A DNA stretch of 64,000 bases from Aminobacter niigataensis (GTDB lineage: Bacteria; Pseudomonadota; Alphaproteobacteria; Rhizobiales; Rhizobiaceae): assembly GCF_014200015.1 (NCBI RefSeq), contig NZ_JACHOT010000008.1, positions 62,001 through 126,000 of the forward strand, read 5' to 3'. Positions 1 through 64,000 of this stretch are shown here, in pieces; position 1 is the first letter of the stretch; every line of letters begins with the position of its first letter. Below the pieces are notes generated by a model that saw only the letters and a list, made by a program, of their open reading frames with translations, was not told where the DNA came from and did not search any database. The position numbers were made by a program, and so were the translations under genes.

Positions 1-60
1 GGTCGCAAGCAGACGCTGCGCGCTGCCGCTCCTGTCAAACCCTCGCTGGCCAAATCCTAG
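1..60 (+). CDS. Possible 3' end of an upstream gene (partial)
   Basis: The first 60 bases read as an open frame of 19 codons ending in TAG at 58-60, with the basic, alanine/proline-rich tail typical of a protein C terminus. The AraC gene on the other strand ends at 72, so the two would converge with an 11-base gap. No start or domain lies inside the window, so the product cannot be named. It could be chance. Confidence 0.3.
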   Translation, partial: GRKQTLRAAAPVKPSLAKS

Positions 61-71
61 CGGGACGTTCG

Positions 72-1094
72 TCAGGCCATTTCGTGCGTGGCGCGGCCCA
101 AGCCGTGGCGCGCCTGTCGCGTCTCGCGCGGAAGCTCGCCGAATTCATGCCTGTATTCGGCGGCGAAGCGGCCGAAGTGGGTGAAGCCCCATTTCAGAGC
201 GACATCGGTGACGGTGGCTTCGCTCGCCACCAGGTCGAAGCGGGCGCGGCGCATGCGTTCTCGCGTCAGCGCGCGCAGCGGCGAGATGCCAAAGGCATTC
301 CTGTAGGCAAGTTGCAGCGTCCGGGGCGCGACACCAGCGGCGCCGGCGATCTCGTGCAGCCCGATGGGCAAGGCGGCATGGGCGCGGATGAACTCCTCGG
401 CGCGCTTGAGATGGCGAGGTGCCGCACCTTGCCTCCGGTCGTCGAAGAACAGGCTCATGTTGCTGGGCTGGCTGCGCAGGAACAGTTCCAGGAGGTGCTG
501 CTCGTACAGAACGTTCTGGATGCCCGATCCCGCTGAAGCCGTCTTCCTCTCCGCGGCTTGGAACAGTGAGTTGGCGAGGCGCCGCCACGCCTGCATCTCG
601 GGCCTCGAAAAATCCACCAGCGGATCGAAGATCAGCGGCCCCGGTATGTCGCGGTCGAGCAGGCGCATGGCAAAGGCGTGCAGCGGCGCCTTGCGCACCT
701 GGATGAGCAGTTGCGCGCAGCCCTGCCACCACTTCATCCTCGTCGCCAGGTCGGCGTTGAGCACGGAGGCGATGCTGCGGTTTGTGATGAATTCGCGCGA
801 GCCGTTGCGGACGGTCGCCGTGCCCGAAACCGGCATCTGGATCAGATAGAAGTCGCCAAGTTCGCCGGGGTCGATCAGCACGTCGGCGCCATAGCTGATG
901 TAATTCAGCGAGATCATCTCGCCGGGGGCATGATTGTGTGTGACACGAAAAGATTTTCGATCACCGATGATGTCCAGTCGGTGATTGCAGAACTTCTGGG
1001 CGACCCGCTCCCTGGCGCAGTCGAGATCGTTCGACTGAAACAAGACATGATCGGAAAGCGGTACCCTTCGAATGGACGCCTCTTCCATCAGCAT
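72..1094 (-). CDS. AraC-family transcriptional regulator
   Basis: A 340-residue regulator with the usual two-part build. Residues 1-200 look like the AraC-binding-like (PF14525 type) sensor domain. From about residue 230 comes the double helix-turn-helix of the AraC/XylS family, recognisable by HEIAGAAGVAPRTLQLAYRN, then ISPL and VALKWGFTHFGRFAAEYRHEFG, the family signature. It is divergent from a cupin gene and a flavin monooxygenase gene, which makes those the likely targets. The effector is unknown. ATGs at 1094 and 1088 are both possible starts and neither has a clear ribosome binding site. Confidence 0.88.
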   Translation of the reverse strand: MLMEEASIRRVPLSDHVLFQSNDLDCARERVAQKFCNHRLDIIGDRKSFRVTHNHAPGEMISLNYISYGADVLIDPGELGDFYLIQMPVSGTATVRNGSREFITNRSIASVLNADLATRMKWWQGCAQLLIQVRKAPLHAFAMRLLDRDIPGPLIFDPLVDFSRPEMQAWRRLANSLFQAAERKTASAGSGIQNVLYEQHLLELFLRSQPSNMSLFFDDRRQGAAPRHLKRAEEFIRAHAALPIGLHEIAGAAGVAPRTLQLAYRNAFGISPLRALTRERMRRARFDLVASEATVTDVALKWGFTHFGRFAAEYRHEFGELPRETRQARHGLGRATHEMA

Positions 1095-1289
1095 CCGGCC
1101 AGACTAGCACCGATCCTCCTGCTGCCAACGAAAATGAACGGCAATGCATCCACCCTGCTGCATTTTTGCGTTTTCTGGATAGTCGCCGCGCATTCCGGCT
1201 AGTTCATTGACGATGTCTGCAGCACTCTTCGGGGTGGAACAAATGAAAGGGCCGCCATGGGCAGGTCCTTCGAACAGAGGGAGCTTATG

Positions 1290-1742
1290 ATGAGCAAGGA
1301 ACTCGCCAAGGGCATTACGCGCAAGGGCGACGGCTATGCCGGCAAGACCTGGAATATCCTTGGACAGGTCTATTTTCCGAAGGCGGTTTGCGATGCCACC
1401 TTCGCCTTCGAGACCAACAGCGAGCCGGGTCAGTTCGTGCCCGTGCACATCCATCCGACCCAGGAAGAGTTCATCCTCGTGCAGGAAGGCGAACTCGATC
1501 TCAAGCTCGACGGCGAATGGGTCAAGGCCAAGGCAGGCGACCTGGTGCGCATGCCCAGAGGCATCCCGCACGGCTACTTCAACAAGTCGGACAAGCCGAC
1601 CAAGGCACTGTTCTGGGTGTCGCCGGCGGGCATGCTGGAAGAGCTGTTCAACAAGCTCGACAATCTCGCCGACCCGGCCGAGGTGGTGAAGGTCTCGGCC
1701 CAGCACGAGGTCAACTTCCTGCCGCCGGAAGCCAACGACTAA
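1290..1742 (+). CDS. Cupin-domain protein
   Basis: A 150-residue single-domain cupin. Cupin motif 1 is seen as HIHPTQEEFILVQEGEL and motif 2 as PRGIPHGYFNKS, giving His and Glu metal ligands in a small beta-barrel. The ATG at 1290 (or the adjacent 1287) is chosen because AGAGGGAG sits at 1276-1283; the further upstream ATG at 1257 lacks such a site. It stands 93 bases before the flavin monooxygenase gene on the same strand, so the two probably form an operon controlled by the divergent AraC regulator. Small cupins like this are oxygenases, isomerases or sensors; the substrate cannot be read from sequence. Confidence 0.85.
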   Translation: MSKELAKGITRKGDGYAGKTWNILGQVYFPKAVCDATFAFETNSEPGQFVPVHIHPTQEEFILVQEGELDLKLDGEWVKAKAGDLVRMPRGIPHGYFNKSDKPTKALFWVSPAGMLEELFNKLDNLADPAEVVKVSAQHEVNFLPPEAND

Positions 1743-1835
1743 GCCGCCGGATCACACGCCGCTGACCGTCCTGGCGCACGCGACATCCGTCGCGTGCGAA
1801 GGCGAGCCTGCGTCCTGGCTGACAAGGAAAAGCAA

Positions 1836-3320
1836 ATGGTCGACAAGAAGAAAGTCTGCGTCATCGGCGCTGGCGTGAGCGGGCTCGCGGCTGCTCATGC
1901 CTTCAGGCAACGCGGTCACGAGGTGCACATCGTCGAGCGCGGCAATGATCTGGGCGGGGTCTGGGAGCCGTCGCGCTCCTATCCCGAGGTGCAGACGCAA
2001 AGCCCGAAGGATCTCTATCGCTACACCTCGATGCCGATGCCGGACGACTATCCGGAATGGCCCAAGGGCACGCAGGTCCACGCCTATCTCAGGACCTATG
2101 CCGAGCGGACCGGGCTGGTGCCGCTCATCCGCTACGCCACCAAGGTCGTTTCCATGCAGCGACGGGAAGGGGCCAAAGGCTGGAGCGTCGAGCTTGCCAG
2201 CGACGGCAACGCAGTCAGCGAGGATTTTGACTTCGTTGCGGTCTGCACCGGAAATTTCAGCGAAAAACGCGAGCTCGTGCATCCGGGCCAGGATGATTTC
2301 ACCGCGGCCGGCGGCCAGGTGCTTCATTCCTCGGAATACACCGATTCCGCAACCGTGAAGGGCAAGCGCGTCGTCGTGCTCGGCTTCTCGAAATCCGCCA
2401 CCGACATCGCCGTCAATGCGGTCAATTCAGGCGCTGCCGACGTCAACATCGTCTATCTCGAGCCGGTCTGGCGCATACCGTATTTCATTGGCGGGCTGAT
2501 CAATTTCAAGCGCATCCTCTATGTCCGCGCCCAGGAGGTGATGTTCCCCAACTGGGACCAGCCGCTGCTGGCGCGGCTCGCGCACACTGTCGCCAAGCCG
2601 TTCGTCTGGGCCAACTGGCGGGCGCTGGAAAGCCTGCTCTCGATCCAGCTCAAGTTGAAGAAGACAGGGCTCAGGCCGAGGAAGCCGATCGAAACCACGA
2701 TCAACTGTTCGGTCCCGATCGTCACGCCGGGTTTCTTCGACATGGTGGCGGACGGACGCATCAAGGCGATCCAGGGCACCATCTCCGGCTACGAGCAGGG
2801 TACGGTGATTCTGTCGGGCGGCGAGCGGGTGGCGGCCGACATGGCTATCCTCGCGGTCGGCTGGAAATCCGGCGTGCCTTTCCTGCCGCAGGAATACCAG
2901 CGTAAGCTGGTCGAGCCGGACGGGCAGTACAGGCTCTACCGGGTCATCGCCAATCCCGACCTGCCCGACATGGGCTTTGTCGGTTTCAATTCGTCATTCT
3001 GCACGGTGCTGAGCGCTGAGCTGGCCGGTAACTGGCTGGTGCGCTACGCCGACGGCATGCTGGGCCGCCAGCCTTCGAGACAGGAAATGAACGACAACAT
3101 CGACATGATGCTGTACTGGAAGCGCAACGAGCGCCCGGCGGCGGGCGTCTATGGTGGCCTGTGCGTGGCGCCGTATCATTTCAAGCATTTCGACGAGTTG
3201 CTGGCCGACATCGGCGCCAGGAAACGGCGACGCAATGCGCTGGCCGAAAACTTCGCGCCACCGAACGCCGATGCCTATGCGGGCTACCTGGCAAGCGCGC
3301 CGGACTATCGCGCGGCGTAG
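1836..3320 (+). CDS. Flavin-containing monooxygenase
   Basis: A 494-residue FAD/NADPH monooxygenase of the FMO / Baeyer-Villiger group. The N terminus has the FAD Rossmann motif VCVIGAGVSGLAAA. An FMO-fingerprint-like segment (HSSEYTDS, about residues 168-175) precedes the second nucleotide-binding site, VVVLGFSKSATDIA. The start at 1836 puts the Rossmann strand at residue 6 as usual and has GGAAAAG just upstream; the frame itself opens at 1794. It follows a cupin gene, and a divergent AraC regulator is a plausible activator. It probably oxygenates a small ketone or a nitrogen/sulfur compound; the substrate is not evident. Confidence 0.88.
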   Translation: MVDKKKVCVIGAGVSGLAAAHAFRQRGHEVHIVERGNDLGGVWEPSRSYPEVQTQSPKDLYRYTSMPMPDDYPEWPKGTQVHAYLRTYAERTGLVPLIRYATKVVSMQRREGAKGWSVELASDGNAVSEDFDFVAVCTGNFSEKRELVHPGQDDFTAAGGQVLHSSEYTDSATVKGKRVVVLGFSKSATDIAVNAVNSGAADVNIVYLEPVWRIPYFIGGLINFKRILYVRAQEVMFPNWDQPLLARLAHTVAKPFVWANWRALESLLSIQLKLKKTGLRPRKPIETTINCSVPIVTPGFFDMVADGRIKAIQGTISGYEQGTVILSGGERVAADMAILAVGWKSGVPFLPQEYQRKLVEPDGQYRLYRVIANPDLPDMGFVGFNSSFCTVLSAELAGNWLVRYADGMLGRQPSRQEMNDNIDMMLYWKRNERPAAGVYGGLCVAPYHFKHFDELLADIGARKRRRNALAENFAPPNADAYAGYLASAPDYRAA

Positions 3321-3423
3321 ACCAGGAAAGGACCGCGCGGCTGCCGTGGTCGTCGATCGTAGTCGTATGGCCACGGGCGTCGTACTGGGGCCGATTTTAT
3401 CTTGCGATATCAGGGAGTTCGGA

Positions 3424-3498
3424 TGGTGGGCGTGACAGGGATTGAACCTGTGACCCCTGCAATGTCAATGCAGTGCTCTCCCGCTGAGCTACACGCCC
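3424..3498 (-). tRNA. tRNA-Val (anticodon GAC)
   Basis: The reverse complement folds as a full cloverleaf. The acceptor stem GGGCGTG (3498-3492) pairs with CACGCCC (3434-3428), the D-arm is GCTC...GAGC, the anticodon loop is TTGACAT with anticodon GAC, and the T-arm carries GGTTCAATCC. The discriminator A is followed by an encoded CCA (3426-3424). GAC reads GUC/GUU valine codons. It stands alone between the monooxygenase gene and cpdR. I found no duplicated 3' end nearby that would mark an integrated element. Confidence 0.97.
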
Positions 3499-3604
3499 AT
3501 CCGATGGGGGCGGATACACCATTTTTGATCCGGCGCGTCAATAGCGTGTTTGGCGGAAAAATGCGCCGGATCATCAATTCCCTAGACGACGCTAGGGAAA
3601 CGCC

Positions 3605-3967
3605 TCAGGCGGCGTGCAGCATCTTCTCGACCTCGTTGACGAGATCGCGCAGATGGAAGGGTTTCGACAGCACCTTGGCGTCGCGCGGTGCCTTCGAATC
3701 AGGGTTGAGCGCCACCGCGGCAAAGCCGGTGATGAACATCACCTTGAGATCGGGATCGATCTCGGTGGCGCGGCGCGCCAGCTCGATGCCGTCCATCTCC
3801 GGCATGACGATGTCGGTCAGCAGCAGCGAAAAGGGTTCCTCGCGCAGCCGCTCGTAAGCGCTCGCGCCATTGTCGAAGTCGCTCACCTGGTAGCCGGCGC
3901 GTTCCAGCGCCTTGACCAGGAAGCGGCGCATATCGTCGTCGTCTTCTGCCAGAAGAATGCGTGCCAT
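3605..3967 (-). CDS. cpdR: Cell-cycle response regulator CpdR
   Basis: A 120-residue stand-alone receiver domain with no output domain. The acidic pocket is EDDDD near residue 9, the phosphoacceptor is Asp52 in LLLTDIVMPEMDG, the switch Thr is T80 in FITGFAA, and the conserved Lys is K102 in SKPFHL. Length and sequence match CpdR, the alphaproteobacterial adaptor that in its unphosphorylated form directs ClpXP to degrade CtrA and other cell-cycle substrates and is phosphorylated through CckA-ChpT. A TTAACCAT half-site like those bound by CtrA lies upstream at 4019-4026. Naming is by recognition of the protein. Confidence 0.92.
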   Translation of the reverse strand: MARILLAEDDDDMRRFLVKALERAGYQVSDFDNGASAYERLREEPFSLLLTDIVMPEMDGIELARRATEIDPDLKVMFITGFAAVALNPDSKAPRDAKVLSKPFHLRDLVNEVEKMLHAA

Positions 3968-4194
3968 CAGTTTCCCGTCCGAATTAGCGGTCGAAGCCGC
4001 CCCCCATCAGGGGCTTCGTTAACCATCTTGTATATGAGTTCGGGACGGTAAACATCAAGTGAATGCGCTGCCGGATTGGTGACGCAAAGGCACGATCGGG
4101 GCGGCTTTTCCACATTTCGAATGCTGGACACCAGCGGCCGCAGGTGGCACCTTCGAACAATGAGTGAGTGCATTTCGCAGGTCCGTCAACAAAG

Positions 4195-5085
4195 ATGACG
4201 CCAGCCGAAGATTTCTCGGTGCTGCCGCCGTTCGAAGTCAGGACGAGCGCAGAGCAGCGCGTGCCGTTCGTATTCAACTCGCCGCATAGCGGGCGGTGCT
4301 ATCCCGAACGCTTCCTCGCCATGACCCGGCTCGATTCGACGTCCATCCGGCGCTCCGAGGATTGCTACGTTGACGAGTTGTTCGGTGCTGCCGTCGCACT
4401 CGGCGCACCCATGCTGACGGCACATTTTCCGCGCGCCTATCTCGATGTGAACCGCGAGCCGTGGGAGCTCGACCCCAGGATGTTCGCGGAACCTGTGCCG
4501 CCTTTCGCCAACGTCCGCTCGGCCCGTGTCGCCGGCGGGCTCGGTACCGTGCCGAAGCTGGTGGGCGAGGGGCTGGACATCTATCCGGGCCGGTTGCCGC
4601 TGTCGGAGGCGGTCGACCGCATCGAATGCGTCTACAAACCCTACCACGAGACGCTGAAGCGGCTGGTCACGCGCACCCATGCGCGGTTCGGCTATGCCGT
4701 GCTGGTCGATTGCCATTCGATGCCGGCCTCCGTCCGCATCGGCGACAGCGGCATGCGGCCGGACTTCATCGTCGGCGACCGTTTTGGCACCTCGGCCGCG
4801 TCGGAGCTTTCCGAACGGGCCATCGGGCTATTGGCGGCGATGGGTTATACCGTGGCGCACAATAAACCTTATGCCGGCGGTTTCATCACCGAGCACTATG
4901 GCCGGCCGGCGCGCAAGCTGCATGCGCTGCAGATCGAGATCAATCGCGGGCTCTACATGGATGAGCGCACGTTCCAGAAATCGGCGGGATTTTATGCGCT
5001 GGCCGACGATCTGGCGCGGTTTTCCGCCGATCTGATGGCGGTTCCGGATCATCATTTCCTCGACCTGCCGCTGGCTGCGGAGTAG
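4195..5085 (+). CDS. N-formylglutamate amidohydrolase family protein
   Basis: A 296-residue protein of the N-formylglutamate amidohydrolase (FGase) family. Recognisable blocks are VFNSPHSGRCYPE near the N terminus, the FPRAYLDVNREPWELDP block, VLVDCHSMP and the ITEHYGRP segment near the C terminus, which carry the metal-binding His, Asp and Glu residues. In the histidine-degradation branch this enzyme hydrolyses N-formyl-L-glutamate to glutamate and formate, but no other hut gene is nearby, so this may be an orphan paralogue. ATG 4195 is preferred; the frame is open from ATG 4168. Confidence 0.85.
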   Translation: MTPAEDFSVLPPFEVRTSAEQRVPFVFNSPHSGRCYPERFLAMTRLDSTSIRRSEDCYVDELFGAAVALGAPMLTAHFPRAYLDVNREPWELDPRMFAEPVPPFANVRSARVAGGLGTVPKLVGEGLDIYPGRLPLSEAVDRIECVYKPYHETLKRLVTRTHARFGYAVLVDCHSMPASVRIGDSGMRPDFIVGDRFGTSAASELSERAIGLLAAMGYTVAHNKPYAGGFITEHYGRPARKLHALQIEINRGLYMDERTFQKSAGFYALADDLARFSADLMAVPDHHFLDLPLAAE

Positions 5086-5105
5086 CAGCGCAGGCCGAGC
5101 AGGTT

Positions 5106-5184
5106 AAAAAAAGACCGCTCCGGAGAGCGGTCGAAGTCTAGGGAGGAAACGCCCAAGGAGGGCATGGACAGGAAACCCTGTCCG
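5106..5184 (-). ncRNA. mmgR: MmgR-like (alpha-r8 family) small RNA
   Basis: On the minus strand a sigma70-like promoter is followed by about 79 bases with three stem-loops. Stem 1 is GGACAGG/CCTGTCC (5183-5166), stem 2 is GCCC/GGGC (5163-5151), and stem 3 is an intrinsic terminator, GACCGCTC/GAGCGGTC (5132-5113), followed by T7 (5112-5106). Between stems 2 and 3 lies unpaired UUUCCUCCCU (5149-5140), the hallmark of the alpha-r8 family whose Sinorhizobium meliloti member is MmgR, a 77-nt RNA limiting polyhydroxybutyrate granule accumulation. The fold and motif are seen here; family and role are from knowledge. It lies antisense to no gene, between the FGase and hisN genes. Confidence 0.85.
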
Positions 5185-5190
5185 AAGTCG

Positions 5191-5219
5191 AGATTATTGT
5201 GCGCTGCACAAAAGTCAAG
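5191..5219 (-). promoter_or_regulatory. Promoter of the MmgR-like sRNA, with internal palindrome
   Basis: On the minus strand CTTGAC (5219-5214) is separated by 17 bases from TAATCT (5196-5191), a good alphaproteobacterial sigma70 promoter about 7 bases before the expected RNA start at 5184. The spacer holds the near-perfect palindrome TTGTGCAGCGCACAA (5211-5197). A repressor bound there would block the promoter; PhaR/AniA-type regulators of storage-polymer genes bind TGC/GCA-rich sites, but assigning one here is inference. Confidence 0.7.
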
Positions 5220-5309
5220 GCGCCTTGGGATTCTTTAAATCAAGTTGATGTGGTTATTGCCGGCGAGGGCCGCGGCGTGTCATCCACGCAACAGTCAGAG
5301 ATGGGGTGA

Positions 5310-6083
5310 ATGATGGTCGACGCCGAATTCATGCGACGGATCGCACGTGCTGCCGCAGCCGAAACGCTGCCTCGCTTCCGCCGGCAGGGTGCAGTCGCAA
5401 ACAAGCTCGCTGGCGGTTTCGATCCCGTTACCGAGGCCGACCAGGAGGCCGAACGCGCCATCCGCGCGCTGATCAACGCCGAATTCCCCGGCCACGGCAT
5501 CCTCGGCGAGGAGCATGGCAGCGAAAACATCTCCAACAGCCATGTCTGGGTGATCGATCCGATCGACGGCACGCGCGCCTTCATCTCCGGCCTGCCGGTC
5601 TGGGGCACGCTGGTGGGCTTGACCGTCGATGGCGACGCGGTGGCCGGGCTGATGTCGCAGCCCTTCACCGGCGAGTTGTTCTACGCCGACGGCAACGGCT
5701 CGCACTACGAAGGGCCGGGCGGTCCGCGCAAACTTTCGGTGCGCAAGACGACCAGCCTGTCGGACGCGACGATGTTCACCACCACGCCGGCGCTGTTCAA
5801 GGGCGAGATGCGCAAGCGCTATGACGAGCTTGAAAGCAAGGTGCAACTCGCCCGCTACGGCACCGACTGCTACGCCTTTGCCATGGTGGCGGCGGGGCAG
5901 GTCGACATCGTCGTCGATCCCGGCCTCAAGCCCTATGACATCGTGGCGCTGATCCCTGTCATCGAGCAGGCTGGCGGCATCGTCACCACCTTCGATGGCG
6001 GCCCGGCGGAGAATGGCGGCGACGTCATCGCGGCGGCGACGCCGGAACTGCACAAGGCGGCGATGGCCGTGCTGGCGGGATAG
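5310..6083 (+). CDS. hisN: Inositol-monophosphatase-family phosphatase, probable histidinol-phosphatase
   Basis: A 257-residue member of the inositol monophosphatase fold. The Mg2+/Li+ site residues are seen in FDPVTEADQEAE, GILGEEHG and WVIDPIDGTRAF, with the C-terminal metal Asp in VDPGLKPYDI. The stretch HVWVIDPIDGTRAFISGLP is characteristic of the HisN subgroup, which dephosphorylates L-histidinol phosphate in many Actinobacteria and Alphaproteobacteria lacking the HisB phosphatase domain. ATG at 5310 (or 5313) follows GGGG at 5303. The gene stands alone, with no his genes beside it, which is usual for hisN in rhizobia. Action on inositol phosphates cannot be excluded. Confidence 0.85.
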   Translation: MMVDAEFMRRIARAAAAETLPRFRRQGAVANKLAGGFDPVTEADQEAERAIRALINAEFPGHGILGEEHGSENISNSHVWVIDPIDGTRAFISGLPVWGTLVGLTVDGDAVAGLMSQPFTGELFYADGNGSHYEGPGGPRKLSVRKTTSLSDATMFTTTPALFKGEMRKRYDELESKVQLARYGTDCYAFAMVAAGQVDIVVDPGLKPYDIVALIPVIEQAGGIVTTFDGGPAENGGDVIAAATPELHKAAMAVLAG

Positions 6084-6089
6084 TCCTGC

Positions 6090-7052
6090 CTATGCGTCGG
6101 CGGTTGCCGGCGTTCCGGGCACGAAGGCGGTGAAGGCTGCGAGCAACTGCTCGCGGTAGATGTCCGCTTCCTGCAGGATTTCGTGACGCGCGCCGTCGAT
6201 GGTCAAAAGCGATGCCACGCGGCATTGGCTGGCAAACTGCTCGACGTCGCGCGACGACACCACTTCGTCGGCACCGGCGTTGACGATCAGCATCGGCACC
6301 TTGAGCGCTGCCATGAATTGTGGCTCGCGCACGGCCTCGGACGCCTGCGCTGCGGCGCGCATCCAGGCGATGGTCGGCCCGCCGACGGACAGCTCGGGAT
6401 AGGTCTCGTAGAGCAGCATGTTGCGGCGATAGCGGCGCTCGTCGCTGGTCAGCTTGTTGATTTCGAAAGGCGTGCCTTCCCTAGGCCGCGGGCCCCATGC
6501 GGCGTAGAGCCGGCCGAGGCCGAGCCAGCAGAGCAGGGTGCCGATGCGGCTGATCGCCTTCATCGACAGCGGCGCGCCGATGACCGACAGGAACGGCGCC
6601 ACCAGCACCATGCGCTGGACGCGGTTGACCATCGAGGGTGCGGCGAGAAGGGCGATCAGCGCCCCGCTCGAATGGGCAAGCAGGAAGAAGGGGCCGCGGC
6701 AGTCGGGCAGCACGATCTGCTCGAAGAAGGCTTCGAGGTCGCGGACATAGTGGTCGAAGCTTCTGACGTAGCCGCGATGGCCGTCACGCAGCAGCCGCTC
6801 GGACGCGCCTTGGCCGCGCCAGTCGAAGGTGGCCACCGCATGGCCGCGCACGGTCAGGTCGCGGATGGTCTCGAAATATTTCTCGATGCACTCGTTGCGG
6901 CCGTTGAGCAGGATCACCGTGCCCTTGAAGGGATGGGAGGTCGCCGGAAACAGCGCATAGCGCAGGCGCTTGCCGTCATGGGCGACAAAGTCGCCGGAGG
7001 TGGCCCTCTCAGGAACCGGATTGCCGGGGATTTCGTGGAACAGGTCCGTCAT
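6090..7052 (-). CDS. Alpha/beta hydrolase, lysophospholipase / monoacylglycerol lipase type
   Basis: A 320-residue serine hydrolase of the PldB/monoacylglycerol lipase group. The oxyanion region is VILLNGRNECIEKY, followed by FDWRGQGAS. The nucleophile elbow is AHSSGAL, the acid residue sits in VNAGADEVVS and the catalytic His in DGARHEIL. The frame runs up to 7274, but the extra 74 residues are unlike the family, so ATG 7052 (MTDLFHEIPG) is preferred. It converges on hisN with only 6 bases between the stops. It probably hydrolyses lysophospholipids or monoacylglycerols; no signal peptide is seen. Confidence 0.85.
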   Translation of the reverse strand: MTDLFHEIPGNPVPERATSGDFVAHDGKRLRYALFPATSHPFKGTVILLNGRNECIEKYFETIRDLTVRGHAVATFDWRGQGASERLLRDGHRGYVRSFDHYVRDLEAFFEQIVLPDCRGPFFLLAHSSGALIALLAAPSMVNRVQRMVLVAPFLSVIGAPLSMKAISRIGTLLCWLGLGRLYAAWGPRPREGTPFEINKLTSDERRYRRNMLLYETYPELSVGGPTIAWMRAAAQASEAVREPQFMAALKVPMLIVNAGADEVVSSRDVEQFASQCRVASLLTIDGARHEILQEADIYREQLLAAFTAFVPGTPATADA

Positions 7053-7372
7053 CAGGCGCTTCGGCTTGGCACTCGCTGCCGTGGGATCAGGCGATACGAG
7101 GGTGATAGAAAGGCGGGCCGAGAAAATCAAAGGAATTTCGTGGGCGAGGCGGAATCGAATGAGGCCGGAGGCAGCTTGCGGGATGCCTCCGGCCTCTGTC
7201 GTTCCGGGAGGAAGGGACGTTACAACCCGGCTCGGCCTCGTCGGCGGCATTCTGTGGTGCCGCCTGTTCTTCAACTTGGGTGCACTCTAGACGGGGCGAC
7301 CTGAACGGATGCCGAAGGCCCGGTTCATCTTCGGTTCATCGACGGGCCGGTGAAAAGCTATTGGGAAAACGT

Positions 7373-7403
7373 CTTGAAATGGCTTCGGGTGGCACCCAAA
7401 TGT
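7373..7403 (+). promoter_or_regulatory. Candidate RpoH (heat-shock sigma) promoter for the hsp20 gene
   Basis: CTTGAAA at 7373-7379 and CCCAAATGT at 7395-7403, 15 bases apart, resemble the RpoH consensus (CTTGAA, then CCCCAT-T). Transcription would begin near 7410, giving a leader of about 100 bases, the size of a ROSE element. Confidence 0.55.
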
Positions 7404-7409
7404 CTCCTT

Positions 7410-7508
7410 GCGGCGCCCAATATCGGGGCCGCTGATCACCGCCGGGGCGCCAGAATGGGCTTCGGCACAGATCATGCGCAAAACCTTGTTGCTCACTGGA
7501 GAACACCC
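7410..7508 (+). promoter_or_regulatory. ROSE-type RNA thermometer in the hsp20 leader
   Basis: The 3' hairpin can be written base by base. U7487 G7488 U7489 U7490 pair with A7502 A7503 C7504 A7505, G7491 is bulged, and C7492 U7493 C7494 pair with G7499 A7500 G7501 around the loop ACUG. This traps most of the Shine-Dalgarno GGAG (7498-7501). A UUGCU strand with a bulged G opposite the Shine-Dalgarno is the defining feature of ROSE elements in rhizobial small heat-shock genes, which melt on heating. Upstream GC-rich stems (7410-7470) fit the usual accessory hairpins, but their exact pairing was not worked out. Confidence 0.82.
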
Positions 7509-7979
7509 ATGCGTCACGTTGATTTTTCCTCGCTCCACCGCTCGACCGTCGGCTTCGACCGGCTGTTCAGCATGCTTGACGGCCTTGGCCAGCCCGAAGG
7601 CGGGCAGACGACCTATCCGCCCTACAACATCGAGCGCACCGGCGAGGACGCCTATCGCATCAGCATGGCGGTTGCCGGCTTCTCGGAAACCGAGATTTCG
7701 ATCGAAGCCCATCGCAATGTGCTGACGGTCAAGGGCGAACGCGGCAATGAAGGCACCGGCGAAGGTTCGGAGCTGCTCTATCGCGGCATCGCTTCGCGCG
7801 CTTTCGAGCGCCGATTCCAGCTCGCCGACCATGTCGAGGTCGTGGGCGCGGCCCTCAAGAACGGCCTGTTGCACATCGATCTGAAGCGCAACATTCCTGA
7901 AGAGCACAAGCCGCGCAAGATCGAGATCTCCGCTGCGCCCGCCAAGGCCAAGCAGATCGAAGCCAACACCGTCAACTAA
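7509..7979 (+). CDS. Small heat-shock protein, Hsp20/IbpA family
   Basis: A 156-residue holding chaperone that binds unfolding proteins as large oligomers. The N terminus MRHVDFSSLHRSTVGFDRLF is typical of rhizobial IbpA-like class A sHsps. The alpha-crystallin domain spans about residues 35-130, with YNIERTGEDAYRISMAVAGF at its start and the conserved LKNGLLHIDL strand near its end. The open frame extends to 7350, but the start at 7509 has GGAG at 7498-7501, and the upstream part reads as an RNA thermometer. A terminator follows. Heat induction is therefore expected at both transcription and translation. Confidence 0.93.
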   Translation: MRHVDFSSLHRSTVGFDRLFSMLDGLGQPEGGQTTYPPYNIERTGEDAYRISMAVAGFSETEISIEAHRNVLTVKGERGNEGTGEGSELLYRGIASRAFERRFQLADHVEVVGAALKNGLLHIDLKRNIPEEHKPRKIEISAAPAKAKQIEANTVN

Positions 7980-8002
7980 GACAACTCCTCCCAAGGAGAA
8001 AA

Positions 8003-8029
8003 GGCGGCGCCCTCGGGTGCCGCCTTTTT
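8003..8029 (+). terminator. Intrinsic terminator after the hsp20 gene
   Basis: GGCGGC (8003-8008) pairs with GCCGCC (8019-8024) around a 10-base loop, followed by TTTTT (8025-8029). Confidence 0.85.
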
Positions 8030-8047
8030 CATGTTCAGCTGCCGGCT

Positions 8048-8461
8048 TCAGCGCTTGATCGCCGGGATCAGGTCGGCAAGCGAGATATTGCCGTAGCTCG
8101 ACATCACCCTTGTCTCGGCGTCATCGAGAATCGTGCCGAGCGCAGCATTTACCGAGCGTTCAACCGGACAGTCGGGATGATCCGCCGTGATGCCCAGCGC
8201 AAAGAGGGATGGGCTTCCCAGCGCCCGGTGCACGTCGAGGACGGTGATGTCCTCCAGCGGGCGCGCCAGTTTCCAGCCGCCGTTCGGTCCGCGAGCGGCT
8301 TCCACATAGCCCTGTTTTCTCAAACCGGCCATCATGCGCCGAACCACGACCGGGTTGGTGCCGAGCATCTGCGCGATGGTTTCGGACGTCGCCCTTCCGT
8401 CGTGCAGATCGATGTGGATCAGCATGTGGAGCATGCGGGATAGACGGCTGTCTTGCGTCAT
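8048..8461 (-). CDS. Rrf2-family transcriptional regulator
   Basis: A 137-residue Rrf2-type winged-helix repressor. SETIAQMLGTNPVVVRRMMAGL is the recognition helix region, and ARGPNGGWKLARP is the wing with the family GPxGG motif. Only one Cys (in DHPDCPVERS) is present, so it lacks the three-Cys Fe-S site of IscR/NsrR and is closer to the YwnA-like group. It is divergent from a hydrolase gene, and the 200 bases between them hold two inverted repeats that are its likely operators. Confidence 0.87.
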   Translation of the reverse strand: MTQDSRLSRMLHMLIHIDLHDGRATSETIAQMLGTNPVVVRRMMAGLRKQGYVEAARGPNGGWKLARPLEDITVLDVHRALGSPSLFALGITADHPDCPVERSVNAALGTILDDAETRVMSSYGNISLADLIPAIKR

Positions 8462-8498
8462 TGGCGGACCCGACCGAGCGTTTCAGGGGAAATCATAA

Positions 8499-8551
8499 CA
8501 AGAGGGGTTACAATCTCTTGCCTTCTGATAGAATGTAACTTGAAGAGTTAC
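8499..8551. promoter_or_regulatory. Two inverted repeats in the Rrf2/hydrolase divergent region
   Basis: CAAGAG (8499-8504) pairs with CTCTTG (8515-8520), and GTAACT (8535-8540) pairs with AGTTAC (8546-8551) with a 5-base spacer. A further GTTAC lies at 8507-8511. A possible promoter, TTACAA (8508) to TAGAAT (8529-8534), lies between them, so a regulator bound here would control the hydrolase. Assignment to the Rrf2 protein is inference from position. Confidence 0.5.
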
Positions 8552-8674
8552 CTTCTGCAAGCCAAGGCCATAAGCAGGCGAACCTTCGCCCGGCGTGTCG
8601 TTGCGCTGGCAGCGGCGACCATGTTCCCGCAGCGATCCCTTGCCGGATCACCAGGACCTGAGAAGGAGACTGCA

Positions 8675-9661
8675 ATGCCGCAATTGCCCTATCGATTCCT
8701 CGACGTGAATGGCCTTCGCATGCGCATCGCCGATCAGGGCCAGGGCCAGGGCCCGCTGGTGCTGCTTTGTCACGGCTTCCCGGAAACCGCCTATTCCTGG
8801 CGCCACCAGATCGCCGCGCTGGCGGCTGCGAACCATCGTGTCGTAGCCCCCGATCTCCGTGGCTTCGGCGGCACTGACAGGCCAGCCGACTCGGCCCAAT
8901 ATTCGATCATGCATCTGGTCGCGGACATGGTCGGCCTGCTCGATGCGCTTGGCGAAGAGAGAGCGGTGATCGTCGGCAATGACTGGGGAGCGACCCTGGC
9001 CTGGCAAGCAGCCCTTCTGCGCCCCGACCGGTTTCATGCGGTTGCCGCCATCGGCGTTCCGATGATGGGACAGCCTCCCGTGCCGCCCACGCGCATCTTC
9101 CCGCAAACCGACGATGCCATCTTCTATACGCTCTATTTTCAGCAGCCCGGCGTGGCAGAAGCCGAGTTCGAACGGGACATCGGCCTGACGCTGCGCAAGA
9201 TCCTGTATGCGGCTTCGGGCGATGCGGGCCCGAGGCTTGAAGGCGATGGAACGCCAAATCCCTTCGCCATGGTGAGCCGTGAACAGGGGCTGCTGGCGCC
9301 GCTGCCAACACCCGATGCCCTACCGTCCTGGCTGAGCGTGGCCGATCTCGACGCCTATGTCGGCGACTTTCAGGCCAGCGGGTTCCGGGGCGGGTTGAAC
9401 CTCTACCGCAATCTAGACCGCAACTGGGAAATGCAGCATGCCTTTTCGGGGCTCAAGGTTGCGGTTCCGGCGCTCTTTCTTATCGGGGAGCGCGACGTCG
9501 GGCTGCAGATTCCGGGCATGCGCGACATCATTGCAGCAATGCCCAGCCTCGTGCCACTGCTACGTCAGCCGATCTACCTGCAGGGCAGCGGTCATTGGGC
9601 TCCGCAAGAGCGGCCGGACCTCGCGTCGGAGGCGCTGCTGTCGTTTCTCAAGACCCTGTGA
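8675..9661 (+). CDS. Alpha/beta hydrolase, epoxide-hydrolase-like
   Basis: A 328-residue alpha/beta hydrolase of the epoxide hydrolase / haloalkane dehalogenase group. The HGFPETAYSWRHQ motif forms the oxyanion hole, and VVAPDLRGFGGTDRP is typical. The nucleophile is Asp in VGNDWGATLAW, which marks the epoxide-hydrolase type rather than a Ser esterase. The catalytic His is in GSGHWAPQERP. ATG 8675 is chosen because AAGGAGAC is at 8663-8670. The frame stays open upstream and encodes a twin-arginine-like segment without an ATG (see findings), so an exported longer form from a TTG at 8540 is possible. Confidence 0.85.
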   Translation: MPQLPYRFLDVNGLRMRIADQGQGQGPLVLLCHGFPETAYSWRHQIAALAAANHRVVAPDLRGFGGTDRPADSAQYSIMHLVADMVGLLDALGEERAVIVGNDWGATLAWQAALLRPDRFHAVAAIGVPMMGQPPVPPTRIFPQTDDAIFYTLYFQQPGVAEAEFERDIGLTLRKILYAASGDAGPRLEGDGTPNPFAMVSREQGLLAPLPTPDALPSWLSVADLDAYVGDFQASGFRGGLNLYRNLDRNWEMQHAFSGLKVAVPALFLIGERDVGLQIPGMRDIIAAMPSLVPLLRQPIYLQGSGHWAPQERPDLASEALLSFLKTL

Positions 9662-9727
9662 CACAGGCCATGCTTGCGAAGGCTGTAGAAGCGAACGGCG
9701 CACCTCGGCAAGCCGTCCGGTCACACG

Positions 9728-10780
9728 TCAACTCCGCAACAATTCACCGAAGCGACCGATCTCGTCGGCCGTCGTGGCAAAGCTGGTGACGAAGCGGTAG
9801 AGCGTTTCGTCCTCGCCCAACTGTCCGTCGAAGCCGGCCGGCGCGTGCCAGTCGTAGAAGGCAGCGCCCGCAGCCAGCGCCTTTTTCGCCACATCGGTCT
9901 TGATCACCGCAAAGACTTCATTGGCCTGCGGCTGCCAGGCGAGGCGAGCGACCGGCGAGCTTGCGATGGTCGCGGCCAACTCGGCCGTCATTTCATTGGC
10001 GTGGCGTGCCGTATCCAGCCACAGGCCGCCGTCGAAATAGGCGTCGAACTGGGCGGAGATGAAGCGCGACTTGGAAAACAGCTGGGCCGCGCGCTTGCGC
10101 AGGAAGGCCATTTCCTTGGCACGGTCGAGATCGAACAGCACAACCGCCTCGGCGCACCAGCAGCCATTCTTGGTGCCACCGAACGAGACGATGTCGACGC
10201 CGCGCTTCCAGGTCATCTCGGCCGGCGTGGTGTCGAGCGATACCAGCGCATTGGCGAAGCGGGCACCATCCATATGCAGCGGCAGCGAATACTGCCTGGC
10301 GATGGCGGAAATGGCCTTGATCTCGTCGAGGCCGTAGACGGTGCCGACCTCGGTCGACTGGGTCATCGAGATCGCCATCGGCCGGCCGGCATGGACGAAT
10401 TCTGGCGCGAAACGGTCGACCGCGCGTTCGAGGGTCCTGACGTCCATGCGACCGAGCGCCCCGTCGATGGCATGCAGCCTGGAGCCGCCGGTAAAATATT
10501 CGGGCGCGCCGCATTCGTCTTCGATGATGTGAGACTCGCGATGGCCGAAGGAAATGCCGCCGGGGCGGTTGTAGGCGGCCAGCGCCAGCGAGTTCGCCGC
10601 GGTGCCGGTGGCGACGAAGAACACCGCCACCTCGCGTTCGAATATCTCGCTGAAACGCGCGTAGACAGCCTGGTCGAGATCGCCGTCGCCATAGGCCCGG
10701 CTGAAGCCTGCCGCGCTGGCGTGCAGCCGTTCGGCGATCTTGGGGTGCGCGCCGGCCCAATTGTCAGATGCGAAGAACAT
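9728..10780 (-). CDS. L-threonine aldolase-like PLP enzyme
   Basis: A 350-residue fold-type I PLP enzyme of the beta-eliminating lyase / low-specificity threonine aldolase family. MFFASDNWAGAHPKI is the typical N terminus. The His that stacks on PLP is in RESHIIEDECGAPEY, the cofactor Asp in PLHMDGARFANAL and the Schiff-base Lys in SFGGTKNGCWCAEAV. It would cleave L-threonine or L-allo-threonine to glycine and acetaldehyde. The frame opens at 10921, but ATG 10780 begins the conserved part. It is a single gene divergent from gltB, with about 500 bases between them. Confidence 0.87.
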   Translation of the reverse strand: MFFASDNWAGAHPKIAERLHASAAGFSRAYGDGDLDQAVYARFSEIFEREVAVFFVATGTAANSLALAAYNRPGGISFGHRESHIIEDECGAPEYFTGGSRLHAIDGALGRMDVRTLERAVDRFAPEFVHAGRPMAISMTQSTEVGTVYGLDEIKAISAIARQYSLPLHMDGARFANALVSLDTTPAEMTWKRGVDIVSFGGTKNGCWCAEAVVLFDLDRAKEMAFLRKRAAQLFSKSRFISAQFDAYFDGGLWLDTARHANEMTAELAATIASSPVARLAWQPQANEVFAVIKTDVAKKALAAGAAFYDWHAPAGFDGQLGEDETLYRFVTSFATTADEIGRFGELLRS

Positions 10781-11020
10781 GTTATCCGTCCGTGATATGG
10801 CTGTCGAAGACTGCGTGGCAAGGATGGCCCGAGCTAGAGCGGGTTTTGCCGTTTTCGGCAAGTCCGGGGCCTGGAAATCGGTTGAGACAGGCGGGAAGAA
10901 CGCTTTTGACCGGTTGTTCAAAAGTTACGCCAGGCATGAGTTCGACGAAACTTTCTGTCTTTGACGATGCGGAAAATTGGTGAATCGGTCTTGTGTGTAT
11001 TCAAGAATTCTGTCATACGA

Positions 11021-11050
11021 AATTTAGGACAGCAGTGCTGTCTTATTTAT
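11021..11050. promoter_or_regulatory. Palindrome upstream of gltB
   Basis: GACAGC (11028-11033) and GCTGTC (11037-11042) flank AGT. The symmetry extends partly into A/T-rich flanks (AATTTAG on the left, TTATTTA on the right). It lies about 245 bases before the gltB start. The form resembles the short symmetric sites of Lrp/AsnC-type regulators, but with TTATTTAT following it could also act as a weak terminator. I cannot decide between these. Confidence 0.4.
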
Positions 11051-11287
11051 CTGCCCAAAGCGAACCGGATATGGCGTATGATAATGCCACGTCCGTCTGC
11101 CGCCGCGAGCTAGGGTCAGAGGTCGTGCCGGAGTGCATTTGGCCTTGTCTGCCCCGACTGGCGGTTCGGTGCCGGCCAACGGCACTGTGCCGCACGCATA
11201 TCGAAAGCATATCTGATCGTGAGCGGACCGGCACGTTGCCGTCCAAAATTGAACTGCCCGGATCGGGCCGTAGTGGAGAGAGAGACG

Positions 11288-16018
<4,731 letters not shown>

Positions 16019-16137
16019 CCGCGACCGTCCGGCCGGCGCGGCGCCCGCAACGGGTGCTGCGCCATCGCATGCTTCATTTGAAGTGGTGGAATGAGACGCC
16101 CGCGCCGAGACGCTGGGCATGACTGACGAGAGTTACG

Positions 16138-17592
16138 ATGGGCAAGGTTACAGGTTTTCTCGAGATCGACCGGCAGGTGCACAAGTACCAGCCGGCTTCC
16201 GACCGCATTCGGCATTTCCGTGAATTCACGCTGCCGATGTCGGACAAGGAAGTCGAAAAGCAGGCCGCGCGCTGCATGGATTGCGGCATCCCGTTCTGTC
16301 ACGGCCCGACGGGCTGTCCAGTGCACAACCAAATCCCCGACTGGAACGATCTGGTCTACAATGGCGACTGGGACAATGCGATCCGCAACCTGCATTCGAC
16401 CAACAACTTCCCCGAATTCACCGGCCGCATCTGCCCCGCGCCTTGCGAGGAAGCCTGCACGCTGAACCTCGAGGACATTCCGGTCGCCATCAAGACGGTC
16501 GAGCAGGCGATTGCCGACAAGGCCTACGAGACCGGCTACATCAGGCCCTATCCGCCGGAAAAGAAGACCGGAAAGAAGGTGGCTGTCATCGGCTCGGGTC
16601 CCGCCGGCATGGCGGCGGCCCAGCAACTCGGCCGCGCCGGCCATGACGTCCACGTCTATGAGCGCGAGAGCCGTCCCGGCGGCCTGCTGCGCTTCGGCAT
16701 CCCGGACTTCAAGATGGAGAAGCACTATATCGACCGCCGCGTCGAGCAGATGGCGGGCGAGGGCGTCACCTTCCATTGCGGCGTCAATGTCGGCGTCGAC
16801 AAGAAGGTCGGCGAATTGCTCGCCGAATTCGACGCCGTGCTCTATTGCGGCGGCTCCGAGACGCCGCGTCCGGCGGGTATCCCCGGCGACGATCTCCTGG
16901 GCGTGCATGACGCGATGCCTTATCTCGTCCAGCAGAACAAGCGCGTCGGCGGCGAGGACATCCAGTCGGTTGCCTGGCCGTCCGAGCCGATCGTCGCTGG
17001 CGGCCAGCACGTCGTCGTCGTCGGTGGCGGCGACACCGCATCCGACTGCGTCGGCACGGCGTTCCGCCAGGGCGCGGTCCGCGTCACCCAGCTCGACATC
17101 CGGCCGCAGCCGCCGGAAAAGGAAAACAAACTCGCCGTGTGGCCCTATTGGGCGACCAAGATGCGCACCTCGTCGTCGCAGGCCGAAGGCGCGCAGCGCG
17201 AGTTCCAGGTGGCGACGCTGGAGTTCATCGGCGAGGAAGGCCAGCTGACCGGCGTCAAGTGCTGCGAAGTCGACGACAAGCGCAAGCCGATCCCCGGTAC
17301 CGAGTTCGTCATCCGCGCCGATCTCGCCTTCATCGCCATCGGCTTTGCCGGTCCGATTTCCGGCGGCCTGGTCAAGGAACTTGAAGGCAAGCTCGACATC
17401 GCCACCGACAGCCGCCGTTCGACCAACGTTTCGGCCAACGAGCAGGACTACAAGACCAATGTCGACAAGCTCTATGTCGCCGGCGACGTGCGCCGCGGCC
17501 AGTCGCTGGTCGTCTGGGCGATCCGCGAAGGTCGCCAGGCCGCGCAGTCGATCGACCTGGCGCTGATGGGCTCGAGCGTCCTGCCACGCTGA
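16138..17592 (+). CDS. gltD: Glutamate synthase (NADPH) small subunit
   Basis: A 484-residue GOGAT beta subunit that oxidises NADPH via FAD and feeds electrons through 4Fe-4S centres to GltB. The N-terminal cysteines are Cys46, 49, 54 and 60 in RCMDCGIPFCHGPTGC, with a second set in RICPAPCEEAC. The FAD Rossmann motif is VAVIGSGPAGMAAAQQL and the NADPH motif VVVVGGGDTASDC. The 119-base gap to gltB contains no gene but is GC-rich and may form hairpins. A terminator follows immediately. Confidence 0.97.
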   Translation: MGKVTGFLEIDRQVHKYQPASDRIRHFREFTLPMSDKEVEKQAARCMDCGIPFCHGPTGCPVHNQIPDWNDLVYNGDWDNAIRNLHSTNNFPEFTGRICPAPCEEACTLNLEDIPVAIKTVEQAIADKAYETGYIRPYPPEKKTGKKVAVIGSGPAGMAAAQQLGRAGHDVHVYERESRPGGLLRFGIPDFKMEKHYIDRRVEQMAGEGVTFHCGVNVGVDKKVGELLAEFDAVLYCGGSETPRPAGIPGDDLLGVHDAMPYLVQQNKRVGGEDIQSVAWPSEPIVAGGQHVVVVGGGDTASDCVGTAFRQGAVRVTQLDIRPQPPEKENKLAVWPYWATKMRTSSSQAEGAQREFQVATLEFIGEEGQLTGVKCCEVDDKRKPIPGTEFVIRADLAFIAIGFAGPISGGLVKELEGKLDIATDSRRSTNVSANEQDYKTNVDKLYVAGDVRRGQSLVVWAIREGRQAAQSIDLALMGSSVLPR

Positions 17593-17610
17593 CGACGGTT
17601 CGATCGAAAC

Positions 17611-17636
17611 AAAAAGGCGCCGCGAGGCGCCTTTTT
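17611..17636. terminator. Bidirectional terminator between gltD and the SGNH hydrolase gene
   Basis: AAAAAGGCGCC (17611-17621), loop GCGA, then GGCGCCTTTTT (17626-17636). It has an A-run on one side and a T-run on the other, so it serves the convergent genes on both strands. Confidence 0.9.
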
Positions 17637-17657
17637 CATATCTGGGGATTTGCAAGC

Positions 17658-18908
17658 CTACCGCTTGATCGCGGTCGTCGTTTCAGTGCCCTGCGCTGTC
17701 GGCAGCGGCTTGGGCGGCCAGGAGAAATCATCGGCGCGTCCAGGCGGAGCCGCAGGCGCTATTCCCTGCACGGCGAGCTTCTCGCCGGGCGAGCGCGGAT
17801 CGCCTTTGGGTGCCGCCTGCGCGCCCATCAACTCGGTGCCGCCATCGAGCTCGGGATCGGAAAGCGAGACCGGCACGGTGCGGTCGATGTTGACCGGCAC
17901 GTTGAGCTCGCCGGGGGTCGCCTGCGGCAGGCTCGCCGGAACGACGGTCTCCGTCCCTTGCGGTGTGATGCCGAGCAGCTTGTTGAGCGGCTTTTCGGCA
18001 AAGAAGGCGAGCTTGCGCTTGCCGGCGCGGGTGACGTTGATGCCGTCGTCGGAACGCAGCCGCACCGGCTGGCCGTTGATGTCGGGTCCCGAGGTGACGA
18101 AAGCGCCGTTCTCATCGACGAAACCGTCCCAGACATCGACGAACTCGCTGCCGGCGGCCTCGGTCGCGGCACGGTAGATATCGTTGAAGGCCAGCATGTC
18201 GGTGCTCATCTTCGACGATTTGAACGCCGGCATGCCGACCCACAGGAACGGAACCTTGGTCTCGGCGATGGCCTTGGCGAGCTTTTCGGTGCGCGCGGTG
18301 TATTCCTTGGTCCAGCCCGGGCTCATCGGAGGCTCGCGATTGTCGGCGACCCGCATCTGCTGGCGGTCGTTGGAACCCATCATGACGATGACAGCGGCCG
18401 GCTTTTCCTGTTCGATCAGTGCCTTGGCCTGCTCGGGCCAGTTGTAGTGGTCCTCGCGCACGAAGCCCGACGACCCATTGGTCCTGTCGATAACGCGGAT
18501 CTTGGCGTTCTCGGCAAAGACGGTGCCCAGTCCTTCGGCAAGACCGCCCCCGAGGAAGTCGCCGATGACCAGCACGACACGTGCGTCGGCTGCCTTCTCG
18601 ATCACAGGCACGGCGGGCTCGGCAGGACGGCTGACATTGCCGACAGTTGCCTTCGGCTTGCGTGGCGTCTTGCGGATCTTCTTGCGCGGCTGGCCCTGCG
18701 GCTGCTCAAGGATGTACGGGTCGACGCGCGGCTCGCGGCGCGGCATGAACAGGTCGCGCAGCGACCAGCGCCGCAAGATGCCTTCCTGGGCAACGGCCGG
18801 GGAGGGCATCGTGCTCGCAATGGCGGTCAACGCGACCGCCACCGCGACCAGCGGCATCGTCAGGCGCAGAGCGAGTTTTCTCGAAAGACGCGACGATGCC
18901 AACAGCAA
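17658..18908 (-). CDS. DUF459 / SGNH-family exported hydrolase
   Basis: A 416-residue protein with an N-terminal signal/anchor segment (about residues 12-41, ending PSPAVAQEG). A basic proline-rich linker follows, then a DUF459 SGNH-hydrolase domain. The block I region is VIGDFLGGGL (Asp in place of the usual GDSL Ser context), block III is VMMGSNDRQQM and the C-terminal block DDGINVTRAGKRKLA. It is probably periplasmic, acting on an acyl or acetyl group of an envelope polymer. It lies 10 bases after the lytic transglycosylase gene on the same strand, so the two are co-transcribed and a role in the cell wall or periplasmic glycans is likely. Substrate unknown. Confidence 0.8.
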   Translation of the reverse strand: MLLASSRLSRKLALRLTMPLVAVAVALTAIASTMPSPAVAQEGILRRWSLRDLFMPRREPRVDPYILEQPQGQPRKKIRKTPRKPKATVGNVSRPAEPAVPVIEKAADARVVLVIGDFLGGGLAEGLGTVFAENAKIRVIDRTNGSSGFVREDHYNWPEQAKALIEQEKPAAVIVMMGSNDRQQMRVADNREPPMSPGWTKEYTARTEKLAKAIAETKVPFLWVGMPAFKSSKMSTDMLAFNDIYRAATEAAGSEFVDVWDGFVDENGAFVTSGPDINGQPVRLRSDDGINVTRAGKRKLAFFAEKPLNKLLGITPQGTETVVPASLPQATPGELNVPVNIDRTVPVSLSDPELDGGTELMGAQAAPKGDPRSPGEKLAVQGIAPAAPPGRADDFSWPPKPLPTAQGTETTTAIKR

Positions 18909-18918
18909 CCTCCGATTG

Positions 18919-20145
18919 CTAATTCCGCCTCAGCCATTTGAGCACTTCCATGCTCGGATGGCCGTCCTGCGTCAAGCCCAGCTGTGCCTGGAAAGACTTG
19001 ATCGCCGAGCGCGAACCCTCGCCGATCTTGCCGTCCGCCTTGCCGTCGTAATAGCCATGCGCCGACAGCCGCTTCTGCAACTCCTGCTTCTCTTCGAAGC
19101 TGAGCTTGGTGAAGGGGCGCTTCCAGTCCTGGACCAGACCGCCATAGCCGGCGATTTCGTCGGCAAGAAGGCCTACGGCCAAAGCATATTTGTCGGCGTT
19201 GTTGTAGCGCTTGATGACCGAAAAATTCTTGGTCATCAGGAAGGCTGGACCGCCGCGGCCGTCCGGCACCTTGAGGGTGGCGACATCCGACCCGCGCTTG
19301 AAGGCCTTGCCATTGGCGCGTTCGACGCCGAGCGAAGCCCACTTGTCGAGCGTCAGAGAGCCGGTCGGGAACTTGCGGCCCTCAGGCAGCACGACCTCGT
19401 AGCCCCAGGTCTTGCCACCCTGCCAGCCGTTCTTCTTCAACAGGTTGGCGGCGGTGGCGAGCGCGTCGGGTATCGAGTTCCAGATGTCACGCTTGCCGTT
19501 GCCATCGGCGTCGACGGCATAGGCCTGGTAACTGGTCGGAATGAACTGGGTGTGGCCCATGGCGCCGGCCCACGAGCCCACCAGGTGGCTTTCGTCGATG
19601 TCGCCGCGCTGAAGGATCTTGAGCGCCGCGATCAGCTGGGTCCGGGCGAACTTCGCGCGCCGCTGGTCGCCATAGGCGAGCGTCGAGAGCGAGCGCACGA
19701 CATTGCGCATCACCTTGTCGTTCTTGAGAATCTCGCCGTAGTTCGATTCCATTGACCAGATGGCAAGCAGGATGTAGCGGTCGACGCCATAACTGGCCTC
19801 GATACGGTCGAGCCACGGCTTCCACTTGCGGGCCATCTCGCGGCCGACCGTAATCGATTGGTCATGGACGCGATTGTCGAAATAATCCCAGACGGGCGCG
19901 GTGAATTCGGGCTGGAAGCGGGCCTTTTCCAGCACTTCGGGGTCGGCCGAGGTCACGCCGCGAAAGGCGCGGTCGTAGGTCGAGCCGGAAATCCCGTTGT
20001 CTGCGGCGACGGAGCGGAAGCTCGCCACCCAGCGCTGGAAGCCGGCTTCGGCCGCCGCCGGGCCGGCAGGCAGCATCAACGCCAGCGAAAGGCCGGCGAT
20101 TGCAGCGGCGCTGGCGAGGCCTTTGGCGGTCTTGCGAAGGGGCAT
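18919..20145 (-). CDS. Lytic murein transglycosylase, MltB type
   Basis: A 408-residue exported enzyme that cleaves the MurNAc-GlcNAc bond of peptidoglycan with 1,6-anhydro formation. A signal peptide covers residues 1-33, ending AGPAAAEAG. The SLT_2 catalytic domain has its Glu in AIWSMESNYGEI and the supporting motif AMGHTQFIPTSY. A C-terminal PG_binding_1 domain spans roughly the last 65 residues (LQKRLSAHGYYDGKADGKIG). ATG 20145 is chosen over 20181 because AAGGAGGA lies just upstream. The SGNH hydrolase gene follows in the same operon. Confidence 0.92.
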   Translation of the reverse strand: MPLRKTAKGLASAAAIAGLSLALMLPAGPAAAEAGFQRWVASFRSVAADNGISGSTYDRAFRGVTSADPEVLEKARFQPEFTAPVWDYFDNRVHDQSITVGREMARKWKPWLDRIEASYGVDRYILLAIWSMESNYGEILKNDKVMRNVVRSLSTLAYGDQRRAKFARTQLIAALKILQRGDIDESHLVGSWAGAMGHTQFIPTSYQAYAVDADGNGKRDIWNSIPDALATAANLLKKNGWQGGKTWGYEVVLPEGRKFPTGSLTLDKWASLGVERANGKAFKRGSDVATLKVPDGRGGPAFLMTKNFSVIKRYNNADKYALAVGLLADEIAGYGGLVQDWKRPFTKLSFEEKQELQKRLSAHGYYDGKADGKIGEGSRSAIKSFQAQLGLTQDGHPSMEVLKWLRRN

Positions 20146-20396
20146 TCTTTCCTCCTTGGAGAGATCAGAAATACGATTCATCGCCGATGCCGGTTATCAA
20201 TCAGTTTACCATAGCCCCCTTGGGGAACGAAAAGCGGCTTTGGCGATTGTTTCCCGACTGGCTAGGACAATCAAGATCGCGTGATCGCTGCTCTTGTCCG
20301 CTGCCGGCGAATATGTGAACGCATTCAGTATTCATCAATTCGGGTGTGGCAGTATCCCTGCCCGATACTCGCAATCTTCCATCGGATGACCAAGCA

Positions 20397-21284
20397 ATGA
20401 AAAGAGTTCGCAAGGCAGTTTTTCCGGTCGCGGGCCTCGGCACGCGTTTTCTGCCTGCCACCAAGTCGATTCCCAAGGAAATGCTGACGGTCGTCGATCG
20501 TCCAGTGATCCAATACGTGGTCGATGAGGCACGCGAGGCGGGAATTGAACACTTCATCTTCGTCACCGGCCGCAACAAGGCAGTTATCGAAGATCATTTC
20601 GACGTCCAGTTCGAACTTTATGACACGCTGGTACAGCGCGGCAAGAACGAGCAGCTGGAGCGCCTGCAGCGCCTGCAGCCAGGCCCTGGCCAGACCTCGT
20701 TCACCCGCCAGCAGGTGCCGCTCGGGCTTGGCCATGCGGTGTGGTGCGCGCGCGAGCTGGTCGGCGACGAGCCCTTCGCATTGCTTCTGCCCGACATGAT
20801 CATGCAGTCGGAAAAGAGCTGCATGCGCGAGATGGTCGAGCTCTATGCCGAGACCGGCAACAACATCATCGCCGTGCAGGAATGCGACCCTGCCGAGGCG
20901 CACAAATATGGCATCGTCGGCAAGGGCAAGGCTGTCCACACCGGCTTCGAGATCGAAGGCATGGTGGAAAAGCCGAAGCAGGGGACGGCGCCTTCGAACC
21001 TCTTCATCAACGGCCGTTACATCCTGCAGCCGGAGATCTTCGACATCCTGGCCAAGCAGGAGCGCGGCGCCGGCGACGAGATCCAGCTTACCGATGCGAT
21101 GCTCAAGCTCGAGAAGCAGCAGTCTTTCTACGGCTATCACTATCGTGGCCGCACCTTCGATTGCGGCTCACCGGAAGGATTCGTCGAGGCCAACGTCGCC
21201 TTTGCGCTGTCGCGCACGGATATCAACGAGCGCATGGCGGGTGTCATCGAGGGCCTGCTCAACGAGATGAAGCCGGGTCGCTGA
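20397..21284 (+). CDS. galU: UTP-glucose-1-phosphate uridylyltransferase
   Basis: A 295-residue nucleotidyltransferase making UDP-glucose, the precursor of exopolysaccharide, LPS and cyclic glucans. The signature [18 protein letters not shown] near the N terminus contains the nucleotide-binding loop, and EGMVEKPK and [14 protein letters not shown] are typical. ATG 20397 begins the conserved N terminus; upstream codons open to 20346 are not conserved in form. It is divergent from mltB. Confidence 0.95.
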
Positions 21285-21364
21285 CTTCGCTTCAGATGTC
21301 GCCCGCGCGCCAGGTTTGGACGCGCGGGGCGATGGCCATCGGCGTCAGTGCCGTGTAGACATCT

Positions 21365-21521
21365 CCTGCCAGGTGCCCGCAGCGATGCGGGAGAATCGGG
21401 AACACGGTGAAAATCCGTGGCGTGCCCAACGCTGTAAGAGGGACCGCATCGGCAAAAGCCACTGTTCGTTGAACGGGAAGGCGCCGAAGGCGGGTTGAAC
21501 TCGAGCCAGAAGACCGGCCCG
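21365..21521 (+). promoter_or_regulatory. Cobalamin (adenosylcobalamin) riboswitch
   Basis: The leader holds the usual cobalamin-riboswitch series: AGGTGCCCGCAG near 21371, GGGAAC and CGGTGAAAATCCGTGGC near 21399-21421, CCCAACGCTGTAAGAGGGA, the B12 box GCCACTG at 21458-21464, then GGGAAGGCGCCGAAGG and GAGCCAGAAGACCGGCC. It ends about 60 bases before bluB. High cobalamin should shut off bluB by hiding its ribosome site or by termination. Confidence 0.95.
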
Positions 21522-21582
21522 GCAGAAATCGTCCATCGCATGGTCAAGCGGCGGAAACCGATTGCTCGCCAGGGGACACGCG

Positions 21583-22317
21583 ATGCCGGCCGACCATACC
21601 CATGCCAGTTCAGGCTGTTTCGACACGGCAGCGCAGGATGCCGTCTACCGCGCCATCTTCACGAGGCGCGACGTGCGTAGCCATTTCCTGCCCGACCCGC
21701 TCGACGACGAGGTACTGGCGCGCCTGCTGATGGCAGCCCATCACGCGCCGTCGGTGGGTTTCATGCAGCCGTGGAACTTCATTGTCATCCGCGATCTTCA
21801 GCGCAGGCAGAAGGTCCGCGACCTGTTCCTGGCCGCACGCCAGCAGGAACTGCCCCATATCGCCGAGGAGCGGCAGGCGCTGTACCGCAAGCTCAAGCTC
21901 GAGGGCATCTGCGAGAGCCCGCTCAATCTCGTGGTCACCTGCGACCGCAGCCGCTCGCAGAACTCGCCGCTGGGGCGATGGCACAATCCCGAAATGGACC
22001 TCTACAGCACCGTCTGCGCGGTGCAGAATTTCTGGCTGGCGGCGCGGGCCGAAGGCGTCGGTGTCGGCTGGGTCAGCATCATCGACCGCGAGGCGCTCAA
22101 GCAGGTGCTAGCCATTCCCGAACATGTCGTGCCCGTCGCCTATCTCTGCGTCGGCCGGGTCAGCGAGTTTGCGCTGCGGCCTGATCTCGAACGGCATGGC
22201 TGGGGCAACCGGCTGCCGCTTGCGGAACTGGTCATGAGCGAGATCTTTGGCGGCGATGGCGAGAGCGGGTTGAAAGAAACCGTCACTGGCCTGTGCGCTG
22301 GTCGAACCGCCGCTTGA
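21583..22317 (+). CDS. bluB: 5,6-dimethylbenzimidazole synthase BluB
   Basis: A 244-residue flavin destructase that breaks down reduced FMN with oxygen to give dimethylbenzimidazole, the lower ligand of cobalamin. Family marks are FTRRDVRSHFLPDPLDDEVL, AAHHAPSVGFMQPWNFIVI (with the Asp of the substrate pocket further on) and AVQNFWLAARAEGVGVGWVS. ATG 21583 has AGGGGAC upstream; a TTG at 21562 is less likely. The B12 riboswitch directly upstream confirms the pathway. Confidence 0.96.
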   Translation: MPADHTHASSGCFDTAAQDAVYRAIFTRRDVRSHFLPDPLDDEVLARLLMAAHHAPSVGFMQPWNFIVIRDLQRRQKVRDLFLAARQQELPHIAEERQALYRKLKLEGICESPLNLVVTCDRSRSQNSPLGRWHNPEMDLYSTVCAVQNFWLAARAEGVGVGWVSIIDREALKQVLAIPEHVVPVAYLCVGRVSEFALRPDLERHGWGNRLPLAELVMSEIFGGDGESGLKETVTGLCAGRTAA

Positions 22318-22573
22318 CGTGGCTGGTGACGGCGGACCTCGATGCCCTCTTGCTGGCTCTCGACCGCTTCTGGCTTCTGTCGCGTCGCGGCATGGATTGC
22401 CGACACACTCTGCTCGTTCCTGGCTGGCGAGGTCGGAATGTCGGATTGCAGGAAGTGCTTTCGCAAGAGTCCGCATGGGATTCCCTTTGGCGAGTGCGCG
22501 TAGAGTGACCGCCCGCTTCAACGCACCGTCGGTTCAAGCTATTCTAAAAGAGCTGGGGGGGAGGATTTGCATC
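22318..22573. other. Intergenic gap between bluB and the RibD-like gene
   Basis: 256 bases. Short frames exist on both strands but none has a family resemblance or a convincing ribosome site. No terminator with a T-run follows bluB. I see nothing else in it. Confidence 0.5.
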
Positions 22574-23104
22574 ATGGCGAAGCTCGTTTTTGGAATGAAC
22601 CAGTCCTTGGACGGCTACGTCGACCACATGGCGTTTGGGCCAAGCCCAACGCTTTTCCATCACTTCATCGAGCAGGCGCGCGACCAGGTGGGTAGCGTGT
22701 ACGGTCGCCATTTGTACGAGGTCATGCGCTATTGGGACGAGGATCATCCCGAGTGGGACGCTGCGAGGCGCGACTTTGCGGCTGCCTGGCGGAGCCAGCC
22801 GAAGTGGGTCGTGTCGCGCTCTTTGAAGTCAGTCGGCCCCAACGCCACGCTTGTCGACAATGACATCGAGGCGACGATACGTGGGCTCAAGGCTCAGATC
22901 GTCGGGGAGATTCAAGTTGGCGGACCAGACTTGGCACGAAGCCTAACCGACCTTGGTCTTGTTGATGAGTATCGCATCTACCTCCACCCCGTCGTGCTCG
23001 GTCGCGGCAAGCCATTCTTCGCCGGCCCGCGGCCCCGGCTCCGCCTTGTGGCCAGCGATCCAATTGGCGAGGACGTGATCAGGTTGACGTACGTTCCTGC
23101 TTGA
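22574..23104 (+). CDS. RibD C-terminal / dihydrofolate-reductase-like protein
   Basis: A 176-residue single-domain protein of the RibD_C (bacterial bifunctional deaminase-reductase C-terminal) family. MAKLVFGMNQSLDGYVD is the classic start, followed by GRHLYEVMRYWD, the GEIQVGGPDLARSL nucleotide-binding turn and the IYLHPVVLGRGKPFF strand. These stand-alone proteins bind NADPH; most have no known substrate. GGGGAGGA precedes ATG 22574. Codon use is less GC3-biased than the neighbours (CTA, TTG, GTT, CTT codons), and a REP-like repeat follows, so it may have been acquired. Confidence 0.86.
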   Translation: MAKLVFGMNQSLDGYVDHMAFGPSPTLFHHFIEQARDQVGSVYGRHLYEVMRYWDEDHPEWDAARRDFAAAWRSQPKWVVSRSLKSVGPNATLVDNDIEATIRGLKAQIVGEIQVGGPDLARSLTDLGLVDEYRIYLHPVVLGRGKPFFAGPRPRLRLVASDPIGEDVIRLTYVPA

Positions 23105-23172
23105 CCTCGAGACGGACTGCGCCGATGCGTCAGGTCCGCTTTGGGTCGACGCACGTCATATCGCTGTTGGCT

Positions 23173-23216
23173 ACCCAAACCTGTTGTTCGACAGGCTCAC
23201 CATGAGGATTTTGGGT
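23173..23216. repeat. REP-like palindromic element
   Basis: ACCCAAA (23173-23179) and TTTGGGT (23210-23216, with matching CCT/AGG inside) bracket TTCGACAGGCTCACCATGAG. That core is a dispersed extragenic repeat I recognise from many proteobacterial genomes. One copy is seen in the window, between the RibD-like gene and the convergent barrel-protein gene. Confidence 0.6.
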
Positions 23217-23242
23217 TGCATCCCGCCAGAGACGCGCAGCTC

Positions 23243-24934
23243 CTAGCGCTGCACCCTCAGCCCGACGAAGACGCTGTTGGTCTTGCTGTCGCGGCCGGAC
23301 AAGGTGCTGTCGAAGGTTTCGTGGCGTAGCCTACCGGTGAGGCCGGCATAGCGGTTGAGCCACCAGGTCAGGCCCGCCTCGGCGCTCAGCCTCAGTTCAT
23401 GGTCGTCCCTGCCGGCATAGTCTCGCCAGCCCATGCCGGCTGCGGCAAAGCCGGTGAGGTTGGCGCGGATCTGGCGTTCGACGCTGAGGCGACCGGAATA
23501 GAGCACCGAGCCGCTTTCGCCCGGTGTCGTCGAGCCTTCGACCAGGGTGGTTCCGTTGAGCGCGACGATGGTGCCGCGCATCGGCGACCAGCGGAGATCC
23601 GCGGCGATCGTCGCCGCCGAGATGGTTTCCAGCCGGTCATCGTCGAAATCCTCGGAGAGCCAGCCAGCGGAAATCTCGCCGCCGAATTTTTCGCCCATGT
23701 CGAGTTCGACGCCGGCACGGGCGCCGATCCGGTTCGAGGAGCGCTCGAAGCCGGCGGTGTCGAACCGGAGGTCGTGGACGCGGCGGCCATATTCGATTTC
23801 GCCGAAGGGCGTCAGCGCCGGCGAAATCTCGTAGCCGGCACGGAAACGCCCGGCATAGAGCGTAGAGTTCCTGTCTTCCTGTGAAAGCGTAGTGCCGTCC
23901 GACAATTCGGCGTCGCCGTAGCTTTCCCTGGTGGCTTCGCCTGTCACGGCGAAGCGGAATTTACCGACGTCCTTCTCCAGGCCGACGCTGCCGTCGATGG
24001 TGTGGCGCACCGGGCGCGAGGCGGTGTCGACGATCACCACCGGCGAACTCGCCGATTCCGGGCGGATGTCGTAGCCGAGGGAGGCTATGGCGCGGATATC
24101 GTCGGCAAAGTCGAGCTGCAGGCGGCCGTCGATGCCGGCTTCTGTGTCCTTGACCTCCTGGCCCGAGACGGATTTGCGGAAAATGCCGTAGGCGTCGATG
24201 GTCGCCGAGTGGTTGTCCCAGTCCGAGGCCGCGTTCAGGCGCAGCGTGGTTTCCGACAGCACTGCCGACTTGCCGTCCGAACTCGAATCGGCGTTGGAGG
24301 TGGCGGTGACGCCCTGTTCGAGACTCGGCTTGAGCACGAAGGTGCCGAAGCGGATGCCGGTCGGCTCGAACGGATTTTCGTCCGGCACCGGCCTGCGGCC
24401 CTCGATCGCTCCCTGGCGTTCCGATTCCGGTCCGTTTTCTTCCTCGGTCAGCGAATCGACGGTCCCTTGGCGCACCGTGCCGGTGGTCAGATCCTCGTCC
24501 GGCTCAGGCGTGGCCGTCCTTGGAGTAGCTGCCCGTCCGGGGGCGGCAAGCTTTTCGCGCGCGTCCCTGGCGCGCTGGAGCGCGGTCGTCGGCGGACGAA
24601 TGGAAGATCTTGCGCCGGTAGCGGCCGCATCTGCGTTTGGCGGCTCGCTGAACAGTTCGTCCGAGATCGTCGGATCGTTCTGCTCCGGCAAGGCGCCCGG
24701 ACTGATGGGCTGGTAGGTGGCGGCCTGGTCCTGGACTTCGGGCGTGGCCTGCTGGGCCGGTCGCGTGCGCAACAGGCCGGCGGTGTCGCCCTCGCTGATG
24801 GCGCCCCGCAGACCTGCTTCCTGGGCATGCACCGGCAGGGCGCAAAGCAGGGTTGCCGCGCTTGCCGTTGCCAGCAAGAAGCGCAATCCCGCACCGCTCA
24901 TCCGCCTGTTTTGCCCTGCCCTGCCCTGCGCCAT
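23243..24934 (-). CDS. Outer-membrane beta-barrel protein
   Basis: A protein of about 563 residues. A signal peptide ends near LCALPVHAQEAG, and a 150-residue low-complexity Pro/Ala/Glu/Thr region follows. From about residue 190 on come alternating short strands and turns ending in an aromatic-rich barrel finish (WWLNRYAGLTGRLRHETFDS ... VGLRVQR). This matches the putative beta-barrel porin 2 (BBP2) type common in Rhizobiales. Function unknown; a porin or an envelope polysaccharide channel is possible. Starts at 24934 and 24901 are equally plausible. It is divergent from kpsF. Confidence 0.75.
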   Translation of the reverse strand: MAQGRAGQNRRMSGAGLRFLLATASAATLLCALPVHAQEAGLRGAISEGDTAGLLRTRPAQQATPEVQDQAATYQPISPGALPEQNDPTISDELFSEPPNADAAATGARSSIRPPTTALQRARDAREKLAAPGRAATPRTATPEPDEDLTTGTVRQGTVDSLTEEENGPESERQGAIEGRRPVPDENPFEPTGIRFGTFVLKPSLEQGVTATSNADSSSDGKSAVLSETTLRLNAASDWDNHSATIDAYGIFRKSVSGQEVKDTEAGIDGRLQLDFADDIRAIASLGYDIRPESASSPVVIVDTASRPVRHTIDGSVGLEKDVGKFRFAVTGEATRESYGDAELSDGTTLSQEDRNSTLYAGRFRAGYEISPALTPFGEIEYGRRVHDLRFDTAGFERSSNRIGARAGVELDMGEKFGGEISAGWLSEDFDDDRLETISAATIAADLRWSPMRGTIVALNGTTLVEGSTTPGESGSVLYSGRLSVERQIRANLTGFAAAGMGWRDYAGRDDHELRLSAEAGLTWWLNRYAGLTGRLRHETFDSTLSGRDSKTNSVFVGLRVQR

Positions 24935-25084
24935 CTTCACCACTGCTTCGCCGACGCATGAGCGCCGCACTTACCAACTGGTAAATCGCCATGGTTAACG
25001 GAGCGTTTCCGGCTGCCGCCGCAGGCCGCCATGTCGGGCGGATAATCGTGGACAGGGGCCGTGCGACGCGCTAACGCATGCGCC

Positions 25085-26083
25085 ATGCACGCTGGATCGC
25101 TGAAAAAAGAGCCGGACCGGCAGGCGTCGATCGCCTCCGCGCTCCGCACCGTCGCCACCGAGCAGGTCGGCATCGCCGCGCTTGCGGCCGCGCTCGAAGG
25201 GCCGCTGGCGGAGCCCTTCGCCCGGGCCGTGTCGATCCTCGGCCAGCTGAACGGCCGCGCCATCATCACCGGCGTCGGCAAGAGCGGCCATATCGGCTCC
25301 AAGGTGGCTGCAACCTTGGCATCCACCGGAACTCCAGCCTATTTCGTCCATCCTTCCGAAGCCATCCATGGCGATCTCGGCATGATCACCAAGGACGACG
25401 CCATCGTCGCCATCTCATGGTCGGGCGAGACGGCGGAACTCAAGGGCATCGTCGGCTATTCCCGGCGGTTCTCGATCCCGCTGATTGCTATCACTGCCGG
25501 CGACACGTCGGCACTGGCGCGTCAGGCCGATGTCGTGCTGTCGCTGCCGCGCACGCCGGAAGCCTGCCCGCACGGGCTTGCGCCCACCACCTCGACGCTG
25601 CTCCAGCTCGTCGTCGGCGATGCGCTGGCGGTGGCACTGCTGGAGGCACGCGGCTTCACCGCCGACCATTTCCGCACCTTCCATCCCGGTGGCCAGCTCG
25701 GCGCCAGCCTGATGCCGGTCGGCGACCTGATGCATAAGGGTGACGAAATGCCGATCGTCGCGATCGGCACCAAGATGCCCGAGGCGGTGAAGACGCTGTC
25801 CAAGAAGCGTTTCGGCTGCGTCGTCGTCGTCGACGAGCAGGGCAGGCTTGCCGGTATCGTCACCGATGGCGACCTGGCCCGCAATCTCGACCGCAATCTC
25901 GCCGAGACCAATGTCGAGGACATCATGACCCGACAGCCGAAGACGGTGCCGCCACAGATGCTGGCGGGCACGGCGACGGCGATGCTCAACGAGTACAACA
26001 TCAGCGCCATCCCCGTGGTCGAAGGCGACAAGCCTGTCGGCATCGTCCACTTCCACGACCTTCTGAGGATCGGCGCGGCCTGA
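25085..26083 (+). CDS. kpsF: Arabinose-5-phosphate isomerase, KpsF/GutQ family
   Basis: A 332-residue enzyme interconverting ribulose-5-phosphate and arabinose-5-phosphate, the first step to KDO for LPS or K-antigen. The N-terminal SIS domain shows IITGVGKSGHIGSKVAATLAS and AISWSGETAELKG. The C-terminal pair of CBS domains covers about residues 200-332, including MPEAVKTLSKKRFGCVVVVD and DIMTRQPKTV. ATG 25085 is preferred; a GTG at 25061 is in frame. It converges with nfeD (14 bases between stops). Confidence 0.92.
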   Translation: MHAGSLKKEPDRQASIASALRTVATEQVGIAALAAALEGPLAEPFARAVSILGQLNGRAIITGVGKSGHIGSKVAATLASTGTPAYFVHPSEAIHGDLGMITKDDAIVAISWSGETAELKGIVGYSRRFSIPLIAITAGDTSALARQADVVLSLPRTPEACPHGLAPTTSTLLQLVVGDALAVALLEARGFTADHFRTFHPGGQLGASLMPVGDLMHKGDEMPIVAIGTKMPEAVKTLSKKRFGCVVVVDEQGRLAGIVTDGDLARNLDRNLAETNVEDIMTRQPKTVPPQMLAGTATAMLNEYNISAIPVVEGDKPVGIVHFHDLLRIGAA

Positions 26084-26097
26084 GCCGCGCCACCGCC

Positions 26098-26562
26098 TCA
26101 CACAGGCTCGACGACAAGCTCCAGGTCGGTGTCGGCGGCAGCGGTGACGCGTACCTGCGTGCCCACGGGTAGGTCGGGGCCTGACACTCGCCACATCGTG
26201 TCGCCGAGCTTGATGCGGCCGCGCCCTTCCTTGATCGGCTCGGTCAATGTCGCGGTGCGGCCGATCATCTGGGCGCCGCGCCGGTTGAGCAGCGGCTGGT
26301 CGGAGGGGTCTTCGCGGTCGCGGACGATCTTCTTGCCGATGTAGGCAGAGGCGAGGGCGAGCACGAGGAAGACCAGGACCTGGACCTGCCAGCTCCAGAA
26401 CGCCACATCCCAGAGCAGCAGCGAGGCCGAGCCGACGATCAGCGCGGCAATGCCGATCCACAGCAGGAACACGCCCGGGGCGAAAATCTCCAGGCACAGC
26501 AGGATGAAGCCGAGCAGCATCCAGTTCCAGGGACCGAGTTCGGCAACGATGCTTGCGATCAT
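26098..26562 (-). CDS. NfeD-family membrane protein
   Basis: A 154-residue short NfeD protein with three hydrophobic segments in residues 8-80 (WMLLGFILLCLEIFAPGVFL, IAALIVGSASLLLWDVAFW, VQVLVFLVLALASAYI). A C-terminal OB-fold domain carries GAQMIGRTATLTEPI and GDTMWRVSGPDLPVGTQVRV. NfeD proteins pair with SPFH proteins to form membrane microdomain assemblies. The SPFH gene lies 38 bases upstream on the same strand. Confidence 0.92.
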   Translation of the reverse strand: MIASIVAELGPWNWMLLGFILLCLEIFAPGVFLLWIGIAALIVGSASLLLWDVAFWSWQVQVLVFLVLALASAYIGKKIVRDREDPSDQPLLNRRGAQMIGRTATLTEPIKEGRGRIKLGDTMWRVSGPDLPVGTQVRVTAAADTDLELVVEPV

Positions 26563-26600
26563 GTGCGGTTCCTCAATTCACCCAGGCCCGGCTTGCCGGC

Positions 26601-27560
26601 TCAGGTCTGCTCGGGCGGAATCCTGGGCGTGCGCGAGGCCTGGCGTTGAGCTCCGGCGGTGCCGCCGTCGCGGAACACCTCCTTGGCGATCTCGCCGATG
26701 CCGCCGAGCGTGCCGATCAGCGACGATGCCTCCATCGGCATCAACACCACCTTGCTGTTCGATGCCGAACCGATCTTGGCCAGCGCCTCGGTGTATTTCT
26801 GGGCGACGAAGTAGTTGATCGCCTGGACGTCGCCCTTGGCGATGGCTTCCGACACCACCTGGGTGGCGCGGGCTTCGGCTTCGGCGGCGCGCTCGCGGGC
26901 CTCGGCGTCGCGGAAGGCGGCTTCCTTGCGGCCCTCGGCTTCCAGCACCTGCGCCTGCTTCATGCCCTCGGCTTCGAGGATCTGGGCGCGCTTGTTGCGT
27001 TCCGCCATCATCTGTCGGCCCATCGACTCGATGAGGTTCGCCGGCGGGTTGATGTCCTTGATCTCGACGCGGGTGATCTTGATGCCCCAGGGGTGCGCCG
27101 CTTCGTCTACGACACGCAGCAGCCGCTCGTTGATGGCGTCGCGGTTCGACAAAAGCTCGTCGAGGTCCATCGAGCCCATCACGGTGCGGATGTTGGTCAT
27201 CGTCAGGTTGAGGATGGCGTTCTGCAGGCCGGCCACCTGATAGGCGGCCTGCGGAGCGCTGAGCACCTGATAGAAGGCGACCCCGTCGACGGCGACCATC
27301 GCGTTGTCCTTGGTGATGATCTCTTGCGTCGGCACGTCGAGAACCTGCTCCATCATGTTCATCTTGGCGCCGATGCGGTCGATGAAGGGGATGATCAGGT
27401 TGAGGCCGGGCGTCAGCGTCTTGGTGTAGCGGCCGAAGCGCTCGACCGTGTAATTGTAACCTTGCGGGACGGTCTTGATGCCGGCAAACAGCAGCAACAG
27501 AACCAGTACGACAAGGACCGGAATGACCACGTCGAAGCCGCTGAAGTCCATTCGAAACAC
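26601..27560 (-). CDS. qmcA: SPFH/Band 7 (stomatin-like) protein, QmcA type
   Basis: A 319-residue slipin. A single N-terminal transmembrane segment ([18 protein letters not shown]) is followed by the Band 7 domain starting [20 protein letters not shown] and a long Ala/Glu/Arg coiled coil (about residues 190-250, [14 protein letters not shown]). It forms oligomeric cages with its NfeD partner, encoded next in the operon, and in related systems interacts with FtsH or affects membrane quality. No separate regulation is visible. Confidence 0.92.
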
Positions 27561-27665
27561 CCCCGCAAGTTGAGCGCGCGATTCACAAGTCGCGCCGCAT
27601 GCGCAAAAAGACTTAAGGGCGTTTCGGCGGCGTTACAACAAGGGAACCGCTAAATGCTGCCCGGC

Positions 27666-28910
27666 TCAGCGCCGGAAGCCGAACAGGCCGGCGTCGGTAT
27701 CTTCGTTGCCGCACAGGGCGGCGCTGACGATCTCGGCGGCAATGCGCGAATAGGTGATGCCATTGCCGCCATAGCCCATCACGGCGTGGATGCGCGGCTG
27801 CCGGGGAAGTGTCCCGATATAGGGTAGGCCTGTCGCGGTGGTGCCGAACGAGCCGGTCCAGGCGAATTCCGGCGTGGTGTCGAGTTGGGGCAGGAGCCGC
27901 TTCAGCTTGGCGGCGATGCGATCCGATTTTTCGGCGATCAGCGCATCGCGACGTGCCTCGTCGGTGAACTCCTCGTCCTCGCCGCCGCAGATCACCCGGC
28001 CGTCGGACGTCGCGCGCAGATAGAGGTACGGATCGGACGCTTCCCAGATGAAGGCGGCGCCCGGCCAGAGCGCGCGTTTCTGTGGCCGCGTGGCGATGGC
28101 CCAGGTCGAGATGATCTGGTGATCGGTCCCCGCCTGGAAGCCAGCGACGAGTTCGTAGCCAGTGGCGAGTACCGCATGGCTTGCGGTGATCGTCGGGCCG
28201 TCTCCGGTGGTGACCGTCACCTCGTCGCGGCTGGTGGCAATGCCGGTGGCCTCGGCCGGTGCGTAGAAGCGCGCCTTGCGTTGGCGTGCCGTCAACAGTA
28301 GGCCTGCGGTCAGCTTGCGCGGATCGAGCGCCAGATTGCCATGGCTCAGGATCGCGCCGTCGCGCGCGATGCCGAACCGTTCGCGCAACTCGGCCTTGGG
28401 CAGATAGGTCGCATGGATGCCGGCAAGCCGGCGCGCTGCCGCCTCGATGCGCAAGCTGTCCGCATCGAGCGTGTCGCCGGCAAGGTAGAGCGACTGCCTG
28501 GTCTCGACGTTGCATCGGATGCCGAGTTCGTCGATGCGCGCCTTGAGGTTCATCACCGCCAGCCGGGATCGCCGCCAGGCGCGCTCGGCGCGGTCCTTGC
28601 CGATGCGTTGCGCAAGCTTGGAGAGCGGCTGGTCGATCTCATATTGCACCAGCGCCGTGGTTGCCGAGGTCGAGCCCAACAGCGGGCCGCGGCGGTCGAT
28701 GCAGACCACGGACATGCCGGCATCCGTCAGCGCTTCCGCCACCATGGCGCCGCTGATGCCCATGCCGACAATGGCGACGTCCGCCTTGATGTCGCGGACG
28801 AGCCTGCCGGTCGCAACCGTCGGCGCGCGGTAGGCGTACCAGACGGGCCGTCCGGTCCTGAGGTCGAGCTTGCGGGTCACGAGTAGCGGGTCTCCCTGGC
28901 CCGCGTTCAA
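27666..28910 (-). CDS. FAD-dependent oxidoreductase, DAO family
   Basis: A 414-residue D-amino-acid-oxidase-like flavoprotein. The FAD Rossmann motif sits near residue 45 (VAIVGMGISGAMVAEALTDAG) and is followed by VCIDRRGPLLGSTSATTALVQYE. The C-terminal FAD contact is VMGYGGNGITYSRIAAEIVS. The sequence resembles the subgroup of gamma-glutamylputrescine-oxidase/glycine-oxidase-like proteins. The substrate is probably a secondary amine or amino acid but is not defined. It lies 34 bases downstream of hemH on the same strand. Confidence 0.86.
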   Translation of the reverse strand: MNAGQGDPLLVTRKLDLRTGRPVWYAYRAPTVATGRLVRDIKADVAIVGMGISGAMVAEALTDAGMSVVCIDRRGPLLGSTSATTALVQYEIDQPLSKLAQRIGKDRAERAWRRSRLAVMNLKARIDELGIRCNVETRQSLYLAGDTLDADSLRIEAAARRLAGIHATYLPKAELRERFGIARDGAILSHGNLALDPRKLTAGLLLTARQRKARFYAPAEATGIATSRDEVTVTTGDGPTITASHAVLATGYELVAGFQAGTDHQIISTWAIATRPQKRALWPGAAFIWEASDPYLYLRATSDGRVICGGEDEEFTDEARRDALIAEKSDRIAAKLKRLLPQLDTTPEFAWTGSFGTTATGLPYIGTLPRQPRIHAVMGYGGNGITYSRIAAEIVSAALCGNEDTDAGLFGFRR

Positions 28911-28944
28911 CGCCGCGCGCCGGTGGAGGTTCCGCCCTTTGCTG

Positions 28945-30009
28945 TCAGACCCAGCCCATCAGTTCGCGCCGGGTGATCGCCTCGATCACGGCCATGCCTT
29001 CGGCGCTGTCGTTGAGGCAGGGGATGTGGGAGAAGTTCTTGCCGCCGGCATGGTGGAAGATCTCGGCGTTCTCGCCGGCGATCTCCTCCAGCGTCTCGAT
29101 GCAATCGGACGAGAAGCCTGGATTGACGATGGCGATCGACTTCACGCCTTCCTTGGCCAGCCGCTCGACCGTCTTGTCGGTGTAAGGCTGCAGCCATTCC
29201 TGCGCGCCGAAGCGCGACTGGAAGGTGGTCATCAGCTTCTTGTCGCTCATGCCGAGGCGTTCGCGCAGCAGCCGCGTCGTCTTCACGCAATGGCAGTGAT
29301 AGGGGTCGCCGCGCTCGAAATACGGCTTCGGGATGCCGTGATAGGAGGCGAGGATCATCTCCGGCTCGAAGTCGAGCGAAGCAAGATGCTGTTCGATCGA
29401 GCGCGCCAGCGCCTCGATATAGACCGGCTCGTCGTAGTAGGCAGGCACGGTGCGCACCGACGGCATGGCGCGGATTTTCATCAGCGCTCGGAACAACTGG
29501 TCGCTGGCGGTCGCGGTCGTCGTCGCCGAGAACTGCGGATAGAGCGGGAACATGACGATGCGGTCGCAGCCCTGGGCGATCAGCTTGTTGACCGCGCTTT
29601 CGGTCGAGGGACTGCCGTAGCGCATTCCCCAGTCGACGACGACGTCGGGCAGGTCACGCAGGGCTTCGGAGAGCTTTTCCGCCTGGGCGCGGGTGTAGGT
29701 GCGCAGCGGAGATTCGTCGCGTTCGGTGTTCCAGATCTTCTTGTAGTTCTCACCCGATTTCTTCGGCCTCGTGTTGAGCACGATACCGTAGAGGATCGGG
29801 TACCACAGAACCTTGGGCATCTCGATGACGCGCGGATCGGACAGGAACTCGCGGAGATAGCGCCACATCGACTTCTTGTCGGTGCCGTCGGGGGTACCGA
29901 GGTTGACCAGGAGGACGCCGACCTTGCGCTTGAGCACCGACGGGTGGCCGTTGGGGAACGGGCCGGGCGCCTTGGCTGATTTTTCGTCGATGGTCGTGGT
30001 CAGGTTCAT
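28945..30009 (-). CDS. hemH: Ferrochelatase
   Basis: A 354-residue enzyme inserting Fe2+ into protoporphyrin IX, the last step of haem synthesis. VGVLLVNLGTPDG opens the fold. The metal-site regions are ILASYHGIPKPYFERGDPY (catalytic His) and IAIVNPGFSSDCIETLEEI (conserved Glu). The 43-residue extension with the SQRFGAQEWLQPYT-type motif is normal. Omp10-type lipoprotein and nucleotidase genes lie upstream on the same strand; from memory omp10 and hemH are also neighbours in Brucella. Confidence 0.95.
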   Translation of the reverse strand: MNLTTTIDEKSAKAPGPFPNGHPSVLKRKVGVLLVNLGTPDGTDKKSMWRYLREFLSDPRVIEMPKVLWYPILYGIVLNTRPKKSGENYKKIWNTERDESPLRTYTRAQAEKLSEALRDLPDVVVDWGMRYGSPSTESAVNKLIAQGCDRIVMFPLYPQFSATTTATASDQLFRALMKIRAMPSVRTVPAYYDEPVYIEALARSIEQHLASLDFEPEMILASYHGIPKPYFERGDPYHCHCVKTTRLLRERLGMSDKKLMTTFQSRFGAQEWLQPYTDKTVERLAKEGVKSIAIVNPGFSSDCIETLEEIAGENAEIFHHAGGKNFSHIPCLNDSAEGMAVIEAITRRELMGWV

Positions 30010-30095
30010 TCGGTGTCTCCGTTATGCGGGATACCTAGTTGAATGGTGCCGCTGTTCAATGTCGCGTCTGGCCGCACCCGGCAAAGGAGCGATTA

Positions 30096-30187
30096 GAGAA
30101 TAGTGAGTAGGGAATAGAGGGGGGGTGAGCCAACAGGCTCGTGCGCGCCCAAGGGTACTGCCCGACTATTCGCTACTCACTATTCCC
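30096..30187. repeat. Heptamer-built inverted repeat (copy 1)
   Basis: Left arm GAATAGTGAGTAGGGAATAG (30098-30117) matches the reverse complement of the right arm (30166-30187) with 2 mismatches in 22 positions; the loop is 48 bases. The right arm is itself a degenerate 7-base tandem: CTATTCG, CTACTCA, CTATTCC, CTATTCG. It lies between hemH and the nucleotidase gene. Confidence 0.75.
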
Positions 30188-30209
30188 TATTCGCCAATCT
30201 CCAAAAGCG

Positions 30210-30237
30210 AAGCCCGCCCGGTTTGCCGGGCGGGCTT
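30210..30237 (-). terminator. Terminator after the 5'-nucleotidase gene
   Basis: AAGCCCGCCCGG (30210-30221) and CCGGGCGGGCTT (30226-30237) form a 12-bp stem with loop TTTG, 20 bases past the stop. On the minus strand it is followed by CGCTTTTGG, a weak T-run. Confidence 0.75.
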
Positions 30238-30257
30238 GTTGGGACAGGTCAGCCCTA

Positions 30258-32180
30258 TCAGTTCGTCGACGGGATCGAAAGCGTTCCGCCGATGTGCAGA
30301 TCCTTGGCCCGGGTATCGGGATTGGCGTCGGCGATCGCCTGCCACTTGGTGGGGTCGCCGAGATAGGTCTTGGCGAGATCCCAGAAAGTGTCGCCGGCGG
30401 CGATGGTGTGCGTCTTGCCACCTGCGGCGCCGGCTGCCGGTTCCGCCGCTGCGGGTGCTGTCGCCGCCGGTGCCGCTGCGGCGTCGGCGGGCTTGGCCGG
30501 CTCGGCTGCCGCAGGGGCAGGTTCGGCCGGCTTTGCCGGTTCGGCGGGGGCGGGTGCTGCGGCGACCGTCGCCGCGATCTCGGTGATGCGGCCGTCGAGC
30601 TTGGGCGTGAAGGGCCGGTTCTTGGCGAGATAGTCGGCGACTACCTGCTCCAGGCTCGGACCGTAGTCATAGGCGTTGGCGCCGTTGTCGGCGAACAGCT
30701 TGTAGCCGTCGCCGCCCTGGCGGACGTAGTTGTTGGTGGCAACCATGTAGACCTTGGCTTCGTCGATCGGCTTCCAGGCGCCCCCGTCCATCACCTCGAC
30801 CGACTTGATGCGGCCGGCATTGGCCGCAACCGACTTGTCGAAGGAGTATTTCAGACCGGCGACCTGTGGGAACTTGCCCTTGCCTTCCTCGATCTCGCTG
30901 ACGCCGGCCTCGAGCGAGGCGACGATGTCCTTGCCGGAAAGCTGGAAGGTGGCGAGCGTGTTCTGGAACGGCAGCACGGTCAGCACTTCGCCCATGGTGA
31001 CGACGCCCTGGTCGATGGAGGCGCGGATGCCGCCGCCGTTCTGGAAGACGATGGTGACGCCTTGGTCCTTGACACGGTCGAGGATGGCGTCGGAGATCAG
31101 GTTGCCCATCTCGCATTCGCGGGCGCGGCAGCTTTCGCGGCTGCCGTCGATCATCGCGGTGGTCTCGGCGACCTCCTTGTTCTTCAACTCCTCGATCGGT
31201 GCGCCGAGCTCCTTGATGCGGGCAAGCACGGCCTCGTCGGGCTTGATCGAGTTGTCGAGATAGATCGGGTCGCCCTTGGCTTCCTTGACGACACCGTTGT
31301 CGTCGAAGGTGACGGTGAACTCGCCGAGGTATTTCGAGTAGGAGGCGGCCTGGGTGACCGGAACCTTGTAGCCCTCGGGGTTGTCGATCATCGTCGGGTA
31401 GGGCCCTTCGGCCTTGGCGTCGGTGTTCGACAGCAGCGAGTGCGAGTGGCCGCCGACGACCACGTCGACGCCGGGAATCTTGGCGATCATCTCCTTGTCA
31501 CGGGGATAGCCGACATGGGTCAGCGCGATGATCTTGTTGACGCCCTCGGCCTTCAATTTCTCGACTTCGGCGGTGATGTTCTTGACGTCGTCCTCGATGG
31601 CGATGTTGGGGCCGGGAGAGGCGACTTCGGGCGTATCGTTGGTGACGGCGCCGACTATGCCGATCTTCTGGCCGCCGACTTCGAGCACCAGCGACGGCTT
31701 GATGCGGTCGCCGACCTTGGACTGCGCATTGGGATGCACGTTGGCGGAGAGCACCGGGAACTGGATCTTTTCCAGGAACGGCACCAGCGCCTCTTCGCCG
31801 TCGTCGAATTCGTGGTTGCCGACGGTCATGGCGTCGAACTTCATCTGGTTCAGGAATTCGGCTTCTGCCGCACCCTTGTAGGTGGTGTAGAATAGCGAGC
31901 CCTGGAAATTGTCGCCGCCGTTAAGCAGCAGGACGTTCTGGCCTTCGAGCTTCTTGCGCTGGTCGGCAATCGCCGTCACCAGGCGGGCGGCACCGCCGAT
32001 GCACTCGCCCTTGCCCTCTTCCTCGGTCGAGCAGGTCGATTCAAACTTGTTGTTGCTCTCAATGCGGCTGTGCCAGTCATTGATATGCAGAATGGTCAAC
32101 GTGTAGTCGGCAAATGACGGTGCGGCGGAATAACCGAACGCCGAAGCCGACAAAGCCGCAATGGCAGCCAATCTCTTCAT
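30258..32180 (-). CDS. Periplasmic 5'-nucleotidase (UshA/CpdB-like) with C-terminal LysM domain
   Basis: A 640-residue exported metallophosphoesterase. A signal peptide covers residues 1-24. The phosphoesterase domain has LHINDWHSR, GGDNFQGS, GNHEFDDG, THVGYP and GGHSHS. The 5'-nucleotidase C-terminal domain (about 330-500) includes FQNGGGIRASIDQG and YMVATNNYVRQGGDGY. An Ala/Pro-rich linker (about 520-585) then leads to a LysM domain at the C terminus (HTIAAGDTFWDLAKTYLGDP). It would release phosphate and nucleosides from nucleotides outside the cell membrane, with LysM tethering it to peptidoglycan. The LysM fusion is unusual for UshA. Confidence 0.9.
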   Translation of the reverse strand: MKRLAAIAALSASAFGYSAAPSFADYTLTILHINDWHSRIESNNKFESTCSTEEEGKGECIGGAARLVTAIADQRKKLEGQNVLLLNGGDNFQGSLFYTTYKGAAEAEFLNQMKFDAMTVGNHEFDDGEEALVPFLEKIQFPVLSANVHPNAQSKVGDRIKPSLVLEVGGQKIGIVGAVTNDTPEVASPGPNIAIEDDVKNITAEVEKLKAEGVNKIIALTHVGYPRDKEMIAKIPGVDVVVGGHSHSLLSNTDAKAEGPYPTMIDNPEGYKVPVTQAASYSKYLGEFTVTFDDNGVVKEAKGDPIYLDNSIKPDEAVLARIKELGAPIEELKNKEVAETTAMIDGSRESCRARECEMGNLISDAILDRVKDQGVTIVFQNGGGIRASIDQGVVTMGEVLTVLPFQNTLATFQLSGKDIVASLEAGVSEIEEGKGKFPQVAGLKYSFDKSVAANAGRIKSVEVMDGGAWKPIDEAKVYMVATNNYVRQGGDGYKLFADNGANAYDYGPSLEQVVADYLAKNRPFTPKLDGRITEIAATVAAAPAPAEPAKPAEPAPAAAEPAKPADAAAAPAATAPAAAEPAAGAAGGKTHTIAAGDTFWDLAKTYLGDPTKWQAIADANPDTRAKDLHIGGTLSIPSTN

Positions 32181-32232
32181 GTTGAAATCTCCCGAATGAC
32201 CCCCGCGAGACGTTTAGCGTCTTCGCTTGACC

Positions 32233-32270
32233 GGAATGTTACACATTCCTTGGCGCCATGTTCACATTCC
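32233..32270. promoter_or_regulatory. Palindrome and extra half-site upstream of the nucleotidase gene
   Basis: GGAATGT (32233-32239), TAC, ACATTCC (32243-32249) is a perfect 7-bp inverted repeat 53 bases before the nucleotidase start. A third ACATTCC lies at 32264-32270. It overlaps a possible promoter with CTTGCA about 17 bases from TGAACA on the minus strand. It is probably an operator of an unidentified regulator. Confidence 0.5.
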
Positions 32271-32390
32271 GATTTTTCGGATGCAAGGGAGAATCGAAGG
32301 CTGCAAGCCGGCTCAACTGACTTGCCAATTGACATCGCTAGCCGATGAACTGTCGCGGGGTATTTGGCGAGCCGGAGCTTCAGGAGAAGC

Positions 32391-32416
32391 GTTGCGCCCG
32401 CCTTGACGGGCGCAAC
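32391..32416 (-). terminator. Hairpin after the Omp10-like gene
   Basis: GTTGCGCCCG (32391-32400) pairs with CGGGCGCAAC (32407-32416) over loop CCTTGA, 7 bases past the stop. There is no real T-run, so termination is likely but not certain. Confidence 0.6.
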
Positions 32417-32423
32417 GTCTGAA

Positions 32424-32807
32424 TCAGGCCGAGCGCCTGGTCAGGGTGAACTGCTGGCCGGCAGAGCTGGTGCAGTTGAGCTGGTTGGCCGAGATCAGCA
32501 GGCAGTTGAAGCTGATCGGCGACTGGCGGATCAGCGAAGTACCGTTGATCTGCACCGAGTTGGCGCCGGTCAGGATGTAGGTGCCATCGGAAAGCTTCTG
32601 GCCGGTGTCGGTGGCGACCGTCTGGAATGCGCCGCTGGCGAAGGTCGAAAGACCGGTGCCCTTGGCGTCCAGCCATGCGCCTTCCACGCCGGACGGCGCT
32701 GGCCTGGAGCCCCCGCCCGAACCGCCGCCGCTGGTCGAACAGCCGGCAATCGCGGCCGCAAGCAGGGCAAGCACTCCGGCCGAAGCAATTTTGCGCGAAG
32801 TCGTCAT
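32424..32807 (-). CDS. omp10: Outer-membrane lipoprotein, Omp10 family
   Basis: A 127-residue lipoprotein. The signal peptide ends in the lipobox LAAAIAGC with the lipidated Cys near residue 22, followed by a Gly/Ser linker. The remainder (GVEGAWLD ... LNCTSSAGQQFTLTRRSA) is closely similar, as I recall it, to Brucella Omp10, which ends SPTQLNCTSSAG..FSLTRR. GAGGAGAGGA precedes ATG 32807. The function in the outer membrane is structural or unknown. Confidence 0.85.
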   Translation of the reverse strand: MTTSRKIASAGVLALLAAAIAGCSTSGGGSGGGSRPAPSGVEGAWLDAKGTGLSTFASGAFQTVATDTGQKLSDGTYILTGANSVQINGTSLIRQSPISFNCLLISANQLNCTSSAGQQFTLTRRSA

Positions 32808-32871
32808 CAAGTAATCCTCTCCTCAGTCCGCCTGACTTCAATCGCCCGATTTGGCGATGAAGGCAAGGGCA

Positions 32872-32962
32872 GGGCGGTAGGGAGTAAGGCAGTAGGAGAA
32901 TATGGCAGCAGGTTCCTTGGTGCCCTACTGCCTTATTCCCCTACCGCTCTATTCCCGTATTC
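32872..32962. repeat. Heptamer-built inverted repeat (copy 2)
   Basis: GCGGTAGGGAGTAAGGCAGT (from 32874) pairs with few mismatches with the arm running 32923 to about 32948 (CCCTACTGCCTTATTCCCCT and on). The remaining right-hand sequence (CTATTCC, CGTATTCC) repeats the same 7-base theme. It begins 1 base beyond the hss stop codon and lies between hss and omp10, both on the minus strand. Confidence 0.7.
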
Positions 32963-32963
32963 C

Positions 32964-34409
32964 TTACCGGACCAGCACGTTGCGGAACTGCCAGGGATCA
33001 TCCTTGTCGAGATCCTCCTCGAACAGGCCGGGGCGGCCTTCGAGCGGCGTCCAGTCGGTGTAGTAGCCCTTGACCGGTCCGAGATAGGGCAACTGCACTT
33101 CAAGGCAGCGCCTGTAGTCGGTTTCGTCGGCCTCGACGATGCCGGCTTCGGGGTTCTCGAACGCCCAGACCATGCCGGCGAGCACCGCCGACGAGACCTG
33201 CAGGCCGGTCGCGTTCTGGTAGGGCGCCAGCTTGCGCGCCTGCTCCAGCGACAGCTGCGAGCCGAACCAGTAGGCATTCTTGTCGTGGCCGTAGAGCAGG
33301 ACGCCGAGTTCATCGATGCCGTCGACCAGTTCGTCCTCGTCGAGGACGTGGTGGACAGGCTGGGGCTTGCCGGCGGCGCCGAACATCTCGTGCATCGACA
33401 GCACCGCGTCGTTGCATGGATGATAGGCATAGTGGCAGGTCGGCCGGTAGGTCACCTTGCCCTTCTTCGAGCGCACGGTGAAGAAGTCGGAGATCGAGAT
33501 CGCCTCATTGTGGGTGACCAGGAAGCCGTATTGTGCGCCCGGCGTCGGGCACCAGGTGCGGACGCGGGTGTTGGCGCCTGGCTGTTCGAGATAGATCGCG
33601 CCCTTGTTGCCGTGCTTGAACTTCTTGGCGTTCTTGGGCTTCCACTTCTCGTGTGTGCCCCAGCCGAGTTCGGACGGCTGCAGGCCTTCGGAGATGAAGC
33701 CCTCGACCGACCAGGTGTTCCAGAACACGTTCATCGGCTTGGGGTTCTTGGTGCGCTGGGTGTCGCGCTCGGCGATGTGGATGCCCTTGACGCCGGCCTT
33801 CTTCATCAGCGCGGCCCAGCCTTCGCGGTCGTGCTGCTCCGGCTCCTCGAACTCGATGCCGAGGTCCCTGGAGAGGTTGACCAGCGCCTGCTTGACGAAC
33901 CACGAGACCATGCCTGGGTTGGCGCCGCAGGTGGAGACCGCAGTCGTGCCGCCAGGATGCTTGCGCCGTTCTGCCAGAAGCGTCTCGCGCAGCGCATAGT
34001 TGGTGCGCTCGTCATTGCCGGCGTTGTTGTCGAAGTAGAAGCCGAGCCATGGCTCGATCACTGTGTCGACATAGAGCACGCCAAGCTTGCGGCAGAGATG
34101 CATGAGGTCCACCGAGCCGGTGTCGACCGACAGGTTGACGCAGAAGCCCTGGCCGCCGCCATTGGTCAGCAGGGGCGTCAGCAGGTCCTTGTAATTGTCC
34201 TTGGTTACCGCCTCCTGGATGAATTTGATGCCGCGCTCATCCGCGAGCTTACGGTTTTCGTCGCTGGGATCGATGATCACCATGCGCGACTTGTCGAACT
34301 TGAAATGGCGTTCGATGAGGGGGAGCGTTCCGCGACCGATCGAGCCGAAGCCGATCATCACAACAGGGCCAGTAATCTCACCATAAACGGGCCATTTTTC
34401 ATTCGCCAT
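32964..34409 (-). CDS. hss: Homospermidine synthase
   Basis: A 481-residue NAD-dependent enzyme that joins two putrescines (or putrescine and spermidine) into homospermidine. The N terminus WPVYGEITGPVVMIGFGSIG holds the dinucleotide-binding glycine motif. VDTVIEPWLGFYFDN carries the conserved active-site acidic and aromatic residues, and TCGANPGMVSWFVKQAL is typical. AAGGAGT precedes ATG 34409. An ornithine decarboxylase near 57.3 kb can supply the putrescine. Confidence 0.95.
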   Translation of the reverse strand: MANEKWPVYGEITGPVVMIGFGSIGRGTLPLIERHFKFDKSRMVIIDPSDENRKLADERGIKFIQEAVTKDNYKDLLTPLLTNGGGQGFCVNLSVDTGSVDLMHLCRKLGVLYVDTVIEPWLGFYFDNNAGNDERTNYALRETLLAERRKHPGGTTAVSTCGANPGMVSWFVKQALVNLSRDLGIEFEEPEQHDREGWAALMKKAGVKGIHIAERDTQRTKNPKPMNVFWNTWSVEGFISEGLQPSELGWGTHEKWKPKNAKKFKHGNKGAIYLEQPGANTRVRTWCPTPGAQYGFLVTHNEAISISDFFTVRSKKGKVTYRPTCHYAYHPCNDAVLSMHEMFGAAGKPQPVHHVLDEDELVDGIDELGVLLYGHDKNAYWFGSQLSLEQARKLAPYQNATGLQVSSAVLAGMVWAFENPEAGIVEADETDYRRCLEVQLPYLGPVKGYYTDWTPLEGRPGLFEEDLDKDDPWQFRNVLVR

Positions 34410-34434
34410 TTTTTATGGCACTCCTTCTCACACT

Positions 34435-34463
34435 AAAAGAGCCGGGCCCCGATTGACCCGGCT
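34435..34463 (-). terminator. Intrinsic terminator after the DUF3445 gene
   Basis: Read on the minus strand, GCCGGG (34462-34457) pairs with CCCGGC (34446-34441), followed by TCTTTT (34440-34435). It lies between the DUF3445 gene and hss, isolating hss transcription. Confidence 0.75.
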
Positions 34464-34547
34464 TCAACGGCTAAACCATACATGCTTGTCACAATAAAGC
34501 GAATCCCCCGGCCCCAGATGCTGTAGGAGCCGGACGTTATGCCGCTA

Positions 34548-35465
34548 TTAGCCGGCTTTTTTCATCTCGGAGAGAAAGCCGACGAGCCTGTCGCGGTCGG
34601 CCACCAGGCCCTTGTAGTCGAGCTGTTGGCGGTCGAGGCTCATCAGCTGATCGGCGAATGAGGCGGCCAGCCGGGGGCGGTCCTCGTGGCGGGCCAGCAC
34701 TGCCAGCGGGTCGAGATGGATGCGGATGGTGAACAGGATGTCGCCCGAGACCGGCAGCTTGCGCAAGGTTTGCCGCTCGACGCGGATAAAGGCGTGAGCG
34801 ACATCGGCGCCGGGAAACGTCGATTCCGTCTCGGCCGAGCGGGCGAGACGCTGGCGGTCGGAAAGCGGGTGATAGAGCGAGCCATCTGCCTGGATCGACC
34901 AGTTGAAACGTTCCACAAGCACGGCAAGCTTGTCGAACATGCGCGCGATCAGCTCGGCCATGCGTGTGCCAGGCCCGAAATCGGGCACGGGGCCATGTAT
35001 CTTGTCGATCGGCTGCCCGAATTTTTCCGTCAGCCTCCACGACGAAGGAAAGCACAGAGAACCCGCGGCGAGCCGCCAGCCATCGTCGCCGCGCCGCATC
35101 AGGATCAGGTCTTCCTGGACGAGCTTCGAGGCAGCGACCAGCGGGCTGTCACCAGGATTCTGGACGTCGATGGAGCGGCCCGTGCCGGCAATGCTGCAGC
35201 GGCCTTCCTCGATGCGATAGGTCTCGGGAAAGCGCTCGGTCAGATGCGCCACCAGGAGGTCCAGCACTTCCCTTTGAGACTGCTTCGTGCCGGGCTCGGC
35301 GACGAACACCTTGTCCGGGATCTCGGCGTAGAGCCGGTCCTTCTCGGCCAGATAAGCTTCGAGATGGCCGTCGAGCTCGATCCAGTCGCGCGGCTCCGCC
35401 TGCTTGAGACCGATGGCGAAGGGTTTCGAGCTGCCGTCATAGGGCGTGTGGGTGGGGTCGGTCAT
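34548..35465 (-). CDS. DUF3445 protein, haem-dependent oxidative N-demethylase-like
   Basis: A 305-residue protein of the DUF3445 family, whose characterised member is the haem-binding alpha subunit of a dimethylamine-type oxidative N-demethylase. Family blocks seen are LQEDLILMRRGDDGWRLAAG, SLCFPSSWRLTEKFGQPIDKIHGPVP and RFNWSIQADGSLYHP. The companion flavin subunits are absent from this neighbourhood, so it may act alone or with a distant reductase. It is upstream of hss and separated from it by a terminator. Confidence 0.83.
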   Translation of the reverse strand: MTDPTHTPYDGSSKPFAIGLKQAEPRDWIELDGHLEAYLAEKDRLYAEIPDKVFVAEPGTKQSQREVLDLLVAHLTERFPETYRIEEGRCSIAGTGRSIDVQNPGDSPLVAASKLVQEDLILMRRGDDGWRLAAGSLCFPSSWRLTEKFGQPIDKIHGPVPDFGPGTRMAELIARMFDKLAVLVERFNWSIQADGSLYHPLSDRQRLARSAETESTFPGADVAHAFIRVERQTLRKLPVSGDILFTIRIHLDPLAVLARHEDRPRLAASFADQLMSLDRQQLDYKGLVADRDRLVGFLSEMKKAG

Positions 35466-35532
35466 GGCGATTTGTCGGACTGGGCTGATATGCTGTGACT
35501 TAACCTGCGCCCGGTTTGCCGATAATGTCGCG

Positions 35533-36198
35533 TCATTGGACTAGCCTTGCCGCAATCAGCCCACGCAGCGAATTGCCGATCCAGATTTGCGCCGCGCGGC
35601 GAAGGTCTTCAGCCGCCAGCACCGCCTCCACCGCCTCGCCCTTGTCGATCAACTCCCCGCGCAGCACGCCGGCGAGCAGACCGCAGGCGAGGGGTGGCGT
35701 CTTCAGCGGGCCGCGGTCGCCCATGTCGACGAAGATGTTGGTGATGGTGCCTTCGCAGACCTCGCTTGCCTCGTTGAGCAGGATCACCTCGTCGGCAGCC
35801 TCGCGCGGGAATTCGGCGCGGGCGCGGTCGTAAGCCTCGCGGCGCGTCGTCTTGTGGCGAAGCAAGTTGTTCGAGGAATCGAGCTTCGTGGCCGCGATGC
35901 GCAGCGTCCAGACGGCATCCGATGCCAGCGGCACGAACGATTGGCTTGTTACTTCGCGGCTACCGTCCGGAGCGAGAGCAAGCCGGACTCTGAGCGGCAT
36001 GTCGGCGCCTGCAGCCTGCGCCAAAGCCTGCTCGATCGCCGCCCTGTCGAACCCGAACCCGAGCGCCTCGGCTGACGCCTTGAGCCGTGCCAGATGTCGG
36101 CCGCCGCGCAGCAAACCGCTTTGCGGCTCCCAGCGCATGGTCTCGATCAGCTCGAAGCCGGCACCGTGCCCGTGGCGAAACGCGCTTTCAGAAGACAT
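35533..36198 (-). CDS. Class IV aminotransferase, probable aminodeoxychorismate lyase (PabC-like)
   Basis: A 221-residue fold-type IV PLP enzyme. The N terminus FELIETMRWEPQSGLLRGGRHLARL is typical. The PLP Lys is in LRHKTTRREAYDRAR, and the cofactor loop is DEVILLNEASEVCEGTITNIF. It would release pyruvate from 4-amino-4-deoxychorismate to give p-aminobenzoate for folate. It is somewhat short for the family. Its ATG lies 52 bases inside the end of pabB, so the two are translated together, which supports the PabC role. Confidence 0.83.
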   Translation of the reverse strand: MSSESAFRHGHGAGFELIETMRWEPQSGLLRGGRHLARLKASAEALGFGFDRAAIEQALAQAAGADMPLRVRLALAPDGSREVTSQSFVPLASDAVWTLRIAATKLDSSNNLLRHKTTRREAYDRARAEFPREAADEVILLNEASEVCEGTITNIFVDMGDRGPLKTPPLACGLLAGVLRGELIDKGEAVEAVLAAEDLRRAAQIWIGNSLRGLIAARLVQ

Positions 36199-37301
36199 TC
36201 GGCATACTCCGCTTCGGCAGTCGAATCGAAGACGACGCCGCCGCCGACATTGTAGACGGCCTCGCCGTCGGGAAAGAGCGTGATGGTGCGGATCGCCACG
36301 TTGAAGCGCATGGTGCCGCCCGGGGCGATCCAGCCAATGGCGCCGCAATAGACGTCGCGCGGGGTGCCTTCGAGGTCACGCAGGATCTCCATCGCCCGGA
36401 TCTTGGGGGCGCCGGTGATCGAGCCGCAGGGGAAGAGGGCGGCAAATACCTGCTCGATGGTCAATCCGGGCAACAGCCTGGCGCGCACGCGGCTGACCAT
36501 CTGGTGCACCGTCGGATAGCTTTCGATGCGGAAAAGCTCAGGCACGTCGAGCGTGCCGACCTCGCTGATCAGCGAGATGTCGTTGCGCAGGAGATCGACG
36601 ATCATGCGGTTTTCCGCCTGGTTCTTCTCGTCGTTGCGCAGGAATTCCCTGAGGGCTGCGTCCTCCTCCGGCGTCTTGCCGCGCGGGGCGGTGCCCTTCA
36701 TCGGGTGTGTCTCGATCCAGCCCTCGCTGTCGATGTCGAAGAACAGTTCGGGCGAACGCGACAGCACGACCGGCCCGCCGAGCGAGACCAGCGAACCGTA
36801 TTTCACCGGCTGACGGGCGATCAGCGCGTCGAAGGCGTCGAGCGCTTCGCCGGACCATTGGGCATGCACGGGAAAGGTCAGGTTGGCCTGGTAGCAGTCG
36901 CCCTGGCGCAAATGCTGGTGCAGCGTCTTGAACCGGCGCTCATAGTCGGCCTGCGACCACGTCGCCCGCGCATCGAATATCGGCCCGTTGGTTGCGGGCT
37001 CGCGCGACGGGGGGCGGTCCCTGTCCGATGGCTGGTCGAACACGCCGAGGCAGACCAGCGGCGTGCGCCGTCCCTCGGGAAGCAGCGGCCTGAGCTTCGG
37101 CTCGAGCAGATAACCGGCCTCGTAGGAGAAATAGCCGGCAAGCCATTTGCCCTGTTCATGCGCCTTCTGGGCTGCCTGCAAGGCCGGGAAGAAATCCGCC
37201 GCATCATGCGCGACGATGATCTCGCGGGGTGCTTCAAACAGCACCTCGCGACCGGCGGGGTCGTCCCTGAACAGGACGAATGGGGATGTGGGACCAGTCA
37301 T
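36147..37301 (-). CDS. pabB: Aminodeoxychorismate synthase component I
   Basis: A 384-residue chorismate-binding enzyme that aminates chorismate to 4-amino-4-deoxychorismate. The conserved core begins with GDCYQANLTFP. The catalytic-Lys motif appears as HPMKGTAPRG (PIKGT in most PabB), and metal and chorismate binding residues are in ENRMIVDLLRNDIS, FPCGSITGAPK and YNVGGGVVFDS. It overlaps the pabC-like gene by 52 bases. The glutaminase subunit PabA is not in the window. Confidence 0.93.
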   Translation of the reverse strand: MTGPTSPFVLFRDDPAGREVLFEAPREIIVAHDAADFFPALQAAQKAHEQGKWLAGYFSYEAGYLLEPKLRPLLPEGRRTPLVCLGVFDQPSDRDRPPSREPATNGPIFDARATWSQADYERRFKTLHQHLRQGDCYQANLTFPVHAQWSGEALDAFDALIARQPVKYGSLVSLGGPVVLSRSPELFFDIDSEGWIETHPMKGTAPRGKTPEEDAALREFLRNDEKNQAENRMIVDLLRNDISLISEVGTLDVPELFRIESYPTVHQMVSRVRARLLPGLTIEQVFAALFPCGSITGAPKIRAMEILRDLEGTPRDVYCGAIGWIAPGGTMRFNVAIRTITLFPDGEAVYNVGGGVVFDSTAEAEYAECLLKARFATGTVPASS

Positions 37302-37331
37302 GATGTCAGCGTGCTTGCGATAGAACCGGGC

Positions 37332-39167
37332 TCAGTCCAGCGCTTCCAGTTCGTCGATGAGGTTGCTGATCACGGCAAGCCCCTTCTGCCAGAAGGCGGG
37401 ATCGGTGGCGTCGAGCCCGAACGGCTTCAGGAGTTCGGAATGATGCTTGGTGCCGCCGGCGCGCAGCATCTCGAAATACTTGTCCTGAAAGCCGCGTTCG
37501 GCGTTCTGGTAGACCGCGTAGAGCGAGTTCACCAGGCAATCGCCGAAGGCGTAGGCATAAACGTAGAAGGGCGAATGGATGAAGTGCGGGATGTAGGACC
37601 AGAACACCTCGTAGCCCTCGCGCAGCTTGATCGCGGGGCCCAGGCTCTCGGCCTGTACTTCGAGCCAGAACTGGCCGAGCTGGTCGGATGTCAGTTCGCC
37701 GTTCTTGCGCTCGGAGTGCACCTTGCGTTCGAACTCGTAGAAGGCGATCTGGCGCACGACCGTGTTGATCATGTCCTCGACCTTCTGGGCCAGCATCGCC
37801 TTGCGCTCGCGCTTGTCGGTGGTGCGGTCGAGCAGCGAGCGGAAGGTCAGCATCTCGCCGAACACGCTTGCCGTCTCGGCCAGCGTCAGCGGCGTCGAGG
37901 CCATCAGCGCGCCCTGGCCGCCGGCCAGCACCTGGTGCACGCCATGGCCGAGCTCGTGGGCGAGGGTCATGACGTCGCGCGGCTTGCCCATGTAGTTGAG
38001 CAGCACGTAAGGATGCGCCGAGGGTACCGTCGGATGGGCAAACGCTCCCGGCGCCTTGCCGGGACGCACCGGCGCGTCGATCCAGCGGCGGTCGAAGAAG
38101 TCGCGAGCGATCTCGGCCATTTCAGGCGAGAAGCTCTGATAGGCGGTCAGCACCGTGTCCTTGGCCTCGTCCCAGCCAATCGTCGCCTGGGGCGTCTCGG
38201 GCAGCGGCGCGTTGCGATCCCAGTGGTTCATCACCTCCATGCCGAGCCACTTGGCCTTCATCGCGTAATAGCGGTGCGACAGGCGCGGATAGGCCTCGCG
38301 GACGGCGGCGGCCAGCGCGTCGACGACCTCGCGCTCGACCCGGTTGGCGAGGTGGCGGGAATCGGCGATGTCCTCGAAGGCGCGCCAACGGTCTGAAATC
38401 TCCTTGTCCTTGGACAGGGTATTGGTGATCAGCGTGAAGACCCGCAGGTTCTTGCGGAAGGTCGCGGCCAGCGCCTCGGAGGCTGCCTTGCGCACCTCGC
38501 CGTCGGGGTCCTGCAGCTTGTTCAGCGCTGGCTCCAGCGTCAGTTCCTCGCCGCCGATGTCGAAGCGCAGGTCGGTCATCGTTTCGTCGAACAGCCGGTT
38601 CCAGGCGCCGCGCCCGGTGATCGACTTTTCGTGGAACAGCTGCTCGACGCGGTCCTCGAGCTGGTAGGGCTTGTCCTTCCTGAGGTCGAGCACCCAGGGG
38701 CGGTAGTGGCCGAATTCAGGATCGGCATCGAGCGCCTTGAGGATCAACGCGTCATCGACAAGATTGAGCTCGAGCGCGAAGAACAGAAGATGCGCGCTGG
38801 CATCGGTCATCTTTTCCTGGACGTCGCCGTACAGCTTGGCACGCTTGGGGTCGGAGGTGTCGCCGGCATAGACAAGCCCGGCATAGGAGACAACGCGCCC
38901 GACCAGTTCCTCCAGTGCCTCATAGGTCTGCATGGCCTGGCCGAGCTTGCCGGCCGCACCGCGTTCGGCCTCGATGGCAAGGGTGCCTTTCCAGCGGGCT
39001 TCGAAAGCGACCGCATCGATCGAGGCCTTTTCGAGATCGCGCGCCAACTCGGGCGCGTCCATGGCGGCATACAGGTCGGCGAGATCCCATTCGGGCAACT
39101 CGCCAAACCCTGCCGCGCCCCTGGCGGAGGCGGTGGCTGACATCTCTTGCCCGGAATTCCAACGCAT
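37332..39167 (-). CDS. pepF: M3-family oligoendopeptidase (PepF/PepF-like)
   Basis: A 611-residue cytoplasmic zinc metallopeptidase cutting oligopeptides. The zinc motif HELGHGVH lies within MTLAHELGHGVHQVLAGGQG at about residue 405, with the third ligand Glu in PLTLAETASVFGEML. The substrate-binding C-terminal segment YAFGDCLVNSLYAVYQ is typical. ATG 39167 is chosen with AAGGAAG upstream; the frame starts at 39206. It runs 30 bases upstream of pabB and may be co-transcribed with it. Confidence 0.93.
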   Translation of the reverse strand: MRWNSGQEMSATASARGAAGFGELPEWDLADLYAAMDAPELARDLEKASIDAVAFEARWKGTLAIEAERGAAGKLGQAMQTYEALEELVGRVVSYAGLVYAGDTSDPKRAKLYGDVQEKMTDASAHLLFFALELNLVDDALILKALDADPEFGHYRPWVLDLRKDKPYQLEDRVEQLFHEKSITGRGAWNRLFDETMTDLRFDIGGEELTLEPALNKLQDPDGEVRKAASEALAATFRKNLRVFTLITNTLSKDKEISDRWRAFEDIADSRHLANRVEREVVDALAAAVREAYPRLSHRYYAMKAKWLGMEVMNHWDRNAPLPETPQATIGWDEAKDTVLTAYQSFSPEMAEIARDFFDRRWIDAPVRPGKAPGAFAHPTVPSAHPYVLLNYMGKPRDVMTLAHELGHGVHQVLAGGQGALMASTPLTLAETASVFGEMLTFRSLLDRTTDKRERKAMLAQKVEDMINTVVRQIAFYEFERKVHSERKNGELTSDQLGQFWLEVQAESLGPAIKLREGYEVFWSYIPHFIHSPFYVYAYAFGDCLVNSLYAVYQNAERGFQDKYFEMLRAGGTKHHSELLKPFGLDATDPAFWQKGLAVISNLIDELEALD

Positions 39168-39309
39168 TGCGTCTTCCTTTTCACTTCCCTCGGCCAGTCG
39201 ATTCAAATCCTAAGGGATTCGTTCACCGGCTTTTTTGAAACCTTATTTAGAACCCTGTGCCAGGATGATCCACATCCAATAAGCAACTACGGGCATATTC
39301 CGGACATTC

Positions 39310-40815
39310 ATGGCAGGTTCGATTCTCATAGTCGATGACGATCCCGTCCAACGTCGCCTCGTCGACGCTGCGGTGACGAAATTCGGCCACACCGCGATCG
39401 CCGTCGACGGCGGCGAGGCGGCCCTGCGCATGCTCGACGGACCGCGCGGCGGCGAGATCGGTGTGCTCATCCTCGACCTGTCCATGCCCGGGCTGGACGG
39501 TATCGGCGTGCTCAAGGCGATGCGCGAGCGCGGCATCACGCTTCCGGTCATCGTGCAGACCGCACAAGGCGGCATCGACACGGTGGTGTCGGCGATGCGC
39601 AACGGTGCCTTCGACTTCGTCGTCAAGCCGGCGTCCCCGGAGAAACTCCTGGCGGCCATCGCCAACGCGCTCAAGGTGGAAGCGGTCGAGAATACGGTCC
39701 GGCGCACGGCGCGCCGCAGCGGCGGGCTGCTTACCTTCCGTGACATGATCACCAGAAGCCCTGCCATGGACCGGGTCATCCGGCTTGGCCAGAAGGCGTC
39801 GGCGTCGAACATCCCGATCCTGATCGAAGGCGAATCCGGAGTCGGCAAGGAACTCGTCGCCCGCGCCATCCAGGGATCGGGCGACCGGCGCTCGAAACCC
39901 TTCGTCACCGTCAATTGCGGCGCCATTCCCGACAATCTCGTCGAGAGCATCCTGTTCGGCCACGAGAAGGGCTCGTTCACCGGCGCCACGGAAAAGCACC
40001 CAGGCAAGTTCGTCGAGGCCAACAACGGCACGCTTTTCCTCGACGAGATCGGCGACCTGCCGCTCGACGTGCAGGTCAAGCTGCTGCGTGCCGTGCAGGA
40101 GGGCGAGGTCGACCCGGTTGGTGGCCGCTCCACCGTCAAGGTCGACATCCGCCTGATCTCGGCGACGCACCGCAACCTCCTGCAGCAGGTCAAGGACGGC
40201 AAGTTCCGCGAGGATCTGTTTTATCGCCTCAACGTCTATCCCATCTTCGTGCCGCCGCTGCGCGACCGCCGCGAAGACATTCCGCTGCTGGTCAGCCACT
40301 TCATTTCTCGTGTCGCGCCGGCAAGCGCGCATGGCCGGATCCCGATGATTTCGGAAAATGCGCTGGCGCTACTTCAGGCCCATGACTGGCCGGGCAACAT
40401 CCGCCAGCTCGAAAACGCCGTCTTCCGCGCCTGCGTGCTTTGCGAAGGCGACGTACTGACTGAAGACGAGTTCCCGCAGATCCGCGCCCAGGTGGAAGGG
40501 GTGGTCGACCTCGGCGGCGAGGCGAAGCAGGAGCTTGCGGACACATCCGCTGAAAAGGCGGTTGCGGCTGCGCCGTTGTCATCCGCGCCGGAACGGACCC
40601 GTCCCGGCATGCTGCGGGCGCTCGACGAGCGCGGCAATGTGCGCCCGCTGGCCGACGTCGAATTCGAGATGATCCGGCTCGCCATCGAGCACTACAACGG
40701 CCAGATGAGCGAAGTGGCGCGACGGCTGGGGATCGGCCGCTCGACGCTCTACCGCAAGCTCAAGGAATACGGAATCGATCCGGAAACCGGGCGCGTCGAG
40801 CGACTCGCGTCCTGA
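39310..40815 (+). CDS. Sigma-54-dependent response regulator, NtrC family
   Basis: A 501-residue enhancer-binding activator. A receiver domain (1-120) has the phospho-Asp at D56 in LILDLSMPG. The AAA+ domain (about 145-375) has Walker A GESGVGKE, the sigma-54 loop GSFTGA (Ser in place of the usual Ala) and Walker [12 protein letters not shown] Fis-type helix-turn-helix closes the protein ([21 protein letters not shown]). No histidine kinase gene is adjacent, so it is an orphan here; its targets are unknown. Confidence 0.92.
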
Positions 40816-40890
40816 TATTTTCTCCGCCGATCTGGAATTAAAGCTTGCGTGTCGCTTGCGGGACGCATCCAATTGTGGCCGAAGGCTCAA

Positions 40891-40918
40891 TTGTTCAGCG
40901 CCATTTTTGTCGTATAAA
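40891..40918 (+). promoter_or_regulatory. Candidate sigma70 promoter of the DUF882 gene
   Basis: TTGTTC (40891-40896), 16 bases, TATAAA (40913-40918). This predicts a start near 40925 and a leader of about 170 bases. The rest of the 280-base gap (40816-41097) is A/T-richer than its surroundings and has a TTAACCAT half-site near 40997. Confidence 0.5.
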
Positions 40919-41097
40919 CCAGCGGTTTACCATGAAATTCTGAGATTCCCTTTTGCTGGGATATCGCCATGGTGTTACCGCATTTGGCCTTCAATAAGCA
41001 GTGATTAACCATTAGGATCGATATTCGGACACGAATCCGTAACAGTGTCCGGGCTTCAAATCCGGGGACAGATGGCAGCCTAACAGGGCCTTTTGAT

Positions 41098-42903
41098 TTG
41101 AACAGGATCGAGAACACCGAAGGGCGTCGCTCGAAATCGAATGTTTGGCAAAAGTGGCTTACCGCCGCGATGCTGACCTTTGGTTTCCTGACAGCTTCTC
41201 AGGCGACAGCCTCCGCCGAAACGCGGACCCTCAAGCTTTATTACACCCACACGGGCGAAAGGGCTGAGATCACGTTCAAGCGCAACGGCAGATACGATGC
41301 TGCCGGACTCAAGAAACTCAATCAGTTCCTGCGCGACTGGCGCCGCAACGAGCCGACCAAAATGGACCCGCGTCTGTTCGACGTGGTCTGGGAGGCTTAT
41401 CGTTCTGCTGGCGGCCGCGACTATATCCATGTCGTGTCGGCCTATCGTTCGCCGGCGACCAATTCGCTGCTGCGCAGCCGTTCGAGCGGCGTTGCCGAAA
41501 AAAGCCAGCATATGCTCGGCAAGGCGATGGATTTCTTCATTCCCGGCGTGCCGCTGAAGAAGCTGCGTGACTCGGGCCTGCGCGTCCAGGCCGGCGGCGT
41601 CGGCTACTATCCGCGCTCCGGTTCGCCCTTCATTCACATGGACGTCGGCAATGTCCGCCACTGGCCGCGCATGAGCCGCCGCGAACTGGTAGCCGTGTTC
41701 CCGTCCGGCAAGACCCTGCACGTGCCAAGCGACGGCAAGCCGCTGCCCGGTTTCGAGCAGGCGCTCGCTTCCTATCAGTCGCGCAAGAAGAGCGGCGAGA
41801 TGGTCCTTGCCAGCGCTGGGGCGCCGGCAAAGCGGAGCGGTGGCCTGTTTGCAGCACTGTTTGGTGGCGGCGGTGCAGACGAGGAAGAGGATACCGGCGA
41901 AATCGCAGTGGCAGCCGTTGCGCCCAAGAGGGCGCCGGCCAAGGCAATTGCCGAGGCGCCTGCCGCCAAGTCGCTGCCCGGCATCCAGATCGTAGCGCCC
42001 GAGAATGCGCAGCGCGCTGAGCTGCCGCAGGTCGCCGACGAGGAACCGGCCGATCAGGCGCCGGAGACCATTCTCGCGGCACTTCCCGCCCGCAGCGTGC
42101 CGCTTCCGGGCATCGCGCCGCGGCCGCAGGCCGAGATCGGCGTGGCGACCGCGGAGACCGTGCCGTTCGGCGCGGCATCGGCGCCGCTGGCCGAAGGCGA
42201 GCAGCCGACCGCAGTTGAACAGCAGATCGCAGCCAATGTTCCGCTGCCGACCCGGCGTCCGAACTACAACCCGCCAGCCGAACTCACGCCCGAGAACCAG
42301 AATGTCCTGATGGCGCTGGCCTCCAGCGATGACATGCCGGCTGTCGCAGGCAATGCACCTGTGCCTTCGTCGCGTCCGCAGGACATGACGGTGGAAGCGG
42401 CACTTGCAGCGGCGGACGACATTCCAGCCGAAGAAGCGGCCGACGACGAGTTCGAGGTTGCGGCTCTCGCGCCGGTGCCGGAGCAGCGCTCCGTGTTCGA
42501 CCAGCCCGAGGCCGTGGCCACTGCCGCGCCCAAGGCTGCGACGCCGAAGAACGCCATTGCCTCGCTTTCGGCGGGCCAGGACCCGGCCGCCGCGATCGGC
42601 GGCAGCGTCAAGACCACCCGCAAGTCGGCCCGTCCGGTTGCCGAGGAAGCCAAGCCCGAGCCCAAGGCCGTCGTGGTTGCCGCAGCGCCCGACGCCGCAC
42701 GCTGGGCCCTGCGCAGCGGCGAGCAGGTGACGACGGTCACGACCAATACCAAGGCGCCGGGCTTTGCCTACAACATCGTCCGCACCGCGCCGAAGGAGGT
42801 CTACACGGCCGGTTTCCAGCAGGGCAGCCAGGCGGCAGATGCCAATCGCTTCTCCGGCAGTGCCGTGAAGTTCCTGTCGGTCGCTCGTTTCGAGAATAAC
42901 TGA
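41098..42903 (+). CDS. DUF882 exported peptidase-like protein
   Basis: A 601-residue envelope protein. An N-terminal signal region (about residues 17-42, LTAAMLTFGFLTASQATASA) is followed by a DUF882/peptidase M15-like domain to about residue 200. That domain has the zinc-type pattern VVSAYRSPATNSLLRS, QHMLGKAMDFFIPG and SPFIHMDVGNVRHW, as in D,D-carboxypeptidases of the VanY/MepA fold. The last 370 residues are low-complexity Ala/Pro/Glu. There is no ATG before the signal sequence: the best start is the TTG at 41098, since the first ATG (41170) would cut into it. It probably trims peptidoglycan. Confidence 0.85.
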   Translation: MNRIENTEGRRSKSNVWQKWLTAAMLTFGFLTASQATASAETRTLKLYYTHTGERAEITFKRNGRYDAAGLKKLNQFLRDWRRNEPTKMDPRLFDVVWEAYRSAGGRDYIHVVSAYRSPATNSLLRSRSSGVAEKSQHMLGKAMDFFIPGVPLKKLRDSGLRVQAGGVGYYPRSGSPFIHMDVGNVRHWPRMSRRELVAVFPSGKTLHVPSDGKPLPGFEQALASYQSRKKSGEMVLASAGAPAKRSGGLFAALFGGGGADEEEDTGEIAVAAVAPKRAPAKAIAEAPAAKSLPGIQIVAPENAQRAELPQVADEEPADQAPETILAALPARSVPLPGIAPRPQAEIGVATAETVPFGAASAPLAEGEQPTAVEQQIAANVPLPTRRPNYNPPAELTPENQNVLMALASSDDMPAVAGNAPVPSSRPQDMTVEAALAAADDIPAEEAADDEFEVAALAPVPEQRSVFDQPEAVATAAPKAATPKNAIASLSAGQDPAAAIGGSVKTTRKSARPVAEEAKPEPKAVVVAAAPDAARWALRSGEQVTTVTTNTKAPGFAYNIVRTAPKEVYTAGFQQGSQAADANRFSGSAVKFLSVARFENN

Positions 42904-42921
42904 CCGACGAACAGGACAATA

Positions 42922-42956
42922 AAAAAAGCCGCGCTGGCTGCCAGCGCGGCTTTTTT
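42922..42956. terminator. Bidirectional terminator between the DUF882 gene and eda
   Basis: A-run, then AGCCGCGCTGG, loop CTG, CCAGCGCGGCT and T6 (42951-42956). A strong hairpin serving the convergent genes on both strands. Confidence 0.92.
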
Positions 42957-43007
42957 GTTGGGTTGGCCAGATCCTGACTTCTCCGACAAGGGGAGAAGGC
43001 AAGATTC

Positions 43008-43649
43008 TCAGTTCTTGCGCAGCTTGTTTGCTTCGGCGGCCAGCGCCTCGATGCCGGCCCAGTCGCCTGCCTTGACCATGTCGTCGGGGGCGACCCACGA
43101 GCCGCCGACACAGACGACGTTCGGCAGGCTGAGATAATCCCTGGCGTTCTTGGCCGAGATGCCGCCGGTGGGGCAGAACTTGACGTCGGCGATGGGCGAG
43201 GCGAGGGCCTTGAGGAAAGGCGCGCCGCCGGCCTGCTCGGCGGGGAAGAATTTCAGGAAGTCGAGACCGGCTTCGCGCGCGGCCATGATTTCGCCGGGAG
43301 TGATGGTGCCCGGCAGCAGCGGCACATCGCTGGTCGCGGCATGCACGATCAGTTCGCGGGTCAGGCCGGGGCTGACGATGAACTTCGAGCCGGCGGCCAC
43401 CGCCTCGTCGAAGTGGCGGGCGTTGAGGATCGTGCCGGCGCCGACGATGCAGTCCTCGACCTCGGCGGCAACGCGGCGGATGCATTCCAGCGCTTCGTCC
43501 GTCCTCAGGGTGATTTCGATCGCCCTGAGGCCGCCGCGGGCGAGGGCACGGGCCAGCGGCACAGCATCGACCGCACGTTCGATCTTCAGCACCGGAATGA
43601 CCGGCTGGCCATCCAGCAGCGCAAGCAGTTTCTGGGTTTTGCTGGTCAT
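43008..43649 (-). CDS. eda: KDPG/KHG aldolase
   Basis: A 213-residue class I aldolase splitting 2-keto-3-deoxy-6-phosphogluconate to pyruvate and glyceraldehyde-3-phosphate (Entner-Doudoroff), with 4-hydroxy-2-oxoglutarate activity possible. The Schiff-base Lys is in FLKFFPAEQAGG, with VPVLKIER replacing the usual IPVIR/V-I start and GPTGGI-type CPTGGISAKNARDYL binding phosphate. GGAGCGAG precedes ATG 43649. No edd or other sugar-acid gene is adjacent. Confidence 0.93.
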   Translation of the reverse strand: MTSKTQKLLALLDGQPVIPVLKIERAVDAVPLARALARGGLRAIEITLRTDEALECIRRVAAEVEDCIVGAGTILNARHFDEAVAAGSKFIVSPGLTRELIVHAATSDVPLLPGTITPGEIMAAREAGLDFLKFFPAEQAGGAPFLKALASPIADVKFCPTGGISAKNARDYLSLPNVVCVGGSWVAPDDMVKAGDWAGIEALAAEANKLRKN

Positions 43650-43793
43650 GGCACTCGCTCCATCGTTACTTTTCAACCGATTTAACAGACCGTGCAGAAC
43701 GAGTCCACGAAGCCTGCAGCGACATGGTGATGCGGCCCGCATGTCAGCTGGAAAACCGGACCGCCTTGCGTGCCTGCATAGCGCTCCGGCGCG

Positions 43794-44663
43794 TCAAGAT
43801 CGACCGAAAATACCGGCGAGCCAGGACTTCAATGCTGACCACAGCCCGCCTGCTCCAGGCTGCAACGCCCGGCGTATCGCGGCTTGGGTTCGTTCACCGG
43901 CGATGCCATCAACGGCAAGGCCGTGCTCGGCCTGGAACTTCCTGACCGCGGACGCCGTGCCCGGGCCGTAGATGCCATCTGTGTCGACGGGATAGCCAAG
44001 TGCCACGAGCGCTTCCTGCAGTTCGGTGACCAGCTCGCCGCGCGAGCCGACCTGCATCGTCCGGTCGCCGGGGGCTGGGCCGTCGATCTGCCTTCGATAG
44101 GCATCGGCCAGCTTGGTATGGTAGCTGTTCTTGCGGAAGCCCGGGCCGTTATAGCCGTGTCCGACCGCTTCCCAGTCATGACCGTTGAGTGCCTCCTTGA
44201 GGCCGGCCTTGTCGATGTAGCGTGCCATCAGCCGTGCCTGGCCGGCAGCGCCGGAGCGCGCCTCGGCGACGAGCCCGTCGACATTGTCGAAACCGAGCCA
44301 CAGCCAGTGCGACCCCATCACCTGCCCGAGGCCCCACGACGTCGATTCATAGGCGGCCTGGTGGTCGATGTCAGCCGCCTGTTCGAGCATTTGCCAGCGC
44401 GCCGCCTGGCCGCGCGGGTTGGCGACGGCACCCGTCGTCGGCGAGGCAAGGCCTGCCGCGCGCGCCCTTGCCTGTTTGTCGCCCGAAAGCCTGCGGTCGA
44501 AATAGTGCCCTTCGAAGCGGATCAACGGTTCGTTGCGTCCGTCGATCCTGGCGAAGACCTGGCCGGCGCTCTCGATCTCGGCAATGGCGAGCAGGGCGGC
44601 CGGCTCCAGCCCGAATTCGCGCGCCGCCCTCTCGATTTCATCGGCCGTTTGCTTGCTGAACAT
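43794..44663 (-). CDS. Endolysin-like N-acetylmuramidase with peptidoglycan-binding domain
   Basis: A 289-residue protein with an N-terminal N-acetylmuramidase (DUF3380) domain; the likely catalytic Glu is in LLAIAEIESAGQVF, and RFEGHYFDRRLSGDKQ and YESTSWGLGQVMGSHW are family blocks. A C-terminal PG_binding_1 repeat (LVTELQEALVALGYPVDTDG) follows. There is no signal peptide, as in phage endolysins, and no prophage gene is nearby. ATG 44663 has GGAGAG upstream; the frame opens at 44693. It may be a domesticated lysin, a toxin-release protein or a wall hydrolase for an unusual export route. Confidence 0.85.
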   Translation of the reverse strand: MFSKQTADEIERAAREFGLEPAALLAIAEIESAGQVFARIDGRNEPLIRFEGHYFDRRLSGDKQARARAAGLASPTTGAVANPRGQAARWQMLEQAADIDHQAAYESTSWGLGQVMGSHWLWLGFDNVDGLVAEARSGAAGQARLMARYIDKAGLKEALNGHDWEAVGHGYNGPGFRKNSYHTKLADAYRRQIDGPAPGDRTMQVGSRGELVTELQEALVALGYPVDTDGIYGPGTASAVRKFQAEHGLAVDGIAGERTQAAIRRALQPGAGGLWSALKSWLAGIFGRS

Positions 44664-44847
44664 GCGCGACACTCTCCGTTTCGTCGCAACCATTGTCGCC
44701 GGAATTCCGCAGGCGTGGAGAAGATACCCCGGGAAATCGGCCGTCTTTCTCCGGTGCGAGACCGACCCGAATCAGGAACTGCCTGTAATCGCTCCACTTT
44801 CAGCTGCACGTTGAAAAAAATGAGGCGAAGCGCTAGTGGCTCACGCC

Positions 44848-45777
44848 ATGAATCTTTCCACACCCGCATCCCAGTTCCGCGTCGCCGCCCTCTACCGCTT
44901 CTGCCGGCTGGAGCGCTTCGAGGACCTGCGCGCGCCGCTTGCCGCCTTCTGCTGCGGCCGCGGCATCAAGGGCACGCTGCTGCTTGCCCGCGAGGGCATC
45001 AACGGCACGGTCGCCGGCACCGGAGAGGCGATCGCCGAACTGATCGCGCATCTTGAAGCCATGCCGGAACTCGCCGGCCTTGAAGTCAAGTACAGCGCGG
45101 CAACCGAGATGCCGTTCCACCGCATGAAGGTGCGGCTGAAGAGCGAGATCGTCACCATGGGCGTCGAGGGCATCGACCCGCTCGCCAGCGTCGGCGCCTA
45201 TGTCGAGCCTCACGACTGGAATGCGCTGATTTCCGATCCCGACACGATCGTCGTCGACACGCGCAACGACTATGAGGTTTCGATCGGCACGTTCTCCGGG
45301 GCGGTCGATCCGCAGACCAAAAGCTTCCGCGAATTCCCCGGCTGGGTCGAGGGCCATCGCAGCGAGCTCGAGGGCCGCAAGGTCGCGATGTTCTGCACCG
45401 GCGGCATCCGCTGCGAAAAGGCGACGGCCTATGTGAAGTCGCTCGGCATCGACGAGGTGTTCCACCTCAAGGGCGGCATCCTCAAATACCTCGAAGAGGT
45501 GCCTGCGGAGCAGAGCCTGTGGCAAGGAGAGTGCTTTGTCTTCGACGAGCGCGTTTCGGTGTCGCACGGGCTTGCCGTGGGCGAGGCCGAACTGTGCCGT
45601 GCCTGCCGGCATCCGCTGATGCCCGAGGAGTTGCTGTCGCCCAAGTTCGAGGCTGGCGTGTCCTGTCCGCACTGCCATGATACCCGCACTACCGAGGACC
45701 GTGCCCGCTACGCGGAGCGCCATCGCCAAGTAGAGCTGGCAGAACAACGCGGCGACGCCCCCCACATCGGCAGTTGA
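44848..45777 (+). CDS. trhO: tRNA uridine 5-oxyacetic-acid hydroxylase, TrhO/YceA rhodanese family
   Basis: A 309-residue protein of the UPF0176/TrhO group, which uses oxygen to hydroxylate U34 of tRNAs on the way to cmo5U. An N-terminal acylphosphatase-like part ([17 protein letters not shown]) is followed by a rhodanese domain with the catalytic Cys in [16 protein letters not shown], then a Cys pair region (CRACRHPL ... CPHCHDT) near the C terminus. ATG 44848 is preferred to the GTG at 44836. It is divergent from the muramidase gene. Confidence 0.92.
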
Positions 45778-45878
45778 ACGGCTGTATCGGATTGCCTCGC
45801 CAAATTGACCGGCGTCATTGTAATGTCGCGATCGTCCGCCTACCTCACGGCGACAGACATTCCTAACCGGAGGCATTC

Positions 45879-46628
45879 ATGTTCGACCCCAAGAAGCTGC
45901 TCGACGATCTCCTCGGCTCCAAGATCCCAGGCACCGGCTCCACCGTGCGGGACAAGGCCGGGCAGGCGACCCAGCTCGCCAAGGACAATCCGCTGGCCGC
46001 AGGCGCGCTGGTCGCCGTGCTGCTCGGAACCGGTGCCGGCCGTCAGGTCACGGGCACGGCGCTGAAGGTCGGCGGCCTCGCGGCCATCGGCGGCCTCGCC
46101 TACAAGGCCTACCAGAACTACAAGGCCGGCAACGCCCCCGAGCAGACTGCCGCTGCCCCACAAGCCGAGCCGCAGCTCCTGCCGCCGCCGGCCGACAATT
46201 CCTTCCATCCCTCCCAGGCGCCCCAGGGCGAGACCGAATTCGCGCTGACCCTGATCCGCGCCATGATCGCTGCCGCCAAGGCTGATGGCCATATCGACGA
46301 CGAGGAGCGCAAGAAGATCGGCGACAAGCTCAGCCTGTCCGGCATCGGTTCCGAGGCAGAGCAGTTCCTGATGGCCGAGCTCGATGCGCCGCTGGACCTC
46401 GATTCGATCGTCGCCGCGGCCCAGACCGACGCACAGAAGGTCGAGCTCTACACCGCTTCGCGCCTGGCGATCGATCCCGACACGCGCGCCGAGCGCGGCT
46501 ATCTCGACCTTCTCGCCGGCCGGCTGAAGCTGCCGGACGCGCTGGTCGACCATGTCGAGGCGACGGTGTCGAGCGTCAAGGTGCCGATCGAGGCTTCGGC
46601 CAATCCACAGGTCAATCCACGCTGGTAG
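45879..46628 (+). CDS. DUF533 / TerB-like inner-membrane protein (YebE type)
   Basis: A 249-residue protein beginning MFDPKKLLDDLLGSKI, a form shared by the YebE/DUF533 family. A glycine-rich hydrophobic stretch (about 45-80) could insert into the membrane. A TerB-like helical domain of about 110 residues follows (FALTLIRAMIAAAKADGHID ... GYLDLLAGRLKLPDAL). GGAGG lies before ATG 45879. Function unknown; linked by family to envelope or metal stress. Confidence 0.85.
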   Translation: MFDPKKLLDDLLGSKIPGTGSTVRDKAGQATQLAKDNPLAAGALVAVLLGTGAGRQVTGTALKVGGLAAIGGLAYKAYQNYKAGNAPEQTAAAPQAEPQLLPPPADNSFHPSQAPQGETEFALTLIRAMIAAAKADGHIDDEERKKIGDKLSLSGIGSEAEQFLMAELDAPLDLDSIVAAAQTDAQKVELYTASRLAIDPDTRAERGYLDLLAGRLKLPDALVDHVEATVSSVKVPIEASANPQVNPRW

Positions 46629-46645
46629 GTCTCTCTCGGGAGGCT

Positions 46646-46677
46646 CGCGAAAAGCAGCTAAAAGGCCGCTTTTCGCG
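46646..46677 (+). terminator. Hairpin after the DUF533 gene
   Basis: CGCGAAAAGC (46646-46655) pairs perfectly with GCTTTTCGCG (46668-46677); the loop is 12 bases and TTAAGG follows. Its position 18 bases past the stop fits a terminator. Confidence 0.65.
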
Positions 46678-46699
46678 TTAAGGATTTGTTAACCGAGCA

Positions 46700-46790
46700 G
46701 GCGCATCCTTTTCTTACTCGGATCGGCTCTCCTCCTCCCAAGCACGGTTCGATGAAAAACTGGGCGGTCGCCAATGACCGCCCTTTTTCT
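46700..46790 (+). ncRNA. Candidate small RNA with CUCCUCCUCCC motif and its own terminator
   Basis: A strong intrinsic terminator (GGGCGGTC 46762-46769, GACCGCCC 46776-46783, T5) stands 113 bases beyond the DUF533 hairpin and has no gene to serve. Just before it is an unpaired pyrimidine tract, CTCCTCCTCCC (46729-46739), complementary to Shine-Dalgarno sequences. Such tracts are typical of trans-acting alphaproteobacterial sRNAs of the alpha-r14 and AbcR kind. The 5' end is not defined; TTGTTA at 46686 is a weak -35 candidate. Confidence 0.5.
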
Positions 46791-46923
46791 GTGGCCGATT
46801 TCCTTCGCTCCATCGCTACAATCAAGACAGCCGATCTGGTTTTGCTTGGGTCGGCGCTCTAGATTGTTGACGCTACAATGATCGTCCGCCGGCGATTGGT
46901 CATGCGCATGGAGGAGCTTCATC

Positions 46924-47679
46924 ATGGCGAGCAACAGGGTCGCAGTGGTTACCGGTGCCGGCAAGGGCATCGGCAAGGCGGTGGCGACTGCGCTGCTGAG
47001 GGATGGCTGGAACACCGTCTTTTGCGGCCGCAGCAAGACGTCGCTCGACGCGGCGATAGCAGATGCCGGCAAGACCGACGCCAAGGCCCTGGCCGTGGTC
47101 TGCGACGTCACCAGGCCCGATCAGGTCGACGACATGTTCGAGACCATCACCGAGGCGTTCGGGCGGGTCGACCTGCTCTTCAACAATGCCGGCATGGGCT
47201 ACAAGGCCTCCACCATCGACGAAATTCCCGTCGAGGCGTGGAACGATGTCGTGGCGGTCAACCTGACCGGCACATTTCTGTGCTCGCGCGCTGCCTTTGC
47301 GGCGATGCGCCGGCAAGAGCCGATGGGCGGCCGCATCATCAATAACGGTTCCGTCTCGGCCCATGCGCCGCGCCCCGGTTCGGTGCCCTACACCGCGACC
47401 AAGCACGCCATCACCGGCCTGACCAAGACGCTGGCGCTCGACGGCCGTCCTTACGACATCGCCTGCGGCCAGATCGACATCGGCAATGCCTTGACCGAGA
47501 TGGCGGTGCCGATGACGGTGGGCGTGCAACAGGCGGACGGCTCGATTGCCGCCGAAGCGGTGATGGACGTCGAGCGCGTCGCCGAGGCGGTGGTCTACAT
47601 GGCTGGCCTGCCGCTCGACGCCAACGTGCTGTTCATGACCGTGATGGCAACCAAGATGCCCTATGTCGGGCGGGGGTGA
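46924..47679 (+). CDS. Short-chain dehydrogenase/reductase (SDR)
   Basis: A 251-residue classical SDR. The cofactor motif is VTGAGKGIGKAVATAL, the adenine/catalytic Asn motif LLFNNAGMGYK, and the catalytic Ser and Tyr-x3-Lys are in INNGSVSAH and VPYTATKHAITG. GGAGGAGC precedes ATG 46924. The cofactor loop FCGRSKT suggests NADP preference. The substrate is unknown. It converges with the desaturase gene, 6 bases apart. Confidence 0.9.
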   Translation: MASNRVAVVTGAGKGIGKAVATALLRDGWNTVFCGRSKTSLDAAIADAGKTDAKALAVVCDVTRPDQVDDMFETITEAFGRVDLLFNNAGMGYKASTIDEIPVEAWNDVVAVNLTGTFLCSRAAFAAMRRQEPMGGRIINNGSVSAHAPRPGSVPYTATKHAITGLTKTLALDGRPYDIACGQIDIGNALTEMAVPMTVGVQQADGSIAAEAVMDVERVAEAVVYMAGLPLDANVLFMTVMATKMPYVGRG

Positions 47680-47685
47680 TGTCCG

Positions 47686-48537
47686 TCAGGCGCTTCGGCT
47701 GCGCCAGTGAGTCAGGCGCCGGACGAAGTGGCGGTAGGATGAGCGCCGTAGCGGATAGGTCAGTTGCCCGATGAGGCCATTGCCCATCGGCTGGGGAACG
47801 CCCAGGGCAGTGTCGCATGCGCCGGGGACCCTGAACGTCCCGAAGGCCCAGTCGAACACCGAGAACACAGAGGCGAAGTTAGTGTTGTAGGCGATCGGCT
47901 CGGCTGAGTGATGCCAACGGTGCATTGCCGGCGAAACGAAGATGCGACCGAACGGACCGTAAGTCCAAGGCAGGTCGGCGTGGATGAAAGCGCCGTAGTA
48001 ATGCCTCACGAGCCAGTTCACGAGGATAGCGTAGGCTGGCAGTCCCATCGACAGGATGAAGGCGAAATCGATCGCCACTGTCGTCAGGCGATTGATCGGA
48101 TGGAACCTGAAGATCGCCAGCCAGGTCATCTCCGTGTCGCTGTGGTGGACGGCGTGCGACGGCCAAAGCAAGGCCGAATGCTCGATCCGATGACGCCAAT
48201 AGCCGATGAAATCGCCGAGGAAGACGGCTGCGAGGCCGACCAATGCCGGGTGCAGTCCCTCCCACATGGTGGCGGGGACGAGGGCGAGGTCGTAGGTCTC
48301 GAACGCCTGCTTCATGAACAGTGCCAGGGCGACCAGTATCGGTGCGACCAGCAGCACGTCGATAAAGTGGATCAGCAGGTTGATCTTGGCCTGGGGAACG
48401 GCCTTCAAGATGTCGCCGACGAACCGCTCTCGCTTGACGACAAGCGCCAGCAGCACGAAGAACGGCAATGGCAGATAGATCGCGCGCCAGAAATCGTGCG
48501 CAGCGTTTGCCAAGTGCTCGAACGGTAGGTCAGGCAA
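47686..48537 (-). CDS. Sterol desaturase / fatty acid hydroxylase family protein
   Basis: A 283-residue multi-pass membrane di-iron enzyme. The His boxes are YWRHRIEH, HAVHHSD and HRWHHS, matching the family pattern HxxxH, HxxHH and HxxHH, with hydrophobic segments around residues 15-35, 50-75, 100-115 and 145-165. It probably hydroxylates or desaturates a lipid such as a fatty acid or ornithine lipid. The codon choice is slightly less GC3-rich than the neighbours. Confidence 0.88.
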   Translation of the reverse strand: MPDLPFEHLANAAHDFWRAIYLPLPFFVLLALVVKRERFVGDILKAVPQAKINLLIHFIDVLLVAPILVALALFMKQAFETYDLALVPATMWEGLHPALVGLAAVFLGDFIGYWRHRIEHSALLWPSHAVHHSDTEMTWLAIFRFHPINRLTTVAIDFAFILSMGLPAYAILVNWLVRHYYGAFIHADLPWTYGPFGRIFVSPAMHRWHHSAEPIAYNTNFASVFSVFDWAFGTFRVPGACDTALGVPQPMGNGLIGQLTYPLRRSSYRHFVRRLTHWRSRSA

Positions 48538-48616
48538 GCAACATCCCCAATGCCACTGTTGGTACCATTGTGAGATGTGAATAAATCGAAATGGTTAACT
48601 TTGCGCGGCCCTGCGG

Positions 48617-49801
48617 CTATTTCGCCAGGAACGCCTCGATCCGCTCCAGCGCGCGCAGGATGTTTTCTTCCGAGTTGGCATAGGACAGCCTGATGTAGCC
48701 TTCGCCGAGGATGCCGAAGTCCGGGCCGCCGATCAGGGCAACGCCGGCTTCTTCGAGCAGCGCCGAGGCGAGCTTCTTGGCCTTCCAGCCGGTCTTTTCG
48801 ACATTGGCGAAGGCATAGAAGGCGCCCTTCGGCGAGATGCAGGAAATGCCCTCGATGGCGTTCAGCCCTTCGACGACGATGCGGCGGCGGCTGTCGAAGG
48901 CGCGCATCATCCTGTCGACGTCGTCCTGCGGGCCGTCGATTGCGGCAATGCCGGCATATTGGCTCGGCGCGTTGACACATGACCAGCAATTGACCGCGAG
49001 CTTGCGTACCTTGTCGTAGAGTTGGCCGCTCCCCACTCCGTTCGGCCAGATCGACCAGCCCATGCGCCACCCGGTCATCGCCCAGGTCTTGGACCAGCCG
49101 TTGAGGATGATCAGCCGGTCGCGAATCTCCGGGAAGGCGAGCAGCGAGCTGTGGCGCTCGCCGTCATAAGTCATGACGTCGTAGATCTCGTCGGACATGA
49201 TGGCGACGTGCGGATGAGCCTCCAGACCCTTGACCAGCTTGGCGATCTCGGTGCGCGGCGTCACCCCGCCCGTCGGGTTAGCCGGCGAATTGAGGATCAA
49301 AAGCCGCGTCTTCGGGGTGATCAGCGACAGCGTCTCCTCGGCGGAGAAGGCAAAGCCATTGGCCTCGCGCATCGGCACCGGCACCGGGGTCGCTCCGGTG
49401 AACTCGATCATCGAGCGGTAGATCGGGAAGCCGGGGTCGGGGTAGAGGATTTCCGTGCCCGGCTCGCCGAACATCAGGATCGCCGCGAACATCGTCGGCT
49501 TGCCGCCGGGCATGATCATGACGTTTTCGGGCGAGACTTCGACGCCCGTGGTTGCCAGAGTACGCCGCACCACCGCCTCGCGCGTGGCCAGCAGGCCGTT
49601 GGCCGGGGTGTAGCCGTGATGGCCGTCGCGCAGCGCCTTGATGGCGGCTTCGACGATATGCTCGGGCGTGCGGAAATCGGGCTGGCCGATACCGAGATTG
49701 ACGATGTCGCGACCCTCGTGCAGTAGCGCCGTGGCGCGCGCGAGCACGGCGAAGGCATTTTCCTCGCCAAGGCGTTCAAAGGCGGAAATCGTGTGGAGCA
49801 T
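48617..49801 (-). CDS. Aspartate-aminotransferase-family PLP enzyme
   Basis: A 394-residue class I/II aminotransferase. Substrate-binding NLGIGQPDF, PLP-stacking and phosphate region PGGKPTMFA, NSPANPTGG with the Asn contacting PLP, SDEIYDVMTYDG, and the Schiff-base Lys in GWSKTWAMTGWRMGW are all visible. The extended frame to 50107 is a shadow of the divergent GNAT gene; ATG 49801 starts the conserved N terminus. The amino acid used cannot be specified. Confidence 0.93.
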   Translation of the reverse strand: MLHTISAFERLGEENAFAVLARATALLHEGRDIVNLGIGQPDFRTPEHIVEAAIKALRDGHHGYTPANGLLATREAVVRRTLATTGVEVSPENVMIMPGGKPTMFAAILMFGEPGTEILYPDPGFPIYRSMIEFTGATPVPVPMREANGFAFSAEETLSLITPKTRLLILNSPANPTGGVTPRTEIAKLVKGLEAHPHVAIMSDEIYDVMTYDGERHSSLLAFPEIRDRLIILNGWSKTWAMTGWRMGWSIWPNGVGSGQLYDKVRKLAVNCWSCVNAPSQYAGIAAIDGPQDDVDRMMRAFDSRRRIVVEGLNAIEGISCISPKGAFYAFANVEKTGWKAKKLASALLEEAGVALIGGPDFGILGEGYIRLSYANSEENILRALERIEAFLAK

Positions 49802-49860
49802 TGCGGGCACTCGTCTGGTTCTGTCGATGTCCCTGGATTTTTGCGAGACTCGTGGCAGCC

Positions 49861-50568
49861 ATGTCAAACGAATTGGAGAGATCGTTGACCGAGAACCTGC
49901 AGGACTGGAAGCCGAGGCCGCGCCCCGAGCGCATCGTGCTCGACGGAAATTATGTCCGGCTGGAGCCGCTCGACGCGGCAATGCATGGCGAACGGCTGTT
50001 CGATATGGCGACCGCCGAGGATGCCGAAGGCCGCTTCCGCTGGCTTTTCGACACCAAGCCGCAGACCCGCGCCGACTTCCAGCCCTGGCTCGACAAGTCG
50101 GCGGCAAGCAACGATCCGCTGTTCTTCGTCGTCATCGACAAGGCAAGCGGCAAGATGGCCGGCCGCCAGACGCTGATGCGCATCGATCCGGCTCATGGCG
50201 TCATCGAGATCGGCAACATCTACTGGAGCGACATCGTCTCCCGGCGACCGGCGGCGACCGAAGCGCAGTTCCTGTTTACGCGCTACATCTTCGAACTCGG
50301 CTACCGCCGCTACGAATGGAAGTGCAACAACCACAACGAGCCCTCCAAGCGCGCCGCCGAACGGTTCGGCTTCAAGTTCGAGGGCATCTTCCGCCAGCAC
50401 ATGGTCGCCAAGGGCGAGAACCGCGACACCGCCTGGTATTCGATCATCGACACCGAATGGCCGGCGCTGCGACGGGCCTATGAGGCCTGGCTCGACCCGG
50501 CCAATTTCGATGCCGCGGGCCAGCAGAAGCGGCGCCTTGAGGATTTCCGCACCGAATTCGGCGCCTGA
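49861..50568 (+). CDS. GNAT acetyltransferase, RimJ/RimL-like
   Basis: A 235-residue Acetyltransf_3-type protein. EIGNIYWSDIVSRRPAATEA is the core strand and acetyl-CoA loop region, RYEWKCNNHNEPSKRAAERF the family motif (normally RVE.K.d..N..S..a..rlGF), and FGFKFEGIFRQHMV follows. It resembles enzymes that acetylate the N terminus of proteins or small amines. It is divergent from the aminotransferase gene (59 bases between starts). Confidence 0.88.
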   Translation: MSNELERSLTENLQDWKPRPRPERIVLDGNYVRLEPLDAAMHGERLFDMATAEDAEGRFRWLFDTKPQTRADFQPWLDKSAASNDPLFFVVIDKASGKMAGRQTLMRIDPAHGVIEIGNIYWSDIVSRRPAATEAQFLFTRYIFELGYRRYEWKCNNHNEPSKRAAERFGFKFEGIFRQHMVAKGENRDTAWYSIIDTEWPALRRAYEAWLDPANFDAAGQQKRRLEDFRTEFGA

Positions 50569-50715
50569 GACGACCCGCGCCAACGATCCGCGGGCTTGCC
50601 ATGCGACAATGGAACCGGCCATGGCGCGTTGGCTGATGCGCCGGCGGGCGCTATGAGGTTAAGTCACGCCGGGTACCGCACCCGGCAACATCCGGAACCC
50701 TGGGGCCGATAGCCG

Positions 50716-50922
50716 ATGGATACCAAGACGCGCAATTCCGCCATCGCCGCCGCCATTTTCCTGGGCGGCTTCGGCCTGTTTGCATATTTCCTGCCCAAGA
50801 TCATGCTCGCTGTCGGCGACTATTCGACAGTGGCCGCCGGCGTGATCGCGGTCATCTTCGTGCTGGCCTTCTTCGGTGTGTTCTGGCTGCGCGGGCGCAG
50901 CCAGCGCAACAAGGGCCTCTAG
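50716..50922 (+). CDS. Small two-segment membrane protein
   Basis: 68 residues with two hydrophobic helices, AIAAAIFLGGFGLFAYFLP and VAAGVIAVIFVLAFFGVFWL, and a positively charged C-terminal tail, RGRSQRNKGL. I do not recognise a named family. It lies just before, and converges with, the nickel/cobalt transporter gene (6 bases between stops), and the length plus lack of overlap with other genes make it likely real. Confidence 0.65.
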   Translation: MDTKTRNSAIAAAIFLGGFGLFAYFLPKIMLAVGDYSTVAAGVIAVIFVLAFFGVFWLRGRSQRNKGL

Positions 50923-50928
50923 CCGAGG

Positions 50929-52029
50929 TCAGGCGCTCAGGCTGGCTGCCAGCAGCATGATGCCGATCAGCATGACGAGGGCGGCGCCGCCGATCTCGAT
51001 TGTATTGTGAACGCGGTTGCCGGCGCGCCCGTCGCCGGCGATGGCGACGGCCCAGTTCTTCGCCGTCACCGCAAGCACGGCGAGCGCTGACACGGTGATT
51101 GCCGTTCCCAATGCCATGGCAAAGACCGAAAGGATGCCGCCGGCCCAAAGGCCGTTGAGGAAGGCGAAGCTGAGCACGATCAGGGCGCCGGAGCAGGGGC
51201 GGATGCCGACGGCGGCGACCGCTGACCACGCCGTCCGCCAGTCGAAATGCTTGCCTTCCAGCATCTTCGGATCGGGCGCGTGCGAATGGCCGCAGGTCGA
51301 GCAGACTTCACCCTCGGCGTGATGGTGCGCATGGCCGTGGTGATCGTGATGCGCGTGGCCATGAGCGTCGTGGGCATGATCGTGGCCGCAATCGCCATGG
51401 TCATGGTCGTGACCGTGTGTGTGGCCGGCATGCGCTGCCGACAGGCTGTGGCCCGCGGTCGCGCCGGCCAGGCCGAAGGCCATCGGCCGGAGCTTCTTCC
51501 ACAAAAGCCAGGCGCCGAAAGCGGCGATCAGCGCGTAGCTTATGGTTTCCAGGAACCAGGTCGCGTTGGTCATCGACACCGAGGTGCCGCGCAGCACGAG
51601 GAACAGCAGCGTCATCAGCACGATCGCCGTCAGGCCCTGAAGGAACGCCGAGACGAATGACAGCATGATGCCGCGCTTCAGCGCCACCTCGTTGGCCAGC
51701 ATGTAGGACGAGATCACCGCCTTGCCATGGCCGGGGCCGGCGGCGTGGAAGATGCCATAGGCGAAGGACAGGCCGACGAGCAGCCAGATGCCGCTGCCTT
51801 CGCCGTCGCGCATTGCCTTCAGCGAGCCGGTCAGCGATCGGTAGAATTGCTGCTGGTGGACATTGATCCAGTTGAGCAGGCCCGCAAACAGCCCGGTCGA
51901 CGGAACGATGGCCTCATTGGTGCCGATGCCGAGCGAGCTCTGGGCATGGGCGTGGCCGGTGAAAAAATGGCTGAGCACGTAGCTGATCAACAGAAGGGCG
52001 AAGATCGCGCGGATGGTCATCTTCTTCAC
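50929..52029 (-). CDS. NicO-family nickel/cobalt exporter (RcnA-like)
   Basis: A 366-residue membrane transporter. An N-terminal hydrophobic segment is followed by several helices including GIWLLVGLSFAYGIFHAAGPGHGKAVIS, the NicO signature with HAAGPGHGK. A long His/Asp-rich cytoplasmic-type loop (about residues 195-250, many HDHDHG repeats) carries the metal-binding stretch, and IRPCSGALIVLSF matches the second NicO motif. The DUF1007 gene upstream ends 4 bases before its ATG, as in many Ni/Co export operons. Confidence 0.9.
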   Translation of the reverse strand: MKKMTIRAIFALLLISYVLSHFFTGHAHAQSSLGIGTNEAIVPSTGLFAGLLNWINVHQQQFYRSLTGSLKAMRDGEGSGIWLLVGLSFAYGIFHAAGPGHGKAVISSYMLANEVALKRGIMLSFVSAFLQGLTAIVLMTLLFLVLRGTSVSMTNATWFLETISYALIAAFGAWLLWKKLRPMAFGLAGATAGHSLSAAHAGHTHGHDHDHGDCGHDHAHDAHGHAHHDHHGHAHHHAEGEVCSTCGHSHAPDPKMLEGKHFDWRTAWSAVAAVGIRPCSGALIVLSFAFLNGLWAGGILSVFAMALGTAITVSALAVLAVTAKNWAVAIAGDGRAGNRVHNTIEIGGAALVMLIGIMLLAASLSA

Positions 52030-52033
52030 GGGA

Positions 52034-52699
52034 TCACCCCTTGGCCTGGCAGTTCAGTTCGAGGCGGGTGGCGAAGATCTTGCTCATGTCGGTGCCGGTC
52101 GGGTCGTTGAAGAAGGCGTCGGTCAGGTTGGCCTGGTTCTGCGCGATCACTTCGTCGGGATCGGGCCGGATCACCTGGCGCGTACAGGACGAGGGCAGGT
52201 CGGCGACGTTGAGGTTGGTGTCTTCGGTGAAATCGATCGCCGTATAGAAGGTCGGATCGTAGACGCCGAAATCGATCTTTCCGGAGAGCTTCAGCGGCTC
52301 CTTCGGCTCCGCCTCGAACAGGATGATGAGCTGCTGGTCCTCCAAATCGGCGATCAGACCGGCTGGCGGCTTCATCGCCACATCCTTGCCGTCCAGGGTG
52401 ACGACCTGGAAGTAATTGTACTCGCCGATGGATTCGAACACCGTCTTGGAAACCTCGGCCAGTTCGGCCTCGTCGAGCTTGAGATCGGCGTTCTTGTCGA
52501 ACTCCATCAGGACCGTGCTGGAAAACAGGTCGTCGAAGCGCCAGAGGTGGCGCAGCGACTTCACCGTGTTGTCGGTGTTGAGCAGGACATCGAGCCGGGC
52601 TTCGGCGAAGACGTGCGGATGAACGCTGGCCGGCACTGTCGTTGCCAGCAGGGCTGCCCCGGCCGCGGCCAGTATCGACGTTCGCATTTTCAGAATCAT
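52034..52699 (-). CDS. DUF1007 periplasmic protein
   Basis: A 221-residue exported protein. A signal peptide covers residues 1-25 (ILAAAGAALLATTVPASVHP), with HPHVFAEARLDVLLN directly after cleavage, a form typical of DUF1007. It is almost fused to the NicO gene, and the pairing with nickel/cobalt transporters is conserved. It probably hands metal to, or receives it from, the exporter. Biochemical role not established. Confidence 0.88.
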   Translation of the reverse strand: MILKMRTSILAAAGAALLATTVPASVHPHVFAEARLDVLLNTDNTVKSLRHLWRFDDLFSSTVLMEFDKNADLKLDEAELAEVSKTVFESIGEYNYFQVVTLDGKDVAMKPPAGLIADLEDQQLIILFEAEPKEPLKLSGKIDFGVYDPTFYTAIDFTEDTNLNVADLPSSCTRQVIRPDPDEVIAQNQANLTDAFFNDPTGTDMSKIFATRLELNCQAKG

Positions 52700-52765
52700 G
52701 GCACTGGTGGTCCGGCGGTTCGAATGTAGCCGACCATTATCAGAAACAGGGCGAAAGTGGGACGT

Positions 52766-53689
52766 TCAGCCTTTCAATTCTGCGGGATGGTCGCAAGGAT
52801 TGATCTTGAACCACTGCACCAGGAAATCGACGAAGACGCGTATCTTGGCCGGCAGATAACGCCTGTGAGGGTAGACGGCGAAGATGCCGCCGCCCGAAAG
52901 GCGGTTGTCGTCGAGCACGGCCACGAGCCGGCCGGCATCGATGTCCGGCGCGGCGATGAAATCAGGCAGGATGGCGAAGCCGAGGCCGGCAACTGCCGCA
53001 GCCCGTGCCGCCAGCGGGCTGTTGACCTCCATCGGTCCAGAGACCGAAACGGTTACTGTATCGCCGGTTTCGCCGACGAAGGGCCAGTTGGACAGCCAAC
53101 GCCCGTTGGTGTCGATGATGCAGGGCACCTTGGCGAGGTCGGCCGGGCGTTGCGGCTTGCCGTGCTTGGCGATCGCCTCCGGCGAGGCGCAAAGCCTGAT
53201 GCCGAAGGGCGCCAGCCGGCGTGCGATCAGCGAGGAATTCTCGAGCCGGGAGATGCGGATGGCAAGGTCGAAGCCTTCCTCGACGAGGTCGACGAAACGG
53301 TCGTCGAGATGGATTTCGAGCACGATGTCGGGGTGCTCCTTGGCGAAGTCGATCAGCGACTGGCCGATCGGGGCGTCGGCGAAGGTGCGGGGCGCCGACA
53401 GCTTGATGCGGCCGCGCACGTCGCCGGAGGATTCTCGCACCGCATCGGCCAGGCTGTCGACCTCGCGGACGATCTCGGAAGCGCGGCGATAGTAGGTGTG
53501 ACCCGCTTCCGTCAGCGAGAACTGGCGGGTGGTGCGATTGAGCAGCAGGGCGCCGAGCTCGTCTTCCAGCTCGCGGACATATTTGGACAGCAGCGCCTTG
53601 GAGCGGCCGATCTTGCGTGCCGCCGCCGAAAAGCCTTCGGCCTCGACGACGTCGATGAAGGCGCGCATCCGGGTGAGTGTGTCCATGGT
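52766..53689 (-). CDS. LysR-family transcriptional regulator
   Basis: A 307-residue LysR regulator. The N-terminal winged helix is MRAFIDVVEAEGFSAAARKI ... LLNRTTRQFSLTEAGHTYYR, followed by the linker helix and the periplasmic-binding-type effector domain from about residue 90. The sequence resembles the AaeR/DhcR-like group that senses small aromatics or quinones. The codon at 53689 matches MDTLTRMRAF, the usual start; the frame opens at 53707. No target gene is adjacent except the minus-strand genes either side. Confidence 0.9.
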   Translation of the reverse strand, partial: TMDTLTRMRAFIDVVEAEGFSAAARKIGRSKALLSKYVRELEDELGALLLNRTTRQFSLTEAGHTYYRRASEIVREVDSLADAVRESSGDVRGRIKLSAPRTFADAPIGQSLIDFAKEHPDIVLEIHLDDRFVDLVEEGFDLAIRISRLENSSLIARRLAPFGIRLCASPEAIAKHGKPQRPADLAKVPCIIDTNGRWLSNWPFVGETGDTVTVSVSGPMEVNSPLAARAAAVAGLGFAILPDFIAAPDIDAGRLVAVLDDNRLSGGGIFAVYPHRRYLPAKIRVFVDFLVQWFKINPCDHPAELKG

Positions 53690-53724
53690 GCCTGCGGTCT
53701 CGTTCAAAAATTAGCTACGACGAC

Positions 53725-53753
53725 GCTAGGATTGTTCACACCTGGGGGTCAAG
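53725..53753 (-). promoter_or_regulatory. Candidate promoter of the LysR gene
   Basis: On the minus strand CTTGAC (53753-53748), 17 bases, CCTAGC (53730-53725). A good -35 and a moderate -10, about 36 bases before the LysR ATG. Confidence 0.5.
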
Positions 53754-53802
53754 TGCTCTGGCACGGAGCTTGTCGTGCCATGCGCGTCGGCGCGGGTGGC
53801 GA

Positions 53803-55491
53803 TCAGTTCGAGACTTGAACCTCGACAGCGTCGAACCTGCCCGCCGCGAGGTCTTGCTTCCTGATCGTCAGCACCAGGTTGTCGACGTCGCCGAACATCC
53901 AGCCCATCAGGTTGCTGGTGGGAAGTTCGAGCAGGGTCACGTCCTTGTCGAGGTCGAACTGGTGCACATACTCAAAGGGCACGTGACCCATGCCCGCCAT
54001 TTCATGTGCGGCCTGATCCTTCCAGATTGCCTCGAAATAGCTGCGCATTGCTGGAGGCAAAGCCTCGGGCGATCTTGAGTAGGCATGTCGCGCCCGGTCG
54101 AGCCGGAGGCACTCGAAATCCCAGACCCACAATGATCCTTCCCCATTTTGGGCGGTCAGCGGCAGTTGTTGGACTCGCGGATAGATGATCTCGCACTTGC
54201 CGAGTTCGGCCGTGATCGCGGCGATTTCATCCTCCGAAAGTTGCGTCTGGTCCGATGCCGCATTGGTCCGCTCGGCCACTGTCCGCACCTGGGCCAGGGC
54301 TGCTTCGAGCATCGGACGCCCTTTCGTCCTCGCTTCGATCAGTGCGGGCAAGGTGGCGGCACGTTCGCGCAGTTCGGCAAGATTTCTGGGCGGTACCGGC
54401 GCGGCTTCCGCGACCGCGAGCCAGTCAAGTACCTGTTCGAGCTGCTGTCGGAGCGGTGTGATCAGATCCTCGGCCAGATATTCGACGAGGCGCGCCTCCG
54501 CGATATCGAGCATTCCGAGGGTGGTGGAGCGATCGAACGGGCGATGCTCCGGCGACGGGTCGAAACCCTGTTTGTAGACTTCGTGGCTGGCCTCGCTATA
54601 TCCTTCCCGCCGAGGGTCGGGGTCACCCGGCCGCAGCGCTACCAGATCGACCGGCCAGCGCGGCCAGGCGTCGATCGGCTTCAGCCGCGACTTCGCGTAA
54701 GGCAAGCTGATGGACCAGCCATCTATGCTCAGGTCCTCGGGTCCTTGCCGCCACGGCCCCATCTCACTCAGATGCAGCACATGCACCGCGTAGTCGGTCG
54801 GGTGGATGAAGAAGGCCAGCCAGCCGTCACGCGGACCGAGGCCGTCCCACAGATCGGCGGGAAGATCGGCGCAGCAGATCTGCACGAGGAAATTGGCGTT
54901 GCGGCCGTCTATCACCGGCCAGGGGATATACTCGGCCATGGCAGGCGCGCCGCCGAGCCAGCTTCTGGGGTGATCGACGTCGCGCAGCGGAATCTGCGGC
55001 ACCAGCCGTACGACCACAGGCTCGGTAGCCTGCGCATCCATGAGCTTCTGTTCGTGCACGAGCTGGCCGGCCAGATCCTCCCGAATCTTGACCAGGAACT
55101 GGTGCTCAGCGCCGGTCAATGGCCGGTCTGCCGCTTGGGGAGGGGGCCTTCCGACCGCCTTGGCGATACGTTCCGGGGAGGGGGCTTGCATGGTTGGCAT
55201 CGTAGCCTTGGCGGCACGCCGCCTGACGACAGGCTTTCCAGTCAGCTCCTGCTCGCTGTGTTGCCTGCGATAGGCCAGCACCGTGAAGACGACGGTCAGC
55301 AGGGCGAGCACGGCAGCAGAGGGAACTACGCCGATCCAGGACACGAGCACGAAGTCGAGGAAGGCATTGATGCCCTGGACGCCGTTGGAGACGCCACTAC
55401 CCGGCAGGCCGTCGAGGAAACGCGTGAGCGTCTGGGCCACCAGCATGGCCATGAAGACGAAAACCAGTATCGGGCGGGTATATGGGCTCAT
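53803..55491 (-). CDS. Membrane-anchored DUF1963-like protein
   Basis: A 562-residue protein. Two hydrophobic segments near the N terminus (about residues 7-25, RPILVFVFMAMLVAQTLT, and 50-72, VSWIGVVPSAAVLALLTVVF) anchor a soluble remainder. Residues 150-300 contain RSWLGGAPAM, LVQICCADLPADLWDG and GWLAFFIHP, and the C terminus has VWDFECLRLDRA and LLELPTSNLMGWMFGDVDN, characteristic of the DUF1963 (YwqG-like) family. Function unknown. Family members occur in stress and interbacterial-competition-immunity contexts, but no toxin gene is adjacent. The membrane anchor is not usual for the family. Confidence 0.72.
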   Translation of the reverse strand: MSPYTRPILVFVFMAMLVAQTLTRFLDGLPGSGVSNGVQGINAFLDFVLVSWIGVVPSAAVLALLTVVFTVLAYRRQHSEQELTGKPVVRRRAAKATMPTMQAPSPERIAKAVGRPPPQAADRPLTGAEHQFLVKIREDLAGQLVHEQKLMDAQATEPVVVRLVPQIPLRDVDHPRSWLGGAPAMAEYIPWPVIDGRNANFLVQICCADLPADLWDGLGPRDGWLAFFIHPTDYAVHVLHLSEMGPWRQGPEDLSIDGWSISLPYAKSRLKPIDAWPRWPVDLVALRPGDPDPRREGYSEASHEVYKQGFDPSPEHRPFDRSTTLGMLDIAEARLVEYLAEDLITPLRQQLEQVLDWLAVAEAAPVPPRNLAELRERAATLPALIEARTKGRPMLEAALAQVRTVAERTNAASDQTQLSEDEIAAITAELGKCEIIYPRVQQLPLTAQNGEGSLWVWDFECLRLDRARHAYSRSPEALPPAMRSYFEAIWKDQAAHEMAGMGHVPFEYVHQFDLDKDVTLLELPTSNLMGWMFGDVDNLVLTIRKQDLAAGRFDAVEVQVSN

Positions 55492-55560
55492 GCGCGCAAG
55501 CTAGCGACGGATTCCTAAACAATCGTGATTGATCAGAACTGTCGCTACCTGCGCCGATTG

Positions 55561-56751
55561 CTAAAGTTGCTGCTGCAGTACTTGGCGTCCCAACTGGATG
55601 AGCGCCAGATCGCTGCCGGCAGGTCCCAGCAGCGACAGGCCGAATGGTGCGCCGTCCACCGTGCCGATGGGCAGGGTGATCTGAGGGAAGCCGGAAAGCC
55701 CCGACAGGCAAAGCAGCATCAGCGCGCGCTCGCGATAGGCCAGCAATTCGGCGTCCGCCGCGCCGGCTAGTGGGGCCGCGCCCGGCACGGTCGGCAGGAT
55801 CAGGATGCCGTCATCGCCCAGCAATGCGCCGAGTTCGCTGCGGAAAGCGTCGCGCCTGGCGATCTCTGTTTGATAGGCCGCGGCATCGATGGTCGCGCCA
55901 AAGGCGAAGCGCTCCTTGACGCCTGGCCCGAGGCCGCGGTCTCCGGACGATATCCACGCGCCATGCTGCTGCCAGGCCTCAAAGGCCTGGACCTTGCGGA
56001 AGCACCAGTAGAGTTCGTCGGGCGAAAAGGTGAGGGGTGACGCCTTGGTTATGGGGCCAAGGGCGTTTTCGGCGATGCCGCGCATGCGCCGGTATTCGGC
56101 TGCCTCGGCCGGGCCGGAGGGCAGCGCGTCGAGCCAGTCGAGCGCAAGCGGCCGGACCAGTTCGCCGCGATGGGCATCCTCGCCGATGAGCAGCCTGGCC
56201 ATCTTCTCATAGGTGTCGATGTCCCGGGCGAACCAGCCGAACGTGTCGAGGCTGGGGGCGAGCTTCATTGCGCCGTCGAGCGAGATGAGATCATGGGTCG
56301 TGCGCAGGCCGATCAGCCCGCAGAAACTGGCCGGTGCCCGGATCGAGCCACCGGTGTCCGAGCCCACTGCGATGTCGGCAAGCGCGCCGGCGACTGCGGC
56401 GGCCGAACCAGATGACGAGCCGCCGGTAACGCGGTCGGGTGCCGTGGGATTGATCGGGTGCGGAAAATGCGCGTTCTGGCCCATCAACGAAAAGGCGAGT
56501 TCGTCGGTCTGGGTCTTGCCGACGAATCGAGCGCCCGCATCGAGAATCACCTGCACTGACGCGGCAGTTTTGTGGGCCGGAAGGCTGCTGGCAGCCTTGC
56601 CGGGATTGCCGCAGCCGGTGACGAGGCCGGCAACATCGTAGATGTCCTTGACAGCCAGCCGCAGCCCCGCAAGCGGGCCATTTTCCGCATTGGAAACAGG
56701 CACTTGTGGCATGTCGAGGAACGAGTTGAAAGGGTCGGGCATGCTATTCAT
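55561..56751 (-). CDS. Amidase-signature family hydrolase
   Basis: A 396-residue amidase. The catalytic triad is visible: Lys35 in LRLAVKDIYDV, the cis-Ser in VTGGSSSGSAAAV (about 112) and the nucleophile Ser136 in SDTGGSIRAPAS. The N-terminal LAVKD.YD motif and the general length match bacterial amide hydrolases such as mandelamide or acylamidases. ATG at 56751 or 56742. The amide substrate is not evident. A 550-base gap separates it from the divergent decarboxylase. Confidence 0.9.
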   Translation of the reverse strand: MNSMPDPFNSFLDMPQVPVSNAENGPLAGLRLAVKDIYDVAGLVTGCGNPGKAASSLPAHKTAASVQVILDAGARFVGKTQTDELAFSLMGQNAHFPHPINPTAPDRVTGGSSSGSAAAVAGALADIAVGSDTGGSIRAPASFCGLIGLRTTHDLISLDGAMKLAPSLDTFGWFARDIDTYEKMARLLIGEDAHRGELVRPLALDWLDALPSGPAEAAEYRRMRGIAENALGPITKASPLTFSPDELYWCFRKVQAFEAWQQHGAWISSGDRGLGPGVKERFAFGATIDAAAYQTEIARRDAFRSELGALLGDDGILILPTVPGAAPLAGAADAELLAYRERALMLLCLSGLSGFPQITLPIGTVDGAPFGLSLLGPAGSDLALIQLGRQVLQQQL

Positions 56752-56989
56752 CGTTCGAAGCCTGTTTACGATATCGCCAGCATTGTTCGACGTTTGAATT
56801 TTTTCAACCCGCCATCCGATTTTAATTGATTGTGACGGCAGTGGTGCATATATCCCGGCTTGCCCAAAGTCGCACGTGCCTGTGGGTGTCCGCCGATCCC
56901 TCGAATGGCGAGGAAATCGGTAAGGTAACTGGAGCTAACCCCTCCAGTCGGTTTAGCGGCCAACCGCGAAATCGAGGACACCTTGAAGC

Positions 56990-57299
56990 AACGACGGTGC
57001 GGGCCTTTCTGGTTCTCTTCCGGCTGTCCAAAAGCCGGGGTTACTGAAGAGGCACACCTTCATTGCCGGCAGTGCGGAACGGGTCTTCCCATTTCCAAGC
57101 CAAGGCAGACAAAGCGAACCGAAGCCGGGCTGGCTCAGGTTCACCGCCGCGTGAAGCGCATTTATGGATCCAGGGTCTCCACAGGCTGGTTCCATCAAAT
57201 AGCGATCATGTCTTTGTCCACCGCGGGATACCACGGCCGGGAACGGCCGTCCCGCAGCTTGATGATCTTGCGCGGCAGGACCGCGCGATGGAGAGACCT
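56990..57299 (+). promoter_or_regulatory. Structured leader of ornithine decarboxylase (speF-type)
   Basis: Between the amidase and the decarboxylase is about 300 bases with at least five good stems: CCGGCT/AGCCGG (57020-57038), TTCAC/GTGAA (57140-57155), ATGGATCCAG/CTGGTTCCAT (57164-57195), a nested GCGGGA/TCCCGC with inner GGCCG/CGGCC (57223-57255), and GCGCGG/CCGCGC (57270-57286) ending 4 bases before the ribosome site. Alphaproteobacterial ornithine decarboxylase genes are known to carry the conserved speF RNA element here. The stems are seen; speF membership is inferred from position. Confidence 0.65.
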
Positions 57300-58433
57300 A
57301 TGGCCACTCAGCGCATCCTCGACTTCCTCGCCACCCGACGTCCCTCGGGCCCCTGCCTCGTCGTCGACCTCGACGTCGTGCGCGACAATTTCCGCGCCTT
57401 CGAAAAGGCCATGCCGGAGTCCAAGATCTACTACGCCGTGAAGGCAAACCCGGCGCCCGAGATTCTGCGCCTGCTTGCTTCGATGGGCTCGTCCTTCGAC
57501 ACCGCTTCGGTCGCCGAAGTCGAGATGGCCATGGATGCCGGCGCGCCGGCCGAGCGCATCTCCTTTGGCAACACCATCAAGAAGGAGCGTGACATCGCGC
57601 GTGCCTTCGCACTCGGCATCCGTCTGTTTGCCGTCGACAGCGTCGAAGAGGTGGAGAAGATCGCGCGTGCCGCCCCCGGCGCCCGCGTGTTCTGCCGCGT
57701 TCTGACCGATGGCGAAGGTGCGGAATGGCCGCTGTCGCGCAAGTTCGGCTGCGTGCCTGCCATGGCCGTCGACGTGCTGCGCCAGGCCAAGGCGCTCGGC
57801 CTCGATGCCTATGGCGTGTCGTTCCACGTCGGTTCCCAGCAGGTCGATCTCTCCGCCTGGGACCGCGCGCTGGCCGACGCCAAGATGGTGTTCGCCAAGC
57901 TTGCCGAAGAAGGCATCACGCTCGGCATGGTCAACATGGGCGGCGGCTTCCCGACGCGCTACCTGCGCGACGTGCCGGCTGCCCAGGCCTACGGCCAGGC
58001 CATCTTCGAGGCGCTGTCCAAGCACTTCGGCAACAACATCCCGGAGACGATCATCGAGCCGGGCCGCGGCATGGTCGGCAATGCCGGCGTCATCAAGTCG
58101 GAAGTCGTGCTGATCTCCAAGAAGGCCGACAACGACAATCTGCGCTGGGTGTTCCTTGACATCGGCAAGTTCGGCGGCCTCGCCGAGACGATGGACGAGG
58201 CGATCCGCTATCCGATCGTGACCGAACGCGATGCCGACGAAAAGTCGCCATGCGTGCTCGCCGGCCCGACCTGCGATTCGGCCGACGTGATGTACGAAAA
58301 GACGCCGTACCCGCTGCCCCTGTCGCTGACCATCGGCGACGAGGTGCTGATCGAGGGTACCGGCGCCTACACGACGACCTACTCGTCGGTCGCCTTCAAC
58401 GGCTTCGAGCCTCTCCGATCCTACGTGATCTGA
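57300..58433 (+). CDS. odc: Ornithine decarboxylase (alanine-racemase fold)
   Basis: A 377-residue fold-type III PLP decarboxylase making putrescine from ornithine, perhaps also cadaverine from lysine. The PLP Lys is in IYYAVKANPAPEIL. The His that stacks on PLP is in GVSFHVGSQ, GMVNMGGGFPTRY and IEPGRGMVGNAG bind the phosphate, and the second-subunit catalytic Cys motif is PTCDSADVMY. ATG 57300 has GGAGAG (57290-57295); ATG 57288 is in frame. It is regulated through the structured leader. Homospermidine synthase elsewhere in the window would use its product. Confidence 0.95.
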   Translation: MATQRILDFLATRRPSGPCLVVDLDVVRDNFRAFEKAMPESKIYYAVKANPAPEILRLLASMGSSFDTASVAEVEMAMDAGAPAERISFGNTIKKERDIARAFALGIRLFAVDSVEEVEKIARAAPGARVFCRVLTDGEGAEWPLSRKFGCVPAMAVDVLRQAKALGLDAYGVSFHVGSQQVDLSAWDRALADAKMVFAKLAEEGITLGMVNMGGGFPTRYLRDVPAAQAYGQAIFEALSKHFGNNIPETIIEPGRGMVGNAGVIKSEVVLISKKADNDNLRWVFLDIGKFGGLAETMDEAIRYPIVTERDADEKSPCVLAGPTCDSADVMYEKTPYPLPLSLTIGDEVLIEGTGAYTTTYSSVAFNGFEPLRSYVI

Positions 58434-58532
58434 CGGCTCGCAAGAGTTGATCAGATCACCCGGCGCGGGCGCAATCGGCGCCCGCACGGGTTCGCTTGTG
58501 GAACAGTTATCCGCTCGTGAAGGATCGCGGAC

Positions 58533-59102
58533 ATGCATATTGAAATCGAAAAAACCAAAACCTCGCCCGACATCGTGATCGTGGCCGAAACCCTCGCCGA
58601 CGTTCCGGCGCGCGAAGCTCTGCTCGACCGCGCCATGGGCCTGAAGCGGCGCAAGAAGTCGTCGGAGAAGCTGCGCCGCGGGCGCCGCCCGTCCGAGGGC
58701 CTGGGGCTGATCGCCCGCAATGCCGATGGCTCGGTGGTCGGCACCGTGCGGCTGTGGGACGTGCGCCTGGGCGAGGGTGGCCCGGCTGCGCTGCTGCTCG
58801 GCCCGCTTGCTGTCGACCAGTCGATGAAAAGCGCTGGCGTCGGCTCGGCGCTGATGCGCCACGCTATCGCAGAGGCTGCGCGCCTCGGCCACCGCGCCAT
58901 CCTGCTGGTCGGCGATGCGCCCTATTATGCGCGGTTTGGCTTCACCGCTGAGAAGACCGGGCAGCTTTCGATGCCTGGCCCCTACGAGCGCGAACGCTTT
59001 CTCGCGCTGGAACTTGTTTCGGGCGCCCTGGACGGTACCAAGGGCGTCCTGAAGGCCGCCGGCCGCAAGCTCAAGACCGAGCGCGCGCGGCTGGCTGCCT
59101 GA
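58533..59102 (+). CDS. GNAT-family N-acetyltransferase (YhbS-like)
   Basis: A 189-residue GNAT protein. The N-terminal segment ARREA-like (VPAREALLDRAMGLKRRKKS) is highly charged. The core VVGTVRLWDVRLG, LLGPLAVDQSMKSAGVGSALMRHA (acetyl-CoA loop) and VGDAPYYARFGF make the fold clear. It follows ornithine decarboxylase by 99 bases on the same strand, a linkage I recall in other rhizobia, so acetylation of a polyamine or a modulator of its metabolism is possible but unproven. AAGGA precedes the ATG. Confidence 0.88.
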   Translation: MHIEIEKTKTSPDIVIVAETLADVPAREALLDRAMGLKRRKKSSEKLRRGRRPSEGLGLIARNADGSVVGTVRLWDVRLGEGGPAALLLGPLAVDQSMKSAGVGSALMRHAIAEAARLGHRAILLVGDAPYYARFGFTAEKTGQLSMPGPYERERFLALELVSGALDGTKGVLKAAGRKLKTERARLAA

Positions 59103-59106
59103 TCGT

Positions 59107-59139
59107 GACCTTCCCGTGCCTGGCGGTGACGGGAAGGTC
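59107..59139. terminator. Hairpin between convergent GNAT and SCP2 genes
   Basis: GACCTTCCCGT (59107-59117) pairs perfectly with ACGGGAAGGTC (59129-59139) over an 11-base loop. There is no T-run, but the 11-bp stem starting 4 bases after a stop codon fits a shared terminator. Confidence 0.65.
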
Positions 59140-59163
59140 CATTAGGTCTGTGGAACCGAGGCC

Positions 59164-59448
59164 TCAGCCGAGCAGGCTGCTGAGGCCCATGGCCACCGAC
59201 ATGTCGCCTTCGACCTTGATCTTGCCGGTCATGAAAGCCATCGTCGGGTTGAGGTCGCCTGCGATGAGCGACTCCAGATCGTCGAGCGACAGCTTGATGG
59301 TGCAATCGGCCGGGGCGTCGGTGGTCGACAGTGTTGCGCCGTCGATGACGATGACGCCATCGGCGCCGGTGTCGAACTTGACCGAACGGTCGAAGCCGGA
59401 ACTCTCGACCTTCGACTTGATCTTGTCTGCGACTGTCTGAATGCTCAT
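59164..59448 (-). CDS. SCP2 sterol-carrier-domain protein
   Basis: A 94-residue single SCP2 domain. VIVIDGATLS and PADCTIKLSLDDLESLIAGD are the beta-strand core and FMTGKIKVEGDMSVAM the typical C-terminal block. Bacterial SCP2 proteins bind fatty acyl chains, sterols or acyl-CoA. GGAGAGAG precedes ATG 59448; the longer frame to 59526 is not conserved. A LiuR-like palindrome sits about 105 bases upstream, suggesting control together with acyl-CoA degradation genes. Confidence 0.92.
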   Translation of the reverse strand: MSIQTVADKIKSKVESSGFDRSVKFDTGADGVIVIDGATLSTTDAPADCTIKLSLDDLESLIAGDLNPTMAFMTGKIKVEGDMSVAMGLSSLLG

Positions 59449-59552
59449 GGCTCTCTCCTGATCTTTCCTGAAAGGCGCTTTGCGCCCGGCCTCCCCGGAC
59501 CAATCCGGCAAGCCGGCCCGCGTCACAGGACTGCAAAGCCTATAGCGGCCAA

Positions 59553-59568
59553 TTGACGTTTACGTCAA
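59553..59568. promoter_or_regulatory. LiuR-like palindrome upstream of the SCP2 gene
   Basis: TTGACGTTTACGTCAA is a perfect 7-bp inverted repeat around TT. It closely resembles the site of LiuR, the MerR-family regulator of branched-chain amino acid and acyl-CoA catabolism (TTTACGTTTACG-like). No liu gene or MerR regulator is in the window. Confidence 0.65.
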
Positions 59569-59612
59569 CGTAGATTTGAGGAATGGCTCGTTCCGGCTGG
59601 CTCGCATCGGGT

Positions 59613-60164
59613 TCAGTGAGCGGCGGCCGGTGCCTCTCCGGCGGCTTCGGCCTCGGCCGATTTAGCGGCCGCTGTCGCCGCTGCAGAACGGCGACGCACC
59701 GCATTGTCGCGCACGTCGTCCGGCGTCAGGAAGTCGATCTGCTCGACCATCACCTCATGCACCAGCTTCTCGCCGATACGGGCGTTGATGCTGTCACGCA
59801 GGCCGTTGCGAAAGGCGTCGAGGTCGAGCTTGTCGTATTGGGTGAAATCGATCTGCGGATTGCCGTAGAGATAGGAATAGACCTGGTCGACGAGCAGCGC
59901 GTCCATCGGCACCGACATCTTGGCAACCTGCTTGGGCTCGACCGTGTAGACCAGGCGCGTCAGGAAATAGCCCTCGACGCGCTCGCCCTTGAGCAGCGGC
60001 ACCGAGATGACGTCGGTCTTGACGTAGTCGAGACCGCCGAGCAGCGGCTTCTTGTCGTCGGCCGCGGGCAGGTTGGCCGCGGCCTGGAACGAATAGAAGA
60101 CCGCGCCGAGCGTCACGGCGACAATCCACAAGGCCGCCGCGATGAACTTGATCACCGCGCCCAT
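59613..60164 (-). CDS. Uncharacterised membrane protein at the end of the flagellar operon
   Basis: 183 residues. One N-terminal transmembrane helix (KFIAAALWIVAVTLGAVFYSF) is followed by a predicted extracytoplasmic domain of about 130 residues (DVISVPLLKGERVEGYFLTRL ... IGEKLVHEVMVEQIDFLTPD) and an Ala-rich tail. Single-pass topology with a beta-rich outer domain recalls FliL in outline, but I see no convincing motif and do not name it. It overlaps the preceding flgN-like gene by 13 bases and is last in the operon, so it probably serves the flagellum. Confidence 0.8.
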   Translation of the reverse strand: MGAVIKFIAAALWIVAVTLGAVFYSFQAAANLPAADDKKPLLGGLDYVKTDVISVPLLKGERVEGYFLTRLVYTVEPKQVAKMSVPMDALLVDQVYSYLYGNPQIDFTQYDKLDLDAFRNGLRDSINARIGEKLVHEVMVEQIDFLTPDDVRDNAVRRRSAAATAAAKSAEAEAAGEAPAAAH

Positions 60165-60571
60165 CCGAATTCGTTGGCCGAGTAGGTGCCGTCGGTCTCG
60201 GAACGCTGGATGGCGTCCTTGAGCAGGTTGGCGACTTCGCTGACCGCGCTGAGATGGGCGAGGATGGCGCGTTCGTTTGCAGCGAGCTTGTCGCGCAAGC
60301 GTTCGACGCCGACCTTGAGATCGCCCGGAAAGTCCCCCTCGACCAGGCCCTTGGTGGCGCGCGTCAATTCGTAGAGATAGCGGCTCTTGCGCGCATTCGA
60401 CGCCTTGATGTCGAACCGGGTGTCGGTGCGGATCGAGGCGGTTTCTTCTTCGACCGCCTCTTCGATGCGGCTGATGATGGCACCGATGTTGCCCGGCTGC
60501 GCCGACTGAACGAGTTCGATTGGCTCGGCCTTGGCCGGGAGGTTCGGCCTGTATTCGGAGAGATCCGACAT
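60152..60571 (-). CDS. FlgN-like flagellar chaperone (probable)
   Basis: 139 residues, mostly predicted helix with long amphipathic stretches (GNIGAIISRIEEAVEEETASI, KVGVERLRDKLAANERAILA). This pattern of small helical proteins is typical of FlgN, the export chaperone of hook-associated proteins, but sequence identity is too low to be sure by eye. It lies between the CheL-type gene and the uncharacterised membrane protein, 10 bases from the former. Confidence 0.65.
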   Translation of the reverse strand: MSDLSEYRPNLPAKAEPIELVQSAQPGNIGAIISRIEEAVEEETASIRTDTRFDIKASNARKSRYLYELTRATKGLVEGDFPGDLKVGVERLRDKLAANERAILAHLSAVSEVANLLKDAIQRSETDGTYSANEFGWAR

Positions 60572-60581
60572 ATCTTACCCT

Positions 60582-61130
60582 CTAGGATTTGGTGTCAGTG
60601 ACGGAGGAGGCGGCGTCGCGTCCCAGCGACTGGACCATCTTCCGTTGTATTTCCTGGATGACCGCAGTCGCCTGGCTTGCCTGCTCATCGAGCGCAGCCC
60701 GATCCGGGCCGCCGGACACCGGTCCGACCGGCAGCGCCTGCTCGTCCTTGATGTAGTGGTCGCGCATGAGGGCCTTGGCGATGCCGATGCCGCCGGCTTC
60801 GGCGGTCTGGTCGGCCAGATGTTCGGCCATCATCGACTTCCACATGTCGCCGGCCATGCCCTTGCCGTAGACGCTGTCGGTGTTCTTGGGCAGCATGTTC
60901 TCGATGAAGGTCTGCAGCACCATGGCCTCGAAGCGCTTCATGCTGGCGTCGGGGCTCGCCGCGTCGGGCTGGCGCGAGATGCCGCCGGTGACCGCCGCCT
61001 CGGTGAGCGAGAAGGCGGCGCCGGTGCTGGGCGTCCGGTTGGCGAGCGCGGCACGCGCGGCCTGGATGCCGGCCGGCTCGACGGCCTTGGCAACGTCCAG
61101 AACGATGTCGCTGGGTGGGGAGATCGCCAA
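60582..61130 (-). CDS. cheL: Rod-binding protein (FlgJ N-terminal type), CheL
   Basis: A 182-residue protein containing the rod-binding domain (about residues 60-130: MKRFEAMVLQTFIENMLPKN, GKGMAGDMWKSMMAEHLADQ, GGIGIAKALMRDHY). It matches the stand-alone FlgJ-N homologue called CheL in alphaproteobacteria, which caps rod assembly but lacks the muramidase half of FlgJ. It sits in the flagellar operon, 64 bases after the FliJ-like gene. Confidence 0.87.
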   Translation of the reverse strand: MAISPPSDIVLDVAKAVEPAGIQAARAALANRTPSTGAAFSLTEAAVTGGISRQPDAASPDASMKRFEAMVLQTFIENMLPKNTDSVYGKGMAGDMWKSMMAEHLADQTAEAGGIGIAKALMRDHYIKDEQALPVGPVSGGPDRAALDEQASQATAVIQEIQRKMVQSLGRDAASSVTDTKS

Positions 61131-61194
61131 AGCTGGCTCGCCTTTCCGGGGTTTACGTTACTGCTGATTGTGGAGGGTCAAGCTTGCGGCAACC

Positions 61195-61581
61195 TTACTT
61201 GTCGTCACTGGGCTTTCTTTCGATGATTTCGAGACGCTCGCGGTCGGCACTGTCGCGCTCGTCGCGGCGCCTGACGTCGCGATAGGCGCGCTCGACCATG
61301 TTGGTGCGGGCGGTGGCGGTTGCGATCTTTCCGACCTCAAATCTGGCGAGGCCGAGGTTGAGCTGCTGCCTGTTGATCGCCGCCGAGATTCGCCGGTGAT
61401 AGAGTTCCGGAAAGAGCTGGGGCATGCCGTCGGTGCTGTCGAAGCTTTCCGCCAGGGATTGCGCCTCGCTCTCAGCCGCGATGGCCTGGGCGACGAAACC
61501 GGCGTGACGCGTCTCGTGCAGCGCCTTGAGCTGCTCCTGCACCACGACCAGCTTCTTCAGCCGTTCCCTGCGCGAGGCCAT
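61195..61581 (-). CDS. FliJ-like flagellar export protein (probable)
   Basis: 128 residues, predicted almost wholly alpha-helical and rich in Arg, Glu and Gln (RRERLKKLVVVQEQLKALHE ... RRRDERDSADRERLEIIERK). Size, helicity and the place immediately after fliR suggest a FliJ-type coiled-coil stalk of the export ATPase, but no motif proves it. It begins 2 bases after the fliR stop codon. Confidence 0.6.
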   Translation of the reverse strand: MASRRERLKKLVVVQEQLKALHETRHAGFVAQAIAAESEAQSLAESFDSTDGMPQLFPELYHRRISAAINRQQLNLGLARFEVGKIATATARTNMVERAYRDVRRRDERDSADRERLEIIERKPSDDK

Positions 61582-61583
61582 GT

Positions 61584-62336
61584 CTACCTCCCCACCGTGA
61601 TGTCGGCGAAGCCGTCGGCAAACAGGCTGAGCATGGTGGCGATACCGAAGTACATCAGGATCAAGCCGCCGGCGACGACGAAGGGCAGCGAGATGAAGTA
61701 GACCGGGATCTGCGGCGTCAGCTTGTTGACGAAGCCGATCGTCAGGTTGACCAGGATGGCGTAGGCGACGAACGGGCTGCCCAGCCTGAGCACGACCATG
61801 AAGCTCTCCGACAGTGTGTCGGCGATGTCCACCAGCGCCGCCTGCGGGTTGAAGAACAGGTTGATCGGGGCAACCTGATAGGAGGCGACCAGCGCGCGGA
61901 CGATCTCATGGTGGAAATTGAAGGCGAAGAGCAGGATCAGCGCCGAAATCGAGATGATCGATGCGAGCGGGGCCTGCGGCTCGTTTTCCTCGATGGCGTG
62001 GCCGCCGACGCCGCCATAGCCGATCAGCATGGCGATGGCCGAGCCCATGAACATCAGCGCCAGTATGTAGAGGCGCGCCATCAGGCCGATGAGGCCGCCG
62101 ATGAGCAACTCCGAGGCGATCATCGGCATCAGCACGCCCGGGCGCGCATCGACATAGGGAAAGATCTGGTCCCAGAGGTGGACCAGAAGCCCGCCGGTGG
62201 CGGCGACGGCGACGAACAGCCGGACATGCATGGGCACGCGTACGCTCGAAATGCCGGGCATCAGCATGAAGCAGCTGCCGATGCGGCAAAAGGCGAGGAA
62301 CGCCGCAAGGACGAACCCTTGCGCGGCAACATTCAT
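61584..62336 (-). CDS. fliR: Flagellar export apparatus protein FliR
   Basis: A 250-residue inner-membrane component of the flagellar type III export gate. Hydrophobic segments cover most of the protein ([20 protein letters not shown] near the N terminus; [61 protein letters not shown]). The start codon overlaps the flhA stop by 4 bases (ATGA), so translation is coupled. FliP and FliQ are not in the window. Confidence 0.93.
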
Positions 62337-64000
62337 GAGATGGTTCCAAGCACGCGCAGCTCGACGCCCTTGGCGATCTCGACATGGCTGAGCACCGGCA
62401 GGGTCGGGAACAGCCGTTCGATGATCATGCGGACATAGGGCCGGGCGTCGGGGGCGGTGACGAGCACGAAGCGCTCGCCGGCCTCGAGGTGGATGCGGAT
62501 CGCCTTCGAGGCGTCCTGGCCGAATTCCTCGAGCTGGCGCGGGTCGATGTCGAATTCGCGTACTTCGCCCTTGGCGTCGCGTTTGAGGCTCTGGTGAAAG
62601 GCGAGGTCCCAGCGGTTGCCGAGACGCAGCACCTTGAGCACGCCGCTTTCGCCAAGGTCGCCGCAGATCTGCTGGGCCATGCGGATGCGGACATGCTCGA
62701 CGATCTGCTCGGTGCGGCGGACATGGGGGGATATCTCGGCGATGGCCTCGATGATGAGGTGGAGATTGCGGATCGACACGCGCTCGGCGAGCAACAGCTT
62801 CAGCACGGCCTGCAGGCCGGGATAGGTGATGTGCGAGGTGCAGATCTCGTCGGCAAGCTTGCGGTATTCCGGATCCTGGCGTTCGAGCAGCGCCTTCATG
62901 TCCTTGTAGGACAGCAGCTGCGGCAGGTTGTTGCGGATCACCTCGGAGAGATGGGTGAGCAGCACCGACATATTGTCGGCGAAGGTGAACTGCTCGCGCT
63001 TGAGGTCCTCGGCGAAGGAATCGAGCACCGAAAACGCGCGCATGCCGAAGGCGGGTTCGCGAACTTCCTCGCCCGGAATGTCGGGCAGTTCGCGCGAGCC
63101 GAGCAGCACCATGATCTCGCCGACGCGCATCTGGTATTCGGCGACGACCGTGCCGTGGATCTTGATCTGGTAGCTCTTGGGCGGGATCGAGTAGTCGTCG
63201 GTCATCCTGACTTCAGGCACGACGAAGCCGTATTGGGTGGCGAACTTCTTGCGCATCTTCGACATGCGGAAGGCGAGTTCCTGATGCGTTGCAAGCAGGC
63301 GCGTCGACAACTGCTTGCCGATCAGGAGTTCGATCTCGGCGGTGGCGAGCGATGCCTTGACCGAGTTCTTTTCCTCTTCGACCTTGTCGACTTCCGCCTG
63401 CTTCTTCTCGGCGTCGGCCTCGGCGACGCGGCGGTTGTGGCGCATCGGGATGACGTAACCGAGTGCGGCCATGCCGGCAGCGAGCGTGACGAACGGGAAC
63501 ATCGGCAGGCCGGGCATCAAGCCGAGCAACAGCAGCAGGCCGGCGGCGACGTAGAGCGCGCGCGGATAGGCGCCGAGCTGGCCGAACACTGCCTGGTCGG
63601 TCGAGCCGCGCGTGCCGCCCTTGGAGACCAGCAGGCCGGCGGCGAGCGAGACGATGAGGGCCGGGATCTGGGTCACCAGACCGTCACCGACCGACAGCTT
63701 GATGAACACGTCGGCGGCTTCGCCCATGCCCATGTCGTGGCGGAAATAGCCGATGGCGATGCCGCCGACGATGTTGATGGCGGTGATCATCAGGCCGGCG
63801 ATGGCGTCGCCGCGGACGAATTTCGAGGCACCGTCCATCGAGCCGAAAAACGAGCTTTCCTCTTCCAGTTCGCGGCGGCGCAATTGAGCGGTCTTGTCGT
63901 CGATCATGCCGGCGGCGAGATCGGCGTCGATCGACATCTGCTTGCCGGGGATGGCGTCGAGGGTGAAACGCGCGCCGACTTCGGCGATACGCGTCGCACC
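62333..64000 (-). CDS. flhA: Flagellar export protein FlhA (partial; 5' end beyond the window)
   Basis: The last 555 residues of FlhA. The frame continues to the window edge without a start, and codons 64000-63938 already match the family ([30 protein letters not shown]). This is the FHIPEP signature region, followed by transmembrane helices ([41 protein letters not shown]) and the large cytoplasmic domain that docks export substrates ([17 protein letters not shown] ... [20 protein letters not shown]). About 140 N-terminal residues lie outside. It overlaps fliR by 4 bases. Confidence 0.96.

Follow-up and report, generated by a model that had tools for sequence, protein, structure and literature searches.

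A gene for an MmgR-family (alpha-r8) small RNA with a putative PhaR operator in its promoter in Aminobacter niigataensis

Between a gene of the N-formylglutamate amidohydrolase family and a hisN-type gene of Aminobacter niigataensis, the minus strand carries what is, judged from its sequence, a copy of the MmgR (alpha-r8) small RNA gene. In the explanation that we regard as the best, with a probability of about 0.87, this gene encodes a trans-acting small RNA, and the spacer of its promoter holds an operator for PhaR (AniA), according to the model of Sinorhizobium meliloti. This explanation is built on the sequence, the predicted fold, the family membership, the sequence and conservation of the operator, its occurrence in common with a phasin gene and the presence of phaR, all computed here. 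The features of the locus are collected in Table 1; "the window" means the whole stretch of 64,000 nucleotides that was analysed.

Table 1. Coordinates of the features at the mmgR locus (window numbering)
Feature	Position	Strand	Basis
RF00519 covariance match, MmgR/suhB alpha-r8	5098..5170	-	67.4 bits, whole model 1-77
Inferred transcript, about 79 nt; start near 5184 inferred, end at the T-run	5106..5184	-	fold and terminator
Hairpin 1	5166..5183	-	MFE and centroid structure
Hairpin 2	5149..5165	-	MFE and centroid structure
Anti-Shine-Dalgarno 10-mer UUUCCUCCCU, predicted unpaired except first base	5140..5149	-	sequence and predicted fold
Intrinsic terminator, 8-bp stem and seven T	5106..5132	-	terminator scan
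Promoter: CTTGAC 5219-5214, 17-bp spacer, TAATCT 5196-5191	5191..5219	-	read in sequence
Candidate operator for PhaR (AniA) in the spacer of the promoter, TTGTGCAGCGCACAA	5197..5211	.	matrix score 23.4
Convergent gene of the N-formylglutamate amidohydrolase family, a usual but not obligatory neighbour of alpha-r8	4168..5085	+	PF05013, E 7.8e-75
hisN-type histidinol-phosphatase gene, divergent from the RNA	5310..6083	+	TIGR02067, 318.4 bits, cut-off 275.15

The RNA gene and its promoter

The first-pass annotation had read an alpha-r8 MmgR-like RNA with two hairpins, an unpaired motif and an intrinsic terminator, and both the family and the architecture were borne out. The covariance model RF00519 (gathering score 41) matched over its full length with an E-value of 9.7e-12, and this was the single match (E <= 0.001) in the Aminobacter assembly of 5.28 Mb in 26 contigs. 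The stretch 5184-5104 had a predicted folding energy of -39.0 kcal/mol, compared to -20.9 (sd 2.8) for shuffled sequences (z -6.5), and none of the 200 shuffles folded as well. The minimum free energy and centroid structures both consist of two hairpins, an open stretch with the 10-mer and the terminator. The 10-mer reads TTTCCTCCCT at 5149-5140, and the terminator stem (5132-5113) is followed by the T-run. The 10-mer, which is the core of the family, and the terminator are the traits named for alpha-r8 RNAs in PMC12559287; the locus has the unpaired UUUCCUCCCU after a hairpin and the Rho-independent terminator. The same paper reports one alpha-r8 copy in most species, adjoining an N-formylglutamate amidohydrolase gene. 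A table for Mesorhizobium huakuii assigns MH_s24, 71 nt long and listed with its sequence ends, to RF00519 (PMC5596092), and expression of an alpha-r8 RNA in this related genus is thus likely.

The proposed CTTGAC-17-TAATCT promoter can be read in the sequence and is kept in 77 of 78 copies among relatives, but a strict sigma-70 consensus scan listed no promoter within 4900-5500, because TAATCT agrees with TATAAT at three of six positions (by eye). The spacer between the -35 and -10 elements is filled by the palindrome TTGTGCAGCGCACAA, as the first-pass annotation had noted. We examined its conservation in 80 named loci kept out of 313, which come from Aminobacter and Mesorhizobium apart from a few other or unnamed records; among these 80, the HisN protein closest to that of the window was from A. 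aganoensis (96% identity). The RNA stood next to hisN in 78 of them. The arms TTGTGC...GCACAA were perfect in all 78 copies, and the three bases between them occurred in nine forms (AGC 34, ATC 16, GCC 9, GGC 6, ACC 4, GCT 3, GAC 3, AAT 2 and AAC 1). Such invariant arms around a drifting core are as predicted for a dyad that binds a protein. The string TTGACwTTTGTGCnnnGCACAATA was kept in 77 of the 78, which places the operator at the same position in the promoter. No RF00519 match was found at the hisN locus in Aquamicrobium defluvii and in a Mesorhizobium bin. Their best matches elsewhere scored 37.9 and 39.9 bits, below the gathering score, and both have phaR; phaR therefore does not need the RNA.

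The hisN-type gene is not thought to be part of the function of the RNA. Upstream of the operator, at 5232-5259, a block CA...TGAwTTA (minus strand) was seen in 72 of the 78 named loci; it may represent the promoter of the divergent hisN gene or a site for an activator. A second perfect palindrome, CAAGGCGCCTTG, overlaps the -35 element and was considered as another operator. It was rejected: it is broken in the Aminobacter copies L007, L012 and L030, and is kept in just one of the 78 named loci with the promoter.

Other RNA elements were observed far from this locus. At 56862-57168 (+), a match to the ar45 sRNA (161.3 bits) stops 9 bases short of a match to the speF leader (103.3 bits), and the latter overlaps the start of an ORF (57063-58433) that by eye resembles ornithine/lysine decarboxylases. 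smrC45 and SpeF stand under one entry in an S. meliloti table (PMC7143759), so ar45 may belong to the speF leader or be released from it. A cobalamin riboswitch match (117.4 bits) lies at 21354-21536 (+).

PhaR-type boxes in the Aminobacter genome

In S. meliloti, CAATTGTGCACCGCAGCATTA in the mmgR promoter is an efficient binding site of PhaR (AniA), with a listed position of 13 relative to the start; gel shifts were abolished when such palindromes were left out or mutated, as reported in PMC12542648, where the consensus is given as WNWD2NYGCRNYGCRNH2WNW. We built a matrix from fifteen S. meliloti sites classed as 'efficient', leaving out the mmgR site. The window site CTTTTGTGCAGCGCACAATAA scored 23.4 with this matrix, compared to 20.2 for the site at mmgR of S. 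meliloti. The palindrome at 5211-5197 was the one site in the window with a score of at least 10. One perfect copy of TTGTGCNNNGCACAA was found in the window; with two mismatches allowed there were 3 matches compared to 2.33 expected by chance, so the weight of the palindrome rests on its perfection, place and conservation. The spacer palindrome looks like a PhaR operator of the type gel-shifted at the S. meliloti mmgR promoter.

Aminobacter has phaR (PF07879 match at G000:C2:480314, E 7.7e-30). The exact 15-mer TTGTGCAGCGCACAA occurs at two places in the assembly, the mmgR promoter and a phasin promoter (C1:823050). At the latter it ends 60 bases before a Phasin_2 start codon and sits, by eye, between TTGACA and a -10 region, with a weaker second box downstream. 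The earlier guess of PhaR/AniA as the binding protein fits both the published motif and this recurrence. A genome search for TTGYGCANYGCACAA with one mismatch hit nine places, with 8 matches in forward and 7 in reverse orientation, versus 1 and 1 for the control. Two of the three Phasin_2 genes have two boxes each, with scores of 23.1 and 13.1 and, for the gene on contig C11, of 23.4 and 22.2; the matrix scan found no box in 250 bases at the third (C1:711744). From these boxes we predict that mmgR and two phasin genes of Aminobacter would answer to one repressor. The genome-wide count of the short core YGCRNYGCRNNA was uninformative (892 forward and 902 reverse vs. 805 and 802 in the control).

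Two further sites were observed. A strong PhaR-type box (score 21.5; L031:1501-1515, G000:C1:650831) lies about 60 bases before an ORF of about 120 amino acids, which matched nothing in Pfam or NCBIfam (E 0.001) and is a candidate for a gene of no known family linked to polyhydroxybutyrate (PHB). A PhaR-type palindrome with one mismatch (L034:1501-1515, G000:C1:298319) lies between the genes for an NMT1-like substrate-binding protein and an MFS transporter; the best NCBIfam match of the transporter, under the cut-off, is the NarK nitrate/nitrite family.

PhaR-type boxes at alpha-r8 promoters across the class

RF00519 was over threshold in 43 of 61 relatives and, in a draw from the class, in 94 of 193 genomes; phaR (PF07879) was found in 50 and 121 of them, respectively. 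The RNA and phaR tended to occur together: both were present in 88 class-draw genomes, the RNA alone in 6, phaR alone in 33 and neither in 66. These counts are uncorrected for kinship and assume the same 193 genomes in both draws (the listed handles agree, but some genomes that gave no match are missing from each list). Many of the listed class-draw genomes without the RNA or phaR were small (1-2.5 Mb). Where PF07879 was missing from a draft genome, the cause may be a gap in the assembly (G192, for example, has 440 contigs).

Boxes were scored from -95 to +15 around the model start in 179 of 180 over-threshold copies; the copy in G059 had too little upstream sequence and was left out. A score of at least 10 was reached in 117 of 171 copies from genomes with phaR and in 1 of 8 from genomes without it; counted by genome, 98 of 127 and 1 of 8 had a box. 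In flanking control windows such scores occurred in 3.0% of 3614 windows, which overlap one another, come mostly from longer loci and are largely coding. A first control with random windows (99% point 22.4) had drawn from loci that hold alpha-r8 promoters and was not used.

We then kept the 159 copies having the 10-mer with at most one mismatch and dropped 20. An identity scan covered ten of the dropped copies. Four (L208, L219, L252 and L259) stay RF00519 on scanning and were removed for the 10-mer alone. Six, in the stretches L135, L141, L148 and L152 (G018:C24, G026:C4, G012:C1 and G023:C17), exceed the RF00519 gathering score but fit ar15 (RF02345) better, and in three of these four stretches the ar15-like matches stand in tandem. 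Counts by RF00519 alone therefore overstate the copy number of alpha-r8. The ar15 family, of the AbcR type, belongs with RF00519 to Rfam clan CL00108; it differs in that the copies examined are without UUUCCUCCCU and give weaker RF00519 matches.

After filtering, 115 of 151 copies from genomes with phaR had a box, corresponding to 97 of 123 such genomes, compared to 1 of 8 genomes without phaR (Fisher p 0.00025, uncorrected for kinship). In the two draws the numbers were 37 of 40 and 60 of 83 with phaR, and 0 of 2 and 1 of 6 without. By family, at least one box was present in 55 of 65 with phaR; the eight genomes without phaR represent eight families, one having a box. Four families hold genomes of both kinds. 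Boxes were on the phaR side and absent from the other in three of them, and neither side had a box in the fourth.

Among core spacings of 0 to 8, YGCR-N-YGCR was found in 116 of the 151 copies versus 17.6 expected from promoters resampled with a first-order Markov model, and in 2 of 8 copies from genomes without phaR; the next spacing gave 23 versus 17.2 expected. A form with one extra middle base, defined post hoc from the failures, was present in 13 of 30 copies without a normal box, as compared to a mean of 2.3 and a maximum of 9 in 1000 resampled sets. Seventeen of the 151 copies had no box of any form. At least two boxes (score 6 or more) were found in 31 of 124 copies outside the family of the window, and 27 of all 33 box pairs were spaced 17-22 bases. 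We consider it fairly probable that the PHB-sensing PhaR regulon has a conserved RNA arm, formed by the alpha-r8 RNAs, across the Alphaproteobacteria. Where a family has both phaR and alpha-r8, the promoter of the RNA would in most cases keep one or two boxes (pairs mostly 17-22 bp apart), some lineages would use the one-base-longer form, and the box would be mostly gone where phaR is absent.

The same survey bears on a rival reading, in which the RNA is a true MmgR but a regulator other than PhaR binds the palindrome, or nothing binds it and the palindrome is a feature of the promoter. One genome lacking phaR (G109) has a box of score 12.0, the loose pattern YGCRNYGCR gives a box in 2 of 8 such genomes, and among the 65 families having both phaR and alpha-r8, the matrix detects no box in 10. 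We nevertheless judge this unlikely: the palindrome fits a PhaR matrix built without mmgR, an identical 15-mer lies at a phasin promoter, boxes go with the presence of phaR across genomes, and PhaR binds the S. meliloti mmgR site (PMC12542648). Operation through PhaR remains the preferred reading also when compared to a role mainly in nitrogen control by NtrC, with the PHB link secondary. According to the review PMC7143759, both NtrC and a limited supply of nitrate induce mmgR in S. meliloti, but the conserved promoter element found here is a PhaR-type box, and we regard a mainly nitrogen-directed role as very improbable. The first-pass annotation had pointed to gltBD 6 kb away. gltB (11219-16018, NF008730) does start 6 kb off, followed by gltD (16138-17592, named by eye), but distance to a trans-acting RNA is meaningless by itself and this nearness carries no evidence. 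A chance set of hairpins, or merely a terminator or leader of a neighbouring gene, is practically untenable: a terminator-like site is expected 0.5 times by chance in such a stretch, but the RF00519 score, the fold z-score, the presence of the RNA in 78 of 80 named relatives and the M. huakuii entry with its sequence ends (PMC5596092) all speak against it.

Proposed function and comparison with known systems

What the first-pass annotation proposed was for the most part known already for the family in S. meliloti (PMC7143759, PMC12542648). There is more MmgR in S. meliloti without phaR (PMC12542648), and PHB over-accumulates without the 10-mer (PMC12542648, PMC12559287). For Aminobacter we infer the start site, the repression of mmgR through the operator, the role of Hfq and the targets. 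The family is characterised by a transcript of about 77 nt that is bound by Hfq. In the absence of PHB, PhaR would sit between -35 and -10 and block mmgR, as at the phasin promoters. When PHB granules form they would take up PhaR, and phasins and MmgR would be made together. MmgR, probably with Hfq, would pair its open UUUCCUCCCU with ribosome-binding sites, and this pairing may lower the expression of phasin and other mRNAs and so act as a brake on granule build-up. As to the effect of MmgR on phasins, the review PMC7143759 writes that it 'preserves synthesis', and PMC12542648 considers 'repression' likely. According to the discussion in PMC12559287, no direct base-pairing partner of MmgR had been identified. 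By analogy with Caulobacter SisA, many mRNA targets may exist.

Targets were predicted for three phasin genes and for 39 of the 50 ORFs taken greedily from the window, the starts of which were guessed. The predicted pairing energies of the 10-mer region with the phasin start regions were -5.0, -13.6 and -15.1 kcal/mol, and the 39 window genes gave a background of -9.0 (sd 3.3) with a 5% point of -14.2. One of the three phasins therefore stands out, since just the value of -15.1 passes the 5% point and -5.0 is below average strength.

MmgR (SmelC689) of S. meliloti resembles the Aminobacter RNA in its RF00519 family, 10-mer and single copy. The place of the PhaR site is also alike, from -33 to -13 in S. 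meliloti (from coordinates in PMC12542648 and PMC7143759) and from about -30 to -10 in Aminobacter if the start is 5184. The Aminobacter palindrome is perfect (TTGTGC-AGC-GCACAA), whereas one arm of the S. meliloti site is degenerate (TTGTGC-ACC-GCAGCA). The operators of S. meliloti phaP1 and phaP2 have the same motif in or around the promoter (PMC12542648); they differ from that of Aminobacter mmgR, where the controlled gene makes RNA. SisA-SisD of Caulobacter crescentus share the family and the 10-mer, and SisA also adjoins an N-formylglutamate amidohydrolase gene (PMC12559287). Caulobacter differs in having four copies, on which a sponge RNA, CrfA, acts, and PMC12559287 reports no conserved motif upstream of the four Sis copies.

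The analysis fixes the annotation of the locus. Aminobacter mmgR is an additional case of a known RNA family with a known type of operator, and is mostly known already. A literature search found no paper on how widely PhaR boxes occur at alpha-r8 promoters; Ceizel Borella 2016/2018 and Lagares 2016/2017 were outside it, and priority is uncertain. The survey suggests that alpha-r8 RNAs are commonly controlled by PhaR in the Alphaproteobacteria, the published demonstration that we found being for S. meliloti only. It also gives a reason to re-examine Caulobacter, with its four copies reported to lack a shared upstream motif. Wide control by PhaR would have a bearing on the question why the RNA has been retained, and on the part that it plays in carbon storage. 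If it holds, a repressor that senses granules, and not only nitrogen status, would be the default input of the alpha-r8 family.
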